DNA of 64,000 bases from Mycolicibacterium baixiangningiae. GTDB lineage: Bacteria; Actinomycetota; Actinomycetes; Mycobacteriales; Mycobacteriaceae. Shown piece by piece: positions 1-64,000 of the stretch. The position numbers and the translations under genes are program-made. The notes beneath the pieces are model-generated. The model was not told where the DNA came from, did no database searches, and worked only from the letters and a program-made list of their open reading frames with translations. The DNA lies in assembly GCF_016313185.1 (NCBI RefSeq), contig NZ_CP066218.1, positions 5,270,001 to 5,334,000 on the forward strand, given 5' to 3'. Within the stretch, counting starts at the first letter, position 1. Each line of letters begins with the position of its first letter.

Positions 1-287
1 GCCGCGGCCACCGCTCGTGCGGCGATCGTGATACCGAACAGCATCGGGGGCCTGCTGCTGACCCGGGCGACGACCAGTCGACCGTCCCACCGCAGGTCCA
101 CCGCCGCCCCGTCCGGCGCGATCCGGCCGGCCACCTCGGTCGCCGTGGACTGGTCACCGCGCGCCGCCAGACGTGCCGCCTCGCGCGCGGCGTCGACGCA
201 CCGCACCTGCGCACCGACCGCGGAGAGGCCGGCGACGCACATCGCCAGCACGAGCACCACCGCGGCGATCGCGAACGCCGCTTCCAC
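1..287 (-). CDS. TadE-like pilus minor protein (3' end beyond window)
   Basis: Last visible gene of the minus-strand tad operon; the C-terminus lies off the left edge. The N-terminus reads VEAAFAIAAVVLVLAMCVAG, the hydrophobic TadE/TadF N-terminal helix, followed by a Cys- and Ala-rich region with AAREAARLAARGD, as in the M. tuberculosis Rv3655c family. I chose the GTG at 287-285, which gives MEAAFAI. The frame extends upstream through residues resembling the usual TadE leader (DDSGGAT), but that extension has no ATG/GTG/TTG, only a CTG at 314-312 overlapping the pilin stop. Predicted membrane-anchored, exported pseudopilin-like component. Family assignment is good; start uncertain. Confidence 0.75.
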   Translation of the reverse strand, partial: MEAAFAIAAVVLVLAMCVAGLSAVGAQVRCVDAAREAARLAARGDQSTATEVAGRIAPDGAAVDLRWDGRLVVARVSSRPPMLFGITIAARAVAA

Positions 288-310
288 CGTGGCGCCACCG
301 GAATCGTCAC

Positions 311-517
311 TCAGACATTGGTGTTGAGCGCGCGACTGATGATGTTGGTCAACGCACTGACGATGGAATCGCCGGTGACGACCGTGTAGAGGATCGCCCC
401 GAACGCCGCCGCGGCGATCGTGCCGATGGCGTATTCGACGGTCGACATGCCGGCGTCGTCCACCGCCAGGACGGTCACCCGCACCTTGACCTCGTCGAGC
501 ATTTCTCCCAGTGACAT
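311..517 (-). CDS. Flp-type pilin-like small membrane protein (DUF4244)
   Basis: A 68-residue protein with a short charged N-terminus, the segment DDAGMSTVEYAIGT and a hydrophobic helix AAAAFGAILYTVVTG. The G-x-S-T-V-E-Y-A motif is the prepilin-processing and Glu+5 signature of Flp/DUF4244 pilins, cut after Gly by a TadV-type peptidase in characterised systems. It lies between TadC and the TadE-like gene, as in Rv3656c. Likely the major pilin of the Tad-like apparatus. No prepilin peptidase gene is visible in the window. Confidence 0.85.
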   Translation of the reverse strand: MSLGEMLDEVKVRVTVLAVDDAGMSTVEYAIGTIAAAAFGAILYTVVTGDSIVSALTNIISRALNTNV

Positions 518-565
518 CGTGCCCTCCCTTACTCCCGTCCGCGGACCGTCCGCGAACTCCCCTTC

Positions 566-1144
566 TCACCACAGACCCGACTGCAGAACGTCACCGGCCA
601 GCCCCACCACGACGGGGACGATGCCCAGACACAGGAAGGCCGGCAGGTAACACACGCCGAGTGGCGCGGCGATCAGCACCGCCGCGCGTTCGGCCGCACC
701 CCGTACGACATCTGCTGCGTCACTTCGCGATTCGGCCGCGAGTTCCGCGACTCCCTGTGCCAGTGCCGTTCCGGACTCCGCCGACCGCCGCGCCAGTCGC
801 ATCAGCGCACGGGCATGGTCGTCGAGCGGCGGTCCGGGGTCCGACCAGGCGGTGGCCGCATCCGCGCCGAGTGCCAGCATGTCGGCCGCCCTCGTGAGGA
901 TCCGGGCCAGGCCGGCCGGGGCCGACGCCGCCGCAGCGGAGGCAGCAGCCGACACCGCCATGCCCGACGACAGACAGGCCGCGAACACGTCGAACGTCGA
1001 TGCCGCCGCGAGCGGATCGGCCTGTGCGCGCTCGAGCGGGCGGTCGATCCGCCGTCCGGCCACGCGCATTCTGGCCAGTCGCGCGCCGCCGTCGCGCCCG
1101 GTGAGCAGCAGGGCCAGCGCGAGCAGTGTTGCCGACACACTCAC
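566..1144 (-). CDS. TadC-like pilus assembly membrane protein
   Basis: 192 residues from the GTG at 1144-1142, which overlaps the TadB stop by 4 bp (GTGA). An earlier ATG in the same frame would overlap deeply with TadB and is unlikely. The protein has an N-terminal hydrophobic helix (SATLLALALLL), a cytoplasmic GspF-like helical domain with LARRSAESGTALAQGVAELA, and a C-terminal membrane segment. Short relative to proteobacterial TadC but typical of the mycobacterial Rv3657c type. With TadB it forms the inner-membrane platform for the TadA motor. Confidence 0.8.
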   Translation of the reverse strand: MSVSATLLALALLLTGRDGGARLARMRVAGRRIDRPLERAQADPLAAASTFDVFAACLSSGMAVSAAASAAAASAPAGLARILTRAADMLALGADAATAWSDPGPPLDDHARALMRLARRSAESGTALAQGVAELAAESRSDAADVVRGAAERAAVLIAAPLGVCYLPAFLCLGIVPVVVGLAGDVLQSGLW

Positions 1145-1923
1145 CTCGTCACCCCCGCGGTGATCCGGTCCGACCACAGCAGCCCGGCGCACGACAGCGT
1201 CACGCCGATCAGCAGCAGCCACCCTCCCGCCCCACCCGCGAGCAGGAACCGCACCGGATCCGCACCGATCAACTGGCCGAGACCGATTCCCAGTACCGGC
1301 AGTGCCGCCAGCACCGCCGCCGTGGCGCGAGCCCCAGCCATACCGGCGTTCACGAGTGACGAAAAGCGTTGCCGCTCATTGATATCGCGCTGGGCGGTCT
1401 GCATCAGTGTCGCAATGGACAGGCCGTGTGTGGCAGCCAGGTTCCAGCACACGGCGATCCGGTCCCACTGCGACGAGAGATCCGACCCCCTCGCGGTGTC
1501 GCGCAGACCTGCCGCGACGTCGGCGCCGAGCCGAGCGCGCGCTGCCACCGAGCGGAGGGCCGCGGCGATCTGGCCGTCGGTGTCGTCGGCTGCCGCCTCG
1601 AACGCCGCCACCGGATGCGCGCCCACACGCAGTTCACTCACCAACGTCTCCAGTGCGCACTGCAGCGACTCCGACTCCCGATCCCGTCGGCGCACCGCAC
1701 GGCGGTCGCGGATCCGCATCGCCGCGGTCGCGCCGACCACCATCGCGGCGAGGACGACTCCCGCGGGGGCAACCGCCCACACCGCCACCGCCGACACCGC
1801 GGCGAGCGCGATGGCCACCCGGTGCCGGCCAGGCGGACGCCGCACCGGCCTGCGCAGCCGCCGACCGACGTCGACGGGGTTGAGCAACACCGCCAATGCG
1901 AGGGCGAGCGCGGCGATGCTCAC
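1141..1923 (-). CDS. TadB-like pilus assembly membrane protein
   Basis: 260 residues, starting at the GTG 1923-1921 that overlaps the TadA stop (GTGA). Two hydrophobic helices lie near the N-terminus (SIAALALALAVLL; VAIALAAVSAVAVWAV), then a GspF/T2SSF-like helical domain with LSSQWDRIAVCWNLAATHGL, and two C-terminal helices. The order TadA-TadB-TadC with 4-bp overlaps indicates one translationally coupled operon. Rv3658c-type protein of the membrane platform. Confidence 0.82.
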   Translation of the reverse strand: MSIAALALALAVLLNPVDVGRRLRRPVRRPPGRHRVAIALAAVSAVAVWAVAPAGVVLAAMVVGATAAMRIRDRRAVRRRDRESESLQCALETLVSELRVGAHPVAAFEAAADDTDGQIAAALRSVAARARLGADVAAGLRDTARGSDLSSQWDRIAVCWNLAATHGLSIATLMQTAQRDINERQRFSSLVNAGMAGARATAAVLAALPVLGIGLGQLIGADPVRFLLAGGAGGWLLLIGVTLSCAGLLWSDRITAGVTR

Positions 1924-3086
1924 ATCGACCTCCGCATCGACACGAGGCGATTCAGCTCGGCGGCACCGGCGGCGAAGCCGCCGCCGGCCCGCCACGCCGG
2001 AACGACCCGGACCCGGCCGTCGTCGTGGGGCCGCAGCACCGCGATCTCGGTGAGCCGGCGCGAACCGGCGCCGTCGCGCGCCACGTGCAGCAGCACCTGC
2101 ACCGCTGCCGCCAATTGGCTGTGCAGCACCGCGCGGCCGAGGCCGCCCACCGCACCGAGGGCCTCCATCCGCGCGGGGACCTCAGCGGGATTGTTGGCGT
2201 GCACGGTCCCCGCTCCCCCGTCGTGGCCGGTGTTGAGCGCGGCCAGCAGGTCGACGACCTCGGCGCCGCGGACCTCGCCGACAACGATGCGGTCCGGCCG
2301 CATCCGCAGCGCCTGGCGCACCAGATCGCGGACCGTCACCTCGCCGACCCCCTCGACATTGGCGCCGCGCGCGACGAGTTTCACCACGTGGGGATGCTGT
2401 GGCGCCAGTTCAGCGGCGTCCTCGACGCAGACGATCCGCTCATGAGCACCGACCGCGCCGAGGGCAGCGGCCAGCAGTGTCGTCTTTCCCGCTCCGGTGC
2501 CGCCGCTGACCAGAAAAGCCAGCCGGGCGTCGATGACGTCGCGCAGCAGCGGGGCCGCCTCGCCGGCGATGGTGCCCGCGGCCTCGAGTGCGGCGAGATC
2601 CTGGCTGGCCGGCCGTAGCACGCGCAGTGACAGACACGTACCGGCGGTGGCGACGGGTGGCAGCACGGCGTGCAGGCGCACCGTGAACTCGCCGGTGCCC
2701 AGCCCGTGCAGTTGCCCGTCGACCCAGGGCTGCGCCTCGTCGAGGCGGCGTCCTGCGGCAAGCGCCAACCGCTGCGCGAGCCGTCGCACCGCGCCCTCGT
2801 CGGAGAAGCGGACGGAGGTACGGCGCAATCCTCGTCCGTCGTCGATCCACACCGCATCGGGTGCGGTGACCAGTACGTCGGTGGTCCCCTCGGCGCACAA
2901 CAGCGGGTCGAGGGGTCCGGCGCCGGTCAGCTCGGTCTGCAGCGCCCGCAGATTGGTGAGCACCTCGGTGTCGCCGAGGACTCCGCCGGACTCGGCGCGG
3001 ATCGCGGCCGCGACGACCGCCGGGTGCAGAGGGGACGCTTCGGCGGCCAGCCGCTCACGGACCCGGTCGATGAGTGAGGACGTCAT
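1920..3086 (-). CDS. TadA-like secretion/pilus assembly ATPase
   Basis: 388-residue CpaF/TadA (PilT/VirB11 superfamily) ATPase. It has an N-terminal helical domain, a Walker A motif SGGTGAGKTT around residue 200, a His/Asp-box region, and a Walker B-like segment RPDRIVVGEVRGAEVVDLL, then HDGGAGTVHANNP, the conserved second His motif of the family. The start is the ATG 3086-3084, overlapping the Ssd stop (ATGA). A much longer open frame upstream is an artefact of GC-rich sequence. It would power assembly of the Flp-like pilin encoded downstream. Corresponds to Rv3659c. Confidence 0.9.
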   Translation of the reverse strand: MTSSLIDRVRERLAAEASPLHPAVVAAAIRAESGGVLGDTEVLTNLRALQTELTGAGPLDPLLCAEGTTDVLVTAPDAVWIDDGRGLRRTSVRFSDEGAVRRLAQRLALAAGRRLDEAQPWVDGQLHGLGTGEFTVRLHAVLPPVATAGTCLSLRVLRPASQDLAALEAAGTIAGEAAPLLRDVIDARLAFLVSGGTGAGKTTLLAAALGAVGAHERIVCVEDAAELAPQHPHVVKLVARGANVEGVGEVTVRDLVRQALRMRPDRIVVGEVRGAEVVDLLAALNTGHDGGAGTVHANNPAEVPARMEALGAVGGLGRAVLHSQLAAAVQVLLHVARDGAGSRRLTEIAVLRPHDDGRVRVVPAWRAGGGFAAGAAELNRLVSMRRSM

Positions 3087-4147
3087 GCGACCTCCGCCAC
3101 CGGATGGCGGTGCAGCACGCCCAGCACACGGTGCGCGGCAGCTGAGAGCGGGGAGCGTCGCGACATCCGGAGGCCACCTCGCTCGAGCGCCTCGGCCAAC
3201 CCGGGCTGTGGTCGCATCGTGGCCAGCAGCGGGAGCCCGACGGATCCGGCCACCTCGCGGGCGCGCAAACCGCCCGGTGCGGGCCCGCGAACCACCAGTC
3301 CGACGTTCGGATTGATCGCCGACAGCCACGGCACCATCGCGCTCGCGGCCGCGCACGCCCGGACCTCGGCGGTCACGACCACGATGACCAGGTCGGCGGC
3401 GTCCAGAGCGATTTCCGCCGCCGACGTGGACCGGCGCGGCACATCGCAGACCACCATGGCGCCGCCGCGGCTGCCCGCGTCCAGCACCGCGGCCAGCGCC
3501 GTCGGGTCGACCTCCCCGCCGGCGCGGCCGTTGGCCAGCAGGGTGACCCCGGCGTGGCGGGGCAGGGCGTCGCGCAGCGCCGGGTAGCCGATGCGGCCGC
3601 CTCTCAACGTCAGGTCCGGCCAGCGCAGACCCGTCGCGGTCTCGGCGCCGAGCAGCAGGTCCAGCCCGCCACTCCAGGGATCAACGTCGACGAGTAGCGC
3701 GTCAGGGCCGGATAGGGCGAGCGCCGTGGCGAGTACGGATGCGCCCGCGCCGCCCCGTCCGGCGATCACGGCGGCGACCGCGCCGCGCCTGGCGTCCTCG
3801 CGCATCGATTCGGCGGCATCCGACAGTGAGACGACGAGGTCGGCCTCTTGGTCCGGCAGCGTCAACACCCGCTGAGCGCCCACCGCGATCGCCGCGTGCC
3901 AGTGCGTCTCCCGCAGCTGATCGCGCTCGATGAGGATGACGCGGTCCCGTCGCGGAAGCGCCTGCGCGGCGCAGCGGCGGGCGGATGGCTCGTCGAGTAG
4001 TACCGCCGCCGCTGCGCTCCAGACTTTGCGGCTCGACGGTTCCTCGGCGTAGACCACGTTGATCGCTGCCGCCGCCGCGACACGGTCGACGTCGTCGCGC
4101 AGTGCCGGATCGCTCAGCAAGACGAGCACGCCGGGGTTGGTGGCCAT
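3083..4147 (-). CDS. ssd: Ssd/TadZ-like septum-site and pilus-localisation ATPase-fold protein
   Basis: 354 residues. The N-terminal ~120 residues form a receiver-like domain, followed by a MinD/ParA-type P-loop fold with the deviant motif GRGGAGAS at about residues 129-136 (the canonical Lys after Gly-Ala-Gly is missing), then LLVDVDPWSGGLDLLLG and VVCDVPRRS switch regions. This matches the Rv3660c family, described in M. tuberculosis as septum-site determining protein. As the first gene of a tad operon it is also the TadZ/CpaE counterpart that positions the apparatus. Degenerate Walker A residues suggest weak or no ATP hydrolysis (inference). Confidence 0.85.
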   Translation of the reverse strand: MATNPGVLVLLSDPALRDDVDRVAAAAAINVVYAEEPSSRKVWSAAAAVLLDEPSARRCAAQALPRRDRVILIERDQLRETHWHAAIAVGAQRVLTLPDQEADLVVSLSDAAESMREDARRGAVAAVIAGRGGAGASVLATALALSGPDALLVDVDPWSGGLDLLLGAETATGLRWPDLTLRGGRIGYPALRDALPRHAGVTLLANGRAGGEVDPTALAAVLDAGSRGGAMVVCDVPRRSTSAAEIALDAADLVIVVVTAEVRACAAASAMVPWLSAINPNVGLVVRGPAPGGLRAREVAGSVGLPLLATMRPQPGLAEALERGGLRMSRRSPLSAAAHRVLGVLHRHPVAEVA

Positions 4148-4314
4148 GGCCCAACTGTGCCGCGCGGGCCGCCGTCGCAGCGCTGGCCAGGGGCCGATCA
4201 GCTACCCGCTGTGGATGAACCAGCAACTGTGGACAAGTACCCGGTTACACACCTGGGTTCAGTTCGGCAACGTTTCGGCATCATCGGAGTGATCCGTATT
4301 GCGAAGAAAACACC

Positions 4315-4414
4315 CGGAAAAAGGGACGACCCCCGCCAGGGGGGGAGGAGGCGGAGGTCGTCGTGTATCAGCCCCGGGGGGTCGGGCTGATGCACACCCG
4401 GCATAACCCGGGTA
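4315..4414 (-). ncRNA. 6C small RNA (B11/ncRv13660c type)
   Basis: Lies in the 428-bp gap between ssd and the Rv3661-type gene, where 6C RNA is found in mycobacteria. Read on the minus strand it forms a first hairpin, ATCAGCCC/GGGCTGAT with a GACCCCCCG loop. A second is ACGACC-CCGCC pairing with GGCGG-GGTCGT around a run of seven C, followed by five U (4322-4318). The two C-rich loops are the defining 6C feature. A 5' hairpin ACCCGG/CCGGGT is also present. The rest of this gap shows no gene. Confidence 0.88.
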
Positions 4415-4420
4415 ACGCCC

Positions 4421-4426
4421 ACTATA
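4421..4426 (-). promoter_or_regulatory. -10 box of 6C RNA
   Basis: TATAGT on the minus strand, placing the transcription start near 4414. A possible -35 (TTGCAT) lies about 19 nt further upstream. Confidence 0.6.
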
Positions 4427-4563
4427 CACACGGTACGGCTACGGAATGCAAGTCCCAGGCGCCTGAGAAATTAGTGATTCTTGAGAAAACCTGCGCGTAC
4501 GGACACCTGTCGTGATCTGCCATTTTGTACACCTGACCCCCCAGATGTCACGACGATGCCGTT

Positions 4564-4569
4564 TATGCT
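4564..4569 (+). promoter_or_regulatory. -10 box, leaderless start of HAD phosphatase gene
   Basis: TATGCT ends 6 nt before the GTG start at 4576, so transcription should begin at or next to the start codon. No Shine-Dalgarno sequence is visible. Confidence 0.55.
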
Positions 4570-4575
4570 GGCCTG

Positions 4576-5433
4576 GTGAGCGCATCGGAGCCGGCCGCCG
4601 CACCGTCGATCGATCCCGGACCAGGTTCGTCGCCGGGTCGCCCAGTGCGCACCGCTGCGTTTTTCGATCTTGACAAGACAGTCATCGCCAAGTCCAGCAC
4701 GTTGGCTTTTAGCAAACCTTTCTTTGATCAGGGCCTACTGAATCGGCGAGCGGTCCTCAAGTCGACCTATGCGCAGTTCCTTTTCTTGATGTCCGGCGCT
4801 GATCACGACCAGATGAACCGCATGCGGTCCTACGTGACGAACATGTGCACCGGGTGGGACGTCGAGCAGATCAAGTCCATCGTGGGCGAGACGCTGCACG
4901 AGATCGTCGACCCGCTCGTCTTCGCCGAAGCCGCCGATCTGATCGCCGACCACAAGCTCTGCGGCCGCGACGTGGTCGTCGTATCGGCGTCCGGGGAGGA
5001 AATCGTCGCACCGATTGCCCGTGCGCTCGGCGCCACCCACGCGATGGCGACCCGGATGGTCGTCGAAGACGGCAAGTACACCGGCGAGATCGCCTTCTAC
5101 TGCTACGGGGAGGGCAAGGTCGAGGCGATCCGCGCGTTGGCGGCGCGGGAGGGGTACGCGCTCGAGCATTGTTACGCCTACTCGGATTCGATCACCGACG
5201 TGCCGATGCTCGAGGCCGTCGGCCATCCGACCGCGGTGAACCCCGACCGGGCGCTGCGCAAGGAGGCCGCCGCCCGCGATTGGCCGGTGCGGACCTTCAC
5301 CAGGCCGGTGTCGCTGCGGGACCGCATCCCCGCGCCGTCGGGTGCGGCCGTGGCGACCACCGCGGCGGTGGGCATGAGCGCGCTCGCCGCAGGCGCACTG
5401 ACGTATTCGCTGCTCCGTCGCTTCGCGCTCTGA
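4576..5433 (+). CDS. HAD-IB family phosphatase (SerB-like, Rv3661 type)
   Basis: 285 residues. HAD motif I AFFDLDKTVI (nucleophile Asp near residue 33), motif II VVVSAS, and motif IV YAYSDSITDVPMLEAVG are all present, so the phosphatase core is intact. A C-terminal helix (AAVGMSALAAGALTYSLL) may anchor it to the membrane. Family members are annotated as phosphoserine-phosphatase-like, but this branch is distinct from the ACT-domain SerB2 and its substrate is not known. The GTG start fits the -10 box 6 nt upstream. The gene is flanked by two regulatory RNAs, 6C upstream and Ms1 downstream. Confidence 0.85.
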   Translation: MSASEPAAAPSIDPGPGSSPGRPVRTAAFFDLDKTVIAKSSTLAFSKPFFDQGLLNRRAVLKSTYAQFLFLMSGADHDQMNRMRSYVTNMCTGWDVEQIKSIVGETLHEIVDPLVFAEAADLIADHKLCGRDVVVVSASGEEIVAPIARALGATHAMATRMVVEDGKYTGEIAFYCYGEGKVEAIRALAAREGYALEHCYAYSDSITDVPMLEAVGHPTAVNPDRALRKEAAARDWPVRTFTRPVSLRDRIPAPSGAAVATTAAVGMSALAAGALTYSLLRRFAL

Positions 5434-5435
5434 CG

Positions 5436-5466
5436 ACGACGGCCCGGTAGCTGGGCGGTCCGTCGT
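5436..5466 (+). terminator. Hairpin after HAD phosphatase gene
   Basis: ACGACGG (5436-5442) pairs with CCGTCGT (5460-5466) right after the stop codon. There is no U-tract, as is usual for mycobacterial terminators. Confidence 0.45.
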
Positions 5467-5496
5467 AACGATCCGGAATCGCGCACCCGCCGGCAC

Positions 5497-5525
5497 TTGA
5501 TGTGATGGCGGTCACGGAGTACAAA
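5497..5525 (+). promoter_or_regulatory. Promoter of Ms1 RNA
   Basis: TTGATG (5497-5502) and TACAAA (5520-5525) are separated by 17 nt, a sigma-A-like arrangement. The predicted start is near 5527-5532. Confidence 0.6.
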
Positions 5526-5526
5526 G

Positions 5527-5832
5527 GAAGCACGGAAGCCCGGTGAGGCCAAGGTGTCACCGGAAGAGAAGGAGACACCTCCCGAGCCGGGCGACCCAGC
5601 ACGGAACCCGGCACCCACGCGGAGCACATGCCGCGGAATAGGCAAAAGTGTTGCGGGCCTGCGTAATTGCGAAGAGCGAACGATCACGGCGACTCTTTGG
5701 GTGGAGTAGTCCGTCGAAGCGCATCGCACTGACGCCGAGGCCAACCCACGCAACCCCCACAGCACGCTTGGTAACCGGAGTCCGTGCTAGCGGGCGGCGA
5801 GCCGAACTCGGATCGGAGCGTCGCCCGCTTTG
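5527..5832 (+). ncRNA. Ms1 / MTS2823 RNA (RNA-polymerase-binding, 6S-like)
   Basis: A ~300-nt gene-free stretch between the Rv3661- and Rv3662c-type genes, the known locus of Ms1 (MTS2823). The 5' segment AGCACGGA (5529-5536) is perfectly complementary to TCCGTGCT (5781-5788), giving the long end-closing stem expected of a 6S-like RNA. It ends in a strong terminator hairpin. Established work on M. smegmatis shows that Ms1 binds core RNA polymerase and accumulates in stationary phase. The identity is from position, length and fold rather than alignment. Confidence 0.85.
5789..5832 (+). terminator. Ms1 terminator
   Basis: AGCGGGCG (5789-5796) pairs with CGCCCGCT (5822-5829), followed by a short T run. 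Confidence 0.7.
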
Positions 5833-5846
5833 CGTTGCTGGAGGTA

Positions 5847-6587
5847 TCACCCCGACGTCGCCGAGGCGATCTGCAAGGCCTCGCGAGCGCCGGCATGCAG
5901 GGCCCGGCAGCTGAGGAGCAGCCACGCCGTCAGCCCGTCGGGGGTGCCGGAGGCGAACCCGCGGGCGGCGGCCTGATAGTCACCGGACTGGCGCATCCAG
6001 TAGACCTCCGGAACCCCGAGGCCGTGCGGGTCGAGGCCGCTGGTGATCGTCACCAATCGCGACACCCCCCGGGCCACCACCCCGTCGGCCGTGCCGAACG
6101 GCGCCAGGGTCAACAGCTCTCCGTGGGCGACGGCGGCGAGCACCGGTGCAGGCACGCGTGAACCGCCGGTGAGGATCTCGACCAGCAGCTCCAGCCGGGT
6201 GCCCACACCCACGTCTGCGCGGGGCCGGCCGAGGTGCTCGTCGTCGGTGAGGTCGGCCGCGGCCAGCGCGTGCAGTCGGGCCAGCGCCTGCAGCGGCGCC
6301 CGCTGCCACACGTCGACCAGTGCGGTCGCGCCGCCCTCGAGCGCTTGTGACACCCGCAGCGCGCCGGCCAACACCGGATCGGGGTCACCGGTGTCGGTCA
6401 GTTGCAGCGATCCGCCGTCGAGCACCGACGACGCCCGCGCCGCGCGTAGCGCCGCCTCGGCCGCCGTGGCGGGCCAGCCGCGGAGGTTCGTGCGGTGCCG
6501 GTGCGCTCGTCCGAGCGCCTCGCGGGCTTCGTCGCTGGCTTCGGCCACCCCGGGTAACTCGGCGAGTGGGGCCAACGGATCGGTCAT
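5847..6587 (-). CDS. Conserved hypothetical protein (Rv3662c type)
   Basis: 246 residues from the ATG at 6587-6585 (MTDPLAPLAEL). Mostly helical and Ala/Leu-rich, with no signal peptide or membrane segment. The central part (ALVDVWQRAPLQALARLHAL) is faintly reminiscent of the helical bundle of Fic-type proteins, but no HPFxxGNGR motif is present, so I assign no activity. The open frame continues far upstream antisense to acs, but that part is a shadow. Conserved in position next to Ms1 and acs in mycobacteria. Confidence 0.7.
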   Translation of the reverse strand: MTDPLAPLAELPGVAEASDEAREALGRAHRHRTNLRGWPATAAEAALRAARASSVLDGGSLQLTDTGDPDPVLAGALRVSQALEGGATALVDVWQRAPLQALARLHALAAADLTDDEHLGRPRADVGVGTRLELLVEILTGGSRVPAPVLAAVAHGELLTLAPFGTADGVVARGVSRLVTITSGLDPHGLGVPEVYWMRQSGDYQAAARGFASGTPDGLTAWLLLSCRALHAGAREALQIASATSG

Positions 6588-6700
6588 GGCTGCACACGGT
6601 AGTCGACCGCTGGACCGGTGATTTCCGACGCTCGTCGCACCACACCGGCCGTCCGCAGGCGGTGTTGTGAGGTCTCGACGTGGACACCCCGCCGGGTGAC

Positions 6701-6706
6701 TACCCT
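6701..6706 (+). promoter_or_regulatory. -10 box upstream of acs
   Basis: TACCCT lies 7 nt before the ATG at 6714, consistent with a leaderless acs transcript. Confidence 0.5.
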
Positions 6707-6713
6707 CACATGT

Positions 6714-8663
<1,950 letters not shown>

Positions 8664-8667
8664 GCGC

Positions 8668-8724
8668 CGAAACAGCATTCCCGGTCATCAAGTCACACAC
8701 TTGACGACCGGGAATGCTGTTTCG
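8668..8724. terminator. Bidirectional terminator between acs and S1 protease
   Basis: A 26-bp stem with one A-C mismatch and a 5-nt loop sits exactly between two convergent genes. It begins CGAAACAGCATTC and ends GAATGCTGTTTCG. Confidence 0.8.
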
Positions 8725-8733
8725 CGCGGAAAG

Positions 8734-9441
8734 TCAGCGAGCGCCGACCGGGACGAAACCCGAACCCGGTCGGTTCTTGGCGGCGATGTCGGCCAACTGC
8801 GTGTTGAACGACATGGTCACCGCCGGTGTGTGCAGCGGGATGTACTTCACCACGCACGTCGGCAGACCCTCGGTGTAGGCGCCGTGGATCATGCCGACCA
8901 GCCGGTTGTCGACCGTGACCGGTGCACCGGAGTCACCTGGCTGACCGCACACCTGGTTGACGATGGTGCCCGGATCCTCACCCGGTCCCCACGTCACCCC
9001 GCACGAGTAGCCGGTGGTGCGTCCCAGTTTGCAGGCGACCTGCCCGAACGCCGGGTCGGGACCGAGGCCGTTGATCTGGAAGCCGTTGACATTATTGGTC
9101 GGGGTGACCTTCTGCGGATCGAACTGGATCACCGCGTAATCGAGCGCCTCGTTACCCGCGACCATGGTGCCGAGGATGCCCGCGTCCTGTGCGCCTTCGG
9201 CCGACACCGTCGCGCCGGGTCCGCCGCAGTGCGCGGACGTGAAGCCGATCAGGTTGCCGCGGTTGTCGTTACCGATGGTGGTCAGGGTGCAGAAGGATTC
9301 ACCGTTGACGACGATGCCGGAGCCACCACCGAGGACAACGGGCCCGACCGCTCCGGCGGCGGGCGCCGTGGCGAGCACGTGGGCGACGCAGAAGGCCAGG
9401 GCCGCCACGATCGAGGCCAGTCGGCGGTGTCCGGTACGCAA
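8734..9441 (-). CDS. Secreted S1-family serine protease (Rv3668c type)
   Basis: 235 residues. The N-terminus (RRLASIVAALAFCVAHVLA, then TAPAAGA) is a Sec signal peptide with a likely cleavage after AGA. The chymotrypsin-fold triad is visible: His in GFTSAHCGG, Asp in ALDYAVIQF, and Ser in CGQPGDSGAPV. Several Cys residues (SFC, AHC, VAC, YSC, QVC, PTC) suggest disulfides in an exported enzyme. Resembles alpha-lytic-type proteases without a large pro-region. Convergent with acs; substrate unknown. Confidence 0.88.
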   Translation of the reverse strand: MRTGHRRLASIVAALAFCVAHVLATAPAAGAVGPVVLGGGSGIVVNGESFCTLTTIGNDNRGNLIGFTSAHCGGPGATVSAEGAQDAGILGTMVAGNEALDYAVIQFDPQKVTPTNNVNGFQINGLGPDPAFGQVACKLGRTTGYSCGVTWGPGEDPGTIVNQVCGQPGDSGAPVTVDNRLVGMIHGAYTEGLPTCVVKYIPLHTPAVTMSFNTQLADIAAKNRPGSGFVPVGAR

Positions 9442-9570
9442 TGTCGCTCCCCCATCGATGTGCCCGACCCACCTGACGATCGGGTCAGTCTATCGTCGGC
9501 CGGAATCGTTTAGCTGATCGCCACATGGCAACATGAAGCCCGACTGACATCACAGTGGGAGGAAGTGTCC

Positions 9571-10110
9571 GTGAGCAGAGGCGAACGCAAGAACGGCGTG
9601 CCCACCACCGTCACGTCGATTCCGCTGGTGGATCCGCATGCGCCCAACCCCGATCCCTCGATCGGAGATCTGGTCAAGGACGCCACCTCGCAGGTGTCGA
9701 CGCTGGTGCGGGCCGAGGTCGAGTTGGCCAAGGCCGAGATCACCCGTGACGTCAAGAAGGGTCTGACCGGCAGCGTCTTCTTCATCGCCGCGCTGGTCGT
9801 GCTGTTCTATTCGACCTTCTTCTTCTTTTTCTTCGCCGCCGAGTTGCTCGACACCTGGCTGTGGCGGTGGGCGTCGTTCCTGATCGTCTTCGGTGTCATG
9901 GTGGTCGTCACCGCACTGCTGGCGCTGCTCGGTTATCTGAAGGTGCGCCGTATCCGCGGTCCGCGGCAGACCATCGAGTCGGTGAAGGAGACGCGGGAGG
10001 CGCTCACCCCCGGTCACGACAAGGTCCAGAAGTCGGTCGCCGTCGGAGACGGCCAGAAGGCACGAGCCGTCTCCGACGGTCAGAAGACCGGCGACCCGTC
10101 CGGCTGGTAA
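9571..10110 (+). CDS. Phage-holin-superfamily membrane protein (Rv3669 type)
   Basis: 179 residues from the GTG at 9571. GGAGGA lies 7 nt before it, whereas the GTG at 9565 is too close to that site. A basic N-terminus, a charged amphipathic segment (TLVRAEVELAKAEITRDVKKG) and two membrane helices (SVFFIAALVVLFYSTFFFF; SFLIVFGVMVVVTALLALLG) match the actinobacterial holin-X/DUF1469 group. A Lys-rich tail carries a short internal repeat. Its stop overlaps the next start (TAATG), so it is coupled to the epoxide hydrolase gene. Confidence 0.78.
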   Translation: MSRGERKNGVPTTVTSIPLVDPHAPNPDPSIGDLVKDATSQVSTLVRAEVELAKAEITRDVKKGLTGSVFFIAALVVLFYSTFFFFFFAAELLDTWLWRWASFLIVFGVMVVVTALLALLGYLKVRRIRGPRQTIESVKETREALTPGHDKVQKSVAVGDGQKARAVSDGQKTGDPSGW

Positions 10111-11072
10111 TGCCGCCACCCGATCCGTCGGTCGTCCGGATCGACGGTCCCTGGCGTCATCTCGAGGTCCACGCCAACGGCATCCGCTTCCACGTCGTCG
10201 AGGCTGATTCGCCGGATGCGGCCGCCGTCCCGTTGACCGAACGGCCGCTGGTCATCCTGCTGCACGGGTTCGCGTCCTTCTGGTGGTCGTGGCGCCATCA
10301 GCTGCGGGGACTGACCGGCGCCCGTGTGGTGGCCGTGGATCTGCGCGGATACGGCGGCAGCGACAAACCTCCGCGCGGTTACGACGGCTGGACGCTGGCC
10401 GGTGACACCGCCGGCCTGGTGCGGGCGCTGGGCCACGAGACCGCGACACTGGTCGGCCACGCCGACGGTGGCCTGGTGTGCTGGGCGACGTCGGTGCTGC
10501 ATCCCCGCGTCGTCCGTGCCATCGCAGCGGTCAGCTCCCCGCATCCGTACGCGCTGCGCGCGTCGGCGACGAGGCGGCGTGACCAGGGCCGCGCACTGCT
10601 GCCGTCGCTGCTGAAGTATCAGTCGCCCATATGGCCCGAACGGGCGCTGACCCGTCACGACGGCGCGGAGGTCGAACACCTCATGCGGGCCCGCTCCAGC
10701 GTGGAATGGCAGCGCACCGAGGACTTCTCGGAGACGATCGGACACCTGCGCAAGGCCATCCAGATCCCGTCGGCGGCGCACTGCGCGCTGGAGTACCAGC
10801 GCTGGGCGGTACGCAGCCAACTGCGCGGGGAGGGGCGGCGGTTCATGCGCTCGATGAAGCGGCCGCTGGTGGTGCCGATGCTGCACCTGCGCGGCGATTC
10901 GGATCCGTACGTTCTCGCCGACCCGGTGTACCGCACCCAGAACTTCACCCCGCACGGGCGATACGTATCGCTAAGGGGTGCAGGTCATTACGGTCATGAG
11001 GAAGCCCCCGACGAGGTCAACGAACAGCTCGGCCGGTTCCTCGGCCAGGTGTACGGACGTCAGATCAGCTGA
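10110..11072 (+). CDS. ephE: Alpha/beta hydrolase, epoxide hydrolase type
   Basis: 320 residues. Alpha/beta-hydrolase landmarks: oxyanion-hole HGFASFWWSWRHQL, nucleophile elbow VGHADGGLV with Asp as nucleophile (typical for epoxide hydrolases rather than Ser esterases), acid region HLRGDSDPYV, and catalytic His in GAGHYGHEE. Corresponds to Rv3670. Cytoplasmic, probably hydrolysing epoxides or related lipids; substrate unproven. It overlaps the 3' end of convergent marP by 8 bp. Confidence 0.85.
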   Translation: MPPPDPSVVRIDGPWRHLEVHANGIRFHVVEADSPDAAAVPLTERPLVILLHGFASFWWSWRHQLRGLTGARVVAVDLRGYGGSDKPPRGYDGWTLAGDTAGLVRALGHETATLVGHADGGLVCWATSVLHPRVVRAIAAVSSPHPYALRASATRRRDQGRALLPSLLKYQSPIWPERALTRHDGAEVEHLMRARSSVEWQRTEDFSETIGHLRKAIQIPSAAHCALEYQRWAVRSQLRGEGRRFMRSMKRPLVVPMLHLRGDSDPYVLADPVYRTQNFTPHGRYVSLRGAGHYGHEEAPDEVNEQLGRFLGQVYGRQIS

Positions 11073-12252
11073 CGCAGACTCCGGTGGGCACCCGGGTGGT
11101 GTTGCCCACCTTGGCCAGTTGATGGCCCACCTCGTCGGAGGTCAGCACGAACCCGGTGTCGGCGTCGTCGACGGCGGCCCCGAACACCACGCCCAGCACC
11201 TTGCCGCCGCGGTTGATCATCGGGCCACCTGAATTGCCTTGCCGCACAGTGCCTCTGATCGTGTACACCTCGCGGGTGACCGTGGTTTTGCGGTAGATGT
11301 CGGGACCGTTGAGCTCGATGGTCTCGCGGATCCGCGCCGGGGTCGCGGTGAAGTCACCGCCACCGGGATAGCCCATCACGATGGCGTCGGTTCCCGACGG
11401 TGCCAGCTCGTCGACGAACGGCAACGGGCCCGCGGGCAGGTTCGGGACGTCGAGGATGGAGATGTCGGCGTTCGGATCGTAGGACACCACGAAGGCCTCG
11501 TAGGTCTGGCCCTCGACCTCCACGGTCACGCTCTCCGAACCGGCGACGACGTGCGCGTTGGACATCACCCGGTTCGGCGACACGACGAATCCGGTGCCCT
11601 CGAGCACCTTCTGGCAGCCGGGCGCGACCCCGCGGATCTTCACCACGCTGCCGCGGGTGGCACCGACCACGGCGTCGGTGGCGAGCGCCGCGTCCGGTGC
11701 GTCGACGGTGGCGATCGGTGTGCGGCCGAACGGTTCGAGGACTTCGGGCAGGCCCGAGGTGTCGAGCAGGCCGGACAGCCGGGTCGGCACGGACTTGAGC
11801 CAAGGCGGTGCCACGTCGTCCACTTCGCTCAACACCCGCGAACCCTTGACGGCGGCCGCCAGGTTCGGCTGGTCGGACGACGTCAGCGGAGTCGCCAGCA
11901 ACCACGATGCGAGCAGTACCGCCACGATCTGCAGGCCCACCCCGATGACCGAGTCGAACAGGCGCAGCGTGCGGTTGCGGATCGCCCCGCGCACCGCCCG
12001 GCCGAGGACCACGCCGGCGATCTCGCCGATCACCACCAGCGCGAGGATCAGGAACAGAGCCGCGAACAGTTTGGTCCGTGGGCCGCTGATGTGGGTGACC
12101 ACATGCGGTGCGAGCAATACCCCGGCGACCGCGCCGAGCACCACGCCGATGAAGGACATGAGTGAGCCCAGCGCTCCCGAGCGCCAGCCCGAGATGGCGG
12201 CGACGAAGGCGACGGCGAGGACGAGGAGGTCAAGCCACTGAGACGGTGTCAT
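11065..12252 (-). CDS. marP: MarP periplasmic serine protease
   Basis: 395 residues: four N-terminal transmembrane helices (about residues 1-125, CvpA/colicin-V-like), a linker, then a chymotrypsin-fold periplasmic protease. The triad is His234 (SNAHVVAG), Asp263 (NADISIL) and Ser341 (QGNSGGP), almost the same numbering as M. tuberculosis MarP. A Cys in VAPGCQKV and the C-terminal VCVS Cys correspond to the known regulatory disulfide. In M. tuberculosis MarP is needed for acid resistance and cleaves the hydrolase RipA. Last gene of the nth-thioredoxin-Nudix-marP operon, overlapping the Nudix gene by 4 bp. Confidence 0.95.
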   Translation of the reverse strand: MTPSQWLDLLVLAVAFVAAISGWRSGALGSLMSFIGVVLGAVAGVLLAPHVVTHISGPRTKLFAALFLILALVVIGEIAGVVLGRAVRGAIRNRTLRLFDSVIGVGLQIVAVLLASWLLATPLTSSDQPNLAAAVKGSRVLSEVDDVAPPWLKSVPTRLSGLLDTSGLPEVLEPFGRTPIATVDAPDAALATDAVVGATRGSVVKIRGVAPGCQKVLEGTGFVVSPNRVMSNAHVVAGSESVTVEVEGQTYEAFVVSYDPNADISILDVPNLPAGPLPFVDELAPSGTDAIVMGYPGGGDFTATPARIRETIELNGPDIYRKTTVTREVYTIRGTVRQGNSGGPMINRGGKVLGVVFGAAVDDADTGFVLTSDEVGHQLAKVGNTTRVPTGVCVS

Positions 12253-13031
12253 TGTTGGGACTCACCGTAACCGGCATCGTGGCCGACGAGCGCCATTGCC
12301 TCGTCGAGTCCGCGGACGTCGTCGATGTTCCACGACACGGCCCAGCCGGCGACGTCGAGGATGGCGGAGATGACCTGACCGGTGAAACCCCACACCAGCA
12401 TCTCGTTGAGCAGGAAGGCCGGACCTGCCCACCTGCGGGAATTGGCGTCGCGGTAGACCATCAACCGGTTGTCGGGGTTGATGAACGCGCGCACCGGCAC
12501 CCGCGCCACGATCGCGGTCTCGGATTCGTCGACGACGGCCACCGGCCCCGGGTCGGGCGAATACGCCAACACCGGCACGACATGGAAACCCGACGGCGGG
12601 ATGAACATGCGCTGCAGCGTCGCCAGCGGCCGGATGCGGGTGGCGTCGAGACCGGTCTCCTCGGTCGCCTCCCGCAACGCGGTGTGCACCGGGCCCTCGT
12701 CGTCGGGGTCGGTGGCGCCGCCGGGGAAGGCGGCCTGACCGGCGTGATGGCGCAGTGTCGACGCTCGCACTGTCACCAACAGGTCGGCGTCGTCGGGCAG
12801 TGCCTCCCCGGGGGCGTCCTCGGGTCCGGAGAACAACACCAGCACCGCAGCGTCCCGCTTGGTGCCCGTCACCGTTGCGCTCGCGTTCGCGACGGTCAGC
12901 GCGGACAGTACGTCCGGTGGCACCCGGCGACGGTAGGCACGAGGCACCCCGTCGGTGTTGTCGACCAGCGGTTTGAGCCAGGCGGGTGCGGCGTCGGGCG
13001 TCAAACGGTGCCCGTCGCGCGTGGCGCTCAC
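12249..13031 (-). CDS. Nudix hydrolase, CoA pyrophosphatase-like (Rv3672c type)
   Basis: 260 residues with a Nudix box GGATDPDDEGPVHTALREAT followed by EETGLD (the G-x5-E-x7-REUxEExGU pattern). An upstream AAVLVLFSG strand and an FPGG segment resemble the NudL/CoA-pyrophosphatase branch. The conserved C-terminal WAGPAFLLNEMLVWGFTGQV is typical of mycobacterial members. Expected to hydrolyse CoA or other nucleotide diphosphates. Coupled by 4-bp overlaps to the thioredoxin-like gene upstream and to marP downstream. Confidence 0.88.
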   Translation of the reverse strand: MSATRDGHRLTPDAAPAWLKPLVDNTDGVPRAYRRRVPPDVLSALTVANASATVTGTKRDAAVLVLFSGPEDAPGEALPDDADLLVTVRASTLRHHAGQAAFPGGATDPDDEGPVHTALREATEETGLDATRIRPLATLQRMFIPPSGFHVVPVLAYSPDPGPVAVVDESETAIVARVPVRAFINPDNRLMVYRDANSRRWAGPAFLLNEMLVWGFTGQVISAILDVAGWAVSWNIDDVRGLDEAMALVGHDAGYGESQQ

Positions 13032-13675
13032 CCCGGCTCTCCCCTCGTCTGTTCCACCGCAGCCTCGATCTCGTCGGCGGTGGCGAAGGACCGCGGCAGA
13101 ATCCCGGCAACGGTACCGTCCGGACGCAGCACGACCGTCGCAGGCATCACGTTCGGCGCCTTGACCGCCGCCGCGATCAGCCGGCGTCCGTCCTGCAGTG
13201 TCGGCAGCCGCACCCCGAGCTCGGCCAACCGCAGCAGCGCCGCCGTTTCGTTCTCGTCCTGATGGACGGTAAGCACCGTCACCGCGTCACCGACCCGGCG
13301 CTGGTACTCCTGCATGGCGGGCAGTTCGTCCGCGCAGGGCCCGCACCAGTAGGCCCACAGGTTGAGCACCACCGTCCGGCCGGCGAGCGCCCGCGCGACG
13401 TCGGTCATCTGCCCGTCGCCGGCGCATTCGAGCTCGATGCCGCGCAGCGACTCGGGACCGGCACCGGTGCCGGGCGCCGGGCACGGCGGCAGGTCCGCCT
13501 CGGCGCGCGGACCGGCCAGCGCCTCGGGGGTGTCGGCATCGCGGTGGTCGCGGGTCGGTGCGGGGCCGTCGCGACGCGTGGGTGCGGGATCCTCGGCCAA
13601 CTGCAGCGAGAGAGCGACCACCAGGGCGAGCGCAACGGCGAGCACGGCGACAGTCCAACGGGCCGAGGTGCTCAT
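13028..13675 (-). CDS. Membrane-anchored thioredoxin-like protein (Rv3673c type)
   Basis: 215 residues. An N-terminal signal anchor (WTVAVLAVALALVVALSL), an extracytoplasmic linker with two Cys residues (PPCPAPG and LECAGDG), and a TlpA/ResA-type thioredoxin fold with active site NLWAYWCGPCADELP. The cis-Pro region is VMPATVV. Expected to act as a disulfide reductase or oxidase outside the membrane, plausibly for cytochrome maturation or for the MarP disulfide encoded in the same operon (inference). The start ATG at 13675 gives a typical anchor; no clear Shine-Dalgarno. Confidence 0.85.
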   Translation of the reverse strand: MSTSARWTVAVLAVALALVVALSLQLAEDPAPTRRDGPAPTRDHRDADTPEALAGPRAEADLPPCPAPGTGAGPESLRGIELECAGDGQMTDVARALAGRTVVLNLWAYWCGPCADELPAMQEYQRRVGDAVTVLTVHQDENETAALLRLAELGVRLPTLQDGRRLIAAAVKAPNVMPATVVLRPDGTVAGILPRSFATADEIEAAVEQTRGEPG

Positions 13676-13692
13676 AGGAGGAGAAGGACGGC

Positions 13693-14532
13693 CTACAGGC
13701 CGGCGAGCGCGAGTAGGTGTTCGGTCTCCGGACCTTTGACGAGCGCGGCAGCCGCCTCCCGATCGGTCGGACCGATCCCGAACGACGGGCAGTCCTTGGC
13801 CAACACGCACACGCCGCAGGCGGGCTTGCGGGCATGGCAGACGCGGCGGCCGTGGAAGATCACCCGGTGGCTCAGCAGGGTCCACTCACTGCGGTCGATG
13901 AGTTCGCCGATGGCGTGTTCGACCTTCACCGGATCCTCTTCGGAGGTCCATCGCCACCGGCGCACCAGCCGCCCGAAATGGGTGTCGACGGTGATTCCGG
14001 GAACGTCGAAAGCATTTCCGAGGATCACGTTGGCGGTTTTGCGGCCCACCCCTGGCAACGTGACCAGATCGTCGATGTTCCCGGGTACCCGCCCGTCGAA
14101 GCGCTCGACGAGCTCCTGGCCGAGCCGGATCAGCGAATTGGCCTTGTTCCGGTAGAAGCCGGTGGGCCGGATCAGTTCCTCGAGTTCGGTGCGGTCGGCC
14201 TGGGCGTAGTCGAGCGCGGTGCGGTACTTCTTGAACAGCGCGGGGGTGGTCAGGTTGACGCGTTTGTCGGTGCTCTGCGCGGACAGGATGGTGGCCACCG
14301 CGAGCTCCAGTGGATTGGTGAAGTCGAGCTCGCAGTACACGTGCGGAAACGCTTCGGCCAGGGTGCGATTCATACGCCGCGCCCGGCGCACCAGGCCCAG
14401 CTGGGTTTCGTTGTCCCATTTCTTGGCGGTGGGACGCCGCGCCGGCTTCGAATCGGCCGGAGCTCTGGCCGACTTCTCGGCGGGGGACGCACCTGCGGTC
14501 ACGGAAGCCAGCGTAGGCGAGACCCGTGACAT
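13693..14532 (-). CDS. nth: Endonuclease III (DNA glycosylase/AP lyase)
   Basis: 279 residues. The HhH motif [17 protein letters not shown] carries the catalytic Lys, VDTHFGRL the catalytic Asp, and the C-terminal [4Fe-4S] ligands have C-x6-C-x2-C-x5-C spacing ([17 protein letters not shown]). It removes oxidised pyrimidines in base excision repair. The ~38-residue basic N-terminal tail is longer than in E. coli Nth, so a downstream start is possible. First gene of the operon ending in marP, a DNA-repair/redox/acid-resistance grouping conserved in mycobacteria. Confidence 0.95.
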
Positions 14533-14609
14533 CGACCGCGATCAAGGTCGTCGATACCGGTGACAATTCGTGATCACGCTGAGACCTTGGCCCGGTTTAC
14601 TTCTGCGTT

Positions 14610-14909
14610 GTGTCCTGGTTGCTCGTGGCGTTCATCCCCTGGTTGCTGATGGTGGCAACGTTCGGGCTCGAGCGCCTGGAGTCGGGTCTCGTCCGCGAGA
14701 CCGTGTCGGCGTCGGACGTGGACGACTTCCTCCAGCAGGCCGGGGCGGACGACGTCGGCAGGCTCGCCCGCGACGGTATGAGCCACGCGATCGACGGGAT
14801 GGCACGTCGCCAGAAGAGTCGGCTGGAAGCGGTCGAGACGCTGCCGACCCGGATGGCGGCGGCGGGTTTGCCTACGCGGGTGTACATACCACACCGACCG
14901 AATCCGTAG
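14610..14909 (+). CDS. Small membrane protein (Rv3675 type)
   Basis: 99 residues with one N-terminal transmembrane helix (WLLVAFIPWLLMVATFG) and a charged soluble tail containing DVDDFLQQAGADDVGRLARDG. The GTG start places the helix immediately at the N-terminus. Position between nth and crp matches the short membrane protein Rv3675 of M. tuberculosis. Function not recognised. Confidence 0.7.
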   Translation: MSWLLVAFIPWLLMVATFGLERLESGLVRETVSASDVDDFLQQAGADDVGRLARDGMSHAIDGMARRQKSRLEAVETLPTRMAAAGLPTRVYIPHRPNP

Positions 14910-14971
14910 TTTCAGCCGCCCAGTCACGTGAATCGTGTGTAGCGTTGGCACGTTGCGAAACGGAATACCTC

Positions 14972-14977
14972 TACACT
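14972..14977 (+). promoter_or_regulatory. -10 box of crp
   Basis: TACACT in the 132-bp gap upstream of crp predicts a start near 14984 and a leader of about 60 nt. AGAGGGG lies 4-5 nt before the GTG start. Confidence 0.45.
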
Positions 14978-15041
14978 GAGCACGCTAACCAGTAAGAGGT
15001 CGGCTTCGCATTATCCAACCCAACAGCTTAAGAGGGGCAAC

Positions 15042-15716
15042 GTGGACGAGATCCTGGCCAGGGCCGGAATCTTCCAGGGAGTCGAACCCAGCGCCGTTTC
15101 CGCGCTCACCAAGCAATTGCAGCCCGTCGACTTCCCGCGCGGACACACCGTGTTCGCCGAAGGTGAGCCCGGCGACCGGCTCTACATCATCATCAACGGC
15201 AAGGTGAAGATCGGCCGCCGCTCCCCCGACGGCCGCGAGAACCTCCTGACGATCATGGGTCCGAGCGACATGTTCGGTGAACTGTCGATCTTCGACCCGG
15301 GCCCTCGGACGTCGAGCGCCACCACGATCACCGAAGTGCGCGCCGTGTCGATGGACCGCGAAGCGCTGCGCGCCTGGATCGCCGATCGCCCCGAGATCGC
15401 CGAGCAGCTGCTGCGCGTGCTTGCCCGCCGGCTGCGCCGCACCAACAACAACCTGGCCGACCTGATCTTCACCGACGTGCCGGGACGCGTGGCCAAGCAG
15501 CTGCTGCAGCTCGCGCAGCGGTTCGGCACCCAGGAGGGCGGCGCCCTGCGCGTCACCCACGACTTGACGCAGGAGGAGATCGCCCAGCTCGTCGGCGCCT
15601 CCCGCGAGACCGTGAACAAGGCGCTCGCCGATTTCGCCCACCGGGGCTGGATCCGCCTCGAGGGCAAGAGCGTGCTGATCAGCGACTCCGAGCGACTGGC
15701 CCGTCGCGCCCGCTAG
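15042..15716 (+). CDS. crp: CRP/FNR-family cAMP receptor protein
   Basis: 224 residues, the length and start ([16 protein letters not shown]) of mycobacterial CRP. The N-terminal cyclic-nucleotide domain includes [17 protein letters not shown], the cAMP phosphate-binding loop with Glu, Arg and Ser. The C-terminal winged helix includes [23 protein letters not shown], the recognition helix. Known M. tuberculosis CRP (Rv3676) regulates whiB1, rpfA and respiratory genes. The GTG start follows an AG-rich Shine-Dalgarno. Convergent with the MBL gene across a hairpin. Confidence 0.97.
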
Positions 15717-15726
15717 ACCTTGCGAT

Positions 15727-15769
15727 TTGGGCGCGCTGATCGACGCTGAGCGTCGGTGAGCGCGCCCAA
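15727..15769. terminator. Bidirectional terminator between crp and MBL gene
   Basis: TTGGGCGCGCT pairs with GAGCGCGCCCAA around an inner CGACGCT/AGCGTCG hairpin. It lies 10 bp after the crp stop and 1 bp from the MBL stop. Confidence 0.75.
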
Positions 15770-15770
15770 G

Positions 15771-16550
15771 TCACATGCGCAGGTAGTCCAGCTGGGCTTG
15801 GACGCTCCATTCGGCGGCGTCCCACAGTTTCTCGTCGACGTCGGTGTAGACGTGCTCGACGACCTGACGCGCCGACGCCTCTTCACCCAGTTCCCGTAAC
15901 GCCGCGCGCACCTGGTCGAGCCGCTCCTCGCGGTGCGACAGGTACATCGCCGTGACGGCCTCGAGGTCACCGAGGTCCGGCCCGTGGCCCGGTAGCACCG
16001 TCCGCCGGCCCAGCCCCTGCAGGCGGTGCAGCGACTCGAGATAGTCCCGCAGGCTGCCGTCCTCGCTGTCGATCACAGTGGTGCCCCGGCCCAGCACGGT
16101 GTCGGCGGTCAGCACCGCGTCGTCGAGAACGAACGACACCGAGTCGGCGGTATGCCCCGGCGTGGCCATCACGCTGATCCGCACACCCGCCGCCTCGATC
16201 ACCTCGCCGTCGGTCAGCGGGCCACCGAGACCGCGAAGGAACCCGCTGCCGACCGACCGGACGACCGCGCCGGTGCGATCGACGATCTTGTCGATGCCGC
16301 CGGTGTGGTCTTCGTGTTTGTGGCTGATCAGCACCAGCGCGATGCGGCCGAGTTCGGCGACCTTGGCGATGTGTTCGTCGTCGTCGGGCCCGGGATCGAC
16401 GATCACCAGTTCGTCGCTGCCCGGTCCGCGCAGCACCCAGGTGTTCGTACCGTCGAGCGTCATCAGCCCCGGGTTGTTGCACAGCAGCACCGAGGCGGTC
16501 TCGGTCACCGGGCGTAACAGCCCGTATGCCGGATGCTCGGGTGCGCTCAC
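15771..16550 (-). CDS. MBL-fold hydrolase (LACTB2-like, Rv3677c type)
   Basis: 259 residues. Metal-binding motif SHKHEDHTGG (HxHxDH), second-shell His in ATPGHTADS, Asp in LTADTVLG and His in LPGHGPDLG. The C-terminal ~65 residues form the small helical domain of LACTB2/glyoxalase-II-like enzymes (EEASARQVVEHVY). GTG start at 16550, preceded by three tandem 26-bp repeats that separate it from the RidA gene. The likely reaction is thioester or RNA-phosphodiester hydrolysis, but the substrate is not evident. Confidence 0.88.
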   Translation of the reverse strand: MSAPEHPAYGLLRPVTETASVLLCNNPGLMTLDGTNTWVLRGPGSDELVIVDPGPDDDEHIAKVAELGRIALVLISHKHEDHTGGIDKIVDRTGAVVRSVGSGFLRGLGGPLTDGEVIEAAGVRISVMATPGHTADSVSFVLDDAVLTADTVLGRGTTVIDSEDGSLRDYLESLHRLQGLGRRTVLPGHGPDLGDLEAVTAMYLSHREERLDQVRAALRELGEEASARQVVEHVYTDVDEKLWDAAEWSVQAQLDYLRM

Positions 16551-16554
16551 CTGG

Positions 16555-16636
16555 CTACGCGACCTCTGCCGATTCGTCGCTCACGCGACCTCTGCCGATT
16601 CGTCGCTCACGCGACCTCTGCCGATTCGTCGCTCAC
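16555..16636 (-). repeat. Three 26-bp tandem repeats forming chained 9-codon minicistrons
   Basis: Exact copies at 16559-16584, 16585-16610 and 16611-16636. On the minus strand each copy begins GTGAGCGACGAATCGGCAGA and reads VSDESAEVA followed by a stop. The first GTG overlaps the RidA stop (GTGA). The first two minicistron stops overlap the next GTG in the same 4-bp way. The third ends in TAG, and the MBL GTG starts 4 nt later. The 26-bp period (3n-1) is what keeps the stop-start overlap in register. Confidence 0.9.
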
Positions 16637-17127
16637 GCGACCTCGACGATCAGCTCGACTTCCACCGGTGCGTTACGCGGCAGCTCCGCCACCCCGACGG
16701 CGGACCGGGCGTGCGCGCCTGCGTCGCCGAACACCTCACCGAACAGCTCCGATGCGCCGTTGATAACGCCGGGCTGACCGTCGAAGCCGGGCGCCGAGGC
16801 GACGAACCCGACGACCTTGACCACCCGGGTGACCGCGTCGATGCCGACGAGTGCGTTCACCGCGGCAAGCGCGTTGAGGCCGCACAGCCGCGCGAGGTCC
16901 TTGGCGTCCTCGGCGGTGACCTCGGCGCCGACCTTTCCGGTCCGGGTCAGCTCACCGGAGACGATCGGCAGCTGACCGGAGGTGTAGACCAGGTTCCCGG
17001 TCCGCACGGCCGGGATGTATGCCGCCAGCGGCGCCACGACCTCGGGCAGCTCGATCCCGAGGTCGGCCAGCCTGCCTGACCACTGCGATTTCCCCGGGTC
17101 GCTGCGCTCCTGCCCGCCGGCGCTCAC
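16633..17127 (-). CDS. RidA/YjgF-family protein (Rv3678c type)
   Basis: 164 residues. The RidA fold is indicated by VRTGNLVYTSGQLP near residue 45 and the C-terminal RSAVGVAELPRNAPVEVE, where the conserved Arg of the imine-binding site is expected (HARSAVGV). Likely a reactive enamine/imine deaminase or a relative. The GTG start overlaps the DUF4177 stop (GTGA), and its own stop overlaps the first minicistron of the downstream repeat array. Operon DUF4177-RidA-MBL. Confidence 0.85.
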   Translation of the reverse strand: MSAGGQERSDPGKSQWSGRLADLGIELPEVVAPLAAYIPAVRTGNLVYTSGQLPIVSGELTRTGKVGAEVTAEDAKDLARLCGLNALAAVNALVGIDAVTRVVKVVGFVASAPGFDGQPGVINGASELFGEVFGDAGAHARSAVGVAELPRNAPVEVELIVEVA

Positions 17128-17285
17128 TTCGGGCGCTTCAGGTACGCGACGTGCTGTTCACCGGTCGGCCCGGGCAGCACCGACACCAACTCCCAGCCGT
17201 CGGCGCCCCACTGGTCGAGGATCTGTTTGGTGGCATGCGTCAGCAACGGCACGGTGGCGTACTCCCACTGGGTTGGTTCGCTCAT
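17124..17285 (-). CDS. DUF4177 small protein (Rv3678A type)
   Basis: 53 residues, MSEPTQWEYATVPLLTHATK at the start and GWELVSVLPGPTGEQHVAYL near the end. The W-E-Y...GWELVSV pattern is the DUF4177 signature. Too short for many gene finders but conserved beside the RidA gene in mycobacteria. The promoter must lie in the 48-bp space shared with the divergent arsA1 gene. Function unknown. Confidence 0.85.
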   Translation of the reverse strand: MSEPTQWEYATVPLLTHATKQILDQWGADGWELVSVLPGPTGEQHVAYLKRPK

Positions 17286-17321
17286 GAGGCTGAGCTTATC
17301 GGGCGCCGCGCGGCGCTTGGC

Positions 17322-17327
17322 TAGCAT
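17322..17327 (+). promoter_or_regulatory. -10 box, leaderless start of first Get3/ArsA-like gene
   Basis: TAGCAT ends 6 nt before the GTG at 17334. Confidence 0.55.
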
Positions 17328-17333
17328 GCAGAG

Positions 17334-18353
17334 GTGGCAACAACTACCAATGGCGGTAGAGCCGTCGGCTGGCCGTCGCGCCTGACGAAGGTGAAACTGC
17401 ACTTCGTCACCGGCAAGGGCGGTACGGGCAAGTCGACGATCGCCGCGGCGCTCGCCCTGGCGCTCGCCGCCGGGGGCCGCAAGGTGTTGCTCGTCGAAGT
17501 CGAAGGGCGCCAGGGCATCGCTCAGCTCTTCGACGTGCCACCACTGCCCTACAAAGAGGTGAAGATCGCCACCGCGGACGGCGGCGGGCAGGTCAACGCG
17601 CTGGCGGTCGACACCGAGGCGGCGTTCCTGGAATACCTCGACATGTTCTACAACCTCGGCCTGGCCGGTCGGGCGATGCGCCGGATCGGCGCGGTGGAGT
17701 TCGCGACGACGATCGCGCCCGGGCTGCGTGACGTGCTGCTCACCGGGAAGATCCGCGAGGTCGTCACGCGGGCGGAGAAGGGTAAGCAGCCGGTGTACGA
17801 CGCCGTGGTTGTCGACTCTCCACCCACCGGGCGGATCGCGCGGTTCCTGGACGTGACCAAGGCGGTGTCCGATCTGGCCAAGGGCGGTCCGGTGCACTCG
17901 CAGGCCGAGAGCGTGGTGAAGGTGCTGCACTCCGACATCACGGCGATCCATCTGGTGACCCTGCTCGAGGCGCTGCCGATGCAGGAGACGCTGGAAGCCA
18001 TCGACGAGCTCAGGGCACTCGGCCTGCCCATCGGCAGTGTCATCGTCAACCGCAACATCCCGGCGTACCTGTCGCCGGACGATCAGGCCAAGGCCGCCGA
18101 GGGCGACATCGACGCCGACGCCATCCGCGCGGACCTGGCAGCGGTGGGAATCGAGTTGAGCGACAACGACTTCGCCGGGCTGCTGACCGAGACGATCCAA
18201 CATGCCACCCGCATCGCGGCGCGATCCGAAACCGCCGAACAACTCGAGCGTCTCGACGTGCCGCGGCTCGAATTGCCTTCCCTGCCCGAAGGTGTCGACC
18301 TCGGCAGCCTCTATGAACTGGCCGAAGTGCTCGCCCATCAAGGCGTGCGATGA
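17334..18353 (+). CDS. Get3/ArsA-like ATPase, subunit A (Rv3679 type)
   Basis: 339 residues. P-loop VTGKGGTGKSTIAAALAL with the deviant Walker A (GKGGTGKS) of the Get3/ArsA/MinD class, a VVVDSPPTGRIARFLD switch region and a VIVNRN A-loop region. No arsenite-binding Cys cluster, so an arsenite pump role is unlikely. The M. tuberculosis pair Rv3679-Rv3680 has been described as a bacterial Get3-like complex (BagA/BagB) affecting glycerol tolerance and the envelope. The leaderless GTG is supported by TAGCAT. The stop overlaps a chain of minicistrons leading into the partner gene. Confidence 0.92.
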   Translation: MATTTNGGRAVGWPSRLTKVKLHFVTGKGGTGKSTIAAALALALAAGGRKVLLVEVEGRQGIAQLFDVPPLPYKEVKIATADGGGQVNALAVDTEAAFLEYLDMFYNLGLAGRAMRRIGAVEFATTIAPGLRDVLLTGKIREVVTRAEKGKQPVYDAVVVDSPPTGRIARFLDVTKAVSDLAKGGPVHSQAESVVKVLHSDITAIHLVTLLEALPMQETLEAIDELRALGLPIGSVIVNRNIPAYLSPDDQAKAAEGDIDADAIRADLAAVGIELSDNDFAGLLTETIQHATRIAARSETAEQLERLDVPRLELPSLPEGVDLGSLYELAEVLAHQGVR

Positions 18354-18458
18354 ACGAAGAGAAGAGCACCATGGGGGTCCGTCGATGAACGACGAGAAGA
18401 GCACCATGGGGGTCCGTCGATGAACGAAGAGAAGAGCACCATGGAGGCCGGTCGATGA
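18350..18458 (+). repeat. Three 35-bp tandem repeats forming chained 12-codon minicistrons
   Basis: Copies at 18350-18384, 18385-18419 and 18420-18454. Each begins ATGAACGA and encodes, in order, [24 protein letters not shown] and [12 protein letters not shown], each closed by TGA. The first ATG overlaps the arsA1 stop (ATGA), each minicistron stop overlaps the next ATG by 4 bp, and the last overlaps the arsA2 ATG. Only the last copy carries a consensus GGAGG (18443-18447), 7 nt before the arsA2 start; the other copies have GGGGG there. Confidence 0.9.
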
Positions 18459-19585
18459 GTACGACACCGCCCGCCCTCGACCTGGGTGCGATCCTCCACG
18501 ACACGTCCAACCGGGTGGTGGTCTGCTGCGGCGCCGGCGGCGTCGGGAAGACGACCACCGCCGCGGCGATGGCACTGCGGGCCGCCGAATACGGCCGCAC
18601 CGTAGTGGTTTTGACGATCGACCCGGCCAAGCGTCTCGCACAGGCACTGGGCATCAAGGATCTGGGCAACACCCCGCAGCGGGTCCCGTTGGCCCCCGAG
18701 GTGACCGGTGAACTCCACGCCATGATGCTCGACATGCGCCGCACCTTCGACGAGATGGTGCTCCAGTACTCGGGCCCCGACCGCGCCGACTCCATCCTGG
18801 ACAACCAGTTCTACCAAACGGTGGCGACGTCACTCGCCGGCACGCAGGAGTACATGGCGATGGAGAAGCTGGGACAGCTTCTCGCAGAAGACAAGTGGGA
18901 CCTCATCGTGGTGGACACACCACCGTCGCGCAATGCGCTGGACTTCCTCGACGCCCCCAAACGGCTGGGCAGCTTCATGGACAGCAGACTGTGGCGGATG
19001 CTGCTGGCGCCCGGGCGGGGTATCGGCAAACTGGTGACGGGTGCGGTGGGGCTGGCCATGAAGGCCATGTCGACCATTCTTGGATCCCAAATGCTCTCTG
19101 ACGCAGCAGGTTTCGTGCAGTCTTTGGACGCGACGTTCGGCGGTTTCCGCGAGAAGGCCGACCGGACCTACGATCTACTGAAACGGCGTGGCACCCAGTT
19201 CGTGGTGGTGTCGGCGGCCGAACCCGACGCCTTGCGGGAGGCGGCGTTCTTCGTCGACCGGTTGTCCTCGGAGCGGATGCCGCTGGCCGGGCTCATCTTG
19301 AACCGGACGCACCCGACGCTGTGTTCGTTGCACGCGGACAAGGCCAGTGAGGTGGCCGAGACACTGTCGGCAGAAGACCCGGAGTCGTTGACGGCGGCGG
19401 CGCTGAGCATTCACGCGGACCGGACGCAGACCGCCAAACGTGAGGTGCGCCTGTTGTCCCGGTTCACCGGCGCCAATCCGCATGTGGCGATCGTCGGTGT
19501 GCCTTCGCTGCCGTTCGACGTGTCAGACCTCGACGCGCTGCGGGTGATCGCCGATCAGATCACCGGCGCGGCGAACGCGGCCTGA
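18455..19585 (+). CDS. Get3/ArsA-like ATPase, subunit B (Rv3680 type)
   Basis: 376 residues. P-loop [18 protein letters not shown] (GAGGVGKT), a [16 protein letters not shown] switch I region, [19 protein letters not shown] switch II, and LILNRTHPT. Retains the intradimer signature Lys of the Get3/ArsA class. Partner of the ATPase encoded immediately upstream, with which it is thought to form a heteromeric complex (BagB in M. tuberculosis work). The start ATG has GGAGG 7 nt upstream inside the last tandem repeat. Confidence 0.92.
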
Positions 19586-19609
19586 CGGTCCAGCGAGAAA
19601 GAGTGTGGC

Positions 19610-19966
19610 TCAGACCGCGCTGCGATGTTTGCGCTGAGCGGAGAAGAACTCGGCCCAGGAAACGACCTCGGGGTGCTGCTTGAGCAACGCCCGGCGCTGA
19701 CGTTCGGTCATTCCGCCCCACACACCGAATTCGACCCGGTTGTCGAGGGCGTCCGCACCGCATTCGAGAATGACCGGGCAGTGGCGACAAATGACGGCGG
19801 CCTTGCGCTGCGCGGCGCCGCGGACGAACAGCTCGTCCGGGTCGGCCTGGCGGCACCGGGCCTGGGAGACCCAGGCGATCCGTGCTTCGGCCTCTGCACC
19901 GTGAACGGGGGTCGAGGAGGGGACGGTTGTGACGGTCTTTTCCACCGCGGGCCGGATGATTGACAC
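19610..19966 (-). CDS. whiB4: WhiB4 iron-sulfur redox regulator
   Basis: 118 residues. The four [4Fe-4S] ligands are Cys38, Cys60, Cys63 and Cys69 (CRHC and C-x5-C spacing), followed by the G(V/I)WGG turn GVWGGMTERQRRALLK and a basic tail QRKHRSAV for DNA binding. Length and order next to the arsA pair identify WhiB4 (Rv3681c), in M. tuberculosis an oxygen-sensitive regulator of antioxidant genes. Convergent with arsA2 over 24 bp, with no hairpin. Confidence 0.95.
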   Translation of the reverse strand: MSIIRPAVEKTVTTVPSSTPVHGAEAEARIAWVSQARCRQADPDELFVRGAAQRKAAVICRHCPVILECGADALDNRVEFGVWGGMTERQRRALLKQHPEVVSWAEFFSAQRKHRSAV

Positions 19967-20247
19967 CAGCGATCCCTTCGTTCTGCCGCCGCAGCGACGG
20001 CGAGTCCTCCGGAGTAGAACGCTGATGCGATCTACGCCACACTGCGCCAGTTAGTGTGTCCTGGATCGCACTGTGTGTCCAAGCTAGGTGGTCAGGCCAC
20101 ATTTACGCAACACTTTGTCTCCGACTTTTTTGGCACGGCCGTGCCGTCTGATCGAGTTCATAGAGTTGAGGCGTCTCGGCGCACCGGGTTCGCGACCGCA
20201 AACTCGGCGAATCCTGCTGCTCCGGCGATGCCGTCGGGCGGCGTCGT

Positions 20248-20253
20248 TACTCT
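20248..20253 (+). promoter_or_regulatory. -10 box, leaderless start of ponA2
   Basis: TACTCT ends 6 nt before the ATG at 20260. The rest of the 293-bp gap to whiB4 holds two direct GGACACAC copies on the minus strand near the whiB4 promoter and nothing else I can name. Confidence 0.55.
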
Positions 20254-20259
20254 GTACAC

Positions 20260-22701
20260 ATGCCGGAACGCCCGCCAACAGCCGTCACGGTCGTCAAGCT
20301 CGCCTGGTGCTGCTTGCTGGCCAGCGTGCTGACTGCCGCACTGATGTTCCCGGTGGTCGGCGGCATCGGGCTGATGTCGAATCGCGCCTCCGACGTCGTC
20401 GCGAACGGTTCGGCCGCCCTCGTCGAGGGCGAGATCCCGCAGGTGTCCACGATGGTCGACGCCAGGGGCAACACCATCGCGTGGCTGTACTCCCAGCGAC
20501 GTTTCGAGGTGCCGAGCGAGCAGATCGCCAACACGATGAAGCTGGCGATCGTCTCCATCGAGGACAAGCGGTTTGCCGAGCACAACGGCGTCGACTGGCA
20601 GGGCACGCTCACGGGGTTGGCCGGCTACATGCGCGGCGACACCGACACCCGCGGTGGCTCGACCCTCGAACAGCAGTACGTCAAGAACTACCAGTTGCTG
20701 GTGGTGGCCCAGACCGACTCGGAGAAGCGGGCGGCCATCGAGACCACCCCGGCGCGCAAGCTGCGCGAGATCCGCATGGCGCTGACGCTGGACAAGACCT
20801 TCACCAAGCCGGAAATCCTCACCCGCTACCTCAACCTCGTGTCGTTCGGAAACGGGGCGTTCGGCATCCAGGACGCCGCCCAGACGTATTTCGGGGTCAA
20901 CGCCTCGGAGCTGAACTGGCAGCAGTCCGCGCTGCTGGCCGGTCTGGTCCAGTCGACCAGCACGTTGAATCCGTACACCAACCCCGACGGTGCGCTGGCG
21001 CGCCGCAACCTGGTGCTCGACACGATGATCGAGAACCTGCCGAACGAGGCCGAGGCGCTGCGCGCGGCCAAGAACGAGCCGCTGGGCGTCCTCCCGGTTC
21101 CCAACGAGCTGCCGCGCGGGTGCATCGCCGCCGGCGACCGGGCGTTCTTCTGTGATTACGCGCTGGAGTACCTGGCCCGTGCGGGCATCAGCAAGGAACA
21201 GGTGGCCAAGGGCGGCTACCTGATCAAGACGACGCTGGATCCCGACGTGCAGGCGTCGGTGAAGTCCGCGGTCGACAACTTCGCCGACCCCGACACCCCG
21301 GGCGTCGCGAGTGTGATGAGCGTGATCCGGCCCGGCAAGGAAACCCACCCGGTGCTGGCGATGGCGTCCAACCGCACCTACGGGCTCAACCTCGACGCGA
21401 ACGAGACCATGCAGCCGCAGCCGTTCACGCTCGCGGGTAACGGCGCCGGGTCGGTGTTCAAGGTCTTCACCACCGCCGCCGCCATGGAAATGGGCATGGG
21501 CATCAACACCCAGCTGCAGGTGCCCGGGTCGTTCCAGGCCAAGGGTCTGGGTAGCAGTGACCGCCCGGGGTGTCCGGCGGCGACCTGGTGCGTGAGCAAC
21601 GCCGGCGGCTACCGCGGTTCGATGAACGTCACCGACGCGCTGGCCACCTCGCCGAACACCGCGTTCGCGAAGCTGATCTCGCAGGTGGGCGTGGCGCGCG
21701 CGGTGGACATGTCGGTCCGGCTGGGCCTGCGGTCCTATGCGCTGCCCGGCACCGCCCGCGACTACGACCCCGAGAGCAACGAGAGCCTGGCCGACTTCGT
21801 CAAACGTCAGAACATCGGCTCGTTCACGCTCGGACCCATCGAGGTCAACGGCCTCGAACTGTCGAACGTCGCGGCGACACTGGCGTCCGGCGGTGTGTGG
21901 TGCCCGCCGAACCCGATCGCCCAGGTCGTTGACCGCACCGGTGAAGAGGTGTCGGTGACCACCGAGACCTGTGAACAGGCGGTTCCCGAGGGCCTGGCCA
22001 ACACGCTCGCCAACGCGCTGAGCAAGGACGACACCGGTGCCGGCACCGCCGCCGGTGCGGCCGGCTCCGTCGGCTGGGATCTGCCGATGTCCGGTAAGAC
22101 CGGGACGACGGAGTCCAACCGGTCCTCGGCGTTCCTCGGGTTCACCAACCAGCTGGCAGCCGCGAACTACATCTACGACGACTCGCCGACACCCGGCGAG
22201 CTGTGCTCGTTCCCGCTGCGCCAGTGCGGGTCGGGAAACCTGTTCGGCGGCAATGAGCCGGCCCGGACGTGGTTCACCGCAATGAAGCCGATCGCCACCA
22301 ATTTCGGGCCGGTGGCGCTGCCGCCGACCGATCCGCGCTACGTCGACGGCGGACCCGGCTCGCAGGTGCCGAGCGTGTCCGGTCTGACCGTGGACGGCGC
22401 CCGGCAACGCCTCCGGGACTCCGGCTTCCAGGTCGCCGACCAGCCCAGCTCGGTCAACAGCAGCTCCCGGGCGGGCACGGTCGTCGGCACCAACCCCAAC
22501 GGCCAGACCATCCCCGGCTCGATCATCACCATCCAGGTGAGCAACGGCATCGCCCCGGCGCCACCCCCACCGCCGATCAGCATCCCCGGCCTGCCGGGCG
22601 GCCCGCCTGCGCCGATCGGGCAGACGGTCGTCGAGATCCCCGGCTTACCGCCGATCACCGTGCCGGTGCTCGGACCGCCACCACCGCCGCCGCCACCGTG
22701 A
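20260..22701 (+). CDS. ponA2: Bifunctional penicillin-binding protein PonA2 with PASTA domain
   Basis: 813 residues, class A PBP. N-terminal signal anchor (WCCLLASVLTAALMFPVVGG); GT51 glycosyltransferase with catalytic Glu101 in SIEDKRFAEHNGVD and GGSTLEQQYVKN; transpeptidase with Ser398-x-x-Lys (GAGSVFK), SPN at 464-466 and KTGT at Lys613. A C-terminal PASTA domain (about residues 700-765, VPSVSGLTVDGARQRLRDSG) leads into a Pro-rich tail ending in a run of eight Pro. Polymerises and crosslinks peptidoglycan. In mycobacteria PonA2 supports survival under acid, heat and non-replicating stress. Confidence 0.96.
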   Translation: MPERPPTAVTVVKLAWCCLLASVLTAALMFPVVGGIGLMSNRASDVVANGSAALVEGEIPQVSTMVDARGNTIAWLYSQRRFEVPSEQIANTMKLAIVSIEDKRFAEHNGVDWQGTLTGLAGYMRGDTDTRGGSTLEQQYVKNYQLLVVAQTDSEKRAAIETTPARKLREIRMALTLDKTFTKPEILTRYLNLVSFGNGAFGIQDAAQTYFGVNASELNWQQSALLAGLVQSTSTLNPYTNPDGALARRNLVLDTMIENLPNEAEALRAAKNEPLGVLPVPNELPRGCIAAGDRAFFCDYALEYLARAGISKEQVAKGGYLIKTTLDPDVQASVKSAVDNFADPDTPGVASVMSVIRPGKETHPVLAMASNRTYGLNLDANETMQPQPFTLAGNGAGSVFKVFTTAAAMEMGMGINTQLQVPGSFQAKGLGSSDRPGCPAATWCVSNAGGYRGSMNVTDALATSPNTAFAKLISQVGVARAVDMSVRLGLRSYALPGTARDYDPESNESLADFVKRQNIGSFTLGPIEVNGLELSNVAATLASGGVWCPPNPIAQVVDRTGEEVSVTTETCEQAVPEGLANTLANALSKDDTGAGTAAGAAGSVGWDLPMSGKTGTTESNRSSAFLGFTNQLAAANYIYDDSPTPGELCSFPLRQCGSGNLFGGNEPARTWFTAMKPIATNFGPVALPPTDPRYVDGGPGSQVPSVSGLTVDGARQRLRDSGFQVADQPSSVNSSSRAGTVVGTNPNGQTIPGSIITIQVSNGIAPAPPPPPISIPGLPGGPPAPIGQTVVEIPGLPPITVPVLGPPPPPPPP

Positions 22702-22766
22702 TCGGCGCTGACCGGGGCTTTCCCACGGGCACCGGGTGGGAAGCGGTGGGCGCGGCGTTCTGGCAG

Positions 22767-22772
22767 TAGGCT
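22767..22772 (+). promoter_or_regulatory. -10 box, leaderless start of metallophosphoesterase gene
   Basis: TAGGCT ends 6 nt before the ATG at 22779. Confidence 0.5.
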
Positions 22773-22778
22773 GCTGCC

Positions 22779-23765
22779 ATGGCTGCTGCTCTGCCAAAAT
22801 CGACCGGGTCGTCGTCGATCAAGCTCCTGAAGAACACCGCCGCGGTGAGCGCCGGCTCGCTGGTCGCGGGTATCGGCTACGCCTCGCTCATCGAGCGCAA
22901 CGCGTTCACGCTGCGCGAGGTGACCATGCCGGTGCTGACGCCCGGCTCGTCGCCGCTGCGCGTGTTGCACCTCAGCGACATCCACATGCGCCCCGGCCAG
23001 CGTCGCAAGCAGGCATGGCTGCGGGACCTGGCGCGGCTGGAACCCGATCTGGTCGTGAACACCGGCGACAACCTGGCGCACCCCCGCGCGGTGCCCGCCG
23101 TCGTGCAGGCGCTCTCGGAGCTGCTGTCGGTGCCCGGCGTGTTCGTCTTCGGCAGCAACGACTACTTCGCGCCGCGGCTGAAGAACCCGATGAACTACCT
23201 CACCAATCCGGGCCACCGGATCCACGGCCAGCCGCTGCCGTGGCAGGACCTGCGCGCGGCGTTCACCGAACGTGGCTGGCTGGACATGACCCACACGCGT
23301 CGTGAACTCGACGTCGCCGGGTTGCGGCTCGCGGTCGCCGGCGTCGACGATCCCCACCTCAAACGCGACCGGTACGACACGATCGCCGGTGCGGCCACGC
23401 CGACCGCCAATCTGTCGCTGGGGCTCACCCATTCGCCCGAACCGCGGGTGCTCGACCGCTTCGCCGCTGACGGCTACCACCTGGTGATGGCCGGCCACAC
23501 CCACGGCGGACAGCTGTGCGTGCCGTTCTACGGCGCGCTCGTCACCAACTGCGAGCTGGACCGGTCCCGGGTGAAGGGCGCCTCGCGGTGGGGTGCCGAT
23601 ATGGCCCTGCACGTGTCTGCGGGTATCGGCACGTCGCCGTTCGCGCCGGTGCGGTTCTGCTGCCGCCCGGAGGCCACACTGCTGACTCTGGTCGCCGCCC
23701 CGACCGGTGGCCGCGACGCCGATGTGCAGGCAAGCCAGTCGCCGTCGACCGTTTCGGCGCGGTGA
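22779..23765 (+). CDS. Metallophosphoesterase (Rv3683 type)
   Basis: 328 residues. An N-terminal hydrophobic segment ([18 protein letters not shown]) may be a membrane anchor. Calcineurin-like metal motifs in order: LSDIHMRPG (D-x-H), NTGDNLAHP (GD), FGSNDYF (GN[H/D]), LTHSPEP (H) and AGHTHGGQL (GHxH). Resembles the YkuE/YaeI branch of phosphodiesterases acting near the membrane. Immediately follows ponA2 and overlaps the PLP-enzyme gene by 4 bp, so an envelope-related substrate is plausible but unproven. Confidence 0.88.
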
Positions 23766-24946
23766 CGGGGCGGTCCTCGATCGCCACTCACAGTCACCCT
23801 CGCGCGTGGGTCGACAATGCCGTCCGGTTGATCGAGGCCGACGCCCGGCGCAGTGCCGACACCCATCTGCTGCGGTACCCGCTGCCGTCGGCGTGGGGTG
23901 ACGACTGCGGTGTCGCGCTGTATCTGAAGGACGAGTCGACGCACATCACCGGGAGCCTCAAGCACCGGTTGGCGCGCTCGCTGTTCCTCTACGGGCTGTG
24001 CAACGGATGGATCCGCGAGAACACGACGGTGATCGAAGCCTCGAGCGGATCGACTGCGGTGTCCGAGGCCTACTTCGCGGCGCTGCTCGGTGTGCCGTTC
24101 ATCGCGGTGGTGCCGTCCTCGACCAGCACCTCGAAGGTCGCTTTGATCGAATCACAGGGCGGCCGTTGCCATTTCGTCGCCGAGTCGTCTCAGGTGTACG
24201 CCGAGGCCGAACGGCTGGCCGAGGAGACCGGCGGGCACTATCTCGACCAGTTCACCAACGCCGAACGCGCAACGGACTGGCGCGGCAACAACAACATCGC
24301 CGAGTCGATCTATCACCAGATGGCCGACGAGGAGCACCCGATCCCCGAGTGGGTCGTCGTGGGGGCGGGCACCGGCGGGACGAGCGCGACCATCGGCCGC
24401 TATATCCGCTACCGCCGCTACGCCACGGGGTTGTGTGTGGTCGATCCGGAGAACTCGGCGTTCTTCCCCGCCTACGCCCAGGGCGATCCGACCATCGTCA
24501 CCGGAGCGTCATCCCGCATCGAGGGCATCGGCCGCCCGCGGGTCGAGCCGTCGTTTCTGCCGGACGTCGTGGACCGTATGGTCGCGGTCCCGGACGGGGC
24601 GTCGGTGGCGGCGGCCCAGCACGCGAGTCGGGTACTCGGCCGGCGGGTCGGCCCGTCGACCGGCACGAATCTGTGGGGGGCTTTCGGGCTGCTGGCGGAG
24701 ATGAAGGCGCAGGGACGCGAAGGATCGGTGGTGACGCTGATCGCCGACAGCGGCGACCGCTACGCCGACACTTACTTCTGCGACGAGTGGCTGAGCAGCC
24801 AGGGCATCGACCCGTCGGAGTCGGCCGAGGTTCTCGTCGCCTTCGAGCGGTCCTGCGTCTGGCGCTCATCGTCGGACCCGCCGGACAGCGGCCCGTCAGC
24901 GGTCAGAAACAGCCAGATCGCTGCCAGAGCGAAGAACCCCAGGTAG
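23762..24946 (+). CDS. PLP-dependent cysteine synthase/cystathionine beta-synthase-like enzyme (Rv3684 type)
   Basis: 394 residues from the GTG overlapping the metallophosphoesterase stop. Fold-type II PLP motifs: the Schiff-base Lys in [10 protein letters not shown], the substrate loop [14 protein letters not shown], the phosphate-binding [15 protein letters not shown], and C-terminal [14 protein letters not shown]. Likely a beta-replacement or beta-lyase enzyme on cysteine/serine-type substrates. The last ~30 residues (Ser/Arg-rich, after SCVWRSSS) look uncharacteristic and overlap a small antisense membrane ORF. The real end of conserved sequence is near residue 360. Confidence 0.85.
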
Positions 24947-24969
24947 ATGGAAGCTCCCAACCCGGTCAT
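24772..24969 (-). CDS. Possible small membrane protein, antisense to the PLP-enzyme 3' end
   Basis: 65 codons. The first 26 residues form a convincing single membrane helix ([20 protein letters not shown]); the rest is polar and overlaps the PLP gene on the other strand. The helix-coding part, 24892-24969, overlaps only the atypical tail of the PLP enzyme. Could be a real small protein or chance; I have no family assignment. Confidence 0.35.
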
Positions 24970-25134
24970 GTCTGCCTCGTTTCACCAGTCGTGCGGCGCT
25001 CTGCCGTTATTCTGATCAACGCCACCGACAAGCCCCGGCATTCCGCATTTGCGGTATCGCGTGTCGCGAGATCTGCACGACAGTGGCGGCGGCGCGACCA
25101 GGCGGGCGTTTGGCTTTCCGGCGCTCCGGTGCGA

Positions 25135-25140
25135 TACCCT
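25135..25140 (+). promoter_or_regulatory. -10 box of tRNA-Pro
   Basis: TACCCT about 14 nt upstream of the mature tRNA 5' end. Confidence 0.5.
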
Positions 25141-25154
25141 TTCAAGGCTTCACG

Positions 25155-25228
<74 letters not shown>

Positions 25229-25249
25229 CTCGCGTTGGTGCAGGTAAGC

Positions 25250-25278
25250 GGCCCTGACTGGTTCAACCGGTCAGGGCC
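25250..25278 (+). terminator. Hairpin downstream of tRNA-Pro
   Basis: GGCCCTGAC/GTCAGGGCC with an inner GGTT/AACC. It overlaps the last codons of the integrase remnant on the other strand. Confidence 0.65.
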
Positions 25279-25525
25279 ACTTGCGTACTCGGTACGTTTT
25301 CTCCAGCCAAATCACTGCCGGTGATGGTCGTTGAAGGCAGCCCGAGCGCCTTCGTCCTGGCTGCGTCGAGGACATCAGCCAAGGCATCAGGATTCGTGTC
25401 GAACGGGTCCGCATACGTCTCCAGCGTCATCTTGGCCGACTCATGCCCGAGCATCCTCGCTAGTGCGAGCACGTTCCCTCCGGCCGACACGATCAAGCTC
25501 GCGGCCGTGTGCCTGAGGTCGTTTT
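25263..25525 (-). pseudogene. Tyrosine integrase, C-terminal remnant
   Basis: About 85 codons survive. They include the RHTAASLIVSAGGNVLALAR segment (catalytic Arg of the HxLRH box, here NDLRHTAAS), GHESAKMTLETYADPFD with the catalytic Tyr, and a normal-looking tail. The N-terminal and most of the catalytic domain are missing, and a stop lies in frame just upstream. A full phage or ICE integrase is ~380 residues. The fragment points away from the tRNA as in integrated elements, but it cannot be functional. Confidence 0.8.
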
Positions 25526-25579
25526 GCAGTAGGAAACACTCTGGTCATGTCGTGCCTCCACCCAGCTGGGCCGACCGAG

Positions 25580-25963
25580 CTACAGGGCGTGCCCGGTCGT
25601 GGCGTCGACGTGATCGGGCACGCCCTCGTGCTGATCGCCGACGGTGACGGTCCCGGTCGGCTCCACCATGAGGATCGACGCGCCGCCCTCCGACGACGGC
25701 TTGTGCTCGGTTCCGCGCGGCACCGTGAAGACATCGCCTCGTTGCAGCACCACTGTGCGGTCGCGGAGGGCAATGGTCAGCTCGCCCTCCAGCACCAGGA
25801 AGAACTCGTCGGTGTGGTCATGCGTATGCCAGATGTGCTCGCCGCGCACCTTGGCGATGCGGATGTCGTAGTCGTTGACCCGGGTCACGATGCGCGGGCT
25901 CCACAACTCCGCGAAGGACGCCAGAGCCGTGGTCAGGGAGATCGGTTCAGTCACGCCACCCAT
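25580..25963 (-). CDS. Cupin-domain protein
   Basis: 127 residues. Cupin motif 1 is RGEHIWHTHDHTDEFFLVLE (G-x5-HxH-x-E) and motif 2 is PRGTEHKP, so three His and one Glu metal ligands are present. Single-domain cupin, likely a metal-dependent small-molecule binding protein or enzyme; reaction not inferable. The ATG at 25963 has AGGAAGG 7 nt upstream; the GTG at 25954 is an alternative. Divergent from the GlxA-type regulator over 44 bp, so probably controlled by it. Confidence 0.8.
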   Translation of the reverse strand: MGGVTEPISLTTALASFAELWSPRIVTRVNDYDIRIAKVRGEHIWHTHDHTDEFFLVLEGELTIALRDRTVVLQRGDVFTVPRGTEHKPSSEGGASILMVEPTGTVTVGDQHEGVPDHVDATTGHAL

Positions 25964-26007
25964 CGTGCGGCCTTCCTGAAGTACGGCGTGAGTGCTAGGA
26001 ATCGCAT

Positions 26008-27045
26008 GTGACGAAAGAATCCTTGCATCGCGTCGTGGCGCTGGTCGACGCCGGTTCTAATCCCTTCGAGCTCGGCTGCGCCACCGAGGTCTTCGGGCTT
26101 CACCGCCCCGAACTCGGCCGCGACCTGTACAACTTCCGTCTCTGCTCGGCTACCCGTACCACTCGGATGCGCGACGGCTTCTTCGATCTGACCGGAATCG
26201 CCCCGCTCGACGCGATCGACGAGGCCGACACCGTCATCGTCCCGAACCGGCCCGATGTCGATGCCCCGCGGCGCCCGGCCGTCCTGGACGCAATCCGCCG
26301 TGCCCACGCCCGGGGCGCCCGGCTGATCGGCTTCTGCAGCGGGGCGTTCACGCTGGCCGAGGCCGGGGTACTCGACGGAAGACGAGCCACCGCCCACTGG
26401 CAGTGGGCGGCTCAGTTCCGGTCGCGTTTCCCTCACGTACACCTGGAGACCGACGTTCTCTTCGTGGACGACGGTGACATCCTCACAGCGGCGGGAAGTG
26501 CTGCGGCCCTCGATCTGGGCCTGCATGTAGTGCGGCGCGACCACGGCGCCGAGATCGCCAACGCGGTCAGCCGCCGACTCGTCTTCGCCCACCGCGACGG
26601 CGGTCAGCAACAGTTCATCGAGCGCCCGATCCCCGACATCCCGGACGATTCGCTGGGCCCGCTGCTGGCCTGGATCCAGCAGCACCTCGACCGCCCGCTG
26701 ACGGTCGCGGACCTCGCCGGTCACATGGCGGTGAGCCCGGCGACGCTGCACCGTCGGTTCCGGACCGAGTTGGGCACGACGCCGCTCGCCTGGCTGACCG
26801 GCGAGCGTGTCGTCCTCGCCTGCCGCCTGCTCGAACGCGGCGAGTCCCGCCTGGACGTGGTCGCCCACCGCAGCGGCCTCGGCACGGCAACGAACCTGCG
26901 CACACTAATGCGCCGTGAAACCGGCCTGACCCCCACCGAGTACCGCCGCCGCTTCGGCCGCGACTCCGGCCGTCAACCAGATCAATCCCAAGGCATGCCA
27001 AATCTACGCGGAGCGATTGAACGGCACGACGAAGTGACCGGCTAA
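26008..27045 (+). CDS. GlxA-family AraC-type transcriptional regulator
   Basis: 345 residues. N-terminal DJ-1/PfpI-like domain with the nucleophile-elbow Cys in LIGFCSGAFTLAEAGVLDG, and a C-terminal double helix-turn-helix AraC domain (VADLAGHMAVSPATLHRRFR; LDVVAHRSGLGTATNLRTLM) from about residue 210. The GTG start leaves a short intergenic region shared with the cupin gene. The ~20 residues after the AraC domain are extra and run toward the right end of the element. The likely target is the cupin gene and itself (inference). Confidence 0.88.
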   Translation: MTKESLHRVVALVDAGSNPFELGCATEVFGLHRPELGRDLYNFRLCSATRTTRMRDGFFDLTGIAPLDAIDEADTVIVPNRPDVDAPRRPAVLDAIRRAHARGARLIGFCSGAFTLAEAGVLDGRRATAHWQWAAQFRSRFPHVHLETDVLFVDDGDILTAAGSAAALDLGLHVVRRDHGAEIANAVSRRLVFAHRDGGQQQFIERPIPDIPDDSLGPLLAWIQQHLDRPLTVADLAGHMAVSPATLHRRFRTELGTTPLAWLTGERVVLACRLLERGESRLDVVAHRSGLGTATNLRTLMRRETGLTPTEYRRRFGRDSGRQPDQSQGMPNLRGAIERHDEVTG

Positions 27046-27122
27046 CGTCCGGCCTCCAGGGTTGGTGCACAACAGGACTTCAGACATCCGTGCAGCCCGC
27101 TTCGAAAACTGACACCACCCGT

Positions 27123-27135
27123 CCACCCCGACTCG
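27123..27135 (+). other. Right attachment repeat (attR)
   Basis: Second copy of CCACCCCGACTCG, followed like the tRNA copy by a GTCCTGA/TCAGGGCC-type hairpin. Confidence 0.55.
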
Positions 27136-27149
27136 TGTGTGAGCACGAG

Positions 27150-27181
27150 AAGGTCCTGACTGTCATCCAGCTCAGGGCCTT
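27150..27181 (+). terminator. Displaced original tRNA-Pro terminator
   Basis: AAGGTCCTGA (27150-27159) pairs with TCAGGGCCTT (27172-27181). It follows the right repeat at the distance a terminator would follow the tRNA before insertion. Confidence 0.55.
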
Positions 27182-27246
27182 CTTCGTTGCCGTCCAGATC
27201 TCAGAACCCACGGGTGAGTCGTCACCAGCTGTTCGCTTGAGTTCTG

Positions 27247-27281
27247 ATTCGATCGCTGTCAATATCGATAAGTGTCGAATT
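27247..27281. promoter_or_regulatory. ArsR operator(s) at arsR1
   Basis: ATTCGA-N6-TCAATA (27247-27264) is followed by ATATCGA-N6-TCGAATT around 27262-27281. The TCGA-N6-TCGA core is shared with the operator near arsR2. The second site covers the arsR1 GTG start, fitting autorepression. Confidence 0.6.
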
Positions 27282-27646
27282 CAGAGGGTGGGATCGCGGA
27301 CGCCTGCTGTGCGACGCCGCCGCTACTTCACGAGCCGCTGAGCGAGTCCGCGGCGGTCGAGATGTCCAAGAAGTTGAAGGCGCTGGCTGACCCGGTGCGG
27401 TTGCGGCTCTTCAGCGCCATCGCCAGCCACGCCGGCGGCGAGGCTTGCGTGTGCGACATCTCTGGCGGCATCGATGTTTCGCAGCCCACGGTGTCCCACC
27501 ATCTCAAGGTGTTGCGCGACGCCGGTCTCTTGACCTCGCAGCGTCGGGCGTCCTGGGTGTACTACGCGGTGGTACCCGAGGCGCTTCACGGGCTGTCGGC
27601 ACTGCTGACTCTCAATACTGCGGCGTTCGCAGGGGTCACGGCATGA
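27272..27646 (+). CDS. arsR: ArsR-family metalloid-responsive repressor (arsR1)
   Basis: 124 residues. Winged helix with ISGGIDVSQPTVSHHLKVLR as the DNA-reading element and WVYYAVVPEAL as the wing. Inducer-binding Cys pair in EACVCDIS (the ELCVCDL box of ArsR), plus an extra N-terminal pair in DACCATPP that may complete an As(III) site. First gene of arsR-acr3-arsC; its stop overlaps the acr3 ATG by 4 bp. Confidence 0.92.
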   Translation: MSNSEGGIADACCATPPLLHEPLSESAAVEMSKKLKALADPVRLRLFSAIASHAGGEACVCDISGGIDVSQPTVSHHLKVLRDAGLLTSQRRASWVYYAVVPEALHGLSALLTLNTAAFAGVTA

Positions 27647-28758
27647 CCGACACCGTGGCATCGGACTCCGCAACGCCCGTGGTGGGCAAGTTGTCCACGT
27701 TGGACCGCTACCTGCCGGTGTGGATCGGGGTCGCGATGGCCGCCGGTCTGCTGCTGGGGCGATGGATCCCGGGTGTGAACACAGCCCTGGAAAGGGTTCA
27801 GGTAGACGGCATTTCGCTACCGATCGCGCTCGGTCTGTTGATCATGATGTACCCGGTGCTGGCCAAAGTGCGCTACGACCGCCTCGACACCGTGACCGGT
27901 GACCGCAGACTCCTGCTGAGTTCGCTGTTCTTGAACTGGGTGTTCGGGCCCGCGTTGATGTTCGCGTTGGCCTGGCTGATGCTGCCGGATCTGCCGGAGT
28001 ACCGGACCGGACTGATCATCGTCGGGCTGGCCCGCTGCATCGCCATGGTCATCATCTGGAATGACCTGGCCTGCGGCGATCGGGAAGCCGCCGCCGTCCT
28101 GGTCGCGCTGAACTCGATCTTCCAGGTCATCATGTTCGCCGTCCTGGGCTGGTTCTACCTGTCGGTACTGCCCGGCTGGCTCGGCCTCGAACAGACCACC
28201 ATCAGCACCTCCCCCTGGCAGATCGCCAAATCGGTCCTGATCTTCCTGGGCATCCCGCTGCTGGCCGGCTACCTGTCCCGCCGACTCGGCGAGAAGACCA
28301 AGGGCCGCGACTGGTACGAGACCGAGTTCCTGCCCCGGATCGGACCGTGGGCGCTCTACGGGCTGCTGTTCACCATCGTGGTCCTGTTCGCGCTGCAAGG
28401 CGAGCAGATCACCAGCCAACCGCTCGACGTGGTCCGGATCGCACTTCCCCTGCTCGCGTATTTCGCCATCATGTGGGGCGGCGGCTATCTGCTCGGCGCC
28501 GCGATCGGCTTGGGATACCAGCGCACCACCACGCTCGCCTTCACCGCCGCCGGCAACAACTTCGAACTCGCTATCGCGGTGGCGATCGCCACCTACGGCG
28601 CCACGTCCGGCCAAGCCCTTGCCGGGGTGGTCGGCCCACTGATCGAAGTCCCCGTACTCGTCGCCCTCGTCTACGTCTCGCTGGCGCTGCGCCGACGCTT
28701 CACCGACCACACCGTCGCACCCGTCTCAGCCCCCTCATCGACGACGAAGGAGTCCTAA
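27643..28758 (+). CDS. acr3: ACR3-family arsenite efflux permease
   Basis: 371 residues with about ten transmembrane helices. ACR3 hallmarks: GLARCIAMVIIWNDLACGD with the conserved Cys essential for As(III) transport, ALNSIFQVIMFAVLGWFYL, and TLAFTAAGNNFELAIAVAIA with the conserved Glu. Exports arsenite from the cytoplasm using the proton gradient. Translationally coupled to arsR1 (ATGA) and followed 4 bp later by arsC. Not the ArsB type. Confidence 0.95.
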   Translation: MTDTVASDSATPVVGKLSTLDRYLPVWIGVAMAAGLLLGRWIPGVNTALERVQVDGISLPIALGLLIMMYPVLAKVRYDRLDTVTGDRRLLLSSLFLNWVFGPALMFALAWLMLPDLPEYRTGLIIVGLARCIAMVIIWNDLACGDREAAAVLVALNSIFQVIMFAVLGWFYLSVLPGWLGLEQTTISTSPWQIAKSVLIFLGIPLLAGYLSRRLGEKTKGRDWYETEFLPRIGPWALYGLLFTIVVLFALQGEQITSQPLDVVRIALPLLAYFAIMWGGGYLLGAAIGLGYQRTTTLAFTAAGNNFELAIAVAIATYGATSGQALAGVVGPLIEVPVLVALVYVSLALRRRFTDHTVAPVSAPSSTTKES

Positions 28759-28762
28759 CACC

Positions 28763-29437
28763 ATGGTCGACAGCCCCACCGCCCCGGCCGAGCACCCGCA
28801 CCGCGACCTGTCCATCGATCAGCAGCACGCCCTGAGAACCGCGGCCACCCGGTTGGAGCGCGACTTCGCCGACACGTTCGGCGTCGACACCATCGAACGG
28901 TTCCTGCACACCTCGTACGACCAATTCGCCGGTCGCGCAACGATTCCGAACTTCCTGCCGCTGCTCGCCGAACGGTTCGCCCGCCAACGCCTGCACGCCC
29001 TGGCCCGGGTAGAAGGCAAGATCAGCGACGGTAAACCCACCGTCCTGTTCCTGTGCACCCACAACGCCGGCCGCTCCCAGATGGCGCTGGGTTTCTTCAC
29101 CCACCTCGCCGGTGACGACGCCGTGTCCTGGTCGGGGGGCTCTGAGCCTGGGGATCACATCAACCCGTCCGCAATCGAAGCGATGGCTGAGGTCGGCATC
29201 GACATCACCGGCGAGTTCCCCAAACCGTGGACCGACGAAATCGTGCAGGCCGCCGACGTGGTGGTCACCATGGGCTGCGGGGATGCCTGCCCAGTGTTCC
29301 CCGGCAAGCGCTACGAGAACTGGGAGCTGCCCGACCCTGCGGGGCAGGACGTCGATGCGGTCCGCCCCATCCGCGACGACATCGAAGAACGTGTGCGTCG
29401 CCTGCTCGCAGAACTCGACGTCACCGCCACCAGGTAG
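28763..29437 (+). CDS. arsC: Arsenate reductase ArsC, LMW-phosphatase type with N-terminal helical domain
   Basis: 224 residues. Residues 1-90 form an N-terminal helical region (DFADTFGVDTIERFLHTSYD) found fused to many actinobacterial arsenate reductases. The catalytic domain has CTHNAGRSQMA with nucleophile Cys98, and Cys172 and Cys176 in MGCGDACPVFPGKRYENW as resolving thiols, then WELPDPAG with the general-acid Asp. Reduces arsenate to arsenite for export by ACR3; mycothiol or thioredoxin supplies electrons in relatives. Shine-Dalgarno AAGGAG lies upstream. Confidence 0.93.
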   Translation: MVDSPTAPAEHPHRDLSIDQQHALRTAATRLERDFADTFGVDTIERFLHTSYDQFAGRATIPNFLPLLAERFARQRLHALARVEGKISDGKPTVLFLCTHNAGRSQMALGFFTHLAGDDAVSWSGGSEPGDHINPSAIEAMAEVGIDITGEFPKPWTDEIVQAADVVVTMGCGDACPVFPGKRYENWELPDPAGQDVDAVRPIRDDIEERVRRLLAELDVTATR

Positions 29438-29456
29438 CAACCCCAAAGGTGCGCGG

Positions 29457-30677
29457 TCAGACCCGAATGATCGGTGCGGGTGTCCGCACTCGCGGTGTGG
29501 TGGCCATCGCCAACAGCGCCCCCGCGGCAGCGATCGCCCCGAGAACGACGAACATGGCGGCGTAGCCGCCGAGCACACTGGCCAGCGCGGCACCGACGAA
29601 CGGCCCGACCGCGGTGGCGATCATGACCGGCGCGGACAGGAAGCCGCTCAGATGGCCATAGTGGGTGGAGCCCCAACGCTCGGTGACCGCGGTTGCCTGC
29701 AGCAGCGTCATGATCCCGCGCATCACCCCTGCCCCGATCGCGACCGCCACCAGCGCCGCGTAAGCGCTGAAGGCGCCGAGGAGTGCGGTGCTGACCGCCA
29801 CGCCTGCCATGACGATCACTGTCCGGGGCACGACGCCGACGCGGCGCACCAGGGTTTGATAACCGAGGCGGCCCAGCACTTGTCCCGCACCCCCGAGCCC
29901 GAGTGCGACAGCGGCGGCGCCGGTGCTGATACCGCGTTGAGTCATCAGCGGCACCAGGTTGGCGATCACCGCGTACGACGCCAGCCCGGCGAGTGCGAAC
30001 GCCGCCATCAACGCCAGGAAAGGCCCGCTGCGCACGGTGCGGGTCGGCGCCTCGACCTCGTGCTTGGTGGGCATCGAAGGCCACGGCCGACGCAGCCCGA
30101 AGAGATGCGCCGGAATGGTGACCGCTGCCATGACGGCGGCCAGGATCAGATAGGTGTGCCGCCAACCCATTTGAGCCGACAATGCCGCGGTCAGGGGCGC
30201 GAACACGGTGCTGGCGAAACCGGCCACCAGCGTCAACACCGTCAGCGCGCGCACCGCGTCGGTGCCGAAGAACCGCGTCAGCGCCGCGAACGCGGGCGCG
30301 TAGAACACCGCGCTCATCGCGATGCCGGCGAGAACCCAGGCAGCCACGAACCAGCCGAAGTTCGGTGCGGCCACCACCGCCAGCACCGAAACGACACCCA
30401 GTACCGAACCGGCCGTCATGATCCAGCGCGGGCCGATGCGGTCCAGCCACCGTCCCACCGGGATCCCCATCACCGCCGAGGTCACCAAACCGGCCGAGAA
30501 CGCCGCGGTCACCGCGGGCGCCGACCACCCGGTGTCTGCGCTGATCTGCTCTGACAGCACGGTGAAGGCGTAGTACAGCACGCCCCAACTGGTGATCTCG
30601 GTGATGCACAGAGTCACCAGCACCCAGCGCAGTCGGTGGGCCGCGCTGGGTGCTGCATGAGGATTCTCGTCGGTCAT
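29457..30677 (-). CDS. MFS transporter in the arsenic locus
   Basis: 406 residues, 12 predicted helices. The major facilitator loop motif VGRWLDRIGPRWIM lies between helices 2 and 3, and a second-half counterpart is GRLGYQTLVRRVGVVPRTVI. Similar to the monocarboxylate/oxalate-formate branch. Its ATG overlaps the FAD-oxidoreductase stop by 4 bp, so the two are one transcript; convergent with arsC. Likely exports an arsenic species or conjugate produced by the upstream flavoenzyme (inference from context). Confidence 0.82.
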   Translation of the reverse strand: MTDENPHAAPSAAHRLRWVLVTLCITEITSWGVLYYAFTVLSEQISADTGWSAPAVTAAFSAGLVTSAVMGIPVGRWLDRIGPRWIMTAGSVLGVVSVLAVVAAPNFGWFVAAWVLAGIAMSAVFYAPAFAALTRFFGTDAVRALTVLTLVAGFASTVFAPLTAALSAQMGWRHTYLILAAVMAAVTIPAHLFGLRRPWPSMPTKHEVEAPTRTVRSGPFLALMAAFALAGLASYAVIANLVPLMTQRGISTGAAAVALGLGGAGQVLGRLGYQTLVRRVGVVPRTVIVMAGVAVSTALLGAFSAYAALVAVAIGAGVMRGIMTLLQATAVTERWGSTHYGHLSGFLSAPVMIATAVGPFVGAALASVLGGYAAMFVVLGAIAAAGALLAMATTPRVRTPAPIIRV

Positions 30678-32011
30678 CCGCCAACGGGGTTGAGCGACAA
30701 CGACAACGGCTGAATCGATGCCGGGGCCGGCCCGCAGCACCCGCCGCCCGAATTCTCCCCTTCCGGGCTGTCGAACAAGCCCGCCCCGTTGCACACCCCG
30801 GTATCGGGCAGTGTCAGCTCGACGCGGCGTGCAGCCTCGTGGTCGCCGGCCAGCGCGGCGGCGATGCTGCGAACCTGCTCGTAGCCGGTCATCGCCAGGA
30901 AGGTCGGCGCCCGCCCGTAGGACTTCATCCCCACGATGTACAGATCCGGTTCGGGATGGGCCAACTCGGCGGCACCGTGCGGCAACACACTGCCACAAGA
31001 ATGCGCGTTCGGATCGATCGATGGTGCCAGCTTGATCGGAGCCTGCAGGATCGGATCCAGCTCGATGCGTATCTCCGACAGGAACGACAGGTCCGGTCGG
31101 AAACCAGTGAAAACCAGCACCTGATCAGCAGGCGGCAGCGCCCGGCCGTCCTCCGCGGTCACCACAGCGCGCCCGTCCACCAGGTCGACGCGCTCAGTGC
31201 GGAACCCGGTCGACAGCGAGACCCGGCCCGCCTCCACCGCTTCCCTGGATCGGACACCCAACGCACCACGCTCCGGCAGCTCATCGGCCGCGCCGCCGCC
31301 GAAGGTGTCGTCGGACACCCCGCGCCGCAGCACCCAGGTCACCGTCGTCGACGACTCCTTGCGCGCCACCTCGCCGAGCTGGATCACCGCCGTCATCGCC
31401 GAATGCCCGCTGCCGACGACCACCACATGCTTGCCCGCCAGCGCCGAGGCCTGCGCAAGCGTCGGCGGGACGTACGTCAGCACGCCAGCGGCCGCGGCCG
31501 CACGCTCCCCGATGGCGGGAACACCGTCAGCGCCAGCAGGATTGGGCTGCCCCCACGTGCCCGAGGCGTCGATGACCGCCCGTGCCTGCACCCGGTATTC
31601 AGTCCCCTCGGCGCTACTCACGTGCACCACGAACGGCGCCTCTTCGCGGCCCGGGCTGACCAGCCGGTCCCGGCCGAGCCGTGACACCGCCCCCACTCGC
31701 GCGCCGTATTGCACCCGCGTGCCCAGAGCGTTCGCCAGCGGCGTCAGGTAGTCGTCGATCCACTCTCGGCCGGTGGGGAAACCCGCCTCGGGAGCCGTCC
31801 AGCCCGTCGGCTCCAGCAACCGCGCGGCAGCCGGATCCACCAATTCGGGCCACGGCGAGAAGGTGCGCACGTGCTCCCATTGCTCGACCGCCGACCCCGG
31901 GCCCTGGCCGGCCTCGAACACCAGTGGTGTGAGTCCACGCTCCAGCAGGTGCGCGGCCGCCGCCATGCCCAGCGGCCCGGCACCGATCACCACGACGGGC
32001 AGTTCGGACAT
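30674..32011 (-). CDS. ArsO-like FAD/NAD(P) flavoprotein
   Basis: 445 residues. Two dinucleotide-binding folds: VVVIGAGPLGMAAAAHLLER at the N-terminus and VVVVGSGHSAMTAVIQL mid-protein, in the arrangement of flavin monooxygenases and ArsO-type proteins. The C-terminal tail contains GVCNGAGLF and GGGCCGP, an unusual Cys-rich end that could bind As(III). It lies in the ars cluster, divergent from arsR2, with a TCGA-N6-TCGA operator 14 nt before its start. Probable role: NADPH-dependent oxidation of arsenical substrates; unproven. Confidence 0.8.
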   Translation of the reverse strand: MSELPVVVIGAGPLGMAAAAHLLERGLTPLVFEAGQGPGSAVEQWEHVRTFSPWPELVDPAAARLLEPTGWTAPEAGFPTGREWIDDYLTPLANALGTRVQYGARVGAVSRLGRDRLVSPGREEAPFVVHVSSAEGTEYRVQARAVIDASGTWGQPNPAGADGVPAIGERAAAAAGVLTYVPPTLAQASALAGKHVVVVGSGHSAMTAVIQLGEVARKESSTTVTWVLRRGVSDDTFGGGAADELPERGALGVRSREAVEAGRVSLSTGFRTERVDLVDGRAVVTAEDGRALPPADQVLVFTGFRPDLSFLSEIRIELDPILQAPIKLAPSIDPNAHSCGSVLPHGAAELAHPEPDLYIVGMKSYGRAPTFLAMTGYEQVRSIAAALAGDHEAARRVELTLPDTGVCNGAGLFDSPEGENSGGGCCGPAPASIQPLSLSLNPVGG

Positions 32012-32024
32012 CCTCGACCCCTCT

Positions 32025-32042
32025 CATCGACATTCTTCGATG
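32025..32042. promoter_or_regulatory. ArsR operator O1 (FAD gene side)
   Basis: Perfect palindrome CATCGA-N6-TCGATG between the divergent FAD-oxidoreductase and arsR2 genes. Confidence 0.65.
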
Positions 32043-32060
32043 GATCGATCGTCCTCGACC

Positions 32061-32078
32061 CATCGATGATTGTCAATG
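32061..32078. promoter_or_regulatory. ArsR operator O2 (arsR2 side)
   Basis: CATCGA-N6-TCAATG, one mismatch from O1 and 36 bp from it centre to centre, 12 nt before the arsR2 start. Confidence 0.6.
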
Positions 32079-32089
32079 CGTGTGACAGA

Positions 32090-32458
32090 ATGAATCGCAT
32101 GGCGTCCGTGACCGCTCCCGTGACGACCAGTGACGTGACCGCCTGCTGCTCCCCGCTCACCGGCGGCGCGCTGGACACGGCGGCCGCCGAGCGCCTCGCC
32201 TCGGTGTTCAAAGCCCTTGCCGATCCCGCGCGGGTGAAGCTGGTATCGCTGATCGCGGCGTCGGACGGCGGTGAAGCGTGCGTCTGCGACCTCACCGAAC
32301 CCCTTGGACTGTCCCAGCCCACCGTGTCGCACCACATGAAGATGCTCGTCGACACCGGTCTCGTGACCCGTGACCAACGTGGCAAGTGGGCCTACTACCG
32401 GGTCGATTCCGAGGCGTTGGACCGTATCGCCGCCGCGGTTTCGACACACGCGCGGTAA
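32090..32458 (+). CDS. arsR: ArsR-family metalloid-responsive repressor (arsR2)
   Basis: 122 residues from the ATG at 32090; the ATG at 32099 is equally possible. Winged helix with LGLSQPTVSHHMKMLVDTGL, wing KWAYYRVDSEAL, and the inducer site EACVCDLTEP. An N-terminal TACCSPLTGG supplies a further Cys pair, as in arsR1. Divergent from the FAD/MFS pair with two shared operators, so it probably controls both directions. Confidence 0.92.
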   Translation: MNRMASVTAPVTTSDVTACCSPLTGGALDTAAAERLASVFKALADPARVKLVSLIAASDGGEACVCDLTEPLGLSQPTVSHHMKMLVDTGLVTRDQRGKWAYYRVDSEALDRIAAAVSTHAR

Positions 32459-32490
32459 CGAGGCGCTCACCGCCGCCTGACCCCGAACGC

Positions 32491-33351
32491 TCACGCCGGC
32501 ACGTGCTGCGATTCGGCCGCCGCGGGGCTGAGGTCGGCACGCGTCAGTTGCCGGGCGGGCGGATTCGGCAGCTCCATCCGCCGGGTGATCCGCAGCCCGG
32601 CATCGATGTGCACCAACTCCCCCGGCGTCATCGGCTGCCACCGCTCGTCGTCCATCGGCTCGCTCGCGAAGACCACTGCCGGCTGTTCGACGAGGTGCGC
32701 ACTGCTGGCGCTGATCCGGTTGGTACGCAGAGTGAACTCGGCCCCGTCGGCCGCGGTCCGATCGAGTAGGTACAGCGCGTGGGTGTCCGGATACCGCAGC
32801 GCCCACATGTCAGTGGGCGTGGCCAGCAGCAGGTTCACCGCGTAGATCGGCACGCTGTCGGCCAGCCAGTGCAGTGCGTCCGCGATTCCTGCCCCGACGT
32901 CGCCGTCGCGCGCCCGCACCGACGCGGTGATCAGCGCGAAGACCCGCTCGGAATCGGTCTCGCCACGGACGAGGTCGCTGACGCCGAGCTCGTGCAGCCG
33001 GGCGTCGAGAGTGTCGAGGCCTTCCACCACTCCGTTGTGCGCGAAGAGGCGTCCGTCCTGCAGGAAGGGGTGGCTGTTGCGCACCTCCAGGGATCCCGTG
33101 GTGGCGTAGCGGACGTGCGCGATGAACGTGGTACCGGTCAGCTCCTGGGCTTCGTCGGTGAATTCGGCGTCGCGCCACGCGGCGATCGGCTGCTTACGCA
33201 CGTCTGGTGTGCCGTCCGGGCGGAAAACGCCCAGACCTGTGCCGTCGGGGTTGCGCCGGCTCTGCTCGGCGAGGTTGTCGGGCGCCTGCAACAGCCAGAA
33301 CGTGGCCTTCACCGCGCGGCCGTCGGCATGCAACCCGAAGAGGCGGCACAT
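32491..33351 (-). CDS. Class II glutamine amidotransferase
   Basis: 286 residues. The N-terminal nucleophile is Cys2 (MCRLFGLHADG). Other NTN-type motifs: RRNPDGTGLGVF, FIAHVRYATTG, NSHPFLQDGRLFAHNGVVEG and TDSERVFALI. Resembles the YafJ/EgtC group; mycobacterial EgtC itself belongs to the egt cluster, which begins at the far end of this window, so this is a separate paralogue. Hydrolyses a gamma-glutamyl bond, substrate unknown. The ATG has GGAGG 7-8 nt upstream. A longer reading frame upstream is antisense shadow. Confidence 0.88.
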   Translation of the reverse strand: MCRLFGLHADGRAVKATFWLLQAPDNLAEQSRRNPDGTGLGVFRPDGTPDVRKQPIAAWRDAEFTDEAQELTGTTFIAHVRYATTGSLEVRNSHPFLQDGRLFAHNGVVEGLDTLDARLHELGVSDLVRGETDSERVFALITASVRARDGDVGAGIADALHWLADSVPIYAVNLLLATPTDMWALRYPDTHALYLLDRTAADGAEFTLRTNRISASSAHLVEQPAVVFASEPMDDERWQPMTPGELVHIDAGLRITRRMELPNPPARQLTRADLSPAAAESQHVPA

Positions 33352-33440
33352 CCCATCACCTCCTGCCGGAGCGTCCCGAACACATCCTTCCTGTCTACTC
33401 CGTGCCGACGCCCCCCGACGCGTCCCAACCAAGTGGTGGA

Positions 33441-33446
33441 TAGGCT
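33441..33446 (+). promoter_or_regulatory. -10 box, leaderless start of thioesterase gene
   Basis: TAGGCT lies 7 nt before the GTG at 33454 and argues for that start over the GTGs at 33433 and 33436. Confidence 0.5.
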
Positions 33447-33453
33447 GCCGAAG

Positions 33454-34266
33454 GTGACCGCGCTCCACGAGACCCTGCCGCACGGCGCTAGCTGGATCGC
33501 GCGTCTCCTCGAATTCGAATGCGACGGCGACACCTTCCTCGCACCGCAGGTCACCAGTGGCCCGGCGCAACGACTGTTCGGCGGGCTGATCGCCGCGCAG
33601 GCGCTGGGCGCAGCCGGGGCGACGGTCGATCCCGACAAGCGGGCGCAGTCGCTGCACGCCTACTTCGTCCGCGGCGGCAAGTACGGCATCGACGTCGAAA
33701 TGCAGGTCGAGCGCACCCGCGACGGCCGATCGTTCGACACCCGGCGCGTCACCGCCATCCAGGAGGGCAAGGTCATCCTCGAGATGATCACGTCGTTCCA
33801 TCGCCCAGAGGAGAGCGCCGACTGGTATCCCCAGCGACCGGCGGCGCTCACGTTCGACGATGCGGTGGCGAAAGCCCCCGACCTGGAGTCGGTGGACCGT
33901 TTCGAGATCCGCTGCCGGCGCGACGATACGTCGCCGTTCGCCGTCCCGCCGTTCTGGATCCGCACCCGCGACCCGATCGAGGACGATCCGCTCATCCGGG
34001 CGTGCATGCTGACCTACATGTCTGACCTGGGACCGGTCCCCGCCGCCCGCCCCTCTGGTGCGCCCGACGAACCGGGCGTCGGAATGGCCGCATCGCTGGA
34101 CCATTCGGTGTGGTTCCACCGGCCGTTCGATCCGCACCGCTGGCACCGCTACGAGGTCAGCGGGGTCAACAACAGTGACGCCCGCGGCCTGGCCGTCGGT
34201 TCTCTGTACGACGACGGCGGTGTGCTGATCGCCAGCACCACCCAGGAAGCGCTCTGGCGGTTCTGA
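33454..34266 (+). CDS. Acyl-CoA thioesterase II (TesB-like)
   Basis: 270 residues with a double hot-dog fold. First half: FGGLIAAQALGAAGATVDPD and LHAYFVRGGKYGIDVEMQVE followed by RDGRSFDTRRVTAIQEGKVI. Second half: MAASLDHSVWFHRPFDPHRW, which carries the catalytic Asp-(Thr)-Gln network region typical of TesB. Hydrolyses medium- or long-chain acyl-CoAs in the cytoplasm. Start chosen from the -10 box. Divergent from the amidotransferase. Confidence 0.93.
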   Translation: MTALHETLPHGASWIARLLEFECDGDTFLAPQVTSGPAQRLFGGLIAAQALGAAGATVDPDKRAQSLHAYFVRGGKYGIDVEMQVERTRDGRSFDTRRVTAIQEGKVILEMITSFHRPEESADWYPQRPAALTFDDAVAKAPDLESVDRFEIRCRRDDTSPFAVPPFWIRTRDPIEDDPLIRACMLTYMSDLGPVPAARPSGAPDEPGVGMAASLDHSVWFHRPFDPHRWHRYEVSGVNNSDARGLAVGSLYDDGGVLIASTTQEALWRF

Positions 34267-34329
34267 CGACACGATCACACCCGGCCGAAAACGGATTGGA
34301 CAGCCCAAGCAGCGGGTAAGTCCACCGGC

Positions 34330-35361
34330 GTGACTTACGCGCCGATCTTGGTTGATCCGTTGTTGCCCGACGCACGGGGCCCCATCTCGCTGGCCGTGCT
34401 GAATCTGCTCACCGAGCGGGCACCGCGCAACCACCTGGCCCGCATCGAGGCGTCACTGGCCGACTCCGACCCGTACGGCATCGACCTGCAGTTGGCGCTC
34501 TACGTCTGCTACGAACTGCACTACCGCGGCTTCGCCGGCGTGGACCCGCACTGGGAGTGGAACGCCGGCCTGCTTCACCTGCGCGGGCAGATGGAGCAGT
34601 CGTTCCTCACCGCGGTGCGTCGCGATGTCGGCGAGATCGACCCGGACCAGACGGCCGCCGACGAGATGACCGCACTCGCCGTCGAACCGGTCGACGGCCA
34701 CCCCGACGCCAGCGGCCCGTCGTACTTCCTGCGCGACAAGGGCACGTGGGAGCACATGCGCGAATACTTCGTGCACCGCTCGCTGTATCACCTCAAGGAG
34801 GGCGATCCACACGCGTTCGCCATCCCCCGCCTGACCGGACAGGCGAAGGCCTCCTTCGTCGCAGTCGAATTCGACGAGTTCGGCGGCGGCCGGGGCCCGC
34901 AGCTGCACCAGCAGCTGTTCGCCGACCTGATGGCGGCCGCGGACCTGGACGCCTCCTACCTGGGCTACATCAACGACGTCCCCGCCGAGGCGCTGGCGGC
35001 GGTGAACCTGATGTCACTGTTCGGGCTGCACCGCGCGCTGCGTGGAGCCGTGGTCGGCCACTTCGCCTCCACCGAGATCACCTCGTCACCCGGTTCACGC
35101 CGACTCGTCGACGCGCTGGAGCGGATGGGCGCGCCGGATACATGCGCGGCGTTCTACCGCGAGCACGTGGAGGCCGACGCCGTTCACGAACAGGTGGTGC
35201 GCACCGACGTGGTGGGTGACCTGGTGGCCCGGGAACCGCACCTGGACACCGACGTGGTGTTCGGTATCCGGGCGCATGCGCTGGTCGAGAACATGCTGGC
35301 CGATCACCTGATGAAGTGCTGGACGGCGGGCGAGACCTCGCTACGCCGACCGCTGTCCTGA
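34330..35361 (+). CDS. Iron-containing redox enzyme family protein (heme-oxygenase-like diiron fold)
   Basis: 343 residues, all-helical. Candidate iron ligands: Glu and His in YVCYELHYRGF, Glu in HLRGQMEQSF, Glu in VAVEFDEFGGGRG, and the HVEADAVHE segment, whose E-x2-x3-HE pattern is the third-helix signature of HDO-superfamily oxidases. Members oxidise fatty acids or amino-acid-derived substrates; the substrate here is unknown. Its 3' end overlaps the convergent CDGSH gene by 21 bp. GTG start. Confidence 0.8.
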   Translation: MTYAPILVDPLLPDARGPISLAVLNLLTERAPRNHLARIEASLADSDPYGIDLQLALYVCYELHYRGFAGVDPHWEWNAGLLHLRGQMEQSFLTAVRRDVGEIDPDQTAADEMTALAVEPVDGHPDASGPSYFLRDKGTWEHMREYFVHRSLYHLKEGDPHAFAIPRLTGQAKASFVAVEFDEFGGGRGPQLHQQLFADLMAAADLDASYLGYINDVPAEALAAVNLMSLFGLHRALRGAVVGHFASTEITSSPGSRRLVDALERMGAPDTCAAFYREHVEADAVHEQVVRTDVVGDLVAREPHLDTDVVFGIRAHALVENMLADHLMKCWTAGETSLRRPLS

Positions 35362-35577
35362 CGGAGCCGACGAGGGAGACGGGTCGTCGTCGCCACGGCG
35401 ACGCCGACGATGGCTGGTATCGCACAGCGGATAAGTCTTGCTGCGTTTGCACGCGCAGATCGCGACCATGAAACGGTCCGATTCCACGACGCTGCCGTCG
35501 GGTAGCTCGATGCGGACCGGCCCCTGCACCATGATGGGGCCGCCCTGCACCACCCGCACGGTGCGCGGTTCGGTCAC
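35341..35577 (-). CDS. CDGSH iron-sulfur domain protein
   Basis: 78 residues from the GTG that overlaps the methyltransferase stop (GTGA). The cluster motif CACKRSKTYPLCDTSH fits C-x-C-x2-(S/T)-x3-P-x-C-D-x2-H, binding one [2Fe-2S] with 3 Cys and 1 His. A preceding beta-rich segment (GPVRIELPDGSVVESDRFMV) and a basic, Ser/Pro-rich tail complete it. Likely an electron carrier. A plausible redox partner of the diiron protein encoded opposite (inference). Confidence 0.9.
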   Translation of the reverse strand: MTEPRTVRVVQGGPIMVQGPVRIELPDGSVVESDRFMVAICACKRSKTYPLCDTSHRRRRRGDDDPSPSSAPSGQRSA

Positions 35578-36269
35578 GGTTTGTCCGCGCGGATGACCAG
35601 CAGCTCCTCTTCGCGACGGCCCGGATCGAGCCGGCCCGTCTCCTCCAGCCATTCGGCGCGTGCGGTCAGCACCGGGCCGAACGGAATCCACTGCCATGCA
35701 ATCACTTTCGCATCCAGCCCAGCGCTCGACAACGCTGCCAGGGTCCGGCGCGGATCGGCGAACTCCGACTGCACGAGCAGCAGGCTGCCACCGTCGGCGA
35801 GCAGATCCGGCAAGGCCTCGCACAGCGGGTCGAGCACGAGCCGGCCGTCGTAACCGGCGTCCCAGGCACGCGCGGGGCCGACGGTCGACGGCACCGGCGC
35901 GCGATCGGCCTCCGGGGCGTGCGGGATGTACGGCGGGTTGCAGGTCACCAGATCGAACGGCGCGAATTCCACCGCCCGCGCCCAGGACCCGAGATGAACG
36001 TCCACTTCCGCACCGGCGCCCAGTGCGTTGCCGCGCGCACAGCGCACGGCTTTGGGGCAGATGTCGAAGGCCGTGACCGACGAGGCGCCCTGCAGGGCGG
36101 CGTTGACCGCCACCACTCCACTACCCGTGCACAGGTCGACGACGCGACGGCCGACGGCGAGACCGGTCTTCTCCATGATGTCGATCAGGAGTTGCGAGTC
36201 TTCCTGCGGGGCGTACACGCCTTCCGCGGCGACCACGGTGTCGCGCTCGTCGGTATATGCAGTCGTCAC
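35574..36269 (-). CDS. Class I SAM methyltransferase, HemK2/Mtq2-like
   Basis: 231 residues. SAM-binding motif I VVDLCTGSGVVAVNAALQGA, acidic loop TAFDICPKAV, and the catalytic NPPY in LVTCNPPYIPHAPE, which marks N-methyltransferases acting on a planar amide or amine (Gln, Asn or adenine N6). The Mtq2-like size and ADRAPVPSTVGPARAWDAGY segment suggest a protein-glutamine or small-molecule N-methyltransferase. Co-transcribed with the CDGSH gene. Confidence 0.85.
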   Translation of the reverse strand: MTTAYTDERDTVVAAEGVYAPQEDSQLLIDIMEKTGLAVGRRVVDLCTGSGVVAVNAALQGASSVTAFDICPKAVRCARGNALGAGAEVDVHLGSWARAVEFAPFDLVTCNPPYIPHAPEADRAPVPSTVGPARAWDAGYDGRLVLDPLCEALPDLLADGGSLLLVQSEFADPRRTLAALSSAGLDAKVIAWQWIPFGPVLTARAEWLEETGRLDPGRREEELLVIRADKP

Positions 36270-36383
36270 TTCGGCCTCTCGACGTCAAGGGGTCATTTGC
36301 TGGGGTGATTAATGCCCTGTATCGCGATTGTTAAACCCGCACACCCCGTTTGCGCTGCTGTTAGGCCGGGCACCCGATCAGGC

Positions 36384-37037
36384 GTGAATGTCTCAGATCT
36401 CCTCGCACTCCCGGTCGAAGCCGGGGCCGCGATACGCCGACGCAGGCTGTTCCACCCTGTCGGAGTGCTCGCCCGCGGCCGCATCGAGCGGATCGCCCCG
36501 CCGGGTCAGGGGCTGCCGATCGAGACCGGCGACGTCGTCGGCCGGGTCTCCAAGGCTGTGGGGTTGCCGGGGTCCGTCCCGGACATCGCCGGGTTGGCGT
36601 GGCGGATGACGCCCGGTTCCCGTCCCTGGGACGTCCTGCTGGCGACCACCGCACTTAACCGGTTCCTGTTGCTGCCCACCACGTCCTGGGATGACACCAC
36701 CTATTCGAGCCTCATGCCGTTCCGGTACGAGGGCGGTGTGTGGTGGCTACGGGCCCGGCTCGTCACGAAGCTCGGCCGCCGAGGGCTGTCCCTGGACACC
36801 GTCGCCGACCAGCTGTCGCGCGGCGACCTCGAGTACAGCGTCGATCAAGCCGCCGGCACAGGCGGATTCGGACCGCTGGCCCGGTTGACGCTCTCCGAGG
36901 TCATTCCGCCCGACCGCGATCTGTCCTTCGACCCGACGCTCAACACCGCGCAGGGAGTGACCCTCACGCCCGGATGGCTGACGAACTTCCGCCGCGCCGC
37001 CTACCGCCGCAGCCGGGAGGGCCGCGACGCCCAGTGA
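36384..37037 (+). CDS. Hypothetical protein, possibly catalase-fold related
   Basis: 217 residues from the GTG at 36384 (MNVSDLLALPVEAG). An upstream ATG would add 24 atypical residues. Segments HPVGVLARGRIERI and VVGRVSKAVGLPGSVPDIAG followed by LAWRM resemble the H-x-G and RFS...D-x-RG-(F/L)A strands of catalase beta-barrels, but the heme-binding Tyr region is absent and the length is less than half. I therefore leave the function open. Single gene between the methyltransferase and a small ORF. Confidence 0.6.
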   Translation: MNVSDLLALPVEAGAAIRRRRLFHPVGVLARGRIERIAPPGQGLPIETGDVVGRVSKAVGLPGSVPDIAGLAWRMTPGSRPWDVLLATTALNRFLLLPTTSWDDTTYSSLMPFRYEGGVWWLRARLVTKLGRRGLSLDTVADQLSRGDLEYSVDQAAGTGGFGPLARLTLSEVIPPDRDLSFDPTLNTAQGVTLTPGWLTNFRRAAYRRSREGRDAQ

Positions 37038-37040
37038 CGC

Positions 37041-37199
37041 TTACTCCGGTGACTCCTCGGTGTCATCGGGCGTGGTGATCTCGGGCGCGACCTCACGCGA
37101 CGCCATGCCGCCCTCGTGACCCTGATCGGTCGGGCCGGGGCGCCCGCCCTTGGGTTCGGTGGCGTGATCCTCGTCGTAGATACCTTCTCCACGGGGCAC
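37041..37199 (-). CDS. Small acidic/Gly-rich hypothetical protein
   Basis: 52 residues starting MPRGEGIYDEDHATEPKGGR, ending DDTEESPE with TAA. The GTG start has GGAGG 5 nt upstream (AAAGGAGGGGCCT), strong support for translation. Hydrophilic, with no Cys or membrane segment. Function unknown. The gene is shorter than many gene finders allow. It lies 47 bp from the downstream end of the LLM oxidoreductase gene on the same strand. Confidence 0.72.
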   Translation of the reverse strand: MPRGEGIYDEDHATEPKGGRPGPTDQGHEGGMASREVAPEITTPDDTEESPE

Positions 37200-37246
37200 A
37201 GGCCCCTCCTTTCGTCACCGCGCGGACTACCCTCCCGTCGCCGGAT

Positions 37247-38233
37247 TCAACCGGCCGCACTGCGCAGCTTCTCCAGCAGCGGGCCCGCCGCCTCGTCGAG
37301 GAAGCGGTCCTGGCCGTCGTCACCGACCTGCACCAGCGCGATGTCGGTGAACCCGGCCTTCCAGTATTCGCTGACGGCCTCGACGATCGCGTCCAGATCG
37401 GGTCCACATGGAATCGACTCCGCGGTGTCCTCCGGGCGGACGAACTGCGTGGCGCCCGCGAATCCCGCCGTCGTCGGCAGGTCGGCGTTGACCGCCCAGC
37501 CACCGGCGAACCAGCGGAACTGCTCATGGGCCCGCGCGACCGCCGCCTCGCGGTCGGGGTCCCAGCAGATCGGGATCTGGCCGATCACCCGCACATGCCC
37601 GGGCAGGCCGGTCGCGCGCCGCGCCTCATGCCATGCGTCGACGAGGTCCTTGTTCGGTTCGACGGCGATGAGGTGGTCGGCGAGTTGGGCGAAGGCGTCC
37701 ACCGAGCGGTCACCGGATACGGCCGCGGCGATCGCGACCGGCGTCTCGGGCAGGTCCCACAGCCGGGCGGAGTCGATCTCGAAATACTCGCCCCGCCAGT
37801 CCACCACTTCGCCGGTGAACAGTTCGCGGATGAGCTGGATGGCCTCGCGCAGCATGTCCTGCCGTCGCGCGACGGTCGGCCATCCCTTGCCGACCACGTG
37901 TTCGTTCAGGTTCTCGCCGCTGCCGAGGCCGAGGGTGAAGCGGCCGTCGGCGAGGATCTGCAGCGTCGCGGCCTGCTGGGCGACGATCGCGGGGTGATAG
38001 CGCATCGTCGGGCACGTCACGTAGGTGAACAGCTCGACGCGTTCGGTGACGTGCGCGACGGCGCCCAGGATGGTCCAGGCGTTCGGCGCGTGGCCCTGTG
38101 CGGCGAGCCAGGGCGAGTAATGGTCGCTGGAGACCTCGAAGTCGAATCCCGCGCTCTCAGCGGCGGCGGCGTAGCGGACGAGATCCTTGGGTCCGCTCTG
38201 CTCGGTCATCAGGGTGTAGCCGAAGCGCGTCAT
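37247..38233 (-). CDS. F420-dependent LLM-class oxidoreductase (FGD-like)
   Basis: 328 residues from the ATG at 38233 (MTRFGYTLMTEQSGP). Luciferase-like TIM barrel: SSDHYSPWLAAQGHAPNAWT (the F420-binding His and Trp region seen in FGD1), VTCPTMRYHPAIVAQQAATL, and GRFTLGLGSGENLNEHVVGK with the GSGENLNEH signature of F420-dependent glucose-6-phosphate dehydrogenase relatives. Reduces or oxidises a substrate with coenzyme F420. Probably the subgroup that acts on unknown metabolites rather than G6P itself. Confidence 0.88.
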   Translation of the reverse strand: MTRFGYTLMTEQSGPKDLVRYAAAAESAGFDFEVSSDHYSPWLAAQGHAPNAWTILGAVAHVTERVELFTYVTCPTMRYHPAIVAQQAATLQILADGRFTLGLGSGENLNEHVVGKGWPTVARRQDMLREAIQLIRELFTGEVVDWRGEYFEIDSARLWDLPETPVAIAAAVSGDRSVDAFAQLADHLIAVEPNKDLVDAWHEARRATGLPGHVRVIGQIPICWDPDREAAVARAHEQFRWFAGGWAVNADLPTTAGFAGATQFVRPEDTAESIPCGPDLDAIVEAVSEYWKAGFTDIALVQVGDDGQDRFLDEAAGPLLEKLRSAAG

Positions 38234-38305
38234 GCCGTGCGGGTAGCCCGTGCCGGACGGGTACAAACGACGGACGGCTGACTCGTTCGGCGGCAAGGAG
38301 TTTGG

Positions 38306-38770
38306 TCAGAGACGCGCCTTGACGGCGGCGGACAGCCGCGACCCGTCGGCCTTGCCCGCGGCGATCGCCGACGCCGCCTTCATGACCTGACCCATCTGCT
38401 TCATCGAGGGGCGCTCACCGAGTTGTTCGGCGACCTGTGCCATCGCCGTGTCGACGACGTCGGCGAGTTCGGCCTCGGTCAGTGGCGTCGGCAGGTACTC
38501 GTCGATGACGCGGGCTTCGGCGTGCTCGTTGGCGGCGAGTTCGCCGCGCCCGTTCTGGGTGTAGATCTCGGCCGCCTCGCCGCGCTTGCGCGATTCCCGC
38601 GCGAGCACCTTGAGCACGTCGTCGTCGGTGAGCTCGCGCGCCTGCTTACCCGACACCTCTTCGGTCTGCACCGCGGCGAGCAGCATCCGCAGGGTGGCCG
38701 TGCGAAGTTTGTCCTGTGACTTCATCGCGGCCGTCAGGTCTGCGCGCAACCGAGCTTTGAGTTCCGCCAT
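38306..38770 (-). CDS. GatB/YqeY-domain protein (Rv3688c type)
   Basis: 154 residues, MAELKARLRADLTAAMKSQD at the start, then LRMLLAAVQTEEVSGK, ESRKRGEAAEIYTQNGR and IDEYLPTPLTEAELADVV, all typical of the YqeY family related to the tail domain of GatB. Probably binds tRNA or assists amidotransferase-type reactions; exact function unknown. Divergent from the Pro-rich membrane protein gene. Confidence 0.92.
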   Translation of the reverse strand: MAELKARLRADLTAAMKSQDKLRTATLRMLLAAVQTEEVSGKQARELTDDDVLKVLARESRKRGEAAEIYTQNGRGELAANEHAEARVIDEYLPTPLTEAELADVVDTAMAQVAEQLGERPSMKQMGQVMKAASAIAAGKADGSRLSAAVKARL

Positions 38771-38872
38771 GACACCGAAACTACGCCGGTGTCGCCGGCA
38801 GATCCTTCGGTCCACGCCGCAAACACGCGCGGCACGTTGTCAATTGGCGTGGTGATCGACAGGATGGTTCAC

Positions 38873-40096
38873 ATGAGCAACGACGCCGGCGGGTCCGGTC
38901 ACGTCAACCCGCCGCCGCCATATGCCCCACCGGGCTACCCTCCCCCGGGCTACCAGCAGGCGTATCCGCCCCCCGGCTATCAGCAGGGCTACCCGCCGCC
39001 GGGGTATCAGCAGGGCTATCCGCCGCCCAGCTACCAACAGGGCTACCCGCCGCCCGGCTATCAACAGGGCTATCCGCCGCCCGGCTACCCACCGCAGCAG
39101 GGGTACTCGCCGGCCGGAGTCCTCAAGCCCGGCGTCATCCCGTTGCGTCCGCTGGGGCTGTCGGACATCTTCAACGGCGCGGTCAACTACATCCGCCGCA
39201 ACCCGAAGGCGACGCTGGGCCTGACCGCCATCGTGGTGGTGGCCGCCCAGTTGATCTCACTCGTCCTGCAGATCCTGGGTCCGATGATCGCCACCGGTGA
39301 CATCGACCCGACCCTCAGCGGCGAGGCACCCACAACGGGTGACGTCGTCGCGCTGTCCGGGTCCGCGCTGGCCGGGTCGATCACCACCGCGCTGGCGTCG
39401 GTGGTGCTCAGCGGCATGCTGACGGTCATCGTCGGGCGCGCGGTGTTCGGCGCGGACATCACCATCGGCGAGGCCTGGCAGCGGGTCAAGAGCAGGCTGT
39501 TGGCCCTACTCGGCTTCACCGCGCTCGAGGCGCTGGCGATCCTGGTGCTGATCGGGATCGTCGTGGTCGCCATCATCGCGGCCGAGGCTGTCGGCGGCGG
39601 CGTCGCCGCGTTCCTCGTCGGCGCCCCCCTGGTCATCGCCGCCGTCGCGCTGATCGTGTACGTCGCCACGTCGCTGCTGTTCACGCCTGCCCTGATCGTC
39701 CTGGAACGGCTCGGCGTCGTCGACGCGGCGAAACGGTCGTTCGCACTGGTGAAGAAGGACTTCTGGCGGGTGCTCGGCATCTGGATCCTGGCCGCGCTCG
39801 TGGCGGCCGTCATCGCGGGCGCGGTCGGTGTCCCGTTCAGTTTCGGCGGACAGCTGCTGGCGTCGGGGTCGGGTTCCGCAGGTGGTGCGGTGGCCGGACT
39901 CGTCCTCATCGCGGTCGGCGCGGCGGTCGGTCAGATCCTCACCGCCCCGTTCAGCGCCGGGGTCGTCGTGCTGCTCTACACCGACCGCAGGATCCGCTCG
40001 GAGGCCTTCGATCTGGTGCTGCACACCGGCGCGGCAGCGGGACCCAGCGTCGCGGCCGATTCCACCGACCACCTGTGGCTGACCCGCCACCCCTGA
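38873..40096 (+). CDS. Pro-rich membrane protein (Rv3689 type)
   Basis: 407 residues. Residues 1-80 are a repeat array of GYQQGYPPP units (about six copies), then a GYSPAGVLKPGVIPLRPL linker, then six or so membrane helices of the glycerophosphoryl-diester-phosphodiesterase-N/DUF7544-like type (LGLSDIFNGAVNYIRRNPKA is the conserved entry segment). TTGTCA (38837) and CAGGAT-type boxes may give a leaderless start. First gene of the membrane cluster extending to the RDD gene. Function unknown; the tail may self-associate. Confidence 0.82.
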   Translation: MSNDAGGSGHVNPPPPYAPPGYPPPGYQQAYPPPGYQQGYPPPGYQQGYPPPSYQQGYPPPGYQQGYPPPGYPPQQGYSPAGVLKPGVIPLRPLGLSDIFNGAVNYIRRNPKATLGLTAIVVVAAQLISLVLQILGPMIATGDIDPTLSGEAPTTGDVVALSGSALAGSITTALASVVLSGMLTVIVGRAVFGADITIGEAWQRVKSRLLALLGFTALEALAILVLIGIVVVAIIAAEAVGGGVAAFLVGAPLVIAAVALIVYVATSLLFTPALIVLERLGVVDAAKRSFALVKKDFWRVLGIWILAALVAAVIAGAVGVPFSFGGQLLASGSGSAGGAVAGLVLIAVGAAVGQILTAPFSAGVVVLLYTDRRIRSEAFDLVLHTGAAAGPSVAADSTDHLWLTRHP

Positions 40097-40097
40097 C

Positions 40098-40748
40098 GTG
40101 CCGACCGTAGACATCGATCGGGACGCTGCGCACGAGGCCGCCCAGCAGGAACTGAACAAGCCGATCTACCCCAAGGCGTCGCTGACCGACCGTCTCTCCG
40201 AATGGTTCAACGAGTTGATCTACCGGCTCGCCCAGGGAGGCGCCGGCGTACCGGGCGGCTGGCTGACGATCGGCGTGCTGCTCCTGCTGGCGGCGGCGGC
40301 GGGAGTGGTGGCCGTTCGCATCGCGCGCAAGACCATGCGCACCGACCGGGGTGGCCACTCTCTCTACGACGGTCACGAACTCAGTGCCGCCCAACACCGT
40401 GCCACCGCACAGCAACACGCCGCCGCCGGCCAATGGTCGCTGGCGATCCGGCACCGGCTCAGGGCGGTGGCGCGTCAACTCGAGGAATCCGGCGTGGTCC
40501 CACCGGTTCCCGGCCGCACCGCCACCGAGTTGGCGAGCGACGCCGGACAGGCGCTTCCCCAGCTGACCGGCGAATTACGCGACGCGGCAACAGCTTTCAA
40601 CGACGTCACCTACGGCGACCGGCCCGGGTCGGAGGCCGCGTACAGGTCGGTGGCCGAACTCGACGACCACATCCGCGCGGCCACCCCACCGGCCGGCCAC
40701 ACCGACGGCGCCGCGCAGGCCCACACGGGTTGGGCGGAGGTGCGATGA
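40098..40748 (+). CDS. DUF4129-domain membrane protein (Rv3690 type)
   Basis: 216 residues with one membrane helix (GWLTIGVLLLLAAAAGVVAV) and a cytoplasmic DUF4129 domain (WSLAIRHRLRAVARQLEESG; TELASDAGQALPQLTGELRD; FNDVTYGDRPGSEAAYRSVA). DUF4129 is typically paired with DUF4350, MoxR ATPase and DUF58 genes, as here. GTG start 1 bp after the upstream stop; its own stop overlaps the next ATG. Confidence 0.85.
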   Translation: MPTVDIDRDAAHEAAQQELNKPIYPKASLTDRLSEWFNELIYRLAQGGAGVPGGWLTIGVLLLLAAAAGVVAVRIARKTMRTDRGGHSLYDGHELSAAQHRATAQQHAAAGQWSLAIRHRLRAVARQLEESGVVPPVPGRTATELASDAGQALPQLTGELRDAATAFNDVTYGDRPGSEAAYRSVAELDDHIRAATPPAGHTDGAAQAHTGWAEVR

Positions 40749-41883
40749 CGCGCACTGTGACGGCAGTCAACCCGACTGTCCGGCAGCGCTGGCGGACCGG
40801 GCGCTGGGTGGCCCTCGCGCTGTTCGTCATCGTCGCCATCGCCACGGTCGGCACCTATCTCACCGCGCCGCGGCCCGGCGCGCCGATGGATCCGCAGTCC
40901 ACCTCACCCGACGGCGTTCGCGCGCTCGTCACCCTGCTGCGCGACCGCGGCGTCGAGGTGGTGGAGGCCCGCAGCGTCGCCGACGTCGAAGGGGCGGCCC
41001 GCGACGACACGTTGATCGTGTTCGCCGAGACGTTCCGCCTCACCGGCGACGAGCAGTTGCGGCGCCTGGCCGACCTGCCGGGCGATCGGCTGCTCGTCGA
41101 ACCCGTGTCCCGCGTCCGCGAAGCACTCGCCCCGGAACTGCGCAGCGCGGGGGCGAGTTCGTTCGCCCCCGCGCCGGACTGCGACCTGCGGGAGGCGAAC
41201 CGCGCCGGTGACGCTCAGCTCGGGTTGGCCGACAGTTACCGGTCGGCCAACCCCGACCTGCCGTTGACCAGCTGCTACGACGGCGCGCTGGTCCGCTACC
41301 GCGACGCCGGCCGCACGATCACCGTCGTGGGCACGTCGGGATTCATGACCAACGCCGGACTGCTCAAACAGGGCGACGCCGCGCTCGCGATGAACCTGGT
41401 GGGCAGCTCGCCGCGCGTCGTCTGGTTCGCGCCGCGGGAACGCGAGGGCGCCGCCGGCAGCGCCACCCTCACCGACCTCATCCCCGACCAGGTGACCTGG
41501 ATCGTCCTGCAGTTGTCGCTCGCGGTGGCCCTCCTCGCGTTCTGGCAGGGCCGGCGCATGGGACCGCTTGTCGCCGAGACACTTCCGGTGGTGATCCGGG
41601 CGTCGGAAACCGTCGAGGGCCGCGGCCGGCTGTACCGGTCCCGACGCGCCCGCGACCGCGCCGCCGAAGCCCTGCGCACCGCCACGCTCTCGCGGCTGCT
41701 GCCCCGGCTCGGCCTGGCCGCAGGCGCGCAACGCCCCGCGGTCATCCAGGCCGTCGCCCAGCGGACCGGCGCCGACCCCGAGGCCGTCGGGCGCACGCTG
41801 TACGGACCGGCCCCGGCCACCGACACCGAACTGGTCACCATCGCCCATCAGCTCGACGACATCGAAAGGCAGGTCGCCCACTC

Positions 41884-41887
<4 letters not shown>
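40745..41887 (+). CDS. DUF4350-domain membrane protein (Rv3691 type)
   Basis: 380 residues. Membrane helix near the N-terminus (WVALALFVIVAIATVGTYL), extracytoplasmic DUF4350 domain (SPDGVRALVTLLRDRGVEVV; DDTLIVFAETFRLTGDEQLR), second helix VTWIVLQLSLAVALLAFWQG, then a cytoplasmic tail. Overlaps DUF4129 upstream and moxR2 downstream by 4 bp each. Likely a structural partner of the MoxR system at the membrane. Confidence 0.87.
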
Positions 41888-42866
<979 letters not shown>

Positions 42867-42867
<1 letters not shown>

Positions 42868-44189
42868 TGGTCCTCACCGGGCGCGCGGCGCTGATCGCCC
42901 TGCTCTGCGTGGTGCCGATCGGTGCGGCGCCGGCCCCCGGGGTGGCGTTCGTGGTGCTGGTCGGGGCACTGCTCGCCGCGATCGTCGTGGACATCGCGCT
43001 GGCGGCGAGCCCGCGCGCGTTGGCGCTGACCCGGTCCGGGGACACCGCGGCCCGGCTCGGACAGTCTGTCAACTCCGTACTGGCCGTGCACAACCCGGGC
43101 AGACGGCGGTTCCGGGGCCGACTGCGCGACGCCTGGCCGCCGAGCGCACACGGTGAACCGCGCACTCATCGCGTCGATCTGCCTGCCGGACAACACCTCA
43201 CGCTGCGCACCACCCTGCGCCCGACACGGCGCGGCGACCTGACCTCCGCGCTCGTCACCGCACGTTCGATCGGCCCGCTCGGCCTGGCCGGACGGCAGAC
43301 CTCCCACCGCGTGACCGGCCAGATCCGGGTACTGCCACCGTTCCTGTCCCGCAAGCACTTACCGTCCCGGCTGGCGCGGCTGCGCGAACTCGACGGCTCG
43401 ACACCCGCATTGATCCGCGGCCAGGGCACCGAATTCGATTCACTGCGCGAATACGTCATCGGTGACGACGTCCGCTCGATCGACTGGCGGGCCAGCGCGC
43501 GGCGCGCCGACGTCGTGGTGCGCACGTGGCGGCCGGAACGCGATCAGCGCATCGTCATCGTCCTCGACACCGGCCGCACCTCGGCCGGCCGCGTCGGTGT
43601 CGACCCGACGGCAGCGGACACTGGCGGCTGGCCCCGGCTGGACTGGTCGATGGACGCCGCGCTGCTGCTGGCGGCGCTCGCCGCCCGCGCCGGTGACCGT
43701 GTCGACTTCCTGGCCCACGACCGGGTCGCCCGCGCCGGGGTGTTCAACGCGTCGCGCACCGAGTTGCTGGCGCAGCTGGTGACGGCGATGGCTCCGCTGC
43801 AACCCGCGCTCGTCGAATCGGATCCGGCCGCGATGGCGTCGGCGGTTCAGCGCCGGGTCCGCCGTCGCGCGCTGGTGGTGCTGCTGACCGATCTGAACGC
43901 CTCCGCGCTGGAAGAGGGTCTGATGGAGGTGCTCCCGCAGCTCGCCACCCGCCACCACGTCCTGATCGCCGCGGTCGCCGATCCGAGGGTGGATGTGCTG
44001 GCGGCGGGACGCGACGACGCCGCGGCCGTATATGACGCCGCCGCCGCCGAACGCGCACGCAACGACCGGCACCGCATCGCCGCCGCGCTGCGGCAGGTGG
44101 GGGCGGACGTCGTCGACGCCCCACCCGATGAACTCGCACCCGCGCTCGCCGACCGTTATCTCGAGATGAAGGCGACAGGCCGCATGTGA
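42867..44189 (+). CDS. DUF58-domain membrane protein (Rv3693 type)
   Basis: 440 residues from the GTG that shares one base with the moxR2 stop (TAGTG). Two N-terminal helices (AALIALLCVVPIGAAP; VAFVVLVGALLAAIVVDIAL) precede the DUF58 signature TEFDSLREYVIGDDVRSIDW followed by RASARR, and a VWA-like fold starting RIVIVLDTGRTSAGRV. Probably a MoxR2 client working in the envelope. Convergent with the SpoIIM-type gene with no spacer. Confidence 0.92.
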
Positions 44190-45182
44190 TCAGCCGGTCG
44201 GCACCACGTCAGGCGCATCTTCGATGTCTCCGGACTCGCCGGCCCTGACCGCCCTGCGGCCGAAATGCACGACGTAGCCGAGGAAGGCGAGCTCCGCGGC
44301 GACCCCGATCGCGATCCGCGCGAAGGTGGGTAGCGGCGAGGGGGTGACCAGCGCTTCGATCAGACCGGACAGCAGCAGGACCACCACCAGACCGGCGGCG
44401 ACGGCGACGACGGCACGGCCCTGTTCGGCGAGCACCTGGCCCCGCGGCCGGTGGCCGGGCGCGATCACCATCCAGCCCAACCGCATCCCGGCCGCCGCCG
44501 CGAGGAAGACGGCGGTCAGCTCGAGCAGTCCGTGCGGGGTCAGCAGCCCGAGGAAGATGTCGCCCTTGCCTGCGTCGAACATCAATCCGCCCACCAGGCC
44601 GAGGTTCGCCGCGTTCTGGAACAGGATGTAGGGAATCGGCAGGCCGAGCAGGATTGCGAAGCCGATGCACTGCGCGGCCACCCACGCGTTGTTCACCCAC
44701 ACCCGCAGGGCGAACGAGCCCGCGGGATTCTCGCTGTAGTACGAGGCGAAATCCTCGTTGACCAGTTGATCGATATCGCTCGGGGTGCCGATGGTCGACT
44801 GCACCTCGGGATTGCCCGCCACCCAGAACCCGATCAGTGCGGCGACGAGGAAGAAGGCGGCGGCCGAACCGAGCCACCACCGCCAGGACCGGTAGGCGAC
44901 GACGGGGAACGAGACCGTCCAGAAGCGCGCGAACTCCCGCCACAGCGGAGCGTGTGCGCCGGTCACCGCCGCGCGCGCCCGCGCCACCAGTCCGGAGAGC
45001 CGGCCGACGAGCACAGAGTCCGTGGAGGCCGAACGCACCATGGACAGGTGGGTCGACACCCGCTGGTAGAGGTCGACGAGTTCGTCGACCTCCTCGCCGG
45101 TCAGCCTGCGGCGCCGCTTGACGAGTTCGTCGAGCCGGTCCCAGGTGGGGCGGTGGGCCAGCACGAACGCATCGACATCCAC
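44190..45182 (-). CDS. SpoIIM/DUF95 membrane protein (Rv3694c type)
   Basis: 330 residues. Cytoplasmic N-terminal helical domain (DELVDLYQRVSTHLSMVRSA), then five or six membrane helices with conserved NNAWVAAQCIGFAILLGLPI and LLTPHGLLELTAVFLAAAAG, the stage II sporulation protein M/DUF95 signatures. In non-sporulating actinobacteria it is linked to RDD and MoxR-DUF58 clusters, as here. GTG start, 26 bp from the divergent RDD gene. Confidence 0.9.
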   Translation of the reverse strand: MDVDAFVLAHRPTWDRLDELVKRRRRLTGEEVDELVDLYQRVSTHLSMVRSASTDSVLVGRLSGLVARARAAVTGAHAPLWREFARFWTVSFPVVAYRSWRWWLGSAAAFFLVAALIGFWVAGNPEVQSTIGTPSDIDQLVNEDFASYYSENPAGSFALRVWVNNAWVAAQCIGFAILLGLPIPYILFQNAANLGLVGGLMFDAGKGDIFLGLLTPHGLLELTAVFLAAAAGMRLGWMVIAPGHRPRGQVLAEQGRAVVAVAAGLVVVLLLSGLIEALVTPSPLPTFARIAIGVAAELAFLGYVVHFGRRAVRAGESGDIEDAPDVVPTG

Positions 45183-45196
45183 GCCGGCCAGCCTAG

Positions 45197-45202
45197 TAGC
45201 GT
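45197..45202 (+). promoter_or_regulatory. -10 box, leaderless start of RDD gene
   Basis: TAGCGT ends 6 nt before the ATG at 45209. Confidence 0.5.
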
Positions 45203-45208
45203 GGCCAT

Positions 45209-46045
45209 ATGGTCTCCCAGCCCGAACCGGTGGTCACCGGTGACGCGGTGGTGCTCGACGTCCAGCTCGCCCAACTGCCGATCCGCGCGCTGTCGGCGAT
45301 GATCGACATCGTCGTCATCTTCGTCGGCTATGTACTCGGCGTCGTCCTGTGGGCGACCACCCTGAGCGACTTCGACACCGCGCTGTCGTCGGCGGTGCTG
45401 ATCATCTTCACCGTTCTCACGCTGGTCGGTTATCCGCTGGTGTTCGAGACGGCGACGCGGGGCCGGAGTCTGGGCAAGATGGCGCTCGGTCTGCGGGTGG
45501 TGTCGGAGGACGGTGGCCCGGAACGGTTCCGGCAGGCCCTGTTTCGCGCGCTGGCCGGATTCATCGAATTGTGGATGCTCGCGGGAGGACCGGCGGCGGT
45601 GTGCAGCCTGCTCTCGCCGAAGGGCAAACGCATCGGTGACATCTTCGCCGGCACCGTGGTGATCAGCGAACGGGCGCCGCGGGTGAGCCCGCCGCCGGTG
45701 ATGCCGCCGTCGCTGGCGTGGTGGGCCGCATCGCTGGAGCTGTCGGGGCTCGGCGGCGAGCAGGCCGAGCGCGCCCGCCAATTCCTCTCGCGCGCAAACC
45801 AACTCGATCCCCGGCTGCGGGATGAGATGGCGTACCGCATCGCCGGCGAAGTCGTCTCGCGGATTTCGCCGCCACCGCCGCCCGGTACGCCGCCGCAGTT
45901 CGTCCTGGCCGCCGTGCTGGCCGAACGGCACCGGCGCGAGCTGGCGCGCCTGGTGCCCACCCCCCCGGTGTACCCCTCGGCCCCCGCGCCGTCGTACGCG
46001 GCCGCCGCACCGCCGCAGGGTACGGGTTTCACCCCGCCCGGCTGA
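45209..46045 (+). CDS. RDD-family membrane protein (Rv3695 type)
   Basis: 278 residues. The RDD core lies in residues 20-150: PIRALSAMIDIVVIFVGYVL (Arg and Asp of the motif), FETATRGRSLGKMALGLRVV and PKGKRIGDIFAGTVVI. The C-terminal half is cytoplasmic, helical and Pro-rich at the end (TPPVYPSAPAPSYAAAAPPQ). Role unknown; some RDD proteins are ion transporters. Divergent partner of the SpoIIM-type gene. Confidence 0.9.
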   Translation: MVSQPEPVVTGDAVVLDVQLAQLPIRALSAMIDIVVIFVGYVLGVVLWATTLSDFDTALSSAVLIIFTVLTLVGYPLVFETATRGRSLGKMALGLRVVSEDGGPERFRQALFRALAGFIELWMLAGGPAAVCSLLSPKGKRIGDIFAGTVVISERAPRVSPPPVMPPSLAWWAASLELSGLGGEQAERARQFLSRANQLDPRLRDEMAYRIAGEVVSRISPPPPPGTPPQFVLAAVLAERHRRELARLVPTPPVYPSAPAPSYAAAAPPQGTGFTPPG

Positions 46046-46049
46046 GCGT

Positions 46050-47387
46050 CTAGCTGTCGATCCAGTTGCCGTGGAATCCGTACGGAACCCGGTGCGGTAG
46101 TTTGATTTTGGCGACCGGCGGGGCCGCGAAGTCGGCAGCGTCGAGGATCACCAGATCGCTGCCGTCGCGCTCCGGGTCGTAGACGTATGCCAGGTACCAC
46201 CCGTTGAGCTCGTCCGCAGGTCCCGACGACGCCGGCACGAACACCGCCTCTCCGGGTCCGCCCGGCGCATCCGCGGTACCGAAGGCATGCTCCACGGCCG
46301 CACCGGTCGTCAGGTCGTAGCGGACCAGTCGTTGATCGCCCACCGACACCGCATAGCGCGCGGGCAGGCCCGCCAGCCGGTCGTCGATGCGGGGGAACTC
46401 GACCGCCCGGTCGTCAAGTTGCCCTTCACGAACCACACCGGTCGCGAGGTCGATCGTCCAGCTCCACAGCACGCTGTCGACGTCGAATCCACCTGTCTCA
46501 CGCCACAAATGGGGGTAGCGCACCGCCTGCAGCACCAGCGTGTTGCCGCTCTCGTAGGCGTTGGCGACGTGGAACACGTAGCACGGGTCGATGTCGAACC
46601 AGCGGACCTCGCCGAACGGATCGTCACGCCGCAGCACGCCGAGGCGGGCGCCGTAGGAGTCGTCCCACCGGTAGGGCATGTCGCCTTCGCCCTTGAGCGC
46701 GATGTCCATGTTGAACACGATCGGCAGATCCATGAAGATGATGTGCCCGCTGGTCATCGCGAAGTCGTGCATCATCGTCAACGCCTTGACGTCGATCGGC
46801 CGGTTGACGGTCAGCTGACCGTCGGCGTCGGCGCGGTGGTAGGTCACGTACGGCTCGAACAGGTTGCCGTACCCGAAGAAGTGCAGCTCGCCGGTCGTGG
46901 GGCAGATCTTGGGGTGGGCGGTCATCGAGTCGACCAGTTTGCCGCCGAAGTCGTAGGCGCCGATGGTCTGCAGGTCGTTGGTGATCTCGTAGGGCAGCGA
47001 GGATTCGACCAGGGCGAGCGTCTTACCGGCATGGTTGACCACGTGGGTGTTGGCGACGCTCGAGTGCAGGTTGCGGGAGCCGTCGGAGTTGTAGACCGGG
47101 AAGTTCTGCTCGAAGCTCTCGGTGCGCACCCACCGGTTGCGATACCAGGCGGCGCGGCCGTTCTCGATGCGGACGCCGTGGATCATGCCGTCGCCGGTGA
47201 ACCAGTGCGCGTTGGGTTGGCGGGGGTTGGGGCCGTTGCGCAGGTACCAGCCCTGCAGGTCCGGCGGGATTCGCCCCTCGACGGGCAGGTCGAAAGCGGT
47301 CAGTTCGTCGGCTACGGGCGCGTAGTTGCCCTTCTGGAAGAACTGACCGGTGCCGAACAGGGCGGAGGTGTCAGTGGTGTCGGTCAT
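46050..47387 (-). CDS. Carotenoid cleavage oxygenase
   Basis: 445 residues, RPE65/CCD family beta-propeller. Four Fe(II)-ligand His regions in order: MTAHPKICP, LTMMHDFAMT, YVFHVANAYE and PYGFHGNWID near the C-terminus. N-terminal LQGWYLRNGPNPRQPNAHWF is the family entry motif. Cleaves C=C bonds of carotenoids, apocarotenoids or stilbene-like compounds with O2. The ATG has AGGAG 6 nt upstream. No carotenoid biosynthesis genes are in the window. Confidence 0.93.
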   Translation of the reverse strand: MTDTTDTSALFGTGQFFQKGNYAPVADELTAFDLPVEGRIPPDLQGWYLRNGPNPRQPNAHWFTGDGMIHGVRIENGRAAWYRNRWVRTESFEQNFPVYNSDGSRNLHSSVANTHVVNHAGKTLALVESSLPYEITNDLQTIGAYDFGGKLVDSMTAHPKICPTTGELHFFGYGNLFEPYVTYHRADADGQLTVNRPIDVKALTMMHDFAMTSGHIIFMDLPIVFNMDIALKGEGDMPYRWDDSYGARLGVLRRDDPFGEVRWFDIDPCYVFHVANAYESGNTLVLQAVRYPHLWRETGGFDVDSVLWSWTIDLATGVVREGQLDDRAVEFPRIDDRLAGLPARYAVSVGDQRLVRYDLTTGAAVEHAFGTADAPGGPGEAVFVPASSGPADELNGWYLAYVYDPERDGSDLVILDAADFAAPPVAKIKLPHRVPYGFHGNWIDS

Positions 47388-47497
47388 ACCGGACTCCTGG
47401 GGTTGGACTGGAAAGTCTGCCACCACGATGACACTCCTCATGTGACATGTCAATAGTGGAATGTGAGGAGAGCGGGGTCGGGTTCCCCGCTGCCCGG

Positions 47498-48274
47498 TCA
47501 GATCGCCTGAGCGGTCGGCAGGATGGTGATCTCGGTGAGGTTGACGTGGCGGGGCACCGCGGCGATGAACGCCACGGTCTCGGCGACGTCGGCCGGGGTG
47601 AGGACGTCGATGTCGGCGAGGAGATCGGCCATCAGCTTGCTGGCATCGGGATCGGTGACGTGCAGCGGCAGTTCGGTGTCGACCATGCCGGGTTCGACCG
47701 TCGACACCCGAACCATCTTGCGGCCGAGTTCGACCCGCAGCAGCCGCGTCAGCTGGCTGAGGTAGGCCTTGGTCCCCGAGTAGACCGAGAACTTCTCCAG
47801 CACCCGGGTGGCCGCGATCGACGACGTGGTGATCAGGTCGGCCGGTCGCCCGGCGCCGGCGGCCGCGATCAACTGCGGGACGAAGGCGCCGATCACGTTC
47901 ATCACGCCCGTGACGTTCAGATCGATCTGGCGCTGCCAGTCGTTGACCTTGAGCTCCTCGATCGCCGAGATCAGCTGCACGCCGGCGTTGTTGAACACCA
48001 GGTCGGCGGGCCCGAACTCGTCGGTGACCCGGTCCGCCGCGGCAGTCACCGCATCCCGGTCGGTGACATCGAGCGGCAGCACCAGGGCGGTCCCGCCGTC
48101 CGATCGGATGCGCTCGGCGAGGCGCTCGAGGTTGTCGGTGCGGCGGGCGGCGACCGCGACCCGGGCACCGACTGCGGCCAGGCGCTGCGCGGTGGCTTCG
48201 CCGATTCCGCTGGACGCACCGGTGACGACGGCGACCCGGCCGGCCAGTGGGGTGTTGGTGATGAGTGACGACAT
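47498..48274 (-). CDS. Short-chain dehydrogenase/reductase (SDR)
   Basis: 258 residues. Rossmann TGASSGIGEATAQRLA (TGxxxGIG), NNAG in LVFNNAGVQL, catalytic Ser in TTSSIAA, and YSGTK (Y-x3-K). Classical NADP(H)-preferring SDR (Arg pair in ARRTDNLERLAE after strand 2). Substrate not inferable. Start ATG 48274 with GAAAGGG upstream. Divergent from an XRE/MmyB-type regulator that probably controls it. Confidence 0.92.
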   Translation of the reverse strand: MSSLITNTPLAGRVAVVTGASSGIGEATAQRLAAVGARVAVAARRTDNLERLAERIRSDGGTALVLPLDVTDRDAVTAAADRVTDEFGPADLVFNNAGVQLISAIEELKVNDWQRQIDLNVTGVMNVIGAFVPQLIAAAGAGRPADLITTSSIAATRVLEKFSVYSGTKAYLSQLTRLLRVELGRKMVRVSTVEPGMVDTELPLHVTDPDASKLMADLLADIDVLTPADVAETVAFIAAVPRHVNLTEITILPTAQAI

Positions 48275-48428
48275 ACGTGTCCCTTTCTCGTGACTGACTG
48301 CTTTGCGCACTCCAGACAACCGGCCGGACGCCGCCGCATGGGGCCCGGAGCTGGCCTGATTCATCGGGGGACAAGGTGGGCCACCTTCGGGTCCGTGGAC
48401 GCCGGCCGGTGGCGGCACACTGAAGGTC

Positions 48429-49304
48429 ATGGGTGATCGCAATGGAACTGAACTCGCCGAGTTCCTCAGTGCCCGCCGCGCCCGTCTCACCCCCGACGAC
48501 GCCGGTCTGGACGGTGCCCAGGTGCGCCGCCGGGTGCCGGGGCTGCGCCGCGAAGAGTTGGCACAACTTGCCGGGGTCAGCGTCGACTACTACACCCGGC
48601 TCGAGCAGGGGCGCAGCCGCAGCGCATCTGCCGACGTCCTCGACGCACTGGCGACCGCGTTGCAGCTCACCGACGCCGAACGCCAGCATCTGCACCAGCT
48701 CGGCCGCCCCCGACCCGGCCGCCGCACACGCCGTCCCCGCCCGCAGCGGGTGGACCCGGCCACGCTGCGGCTGCTCGATCTGATGGACGAGGTGCGCTCG
48801 CCGGCGTTCGTCCTCGGGCGGCGTCTCGATGTGCTCGCGCACAATCGGCTGGCCGGCGCCCTGATCACCGAGTTCCGCGAGCTCGCCGCACCGCAGCGCA
48901 ACCAGGCCCGTTTCGTCTTCCTCGACCCCCACGCCCGCGAGCTGTACGCCGACTGGCGCCAGGTGGCGGCCGATACGGTGGCGATGCTGCGGTTCGATGC
49001 CGGCCGCTACCCCGACGACGAGAAACTCTCGACCCTCGTCGGCGAGCTCTCCATCCACTCCGAGGAGTTCCGCAGGTGGTGGTCCGGTCACGATGTGCAG
49101 CGCCGCACCACGGGCAGCAAGGCCTACCACCACCCGCTCGTCGGTGATCTGACTGTGCAGTACCAGGCACTCAGCCCTGCCACCGACCCCGATCAGATCC
49201 TGTACGTCTACACGACCGAACCGGGTTCGCCCTCCGAGACCGCGATGCGGCTGCTGGCCACGTGGCACGCCCGCGACGAGCGTCCCGCGCCGGTCCGCAG
49301 CTGA
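48429..49304 (+). CDS. XRE-family regulator with MmyB-like ligand domain
   Basis: 291 residues. N-terminal helix-turn-helix GLRREELAQLAGVSVDYYTR followed by LEQGR, then from about residue 110 an MmyB-like PAS-type domain (SPAFVLGRRLDVLAHNRLAG; FVFLDPHARELYADWRQVAA; DLTVQYQALSPA). Members of this streptomycete/mycobacterial group usually repress a divergently transcribed SDR gene, the arrangement seen here. Confidence 0.9.
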   Translation: MGDRNGTELAEFLSARRARLTPDDAGLDGAQVRRRVPGLRREELAQLAGVSVDYYTRLEQGRSRSASADVLDALATALQLTDAERQHLHQLGRPRPGRRTRRPRPQRVDPATLRLLDLMDEVRSPAFVLGRRLDVLAHNRLAGALITEFRELAAPQRNQARFVFLDPHARELYADWRQVAADTVAMLRFDAGRYPDDEKLSTLVGELSIHSEEFRRWWSGHDVQRRTTGSKAYHHPLVGDLTVQYQALSPATDPDQILYVYTTEPGSPSETAMRLLATWHARDERPAPVRS

Positions 49305-49360
49305 CGGTCGTTCGGCGCTTCGGCCCGCGCATCGGCGCCGAACGGAGGAAGATCCATCCA

Positions 49361-50068
49361 ATGCCGGCCCGTCGACACTCCGCTCTGTTGACGAAGCTGT
49401 CGGCCAACCGATCGCCGGATTCACGGCGCACAGTGGTCGACGAGCTGCGCCGCGTCATCCTCGAAGGTGGCGCCCCGCCCGGGTCGGCCATCCCGGTGAA
49501 CGACGTCGCCGAGGTGCTCGGCGTCAGCGCCATCCCGGTCCGCGAGAGCCTCAAGACGCTCGTCGCCGAGGGCCTCGTCGCGCACCAGCCCAACGTCGGC
49601 TACAGCGTCGCGCTGCTGACGGCCACCGAACTCGCCGAGATGTACATCGTCCGCGAGACGCTCGAGTCGGCGGCACTCGCCGCGGCGGTGGCCAACGCGT
49701 CGCAGGCCGACCGCACGGCGGTGGCCGCCGCACATCGTCTGCTGGAGAGGGCGGTGGAGGAGGACGATCGGCACTCATACCACCGCCAGAGCCGGCACTT
49801 CCACATCGGCATGACCCGGCCGTCCGGAATGCTGCGCCTGGTGCACATGCTCGAATCCGCTTGGAACATAACCGAACCCGTGCAGCTGATGGTGCACGTC
49901 GAGCGAGCCGAACGGGCCGCGTTGCACGCTGACCACGGCCGCATGCTCGAAGCCTTCCTCGACCGCGACGTCGACGCACTCCTCGCGACGAGCCGAGATC
50001 ACCACCGGCGGCTCAACACCGTGGTGGCAGCGCTGCCCCCGGACACCGGACTGATCGCGCACGGGTGA
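49361..50068 (+). CDS. GntR-family regulator (FadR/FCD type)
   Basis: 235 residues. Winged helix: VVDELRRVILEGGAPPGSAI, VNDVAEVLGVSAIPVRESLK and VAHQPNVGYSV. FCD effector domain from about residue 85, with His and Asp positions that bind metal in the family (RHFHIGMTRP; HADHGRMLEAF; RDHHRRL). Located directly upstream of an NCS1 transporter in the same direction, so it is probably its regulator and responds to a purine, hydantoin or related nitrogen source. Confidence 0.85.
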   Translation: MPARRHSALLTKLSANRSPDSRRTVVDELRRVILEGGAPPGSAIPVNDVAEVLGVSAIPVRESLKTLVAEGLVAHQPNVGYSVALLTATELAEMYIVRETLESAALAAAVANASQADRTAVAAAHRLLERAVEEDDRHSYHRQSRHFHIGMTRPSGMLRLVHMLESAWNITEPVQLMVHVERAERAALHADHGRMLEAFLDRDVDALLATSRDHHRRLNTVVAALPPDTGLIAHG

Positions 50069-50187
50069 GCGGCGAATGAGTCGATCATGTTGCCGATGGC
50101 GGCGAAATATATTCACTGCGCAATGACGGTGAAACACACCGAAGCTACGTTCCGTTCATCGCCTCGCCCGATGGACAGGAACCACAC

Positions 50188-51744
50188 ATGACAGAGATCC
50201 GTGACCTCCCACCGAGCGCCGTGGTCGGCGCGGGCGACGTCGTCGAAGCCGCGGGGCATCCCGTCGGCAGCGGGGTGATCAAGGACAGCTACGACCCGCA
50301 GCTGACCAACGAGGACCTCGCGCCGCTGGGCAAGCAGACGTGGTCGTCGTACAACATCTTCGCGTTCTGGATGTCCGACGTGCACAGCGTCGGCGGCTAC
50401 GTCACCGCGGGCAGCCTGTTCGCCCTCGGTCTGGCGAGCTGGCAGGTGCTGATCGCCCTTCTCGTCGGCATCGTGATCGTCAACGTGCTGTGCAATCTGG
50501 TCGCCAAGCCCAGCCAGCAGGCCGGTGTGCCGTACCCCGTGGTGTGCCGTAGTTCCTTCGGCGTTCTCGGCGCGAACATCCCGGCAATCATCCGCGGGCT
50601 GATCGCCGTGGCCTGGTACGGCATCCAGACCTACCTGGCCTCGGCGGCACTCGATATCGTGCTGCTCAAACTGTGGCCCGGTCTTGCGCCCTACGCCGAC
50701 GTCGACCAGTACGGCTTCACGGGCCTGTCGCTGCTGGGCTGGTGCAGCTTCATGCTGCTGTGGGTGCTGCAAGCCTGCGTGTTCTGGCGCGGGATGGAAT
50801 CGATCCGCAAGTTCATCGACTTCTGCGGCCCCGCCGTCTACGTCGTGATGTTCATCCTCTGCGGCTACCTGCTGTGGAAGTCGGGCTGGCACGTGAGCCT
50901 GTCGCTGGGCGGCGAGAAGCAGGGCAACACGCTGGTCGTCATGCTCGGCGCGATCGCACTGGTGGTGTCGTACTTCTCCGGGCCCATGCTGAACTTCGGC
51001 GACTTCGCCCGCTACGGCAAGAGCTTCGATGCGGTCAAGAAGGGTAACTTCCTCGGGCTGCCGATCAACTTCCTGATGTTCTCGATACTGGTGGTCGTCA
51101 CCGCGGCCGCCACGGTGCCGGTGTTCGGCGAACTGCTCACCGACCCGGTCGAGACCGTCGCGCGGATCGACAGTGTCACCGCAATCGTGCTCGGCGCCTT
51201 GACGTTCTCGATCGCGACGATCGGCATCAACATCGTGGCCAACTTCATCAGCCCCGCGTTCGACTTCTCCAACGTGAGCCCGCAGCGGATCAGCTGGCGC
51301 ATGGGCGGCATGATCGCCGCGGTCGGGTCGGTGCTGCTCACGCCGTGGAACCTCTACAGCAACCCTGAGGTCATCCACTACACGCTCGAGACGCTCGGCG
51401 CGTTCATCGGTCCGCTGTTCGGTGTGCTGATCGCCGACTTCTACCTGGTTCGCAAGCAGAAGATCGTCGTGGACGACCTCTTCACGATGTCGAAGACGGC
51501 CAACTACTGGTACAAGAAGGGCTACAATCCGGCCGCGGTGGCCGCCACACTGGTGGCTGCCGTGCTGGCCATGGCGCCCGTGCTGCTCGGCGGCGTCGTG
51601 TTCGGCATGGCCGGCGCCGCGCAGTACAGCTGGTTCATTGGCTGCGGCGTGGCGTTCGCCATCTACTACGTGCTGGCCACCCGCGGCCCGTGGCGGCTGA
51701 CCGCCCTGCGCGTCGCAGAAGGCGCGACGCTGGTCACCAACTAG
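50188..51744 (+). CDS. NCS1-family nucleobase/allantoin/hydantoin permease
   Basis: 518 residues, 12 helices. NCS1 landmarks: NEDLAPLGKQTWSSYNIFAF at the start of helix 1, VPYPVVCRSSFGVLGANIPA, the helix 3 region AVAWYGIQTYLAS, and helix 8 MLNFGDFARYGKS. Closest in layout to PucI/CodB-type importers driven by Na+ or H+. Follows the GntR gene by 119 bp. No nearby hydantoinase or allantoinase gene reveals the substrate. Confidence 0.9.
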   Translation: MTEIRDLPPSAVVGAGDVVEAAGHPVGSGVIKDSYDPQLTNEDLAPLGKQTWSSYNIFAFWMSDVHSVGGYVTAGSLFALGLASWQVLIALLVGIVIVNVLCNLVAKPSQQAGVPYPVVCRSSFGVLGANIPAIIRGLIAVAWYGIQTYLASAALDIVLLKLWPGLAPYADVDQYGFTGLSLLGWCSFMLLWVLQACVFWRGMESIRKFIDFCGPAVYVVMFILCGYLLWKSGWHVSLSLGGEKQGNTLVVMLGAIALVVSYFSGPMLNFGDFARYGKSFDAVKKGNFLGLPINFLMFSILVVVTAAATVPVFGELLTDPVETVARIDSVTAIVLGALTFSIATIGINIVANFISPAFDFSNVSPQRISWRMGGMIAAVGSVLLTPWNLYSNPEVIHYTLETLGAFIGPLFGVLIADFYLVRKQKIVVDDLFTMSKTANYWYKKGYNPAAVAATLVAAVLAMAPVLLGGVVFGMAGAAQYSWFIGCGVAFAIYYVLATRGPWRLTALRVAEGATLVTN

Positions 51745-51754
51745 GCGACACGCC

Positions 51755-51792
51755 TACGGCCCGACATTCCACACGTGGAATGTCGGGCCGTA
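51755..51792. promoter_or_regulatory. 38-bp perfect palindrome: NCS1 terminator and probable PadR operator
   Basis: Two 18-nt perfect arms (TACGGCCCGACATTCCAC and its complement) around a 2-nt centre, starting 11 bp after the NCS1 stop. Its right end shares two bases with the TACGCT -10 box of the PadR gene (51791-51796), and the ACATTCC/GGAATGT core resembles PadR sites. The arms could also terminate the upstream gene. Confidence 0.6.
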
Positions 51793-51802
51793 CGCTTTCG
51801 TG

Positions 51803-52327
51803 GTGAGCCTTCGATTCGCCGCCCTCGGCCTCCTCGCGCAGCAGCCCGGCAGCGGATACGACCTGCTCAAGCGCTTCGAGAAGTCGATGGCCAACGTATG
51901 GCCCGCGACGCAGAGCCAGCTCTACAGCGAGCTGAACCGACTTGCCGACGCCGGTCTCATCGAGGTCACCGACGTCGGTCCGCGGGGACGCAAGGAGTAC
52001 CGCGTCACGGCCGCGGGGCGGGCCGAACTCAGACGGTGGATCACCGACGCAGGCGACGATCCGCCCCTGCGCCGACCGGATCTGCTCCGGGTGTTCCTAC
52101 TCGGCGAACTCACCCCGGCCGCCGCCCGCAGGTACGCCGCCGAGTTCGCCGAACACGCCGAGGCTGAACTCGCGCGCCTCGAGGCGTTGCGCGACTCGCT
52201 GCATTGGAACGACGACGATGCCGCGTTCTACGGCCGCGCCGCCCTCGAATACGGGCTCCGACTGGCCGCCATGGAGGCCGAATGGGCCCGCGGTGTGGCG
52301 GAGGGGATCGACCAGCGCAGAAATTGA
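51803..52327 (+). CDS. PadR-family transcriptional regulator (PadR-1)
   Basis: 174 residues from the GTG 6 nt after the TACGCT -10 box; a GTG at 51800 is in frame but less well placed. PadR N-terminal winged helix (GYDLLKRFEKSMANVWPATQ; QLYSELNRLADAGLIEVTDV) and a C-terminal dimerisation helix pair (VirR/Vanillate-type, ARRYAAEFAEHAEAELARLE). Usually represses a neighbouring efflux or detoxification gene and itself. Confidence 0.88.
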   Translation: MSLRFAALGLLAQQPGSGYDLLKRFEKSMANVWPATQSQLYSELNRLADAGLIEVTDVGPRGRKEYRVTAAGRAELRRWITDAGDDPPLRRPDLLRVFLLGELTPAAARRYAAEFAEHAEAELARLEALRDSLHWNDDDAAFYGRAALEYGLRLAAMEAEWARGVAEGIDQRRN

Positions 52328-52345
52328 TCGTTGCATCGCGATAGT

Positions 52346-52372
52346 TTCCGATATATCGTCAACGTATCGGAA
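52346..52372. promoter_or_regulatory. Probable PadR operator upstream of PadR-2
   Basis: Inverted repeat TTCCGATA-N11-TATCGGAA, 40 bp before the PadR-2 start. Confidence 0.55.
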
Positions 52373-52412
52373 GCGCGTTCCGTGCTTCCTCGGCATCGAA
52401 GGATTCACGAAC

Positions 52413-53165
52413 ATGAGCAACTCATTCATCACCCCACCCGGCGGTTTCGGTTTCGGCTTCGGCCCCGGTGATCGGCGTGCGCTGCACGGCCAGCGCAGGC
52501 AGGCCCGCCGCGACTTCCGCGACCAGATGCGAGAGCAGCGTCGCACCGACTGCGTCGACGAGCACGGCCCAGGCTTCGGACCGGGCTTCGCCCCCGGTTT
52601 CGGACCGGGCTTCGGTCCCGGGTTCGGCCGCGGACCCGGCCACGGGCCCGGCTTCGAGTTCGGATTCGACCCCCGCGGCGGCGGTTTCGGCTTCGGGCCG
52701 GGTCAGAGGGGACGGCGCGGTGGCGGCCGTAGTCGCCGCGGCGACGTGCGCGCCGCGATCGTCACGCTGCTGGCCGAACGGCCGATGCACGGCTACGAGA
52801 TGATCCAGGAGATCGCCGCACGCAGCAACGGGCTGTGGAAGCCCAGCCCCGGCTCGGTGTATCCGACGCTGCAACTGCTCGTCGACGAAGGACTCATCGT
52901 CGGCACCGAGACCGAGGGCAGCAAGAAGCTGTTCGAACTCACCGACGACGGCCGCTCGGCCGCCGAGAAGGTGGAAACCGCGCCGTGGGAACAGATCACC
53001 GACGACGCCGGACCCGGTCACGCCAACCTGCGCAGCGCGGCCGGTCAGCTGATGGGCGCCGTCGCGCAGTCGGCCTACGCCGCCAGTGACGAACAGCAGG
53101 CGCGCATCATCGAGATCGTCAACAACGCCCGCCGGGAGATCTACGGCGTCCTCGGCGAGGAATAG
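52413..53165 (+). CDS. PadR-family regulator with GFGPG-rich N-terminal extension (PadR-2)
   Basis: 250 residues. Residues 1-105 are low complexity: FGFGFGPG, then GPGFGPGFAPGFGPGFGPGF repeats, then FGPGQRGRRGGGRSRRGD. The PadR winged helix follows (VTLLAERPMHGYEMIQEIAA; PSPGSVYPTLQLLVDEGLIV; FELTDDGRSAAEK). The Gly/Phe tract may be disordered or promote self-association, and the RG-rich stretch may bind nucleic acid (inference). Its own operator-like repeat lies upstream. It is a different protein from PadR-1 beside it. Confidence 0.85.
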   Translation: MSNSFITPPGGFGFGFGPGDRRALHGQRRQARRDFRDQMREQRRTDCVDEHGPGFGPGFAPGFGPGFGPGFGRGPGHGPGFEFGFDPRGGGFGFGPGQRGRRGGGRSRRGDVRAAIVTLLAERPMHGYEMIQEIAARSNGLWKPSPGSVYPTLQLLVDEGLIVGTETEGSKKLFELTDDGRSAAEKVETAPWEQITDDAGPGHANLRSAAGQLMGAVAQSAYAASDEQQARIIEIVNNARREIYGVLGEE

Positions 53166-53169
53166 CCGT

Positions 53170-53218
53170 GATTTCGGCGTGGTTGGTTGCGCTGGGCGCG
53201 ACCAATCACGCCGAAATC
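53170..53218. terminator. Hairpin after PadR-2
   Basis: GATTTCGGCGTG-type 18-bp stem with one G-T pair plus an inner GCGC/GCGC, between PadR-2 and the aldo-keto reductase. Confidence 0.7.
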
Positions 53219-53233
53219 GACGATAGGTGACCT

Positions 53234-54097
53234 ATGCAGACCTTCCCCCTCGGACCCCACACCGTCGGCCGCGTCGGCTTCGGTGCGATGCAGCTGACCG
53301 GCCCCGGCGTCTTCGGCCCACCCCGCGACCATGATCAGGCGATCGCGGTGCTGCGCCGCGCGGTCGAACTCGGTATCAATCACATCGACACCGCACAGAT
53401 CTACGGACCGAACGTCGCCAACGAGCTGATCCGCGAGGCACTGCACCCCTATCCGGCCGACCTCGCGCTGGTCTCCAAGGTCGGCGGGACGCGGGGCGAC
53501 AACGGTGAGTGGCTGCCGGCGCAGGAGCCCGACGACCTCCGTCGGCAGATCGAGGAGAACCTCGAGACGCTCCACACGGACCGGCTGGCCGCGGTCAACC
53601 TGCGGTTGTTCGCACGCGACGGCGGCGACGCTCCTGCCGTCGTCGAGGACCGCGACCTGTTCGACCGTCAGCTCACTGCGATGATCAGGGCCCGCGACGA
53701 GGGTCTGATCGACGGCATCGGACTGTCCAACACGTCGCTGGAACATCTGCGGATTGCGCTGGATCGCACCGAGATCGTCTGCGTGCAGAATGCCTACAAC
53801 CTCGTCGACCGCACCTCACAACCCGTCCTCGACGCCTGCACCGAACAGGGCATCGCGTTCGTGCCGTTCTTCCCGCTGGGATCCGCGTTCACCGCCGACA
53901 ACCCCGTGCTCGGCAACCCCGTCGTCACGAAGGCCGCAACGGATCTCGGCTATACACCCGCGCAGATCGCGCTGGCCTGGACGCTGACCGTGGCGCCGAA
54001 TGTGTTGTTGATCCCCGGCACGTCGTCGGTCGCGCACCTCGAGGAGAACACCGCTGTGCGCGATATCGAACTACCGGCCGAGTTCCTCACCGCCTGA
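53234..54097 (+). CDS. Aldo/keto reductase
   Basis: 287 residues, (beta/alpha)8 AKR. Catalytic tetrad: Asp in HIDTAQIYGPN with Tyr in the same motif, Lys in ALVSKVGG, and the His position replaced or shifted near NLRLFARDG. NADP(H)-binding C-terminal PGTSSVAHLEENTAV. Resembles the AKR family reducing small aldehydes or ketones. The tetrad His of LVQxH is not visible (AAVNLRLF), which may alter activity. Flanked by hairpins on both sides, so monocistronic. Confidence 0.88.
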   Translation: MQTFPLGPHTVGRVGFGAMQLTGPGVFGPPRDHDQAIAVLRRAVELGINHIDTAQIYGPNVANELIREALHPYPADLALVSKVGGTRGDNGEWLPAQEPDDLRRQIEENLETLHTDRLAAVNLRLFARDGGDAPAVVEDRDLFDRQLTAMIRARDEGLIDGIGLSNTSLEHLRIALDRTEIVCVQNAYNLVDRTSQPVLDACTEQGIAFVPFFPLGSAFTADNPVLGNPVVTKAATDLGYTPAQIALAWTLTVAPNVLLIPGTSSVAHLEENTAVRDIELPAEFLTA

Positions 54098-54101
54098 GCG
54101 G

Positions 54102-54146
54102 TTTCGGCGCGCTCACGTACGCCCACGGCACGGGAGCGCGCCGAAA
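54102..54146. terminator. Bidirectional terminator between AKR and glpK
   Basis: TTTCGGCGCGCTC (54102-54114) pairs with GAGCGCGCCGAAA (54134-54146) between convergent genes. Confidence 0.75.
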
Positions 54147-55664
54147 TCACTCGACGTCCACCCAGTCGAGCGTGCGCTGCACGGCTTTCTGCCAGCCGGC
54201 GTAGCCGTCGGCGCGCTGTTCGTCGGTCCAGTCCGGCGTCCAGCGCTTGTCCTCCTGCCAGTTTCGGCGCAGATCGTCGGCGCCGTCCCAGAAGCCGACC
54301 GCCAACCCCGCCGCGTATGCCGCACCGAGCGCGGTGGTTTCGGCCACCACCGGTTTGACGACGTCGACGCCGAGCACGTCGGCCTGGATCTGCATGCACA
54401 GGTCGTTGGCGGTGATGCCGCCGTCGACCTTGAGCACCTCGAGGTGAACGCCGGAGTCGGCCTCCATGGCGTCGACGACGTCGCGGCTCTGGTAGCAGAT
54501 CGCCTCCAGCGTCGCGCGGGCCACATGGGCGTTCGTGTTGTAGCGGGACAGCCCGACGATCGCGCCGCGGGCGTCCGAGCGCCAGTACGGGGCGAACAGT
54601 CCGGAGAACGCGGGCACGAAGTACACGCCGCCGTTGTCCTCGACCTGCCGGGCCAGCGCCTCGCTCTGCGACGCACCGCTGATGATGCCCAGCTGATCGC
54701 GCAGCCACTGCACCGCCGACCCGGTCACCGCGATCGAACCCTCAAGGGCGTAAACGGGTTTCGCGTCTCCGAACTGGTAGCAGACCGTCGTCAGCAGCCC
54801 GTTGTCCGAGCGGACGATCTTCTCGCCGGTGTTGAGCAGCAGGAAATTGCCTGTGCCGTAGGTGTTCTTGGCCTCCCCCGCCGACAGGCACACCTGCCCG
54901 ACCATCGCGGCCTGCTGATCGCCCAGGATGCCGGTGATGGGCACCTCACCGCCGAGCGGTCCGTCCTCGCGGGTGACACCGTGACAGTCCGGACACGACG
55001 AGGGTTTGATCTCGGGCAGCATCTGGCGCGGAATCCCGAAGAACGACAACAGCTCGTCGTCCCAGTCCAGCGTCTCGAGGTCCATCAGCATGGTGCGGCT
55101 GGCATTGGTCACGTCGGTGACGTGCACGCCGCCGCGCGGCCCGCCGGTCAGATTCCACAGCACCCAGCTGTCAGCGGTGCCGAAAATCGCGTCACCCTTC
55201 TCGGCAGCCTCCCGCACCCCGTCGACGTTGTCGAGGATCCACTGCACCTTGCCCGCGGAGAAGTACGTCGCGGGCGGCAGCCCGGCCTTGCGGCGGATCA
55301 CGTCGCCGTGCCCGTCGCGGTCGAGCGCGGTGGCGATCCGGTCGGTACGGGTGTCCTGCCACACGATCGCGTTGTAGTACGGCCGCCCCGTGCGACGGTT
55401 CCACACCAGCGCGGTCTCCCGCTGGTTGGTGATCCCAAAGGCGCACAGATCCGTCGCCGACAGGTTGGTCCGGTTGAGCGCCGACATGATCACCGACGCG
55501 GTGCGCTCCCAGATCTCCACCGGGTTGTGCTCCACCCAGCCCGCCCGCGGAAGGATCTGCTCGTGTTCGAGCTGGTGGCGGCCGACCTCGGCGCCGTCGT
55601 GGTCGAAGATCATGCACCGGGTGCTGGTGGTGCCCTGGTCGATGGCGGCGACGAACTCGGCCAC
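54147..55664 (-). CDS. glpK: Glycerol kinase
   Basis: 505 residues. FGGY-family motifs: [15 protein letters not shown] phosphate-1 loop, [20 protein letters not shown], the active-site segment AIVWQDTRT, the FGGY signature region [20 protein letters not shown], and [20 protein letters not shown]. Phosphorylates glycerol to glycerol-3-phosphate. GTG start with AAGGAGA just upstream. Corresponds to Rv3696c. Glycerol use links it loosely to the BagAB-type ATPases earlier in the window, known from glycerol-sensitivity phenotypes. Confidence 0.97.
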
Positions 55665-55706
55665 ACTTCTCCTTCATGTCCGTCGTGTCGGGTTCAGTCG
55701 TCCATC

Positions 55707-56468
55707 ATGGACCACATGGCAACGCAGATCGCCGACATCGACCGGATGCCCCGCGGTGGTCCGCGCGCATCGTGTCTGGACCGGCTCCTGGAAACCGACC
55801 GCCAGGAGTACCTGGATCGCGACGACGTCGACGAGCGCGTGAAGCGCAGCGTCGTGCGCGCGCTGGAGCGCACCGGTGACTTCTTCGGCAACCACGACAA
55901 ATTCGCCGAGATCGCGCTGGCGGAGATCGCCGACGTACCCGATCCGAAGGTGCTCGAACTGGGCGCAGGCCACGGCGGCCTGTCCCGCCGGCTGCTCGAC
56001 GCACACCCCACCGCCGAGGTGACCGTCACCGATCTCGACGAAGCGTCGGTGGCCGCGATGGCCGAAAGTGAACTCGGCGCCGATCCGCGGGCGCGGGTGA
56101 AGGTCATGGACGCGACCGCGATCGACGCCGACGACGGCGCGTTCGACCTCGCGGTGTTCGCGCTGTCGTTTCACCACCTGCCGCCGGCCGCGGCCGCCCG
56201 GGCGATCGCCGAGGGCACCCGGGTCGCCGACAAACTGTTGATCGTCGACCTGCCGCGGCCGCCCGCGCCGCTGCACGTGCTGCGGCTGCTGACCATGCTG
56301 CCGCTCGCACCGTTCGTGCCGTTCGTGCACGACGGGGTGATCAGCTCGCTGCGCTGCTACAGCCCGGCCGCGCTGCGTGCGCTGGCCGCACACGCCGGCC
56401 CCGGCATCGAGATCGAGCTGCGCGGCGGGGTGCTCAGCGAGCAGATCCTGATCGCTCATCGGCGCTGA
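55707..56468 (+). CDS. Class I SAM-dependent methyltransferase
   Basis: 253 residues; ATG at 55707, with 55716 as an alternative. Motif I VLELGAGHGGLSRRLLDAHP, acidic loop TVTDLDEAS, motif II-III FDLAVFALSFHHLPPAAAAR and VADKLLIVDLP. Small-molecule or lipid methyltransferase of the Methyltransf_25/11 type. Divergent from glpK over 42 bp; acceptor unknown. Confidence 0.87.
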   Translation: MDHMATQIADIDRMPRGGPRASCLDRLLETDRQEYLDRDDVDERVKRSVVRALERTGDFFGNHDKFAEIALAEIADVPDPKVLELGAGHGGLSRRLLDAHPTAEVTVTDLDEASVAAMAESELGADPRARVKVMDATAIDADDGAFDLAVFALSFHHLPPAAAARAIAEGTRVADKLLIVDLPRPPAPLHVLRLLTMLPLAPFVPFVHDGVISSLRCYSPAALRALAAHAGPGIEIELRGGVLSEQILIAHRR

Positions 56469-56533
56469 GCACTTCGGATCACCGTGCGCAGAAATCTTGC
56501 GCGCACGTACCGAATCGGGGCTAATAGCGCAGC

Positions 56534-57859
56534 GTGACCATCGCCGACCCACCGATCGCCCCGGGATCTGACGCCGCCGAGCCCGACGCACGACGGGTGC
56601 GTACCGCCCTGCTGTCCAGCCTGGTCGGGACGACGATCGAGTGGTACGACTTCTTCCTCTACGCGACCGCCGCGAGCCTGGTGTTCAACCACGCGTTCTT
56701 CCCGGATCAGAGTTCGTTCGTCGGGACCATGCTGTCGTTCGCGACGTTCGCGGTCGGCTTCGTGGTGCGGCCTATCGGTGGGTTCGTGTTCGGGCACATC
56801 GGGGACCGCATCGGCCGCAAACGCACCCTGGCGCTGACGATGTTCCTGATGGGCGGGGCGACCGCGCTGATGGGTGTCTTGCCGACGGCCGCGCAGATCG
56901 GCGTACTGGCGCCGATCCTGCTGTTACTGCTGCGCATGGCGCAGGGGTTCGCGCTCGGCGGCGAATGGGCCGGCGCGGTGCTGCTGGCCGTCGAGCACAG
57001 CCCGGCCAACCGGCGCGGCTTCTCCGGCAGCGTCCCGCAGATCGGTCTCGCGCTGGGTCTGGCGCTGGGCACCGGGGTGTTCGCGCTGCTGCAGGTGGCG
57101 CTGCCCGAGGAGGCGTTCCTGACCTACGGCTGGCGGATCGCGTTCCTGGTGAGCGTCGTGCTGGTGATCTTCGGGGTGGTGGTGCGCCTCAAGGCCGCCG
57201 AGACCCCGGCCTTCGAAAAGGTCCGCGCCGACGACCAGCGTTCCGCGGTCCCGGTCAAGGAGATCTTCCGCCCGCCGATGCTGAAGACGACCGTGCTGGG
57301 CATGCTGTCGCGCTGGGGTGAGGGTGCCGCCTTCAACACCTGGGGCGTGTTCGCCATCTCGTACGCGACGGCGACGCTGCATTTCGAGAAGGTGCCGGTG
57401 CTGATCGTGGTGACGGTGTCGGCGCTGCTGATGGCCGTCCTGCTGCCGGTCTCCGGAATGCTCGTCGACCGGTTCGGCGCCAAGGTGGTCTACGGGTCGG
57501 GCATCGCCGCCTACGCGGCCGCGGTATTCCCGGTCTTCGCGCTGTTCAACACCGGCAGCATGGTGGCGTACACGATTGGCATGGTGCTGGTCTTCGGCGT
57601 CATCCACGCCTGGTTCTACGGCGCGCAGGGCACGCTGTACGCGTCGCTGTTCCCGACCCGGATCCGCTACACGGGGCTCTCGACCGTCTATCAGCTCTCC
57701 GGCGTCTACGCCTCCGGTCTGACCCCGCTGATCCTCACGGCGCTCATCGCCGTCGGGGGCGGCACCCCGTGGCTGGCCTGCGGCTATCTGGTGGCGACCG
57801 CGGTCATCAGCGTGGTGGCGACACTGCTGCTGCGACCGCGGCCGCTCGCCGAACTCTGA
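56534..57859 (+). CDS. MFS transporter, metabolite:H+ symporter (MHS) family
   Basis: 441 residues, 12 helices. MHS features: LVGTTIEWYDFFLYATAASL in helix 1, FGHIGDRIGRKRTLALTMFL as the G-D-(x)-GR-(K/R) loop, LGGEWAGAVLLAVEHSPANR, and AWFYGAQGTLYASLFPTRIR near helix 10. Likely imports a dicarboxylate, shikimate, proline/betaine or related solute. GTG start 6 nt after TAATAG, an imperfect -10. Convergent with the catalase gene. Confidence 0.92.
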   Translation: MTIADPPIAPGSDAAEPDARRVRTALLSSLVGTTIEWYDFFLYATAASLVFNHAFFPDQSSFVGTMLSFATFAVGFVVRPIGGFVFGHIGDRIGRKRTLALTMFLMGGATALMGVLPTAAQIGVLAPILLLLLRMAQGFALGGEWAGAVLLAVEHSPANRRGFSGSVPQIGLALGLALGTGVFALLQVALPEEAFLTYGWRIAFLVSVVLVIFGVVVRLKAAETPAFEKVRADDQRSAVPVKEIFRPPMLKTTVLGMLSRWGEGAAFNTWGVFAISYATATLHFEKVPVLIVVTVSALLMAVLLPVSGMLVDRFGAKVVYGSGIAAYAAAVFPVFALFNTGSMVAYTIGMVLVFGVIHAWFYGAQGTLYASLFPTRIRYTGLSTVYQLSGVYASGLTPLILTALIAVGGGTPWLACGYLVATAVISVVATLLLRPRPLAEL

Positions 57860-57863
57860 CCCC

Positions 57864-59525
57864 TCAGGTGCCCGCAACCACCACGTGCTCGTCGGGCACG
57901 CAGTGCGTCATCGTCAGACCCTCCACATCGCGCGGGCCGTTCTTGCCGAGGTTGGCCCGGCGCTGCTCTTCCTCGTCGGACAGCGTCTGGGATTTCAGCG
58001 GTTCCAGATGCCGCACGTCGTCTGGCGAGATGCCCAGACCCTCGCCGACCCGGATGCCGAGCTCGTCGTCGCACATCAGGAAGTGCCAGACCATCCGCTC
58101 CTGGACGTCGCGCACGGCCTCGGAGATGTTGGTGGCCAGGTTGAGCACCAAATCGTCGCGCTCCCACTGCTCCATCAGCTGATAGCGCTGACCCGCCTGG
58201 GTGTAGTCGTTGGTGCGCGGAATCCGCTTGCGGGTCAACCGGCCGCTGATCACCGGACCCACCTCGTCGTGGGTCGGGTACGCCGCTTCCCGCAGCCCAC
58301 CGGTGATCGACGGCTCGTAGTTGACGTGCGGGTTGGCCCCGTTGTCGTCGACGCGGTACTGCATCTGGCCGCCCTGCTGATTGGTCGACACCTTGGCGTT
58401 CTTGGCCTGGTTCACCGGCAGCTGCAGATAGTTCGGCCCGACGCGGTAGCGCTGGGTGTCGGAGTACGAGAATGTGCGCCCGACGAGCATCTTGTCGTCG
58501 GAGAACTCCAGCCCGTCGACCAGCACACCGGTGCCGAACGCGATCTGTTCGTTCTCGGCGAAGTGGTTGGACACGTTGCGGTTGAGCACCATCGTGCCGA
58601 CGTGCTTGGGCGGGAACTCGTTCTCCGGCCACAACTTCGTGTCGTCGAGGGGATCGAAGTCGAGTTCGGCGTGCTCGTCGTCGCTCATCATCTGCACGAG
58701 CAACTCCCACTCCGGGTAGTCGCCCGATTCGATCGCCTCGTAGATGTCCTTGCTGGCGTGGCCGAGGTCCTGGGCCTGGATCGCGGCCGCGTCGGCCTCG
58801 GTGAGGCTCTTGACCCCGATCTTGGGCATCCAGTGGTATTTCACGAGAACCGAGTCGCCGTCGGCGTTCACCCACCGGTAGGTGTTGACGCCGAAGCCCT
58901 GCATCGTGCGGTAATTCGCCGGGATGCCGCGTGGCGAGAACAGGTTGACCAGCATGTGCATCGACTCCGGCGTCTGCGACATGAAATCGAAGATGCGTGC
59001 CGGCTCCTGCCGGAAGGTCACCGGATCGGGCTTGAGGGAATGGATCACGTCCGGGAATTTCACGGCGTCGCGGATGAAGAACACCCCGAGGTTGTTGCCG
59101 ACGAGGTCCCAGTTGCCGTCCTCGGTGTAGAACTTCACCGCGAAACCACGCGGATCGCGGGCGGTCTCCGACGAGTCGCGGCCGCCGATCACACTCGACA
59201 GCCGGATCGCCAGGTCGGTCCGCTTGCCGGGGGTGTCGAAGATCTTGGCGCGCGTGTAGTTCGCGATCGGCTCGTCACCCCATGTGCCGCTGCTCTCGAA
59301 GTACCCGTAGGCGACGAATCCGCGGGCATGGACGACCCGCTCGGGGATCCGCTCACGATCGAAGTGGCTGGTCTTCTCGAGGAAGTGGTAGTTCTCCAGG
59401 GTCGCCGGGCCGCGCGCGCCGACCGTGCGCTGATTCTGGTTGTCGTAGATCGGATGACCTTGCCGATCGGTGAGCACATCGCGGTTGTCGCCGGCGTCGG
59501 GCGGCTTCGATGAAACGTCGGTCAT
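57864..59525 (-). CDS. katA: Monofunctional heme catalase
   Basis: 553 residues, clade with a C-terminal extension rather than the large flavodoxin-domain type. Distal His in [15 protein letters not shown], distal Asn in [36 protein letters not shown], and proximal Tyr in [20 protein letters not shown]. Decomposes hydrogen peroxide. Start ATG at 59525 (MTDVSSKPP). A GC-rich open frame upstream adds 11 residues and was rejected. No katG or FurA neighbour. Confidence 0.96.
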
Positions 59526-59588
59526 GTCGGGCTCCTTCGATGGTGTGGGCCAGCCCACGTCAGCGGCGCGTACCCACCGCCCAACCCG

Positions 59589-60392
59589 TCAAACGGTGAC
59601 CGATGCGCCGCGGTCCAGTTCGATGACGCGCTCGGCCAGGCCGCGCCCCTTCATCTCGTCGAGGAAATCCGACAGCGGTGAGGCGAACACCCCGTAGTCG
59701 TTGAAGTGCACCGGAATCACCTTCGGCAGGTCGAGGAGTTCGGCGACGCCGGCGCCCTGCTTGCCGTCCATCGTCACGGTCAGCCCGAATGGCAGATGCC
59801 TGCCGAACGGCAGCCGGGTACCGCCGAGGTGCAGGACGCCCGCGTCGATGTCGGGGAACCGGCGCGGGATCTCGCCGAGTTCCTCGATGAGCAGGGTGTC
59901 GCCGGAGATGTAGAGCCGCCGCCTGGAGCCGTCGGGGCCGGAGACCTCCACCATCGACCCCATCACCGGGGGCAGCACGCGGTTGACGGGGGTCGGCGCG
60001 TGCCGCCCGGGCAGTGCGGTGACGCTGACCGTGGTGCCACCCTTGGTGATGGTGTGCTGCTGCCACGTGTCGAGCGCGACGGCATGGGCGAAGCCACGGC
60101 GCCGCAGGCGTTTGGCCGCATGCGGTGTGGTCACCACCGGCAGCGAACGGTCGAGCCCGTTCTGCGCCACCCGATCCCAGTGGTCACCGTGCATGTGCGA
60201 CAGCAGCACCGCATCGAGCGCCGGCAACCGGTCGATATCGAGCGCCGGATCGTGCAACCGCTTCGACAACAACCCGTACCCCAGGTATGCGTGCTGGCCG
60301 CGGTGCAGGAAGTTCGGATCCGTCAACAGCGTGATTCCATCGGCGGTGAGCAGCGTCGTGGCGTTGCCGATGAAGGTGACGGTGATGTCCAT
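59589..60392 (-). CDS. MBL-fold hydrolase (UlaG/RomA-like)
   Basis: 267 residues. FIGNATTLLTADGITLLTDP strand pair, then the metal motif LLSHMHGDHWDRV (HxHxDH), GRHAPT, ISGDTLLIEELGE and VIPVHFNDYG, characteristic of the L-ascorbate-6-phosphate lactonase/NAPE-PLD-like branch. Substrate unknown. Downstream of katA's start on the same strand side but separated by 63 bp, so a shared transcript is possible: MBL then catalase. Confidence 0.87.
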   Translation of the reverse strand: MDITVTFIGNATTLLTADGITLLTDPNFLHRGQHAYLGYGLLSKRLHDPALDIDRLPALDAVLLSHMHGDHWDRVAQNGLDRSLPVVTTPHAAKRLRRRGFAHAVALDTWQQHTITKGGTTVSVTALPGRHAPTPVNRVLPPVMGSMVEVSGPDGSRRRLYISGDTLLIEELGEIPRRFPDIDAGVLHLGGTRLPFGRHLPFGLTVTMDGKQGAGVAELLDLPKVIPVHFNDYGVFASPLSDFLDEMKGRGLAERVIELDRGASVTV

Positions 60393-60462
60393 GACGCGGA
60401 GCTACCCCCGTTCGCGGCGGATATGCACCCACCGATCAAGCGAATACCCGTGATGTCGTCAC

Positions 60463-60468
60463 TAGCAT
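60463..60468 (+). promoter_or_regulatory. -10 box, leaderless start of GCL-like gene
   Basis: TAGCAT lies 7 nt before the GTG at 60476. Confidence 0.5.
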
Positions 60469-60475
60469 CGGCGGA

Positions 60476-61954
60476 GTGGGCGAAGAAGTGAAGCAGACGG
60501 AGTTCAGCCGGGCGCACCGTCGCGAGTACCGCCGCAAGGTGCAGCTGTGCCTCGATGTGTTCGAGACGATGCTGGCGCAGTCGAGTTTCGAGTTCGAGCG
60601 CCCGTTGACCGGTATGGAGATCGAGTGCAACCTCGTCGACGCCGACTACCAGCCGGCGATGAGCAATTCCGAGGTGCTCGCGTCGATCGCCGATCCGGCA
60701 TATCAGACCGAATTGGGCGCCTACAACATCGAATTCAACGTGCCGCCGCGGCCGCTACCCGGCCGCGCCGCACTCGAACTGGAAGCCGAGGTGCGCGCCA
60801 GCCTCAACGCCGCCGAAGGGAAAGCCGACTCCGACGGCGCCCACATCGTGATGATCGGCATCCTGCCGACGCTGATGCCCGAACACCTCTCGGACGGCTG
60901 GATGAGCGAGTCGACGCGTTATCAGGCGCTCAACGATTCGATTTTCACCGCGCGCGGCGAGGATATCCTGATCGACATCGCCGGCCCCGAGCGGCTCAGC
61001 CTGCAGGCTGCGACCATCGCCCCCGAGTCGGCGTGCACGAGCATGCAGCTACACCTTCAGGTCTCCCCCGCCGATTTCGCGCGCAACTGGAACGCCGCAC
61101 AGGTCATCGCGGGACCGCAGCTGGCGCTGGGCGCCAACTCCCCGTACTTCTTCGGCCACCAGCTGTGGGCCGAGACCCGCATCGAACTGTTCACCCAGGC
61201 CACCGACACCCGGCCCGACGAGTTGAAGACCCAGGGCGTCCGGCCGCGGGTGTGGTTCGGCGAACGCTGGATCACCTCCATCTTCGATCTCTTCGAGGAG
61301 AACGTCCGCTACTTTCCGTCGCTGCTACCCGAAGTGTCCGACGAAGACCCCGTCGCCGAACTGGCCGCGGGCCGCACGCCGAAGCTCTCGGAGCTGCGGC
61401 TGCACAACGGCACGATCTACCGGTGGAACCGGCCGGTGTACGACGTGGTCAACGGCACACCGCATCTGCGGGTGGAGAATCGGGTGCTGCCCGCCGGGCC
61501 GACGGTGATCGACATGCTGGCGAATTCGGCGTTCTACTACGGGGTGCTGCGCACGATGTCCGAAGAGGACCGGCCGCTGTGGACGAAGTTGAGTTTCGCG
61601 ACGGCCGAGCACAATTTCCGCGCCGCCGCGCAGCACGGGATGGACGCGCGGCTGTACTGGCCGGGGCTCGGCGAGGTGACACCCGATGAGTTGGTGCTGC
61701 GCCAGCTACTCCCGATGGCCGACGAGGGATTGCGCCGGTGGGGGGTGGCCGCAGAGGTGCGCGACCGCTACCTCGGGGTGATCGAAGGCCGCGCCAAGAC
61801 CGGCCGCAACGGCGCCACCTGGCAGATCACGACGGTGCAGGCGCTGCAGAAACGCGGTCTCGCGCGGCCGGCCGCGCTGGCCGAGATGCTCCGCCTCTAC
61901 TGCCAGCGCATGCACAGCAACGAGCCCGTGCACTCGTGGGACGGGCGCGCGTAG
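60476..61954 (+). CDS. Glutamate-cysteine-ligase-like protein (Rv3698 type)
   Basis: 492 residues. GCS2/ATP-grasp-like carboxylate-amine ligase features: TGMEIECNLVDADYQPAMSN, YNIEFNVPPRPL (acidic ATP-Mg site), SMQLHLQVSPADF, HNGTIYRWNRPVYDV and LRVENRVLPAGPTVIDMLAN. Probably joins Glu or a similar acid to an amine. It sits at the edge of the ergothioneine cluster but is distinct from EgtA, whose gene lies further along in M. tuberculosis. Leaderless GTG start. Confidence 0.85.
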   Translation: MGEEVKQTEFSRAHRREYRRKVQLCLDVFETMLAQSSFEFERPLTGMEIECNLVDADYQPAMSNSEVLASIADPAYQTELGAYNIEFNVPPRPLPGRAALELEAEVRASLNAAEGKADSDGAHIVMIGILPTLMPEHLSDGWMSESTRYQALNDSIFTARGEDILIDIAGPERLSLQAATIAPESACTSMQLHLQVSPADFARNWNAAQVIAGPQLALGANSPYFFGHQLWAETRIELFTQATDTRPDELKTQGVRPRVWFGERWITSIFDLFEENVRYFPSLLPEVSDEDPVAELAAGRTPKLSELRLHNGTIYRWNRPVYDVVNGTPHLRVENRVLPAGPTVIDMLANSAFYYGVLRTMSEEDRPLWTKLSFATAEHNFRAAAQHGMDARLYWPGLGEVTPDELVLRQLLPMADEGLRRWGVAAEVRDRYLGVIEGRAKTGRNGATWQITTVQALQKRGLARPAALAEMLRLYCQRMHSNEPVHSWDGRA

Positions 61955-61957
61955 GTT
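61952..61957 (+). promoter_or_regulatory. -10 box, leaderless start of methyltransferase gene
   Basis: TAGGTT, including the stop of the upstream gene, ends 6 nt before the ATG at 61964. Confidence 0.45.
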
Positions 61958-61963
61958 GGCACC

Positions 61964-62638
61964 ATGACGTCAGAGGTGATGGATTGGGACAGCGCTTACC
62001 GGGGCGACGGCGTGTTCGGCGGCCCTCCCCCGTGGAACATCGGTGAGCCCCAGCCGGAGCTGGCGGCGCTGCACCGCGCGGGCCGGTTCCGCAGCGCCGT
62101 GCTCGACGCCGGGTGCGGGCACGCCGAATTGTCGCTGGCACTGGCCGCGGACGGATACACCGTGGTCGGCATCGACATCAGCCCGACGGCCATCGCGGCG
62201 GCCAACAACGCCGCCCAGGTGCGGAACCTGGTGACCGCCAGTTTCGCCCAGGCCGACATCACCGCGCTGAGCGGCTACGACGGGCGTTTCAGCACCGTCC
62301 TCGACAGCACGCTGTTCCATTCGCTGCCGATCGGGGTCCGTGACGGCTATCTGCGCTCGATCCACCGGGCCGCCTCCCCCGGTGCGAAACTCTTCATCCT
62401 CGCGTTCGCCAAGGGTGCGTTCCCGGCCCACCTGGAGACCAAACCGCGCGAGGTGGAGGAAGCCGAACTGCGCGACGCGGTGTCACGGCACTGGACCGTC
62501 GACGACATCCTCCCGGCCTTCATCCACGCCAATGCGCTGGCAATGCCGGGGATCCCGGCGGACGCACCGTATGACCGTGACGAGAAGGGCCGGTTGAAGT
62601 TCCCGGCGTTCCTGCTCACCGCGCACAAGTCCGAGTAG
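61964..62638 (+). CDS. SAM-dependent methyltransferase (Rv3699 type)
   Basis: 224 residues. WDSAYRGDGVFGGPPPWNIG entry motif (thiopurine-methyltransferase-like), motif I VLDAGCGHAELSLALAADGY, acidic loop VGIDISPTAI, and FSTVLDSTLFHSLPIGVRDG. This pattern is typical of small S- or O-methyltransferases with a TPMT-like fold. Probably methylates a thiol or other small molecule. Follows the GCL-like gene by 9 bp. Confidence 0.88.
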   Translation: MTSEVMDWDSAYRGDGVFGGPPPWNIGEPQPELAALHRAGRFRSAVLDAGCGHAELSLALAADGYTVVGIDISPTAIAAANNAAQVRNLVTASFAQADITALSGYDGRFSTVLDSTLFHSLPIGVRDGYLRSIHRAASPGAKLFILAFAKGAFPAHLETKPREVEEAELRDAVSRHWTVDDILPAFIHANALAMPGIPADAPYDRDEKGRLKFPAFLLTAHKSE

Positions 62639-62641
62639 GGC

Positions 62642-63769
62642 TCACCCGGTCGCGGCGTCGGACAGCGCGGCGGCCGTCAGCTCCAGTTCGTCGGGCGCGA
62701 CGTCGACGTGCGGTGAGAGCCGCAGCACCGGCACCGTCAGTTCCTGCGGGGCGCGCCGCGCATCGCACGCGGTGGTGACGATGCGCCGCTCGTCGATCAG
62801 CCACGCGCGCACCCGGTGCGGGTCAGCGCCGTCGGTCGGCACCAGCGTGGTGATGGCCGTCGGCTCGTCGACCGGTTCGACCACGCGCCAGCCGGCGACG
62901 TCGGCCATCACCTCCCGGGTCAGCCGGCCGACCTCGGCGAGCCGGGCCCTCACGTCCTCGTCGCCGGTGGCGAGATGCTCCCCGATCGCCACCGAAAACC
63001 CCACGCGCGCAGCCGCATTCGACTCGCCATGGGCCAGCTGCTGCAGGACGGTCAGAGGCGCGGAGGGTTCCGACGGCGGGAAGCGTGGCCGCAGCATGGC
63101 GGCGAAGTCGGGATGGAGGGCCAAGACACCGACGCCCCGGGGCCCGGCGAGCCACTTGCGCGACGACGAGTAGATCGCATGGGGCGCCACCGTGCAGTCG
63201 AGGTGGCCGAGCGCCTGGGCGGCATCGACGACGAGCGGTAGATCGAGGTCACGACACACCTCGGCGAGCGGGCGCAGAGGCTGGGCCAGCCCACGATGAC
63301 TGCCCAGCGGGGTCAGGTGCACCAACCCCGGCCGTTCCCGTGCCAACGCCTCGGCGGCCGCGTCGATGTCGAGCCGCCCGTGTTCGTCGACGGGTAGCGG
63401 TGAGACTCGAAATCCGTTGGCCGCCATCAGTGCGAGGTTCGGCCCGTACTCCCCGAGCAGGCACGCCACCGAGCGGTCGCCGTCCCAGCTGGCGAGCAAC
63501 AGGTCCAGCGCATGGTTCGCACCGGTGGTGAAGATGACGTCGGTGGGCGCCAGACCGGTGAGTGCGGCGACGGCGGCGCGGCCGGCGTCGAGCACCGGCG
63601 CCGCCGCCTCGAGCGCGACGTAGCCGCCCACTTCGGCTTCGTGACGCGCGTGCTGGGCGGCGGCGTCGATGGCAGCGAAGCCCTGCCGCGAGCAGGCCCC
63701 GCTGTCGAGGTGCACGCCGGCCGGTTTCGGCCGTGCCGCGCGCCAGCGCTCTGGCAGTGTCCCGGTCAC
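62642..63769 (-). CDS. egtE: Ergothioneine biosynthesis PLP-dependent C-S lyase EgtE
   Basis: 375 residues, fold-type I (class V aminotransferase-like). [12 protein letters not shown]-terminal motif, [20 protein letters not shown], Asp of [15 protein letters not shown], and the Schiff-base Lys in [20 protein letters not shown]. Cleaves the hercynylcysteine sulfoxide to ergothioneine. The GTG overlaps the egtD stop (GTGA). Last gene of the egt operon, which runs in from the right edge. Corresponds to Rv3700c. Confidence 0.93.
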
Positions 63770-64000
63770 TTCACGGCCAATGACAGCCCGAAGTCACCCG
63801 CGGGGTCGGTCCACCAGTGCGTGCGGCGCAGACCCGCGGCGGCGAGTTCGGCGGCGACGTCGTCGGGCCGGAACTTGCAGGAGACCTCGGTGAGCATCTC
63901 CTCCCCGGCGGCGAATTCGGCGCTCAGGTCCAGCGCCCTGATGCGCACGCGCTGCGAAGCCGTTGCACGCAGCCACATTTCGATGCGCCGCTCGTCGGGG
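63766..64000 (-). CDS. egtD: Histidine N-alpha-methyltransferase EgtD (C-terminal part; 5' end beyond window)
   Basis: About 78 C-terminal residues, cut by the window edge. The segments [20 protein letters not shown] and [16 protein letters not shown] are the conserved EgtD C-terminus. EgtD makes hercynine by trimethylating histidine with SAM, the first step of ergothioneine synthesis. The stop overlaps the egtE start. Confidence 0.93.

Follow-up and report, generated by a model that had tools for sequence, protein, structure and literature searches.

The described elements nearest to the repeat treated here are the mycobacterial interspersed repetitive units (MIRUs), which Supply et al. 1997 are said to have described. 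In an excerpt of the review PMC12548453, MIRUs are described as entering at start codons, coupled at -4, and consequently as affecting expression little. For termination-reinitiation at overlapping genes, the available part of PMC6728339 places the need for a Shine-Dalgarno (SD) site anywhere from none to essential, depending on the gene pair. The names BagA and BagB denote, in an extract of PMC10597346, Rv3679 and Rv3680 together with their M. smegmatis homologues.

The locus compared with these systems lies in a 64,000-nucleotide stretch of the Mycolicibacterium baixiangningiae genome (contig NZ_CP066218.1, positions 5,270,001 to 5,334,000), hereafter the window. The tandem array found there between bagA and bagB is read, with a probability of roughly two in three, as a tolerated, coupling-preserving minicistron cassette with its own SD, situated at the bagA/bagB ATGA overlap and later tandem-duplicated.

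The array and its flanking genes in the window

Table 1. Features discussed in the text, in window numbering.
Feature	Position	Strand	Basis or remark
bagA, ArsA/Get3-type ATPase	17334..18353	+	NCBIfam equivalog BagA, 531.7 bits against a cut-off of 400
Tandem array, three 35-bp units, period 3n-1	18350..18454	+	Window sequence
Minicistron 1, 12 codons	18350..18388	+	Shares an ATGA with bagA; preceded by a weak SD (-3.3 kcal/mol)
Minicistron 2, 12 codons	18385..18423	+	Predicted SD before it -9.1 kcal/mol
Minicistron 3, 12 codons	18420..18458	+	Predicted SD before it -9.1 kcal/mol; stop overlaps bagB start
GGAGG SD-like site before bagB	18443..18447	+	Sequence; predicted pairing
bagB, ArsA/Get3-type ATPase	18455..19585	+	NCBIfam equivalog BagB, 628.8 bits against a cut-off of 521
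MBL-fold gene	15771-16550	-	Downstream flank of the period-26 array
Second minicistron array, three GTGA-linked ORFs (MSDESAEVA), period 26	16555..16636	-	ORF and repeat calls
Rid-family gene	16633-17127	-	Upstream flank of the period-26 array

The window sequence contains three tandem 35-bp units at 18350-18384, 18385-18419 and 18420-18454, recovered by TRF as a period-35 array from 18348 to 18458 with a score of 194. The first-pass annotation had described a 35-bp unit present three times, each copy forming a full 12-codon ORF, with ATGA overlaps at bagA/ORF1, ORF1/ORF2, ORF2/ORF3 and ORF3/bagB, and the sequence agrees on both points, the array being registered exactly on ATGA and the TGA stop of bagA forming part of the first overlap (the GTG start of bagA at 17334 is the choice of the ORF-caller). 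The 35-bp repeat itself is not a product of chance. Copies 1 and 2 differ at 1 base, copies 1 and 3 at 3 and copies 2 and 3 at 4, while comparison with the single copy of a relative (G002) gave 4 differences in 35 bases for copy 3 and 5 each for copies 1 and 2. Since copies 1 and 2 are one base apart, the array seems to have undergone its last duplication recently. Closed ORFs of this kind follow automatically when a stretch of 3n-1 bases spanning an ATGA overlap is duplicated in tandem. Elsewhere in the 6.18-Mb genome the 35-mer had no match at up to 3 mismatches, only the three array copies being recovered, and within 16000-20000 a search for structured RNA gave no hit to Rfam at E values up to 0.1.

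It had also been claimed that only the last copy carries GGAGG. This holds literally, copies 1 and 2 having GGGGG (18373-18377 and 18408-18412) where copy 3 has GGAGG, but the predicted pairing is about equal before ORF2, ORF3 and bagB (-9.1, -9.1 and -9.3 kcal/mol; these energies refer to a predicted duplex with an assumed sequence of the 16S rRNA 3' end). The weak SD site of the array is the one before ORF1, predicted at -3.3 kcal/mol. Among the SD/start regions of the window, the inner ones have a predicted unpaired fraction of 0.26-0.30 compared with 0.54 for the first, an order reversed in one (L100) of the 7 sequences folded.

The bagA-bagB junction across Mycobacteriaceae

Junctions were assembled from 80 named loci, 29 loci of relatives, 60 further junctions (about every second remaining row among the matches listed) and the window, giving 170 rows of which 154 were distinct; the codon test used the 126 that remained once 28 of these with a BagB identity below 75% had been dropped, and the tree used the 124 that passed a cut at 80%. 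An insert of 13-118 nt was found in 38 of the 126 distinct Mycobacteriaceae junctions, and the remaining 88 show an overlap or a gap of less than 10 nt between the bagA stop and the bagB start. The array is consequently not the one-off that the first-pass annotation had named as speaking against its proposal, and, as far as these sequences go, it exemplifies a pattern that recurs at bagA-bagB. On the 124-species tree the insert/none state changes 19 times, at least 14 of these on starred (well-supported) branches, although neither these counts nor the presence of both empty and filled junctions among close relatives separates gain from loss. One side of the midpoint-rooted tree, comprising 42 rows including named species regarded as slow growers, is free of inserts, the split itself being weakly supported.

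Sorted by string rules, the inserts on the tree comprise 4 of a 35-mer-like type (the window, G002, G192 and G042), 13 of a canonical 32-bp type, 6 short-core and 15 other ones, with differences in both sequence and length between clades. The window has three units of the 35-mer-like type and the other three genomes one each; among near relatives, G002 has one 35-bp copy, G192 one 32-bp form and G153 one canonical 32-mer of the other unit kind, L004/G095 presents an empty ATGA junction and L006/G014 likewise has no unit. The comparison of copy number between related species that had been proposed thus yields variation (0, 1, 3) rather than conservation.

Tight -4/-1 links run from bagA through to bagB in 33 of the 38 mycobacterial inserts, six non-mycobacterial rows being set aside, and in one of the 33 (L225) the link is an N-terminal extension of bagB. 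Read from the sequences, L011, L094, L233 and L257 have a minicistron that stops 0-1 nt short of bagB; the L096 insert lacks a link at the bagA stop, which counts against the reading as a coupling-preserving cassette. An unbroken path into bagB was present in 38 of 44 observed inserts against a mean of 32.7 of 44 after shuffling (p 0.01). Because shuffled inserts usually stay open as well, an open chain says little when taken alone, and the unbroken chain was rejected as a proof of selection.

The position of the SD differs between junctions with and without an insert. In 126 of 126 cases the last four residues of BagA are Gln-Gly-Val and one more, and it depends on the Gly codon whether the ATGA is preceded by an SD-like AGGAG or AGGGG. 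In no-insert junctions the SD of bagB lies within the end of bagA itself, the Gly codon being GGA or GGG in 84 of 88 compared with 8 of 38 insert junctions (Fisher 1.8e-17), over a background of A/G-ending Gly codons elsewhere in bagA of 29.1% and 27.3% respectively. Restricted to the side of the tree presumed to hold rapid growers, the counts are 44 of 46 and 8 of 38, and among 14 independent pairs the codon changes together with the insert in a mean of 8.3, in the opposite sense in 0 and not at all in 5.7 (median p 0.008). Six of the eight insert junctions retaining GGA/GGG (L015, L019, L024, L091, L218 and L257) have units of canonical or near-canonical form, compatible with a recent insertion; the no-insert junctions without GGA/GGG are L035, L046, L051 and L078. 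The V and Q codons near the bagA end likewise differ between the two groups, so part of the Gly codon contrast may reflect shared ancestry, a point against the cassette.

With the insert present, the SD before bagB has thus moved from the bagA end into the insert at nearly unchanged predicted strength (mean -8.81 with and -8.97 without insert, p 0.33), suggesting that bagB initiation is kept rather than tuned. At insert junctions the SD in the bagA end, before minicistron 1, averages -5.09 against -3.45 at random bagA positions (p 7e-6), and since these relaxed ends are still somewhat above random, the SD has on average decayed only in part. Before minicistron 1 the SD is apparently not kept; its weakness implies that translation of minicistron 1 may not matter, which again speaks against a coupling-preserving cassette, and either reinitiation there is SD-independent or it is not needed at all.

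Related repeats and their reading frames

A second, 32-bp repeat with an architecture like that of the 35-mer unit, TGAGCGCTYGCGCGAAGAG, is present in 143 of 198 genus genomes and is dispersed in the genome of the window, with 31 copies at up to 1 mismatch (none for the reversed control) and 45 at 3 mismatches (6 for the control). With open frames standing in for genes, its copies begin on the stop codon that closes a long ORF at 19 of 23 own-genome and 19 of 28 other-genome sites, compared with 10 of 57 RTGAGCG and 237 of 1558 RTGA control sites, and at 17 of 23 and 19 of 28 sites a tightly linked ORF of 100 codons or more follows downstream. At four own-genome loci (L144, L153, L166 and L170) it sits on a gene stop codon with no tightly linked downstream ORF, so the anchor may be the stop codon rather than the start.

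Tandem pairs of this repeat occur in 90 of the 198 genomes, and periods were taken from 93 arrays among the matches listed (150 pairs, from 19 of the 90 genomes). Of these listed arrays, 91 of 93 have a first period of 3n-1 or 3n, the full distribution being 32 bp in 55, 33 in 24, 30 in 10, 31 in 2, and 26 and 29 in 1 each. The rarity of period 31 (2 arrays) beside period 33 (24) among them is hard to explain without selection on frame. Within 1.264 Mb of the genome, five RTGA-chained arrays lie on a long-ORF stop, the bagA-bagB array included, with periods of 17, 20, 26, 26 and 35, all 3n-1; four of the five run directly into the downstream ORF at the last RTGA, the exception being the Rid-MBL array, whose third ORF is closed by a TAG 4 nt ahead of the MBL start. 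The earlier proposal that a 3n-1 period preserves the chain is upheld by both sets of arrays, in which frame matters. A short-core array at bagA-bagB (G025, L311) has a period of 34, that is 3n+1, which counts against the cassette interpretation, though its first ORF still meets an ATGA two units on; moreover, most of the frame statistics derive from other loci and from a repeat other than the bagA-bagB 35-mer.

Several further junctions carry comparable units. The tail of the Rid-MBL unit copies the end of the Rid gene (GAGGTCGCGTGA), and a similar unit was seen in 1-2 copies at the same junction in L010, L014, L016 and L024. At L172 (G000:C1:2514595) a copy of TGAGCGCTTGCGCGAAGA forms a short ORF whose stop overlaps, as ATGA, the start of ftsZ, identified by Pfam Tubulin and FtsZ_C. 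Two 38-bp short-core minicistrons lie at L302 (G000:C1:2671777-2671832) between a HisA/HisF-type gene and hisI (phosphoribosyl-AMP cyclohydrolase), both flanks assigned by Pfam, and other genomes have 1-3 short-core copies at apparently the same junction. Short-core inserts (TGARCGMAGCGAAGAGGA) are rare, occurring in 13 of 198 genomes, and in the loci read the core sits at bagA-bagB or, judged by the flanks, at the histidine-operon junction. In uncorrected comparisons the 35-mer matched short-core inserts at bagA-bagB in another clade with p 0.001 for L052 (ungapped, 39 nt) and p 0.0008 for L233, and the L094, L099 and L093 inserts with p 0.017, 0.007 and 0.006; the short-core inserts of that clade are the best sequence relatives of the 35-mer.

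Private arrays at G000:C1:220222 and 2011039, with periods of 20 and 17, resemble short duplications of the downstream gene's own start, and such duplication is a second possible origin of minicistrons. Target-site duplication, by which the unit tail would be a copy of the upstream gene end, was not adopted as a general mechanism: over 60 sites the paired similarity was 6.78 against 6.19 when permuted (about 1 in 20000), the excess being carried by few sites and absent from most, and the similarity between the 35-mer and the bagA end in four genomes gave p 0.06, 0.24, 0.67 and 0.27. Separately, a 27/54-bp tandem repeat in the window (38932-39089, GGCTATCCGCCGCC...), with a period divisible by three, is probably a proline/tyrosine-rich coding repeat.

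Proposed explanation, rival readings and comparison with known systems

Under the preferred explanation, a small insert would have landed precisely on the ATGA in which the bagA stop and the bagB start overlap, its first copy arising presumably by insertion of a short repeat or by local duplication, and would afterwards have been tandem-duplicated in the lineage of the window. Each unit begins on the overlapping start codon and finishes with its own SD and the next ATGA, so that with one, two or three units alike the stop-start path stays unbroken and bagB keeps a full SD in front of it. Ribosomes ending bagA could step through the short frames by termination-reinitiation, be recruited at the SD in the unit tail, or both, initiation at bagB being set by the SD of the last unit, and once an insert is present the SD in the last bagA codons would no longer be needed and would decay. 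The minicistron frames would accordingly be translated and bagB output would stay roughly unchanged, the array being probably no volume knob for bagB.

The first-pass annotation had instead proposed that repeat number acts as a stoichiometry dial, each minicistron costing or adding reinitiating ribosomes and thereby setting the BagB:BagA ratio, with copy number under selection. Related species do differ in copy number, which 3n-1 periods permit with the chain intact, yet copy number is not conserved (3, 1, 1 and 1 in the genomes with the 35-mer-like type), the insert sequence differs between clades, ORF2, ORF3 and bagB have SDs of equal predicted strength, and a bagB SD of the same strength with and without insert looks like kept output. 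The proposal therefore gained no positive support and is unlikely. The insert could also be simply an independent ribosome-binding site for bagB, uncoupling it from bagA and making the short frames incidental, as the relaxation of bagA's own SD after insertion and the retention of that of the insert would allow; but a free leader needs neither the tight links of 33 of 38 inserts nor the 3n-1 or 3n periods of 91 of 93 listed arrays, and the less open inner SD/start regions of the window are what coupling would favour (with L100 reversed), which makes this account quite improbable.

Neutral slippage, constrained only by bagB not being broken, had been offered as the alternative to the dial. In its favour are the recent look of the last duplication, the resemblance of the two private arrays to short duplications of a downstream gene start and the frequency of open chains by chance; against it, the period bias and the SD shift show such inserts to be not without constraint, frame and SD placement looking constrained, and as a full explanation slippage is very unlikely. 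That the 12-residue peptides are functional in themselves is scarcely credible: three near-identical peptides are encoded in the window, whereas three of the four genomes with the 35-mer-like type encode one diverged copy and junction inserts differ in sequence and length between clades. A bolder extension of the coupling-preserving cassette would have rapid growers carrying several mobile or self-duplicating cassette families of 17-38 bp that land on RTGA overlaps, take over the next SD and evolvably set operon translation by 3n-1 gain or loss of copies, at bagAB, hisF-hisI, upstream of ftsZ and elsewhere; this is a speculative and rather doubtful generalisation.

Among known systems, the RTGA-coupled mycobacterial small ORFs of Shell et al. 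2015 (PMC4633059), as presented in the part of that paper at hand, resemble the bagA-bagB ORFs in the RTGA join and in the conservation of linkage but not of sequence; they start leaderless transcripts, whereas those at bagA-bagB lie within an operon and are repeated. With respect to termination-reinitiation at ATGA overlaps, the no-insert bagA-bagB junction corresponds to the standard case in an excerpt of Huber et al. 2019 (PMC6728339), with an overlap and an SD in the upstream gene end, and the window differs from the cases given there by interposed minicistrons carrying the SD. The RTGA link to the downstream gene that a coupled small ORF would need is present, and translation of the minicistrons is predicted. 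The junction is a repeated natural experiment on translational coupling, in which species with and without a minicistron differ at a synonymous, SD-making codon, so that a single gene pair lends itself to testing what the SD and what reinitiation contribute at ATGA overlaps.

The 35-mer shares with MIRUs a short repeated unit, a small ORF oriented along the operon, coupling at -4 (ATGA), occurrence in tandem and a 3n-1 length, and the array overlaps both neighbours by RTGA. It differs in size, being 35 bp (26-33 bp for the dispersed repeat) against about 40-100 bp for MIRUs in general and 77 bp as measured in the arrays given below; in sequence, comparison with the MIRU composite giving no significant match at p 0.57 (p 0.045 for the 32-bp repeat, marginal and uncorrected); and in dispersal, being confined to one site, whereas the 32-bp repeat with its 31 copies at up to 1 mismatch is dispersed as MIRUs are. 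A presumed MIRU core motif had 0 copies in the genome of the window and occurred in 73 of 198 genus genomes. MIRU-type arrays of 77 bp with RTGA ends were found at L283 (G105), L292 (G074), L293 (G191) and L294 (G015), all four genomes having 0 copies of the 32-bp repeat, and in the genomes richest in the motif (G105 21, G064 21, G148 18, G023 15, G029 13) the 32-bp repeat counts are 0, 0, 0, 1 and 0. G073 was discarded as a source of MIRU arrays, having 13 OmpR-type loci without such a repeat, and the MIRU-type units were found by motif instead. Among the open-licence papers listed, no description of a short dispersed 32-bp family was found. The 35-mer array would therefore work like a MIRU while departing from MIRUs in sequence, size and dispersal. 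The finding also suggests that MIRU-like, coupling-preserving inserts are a wider mycobacterial habit that includes a short dispersed family.
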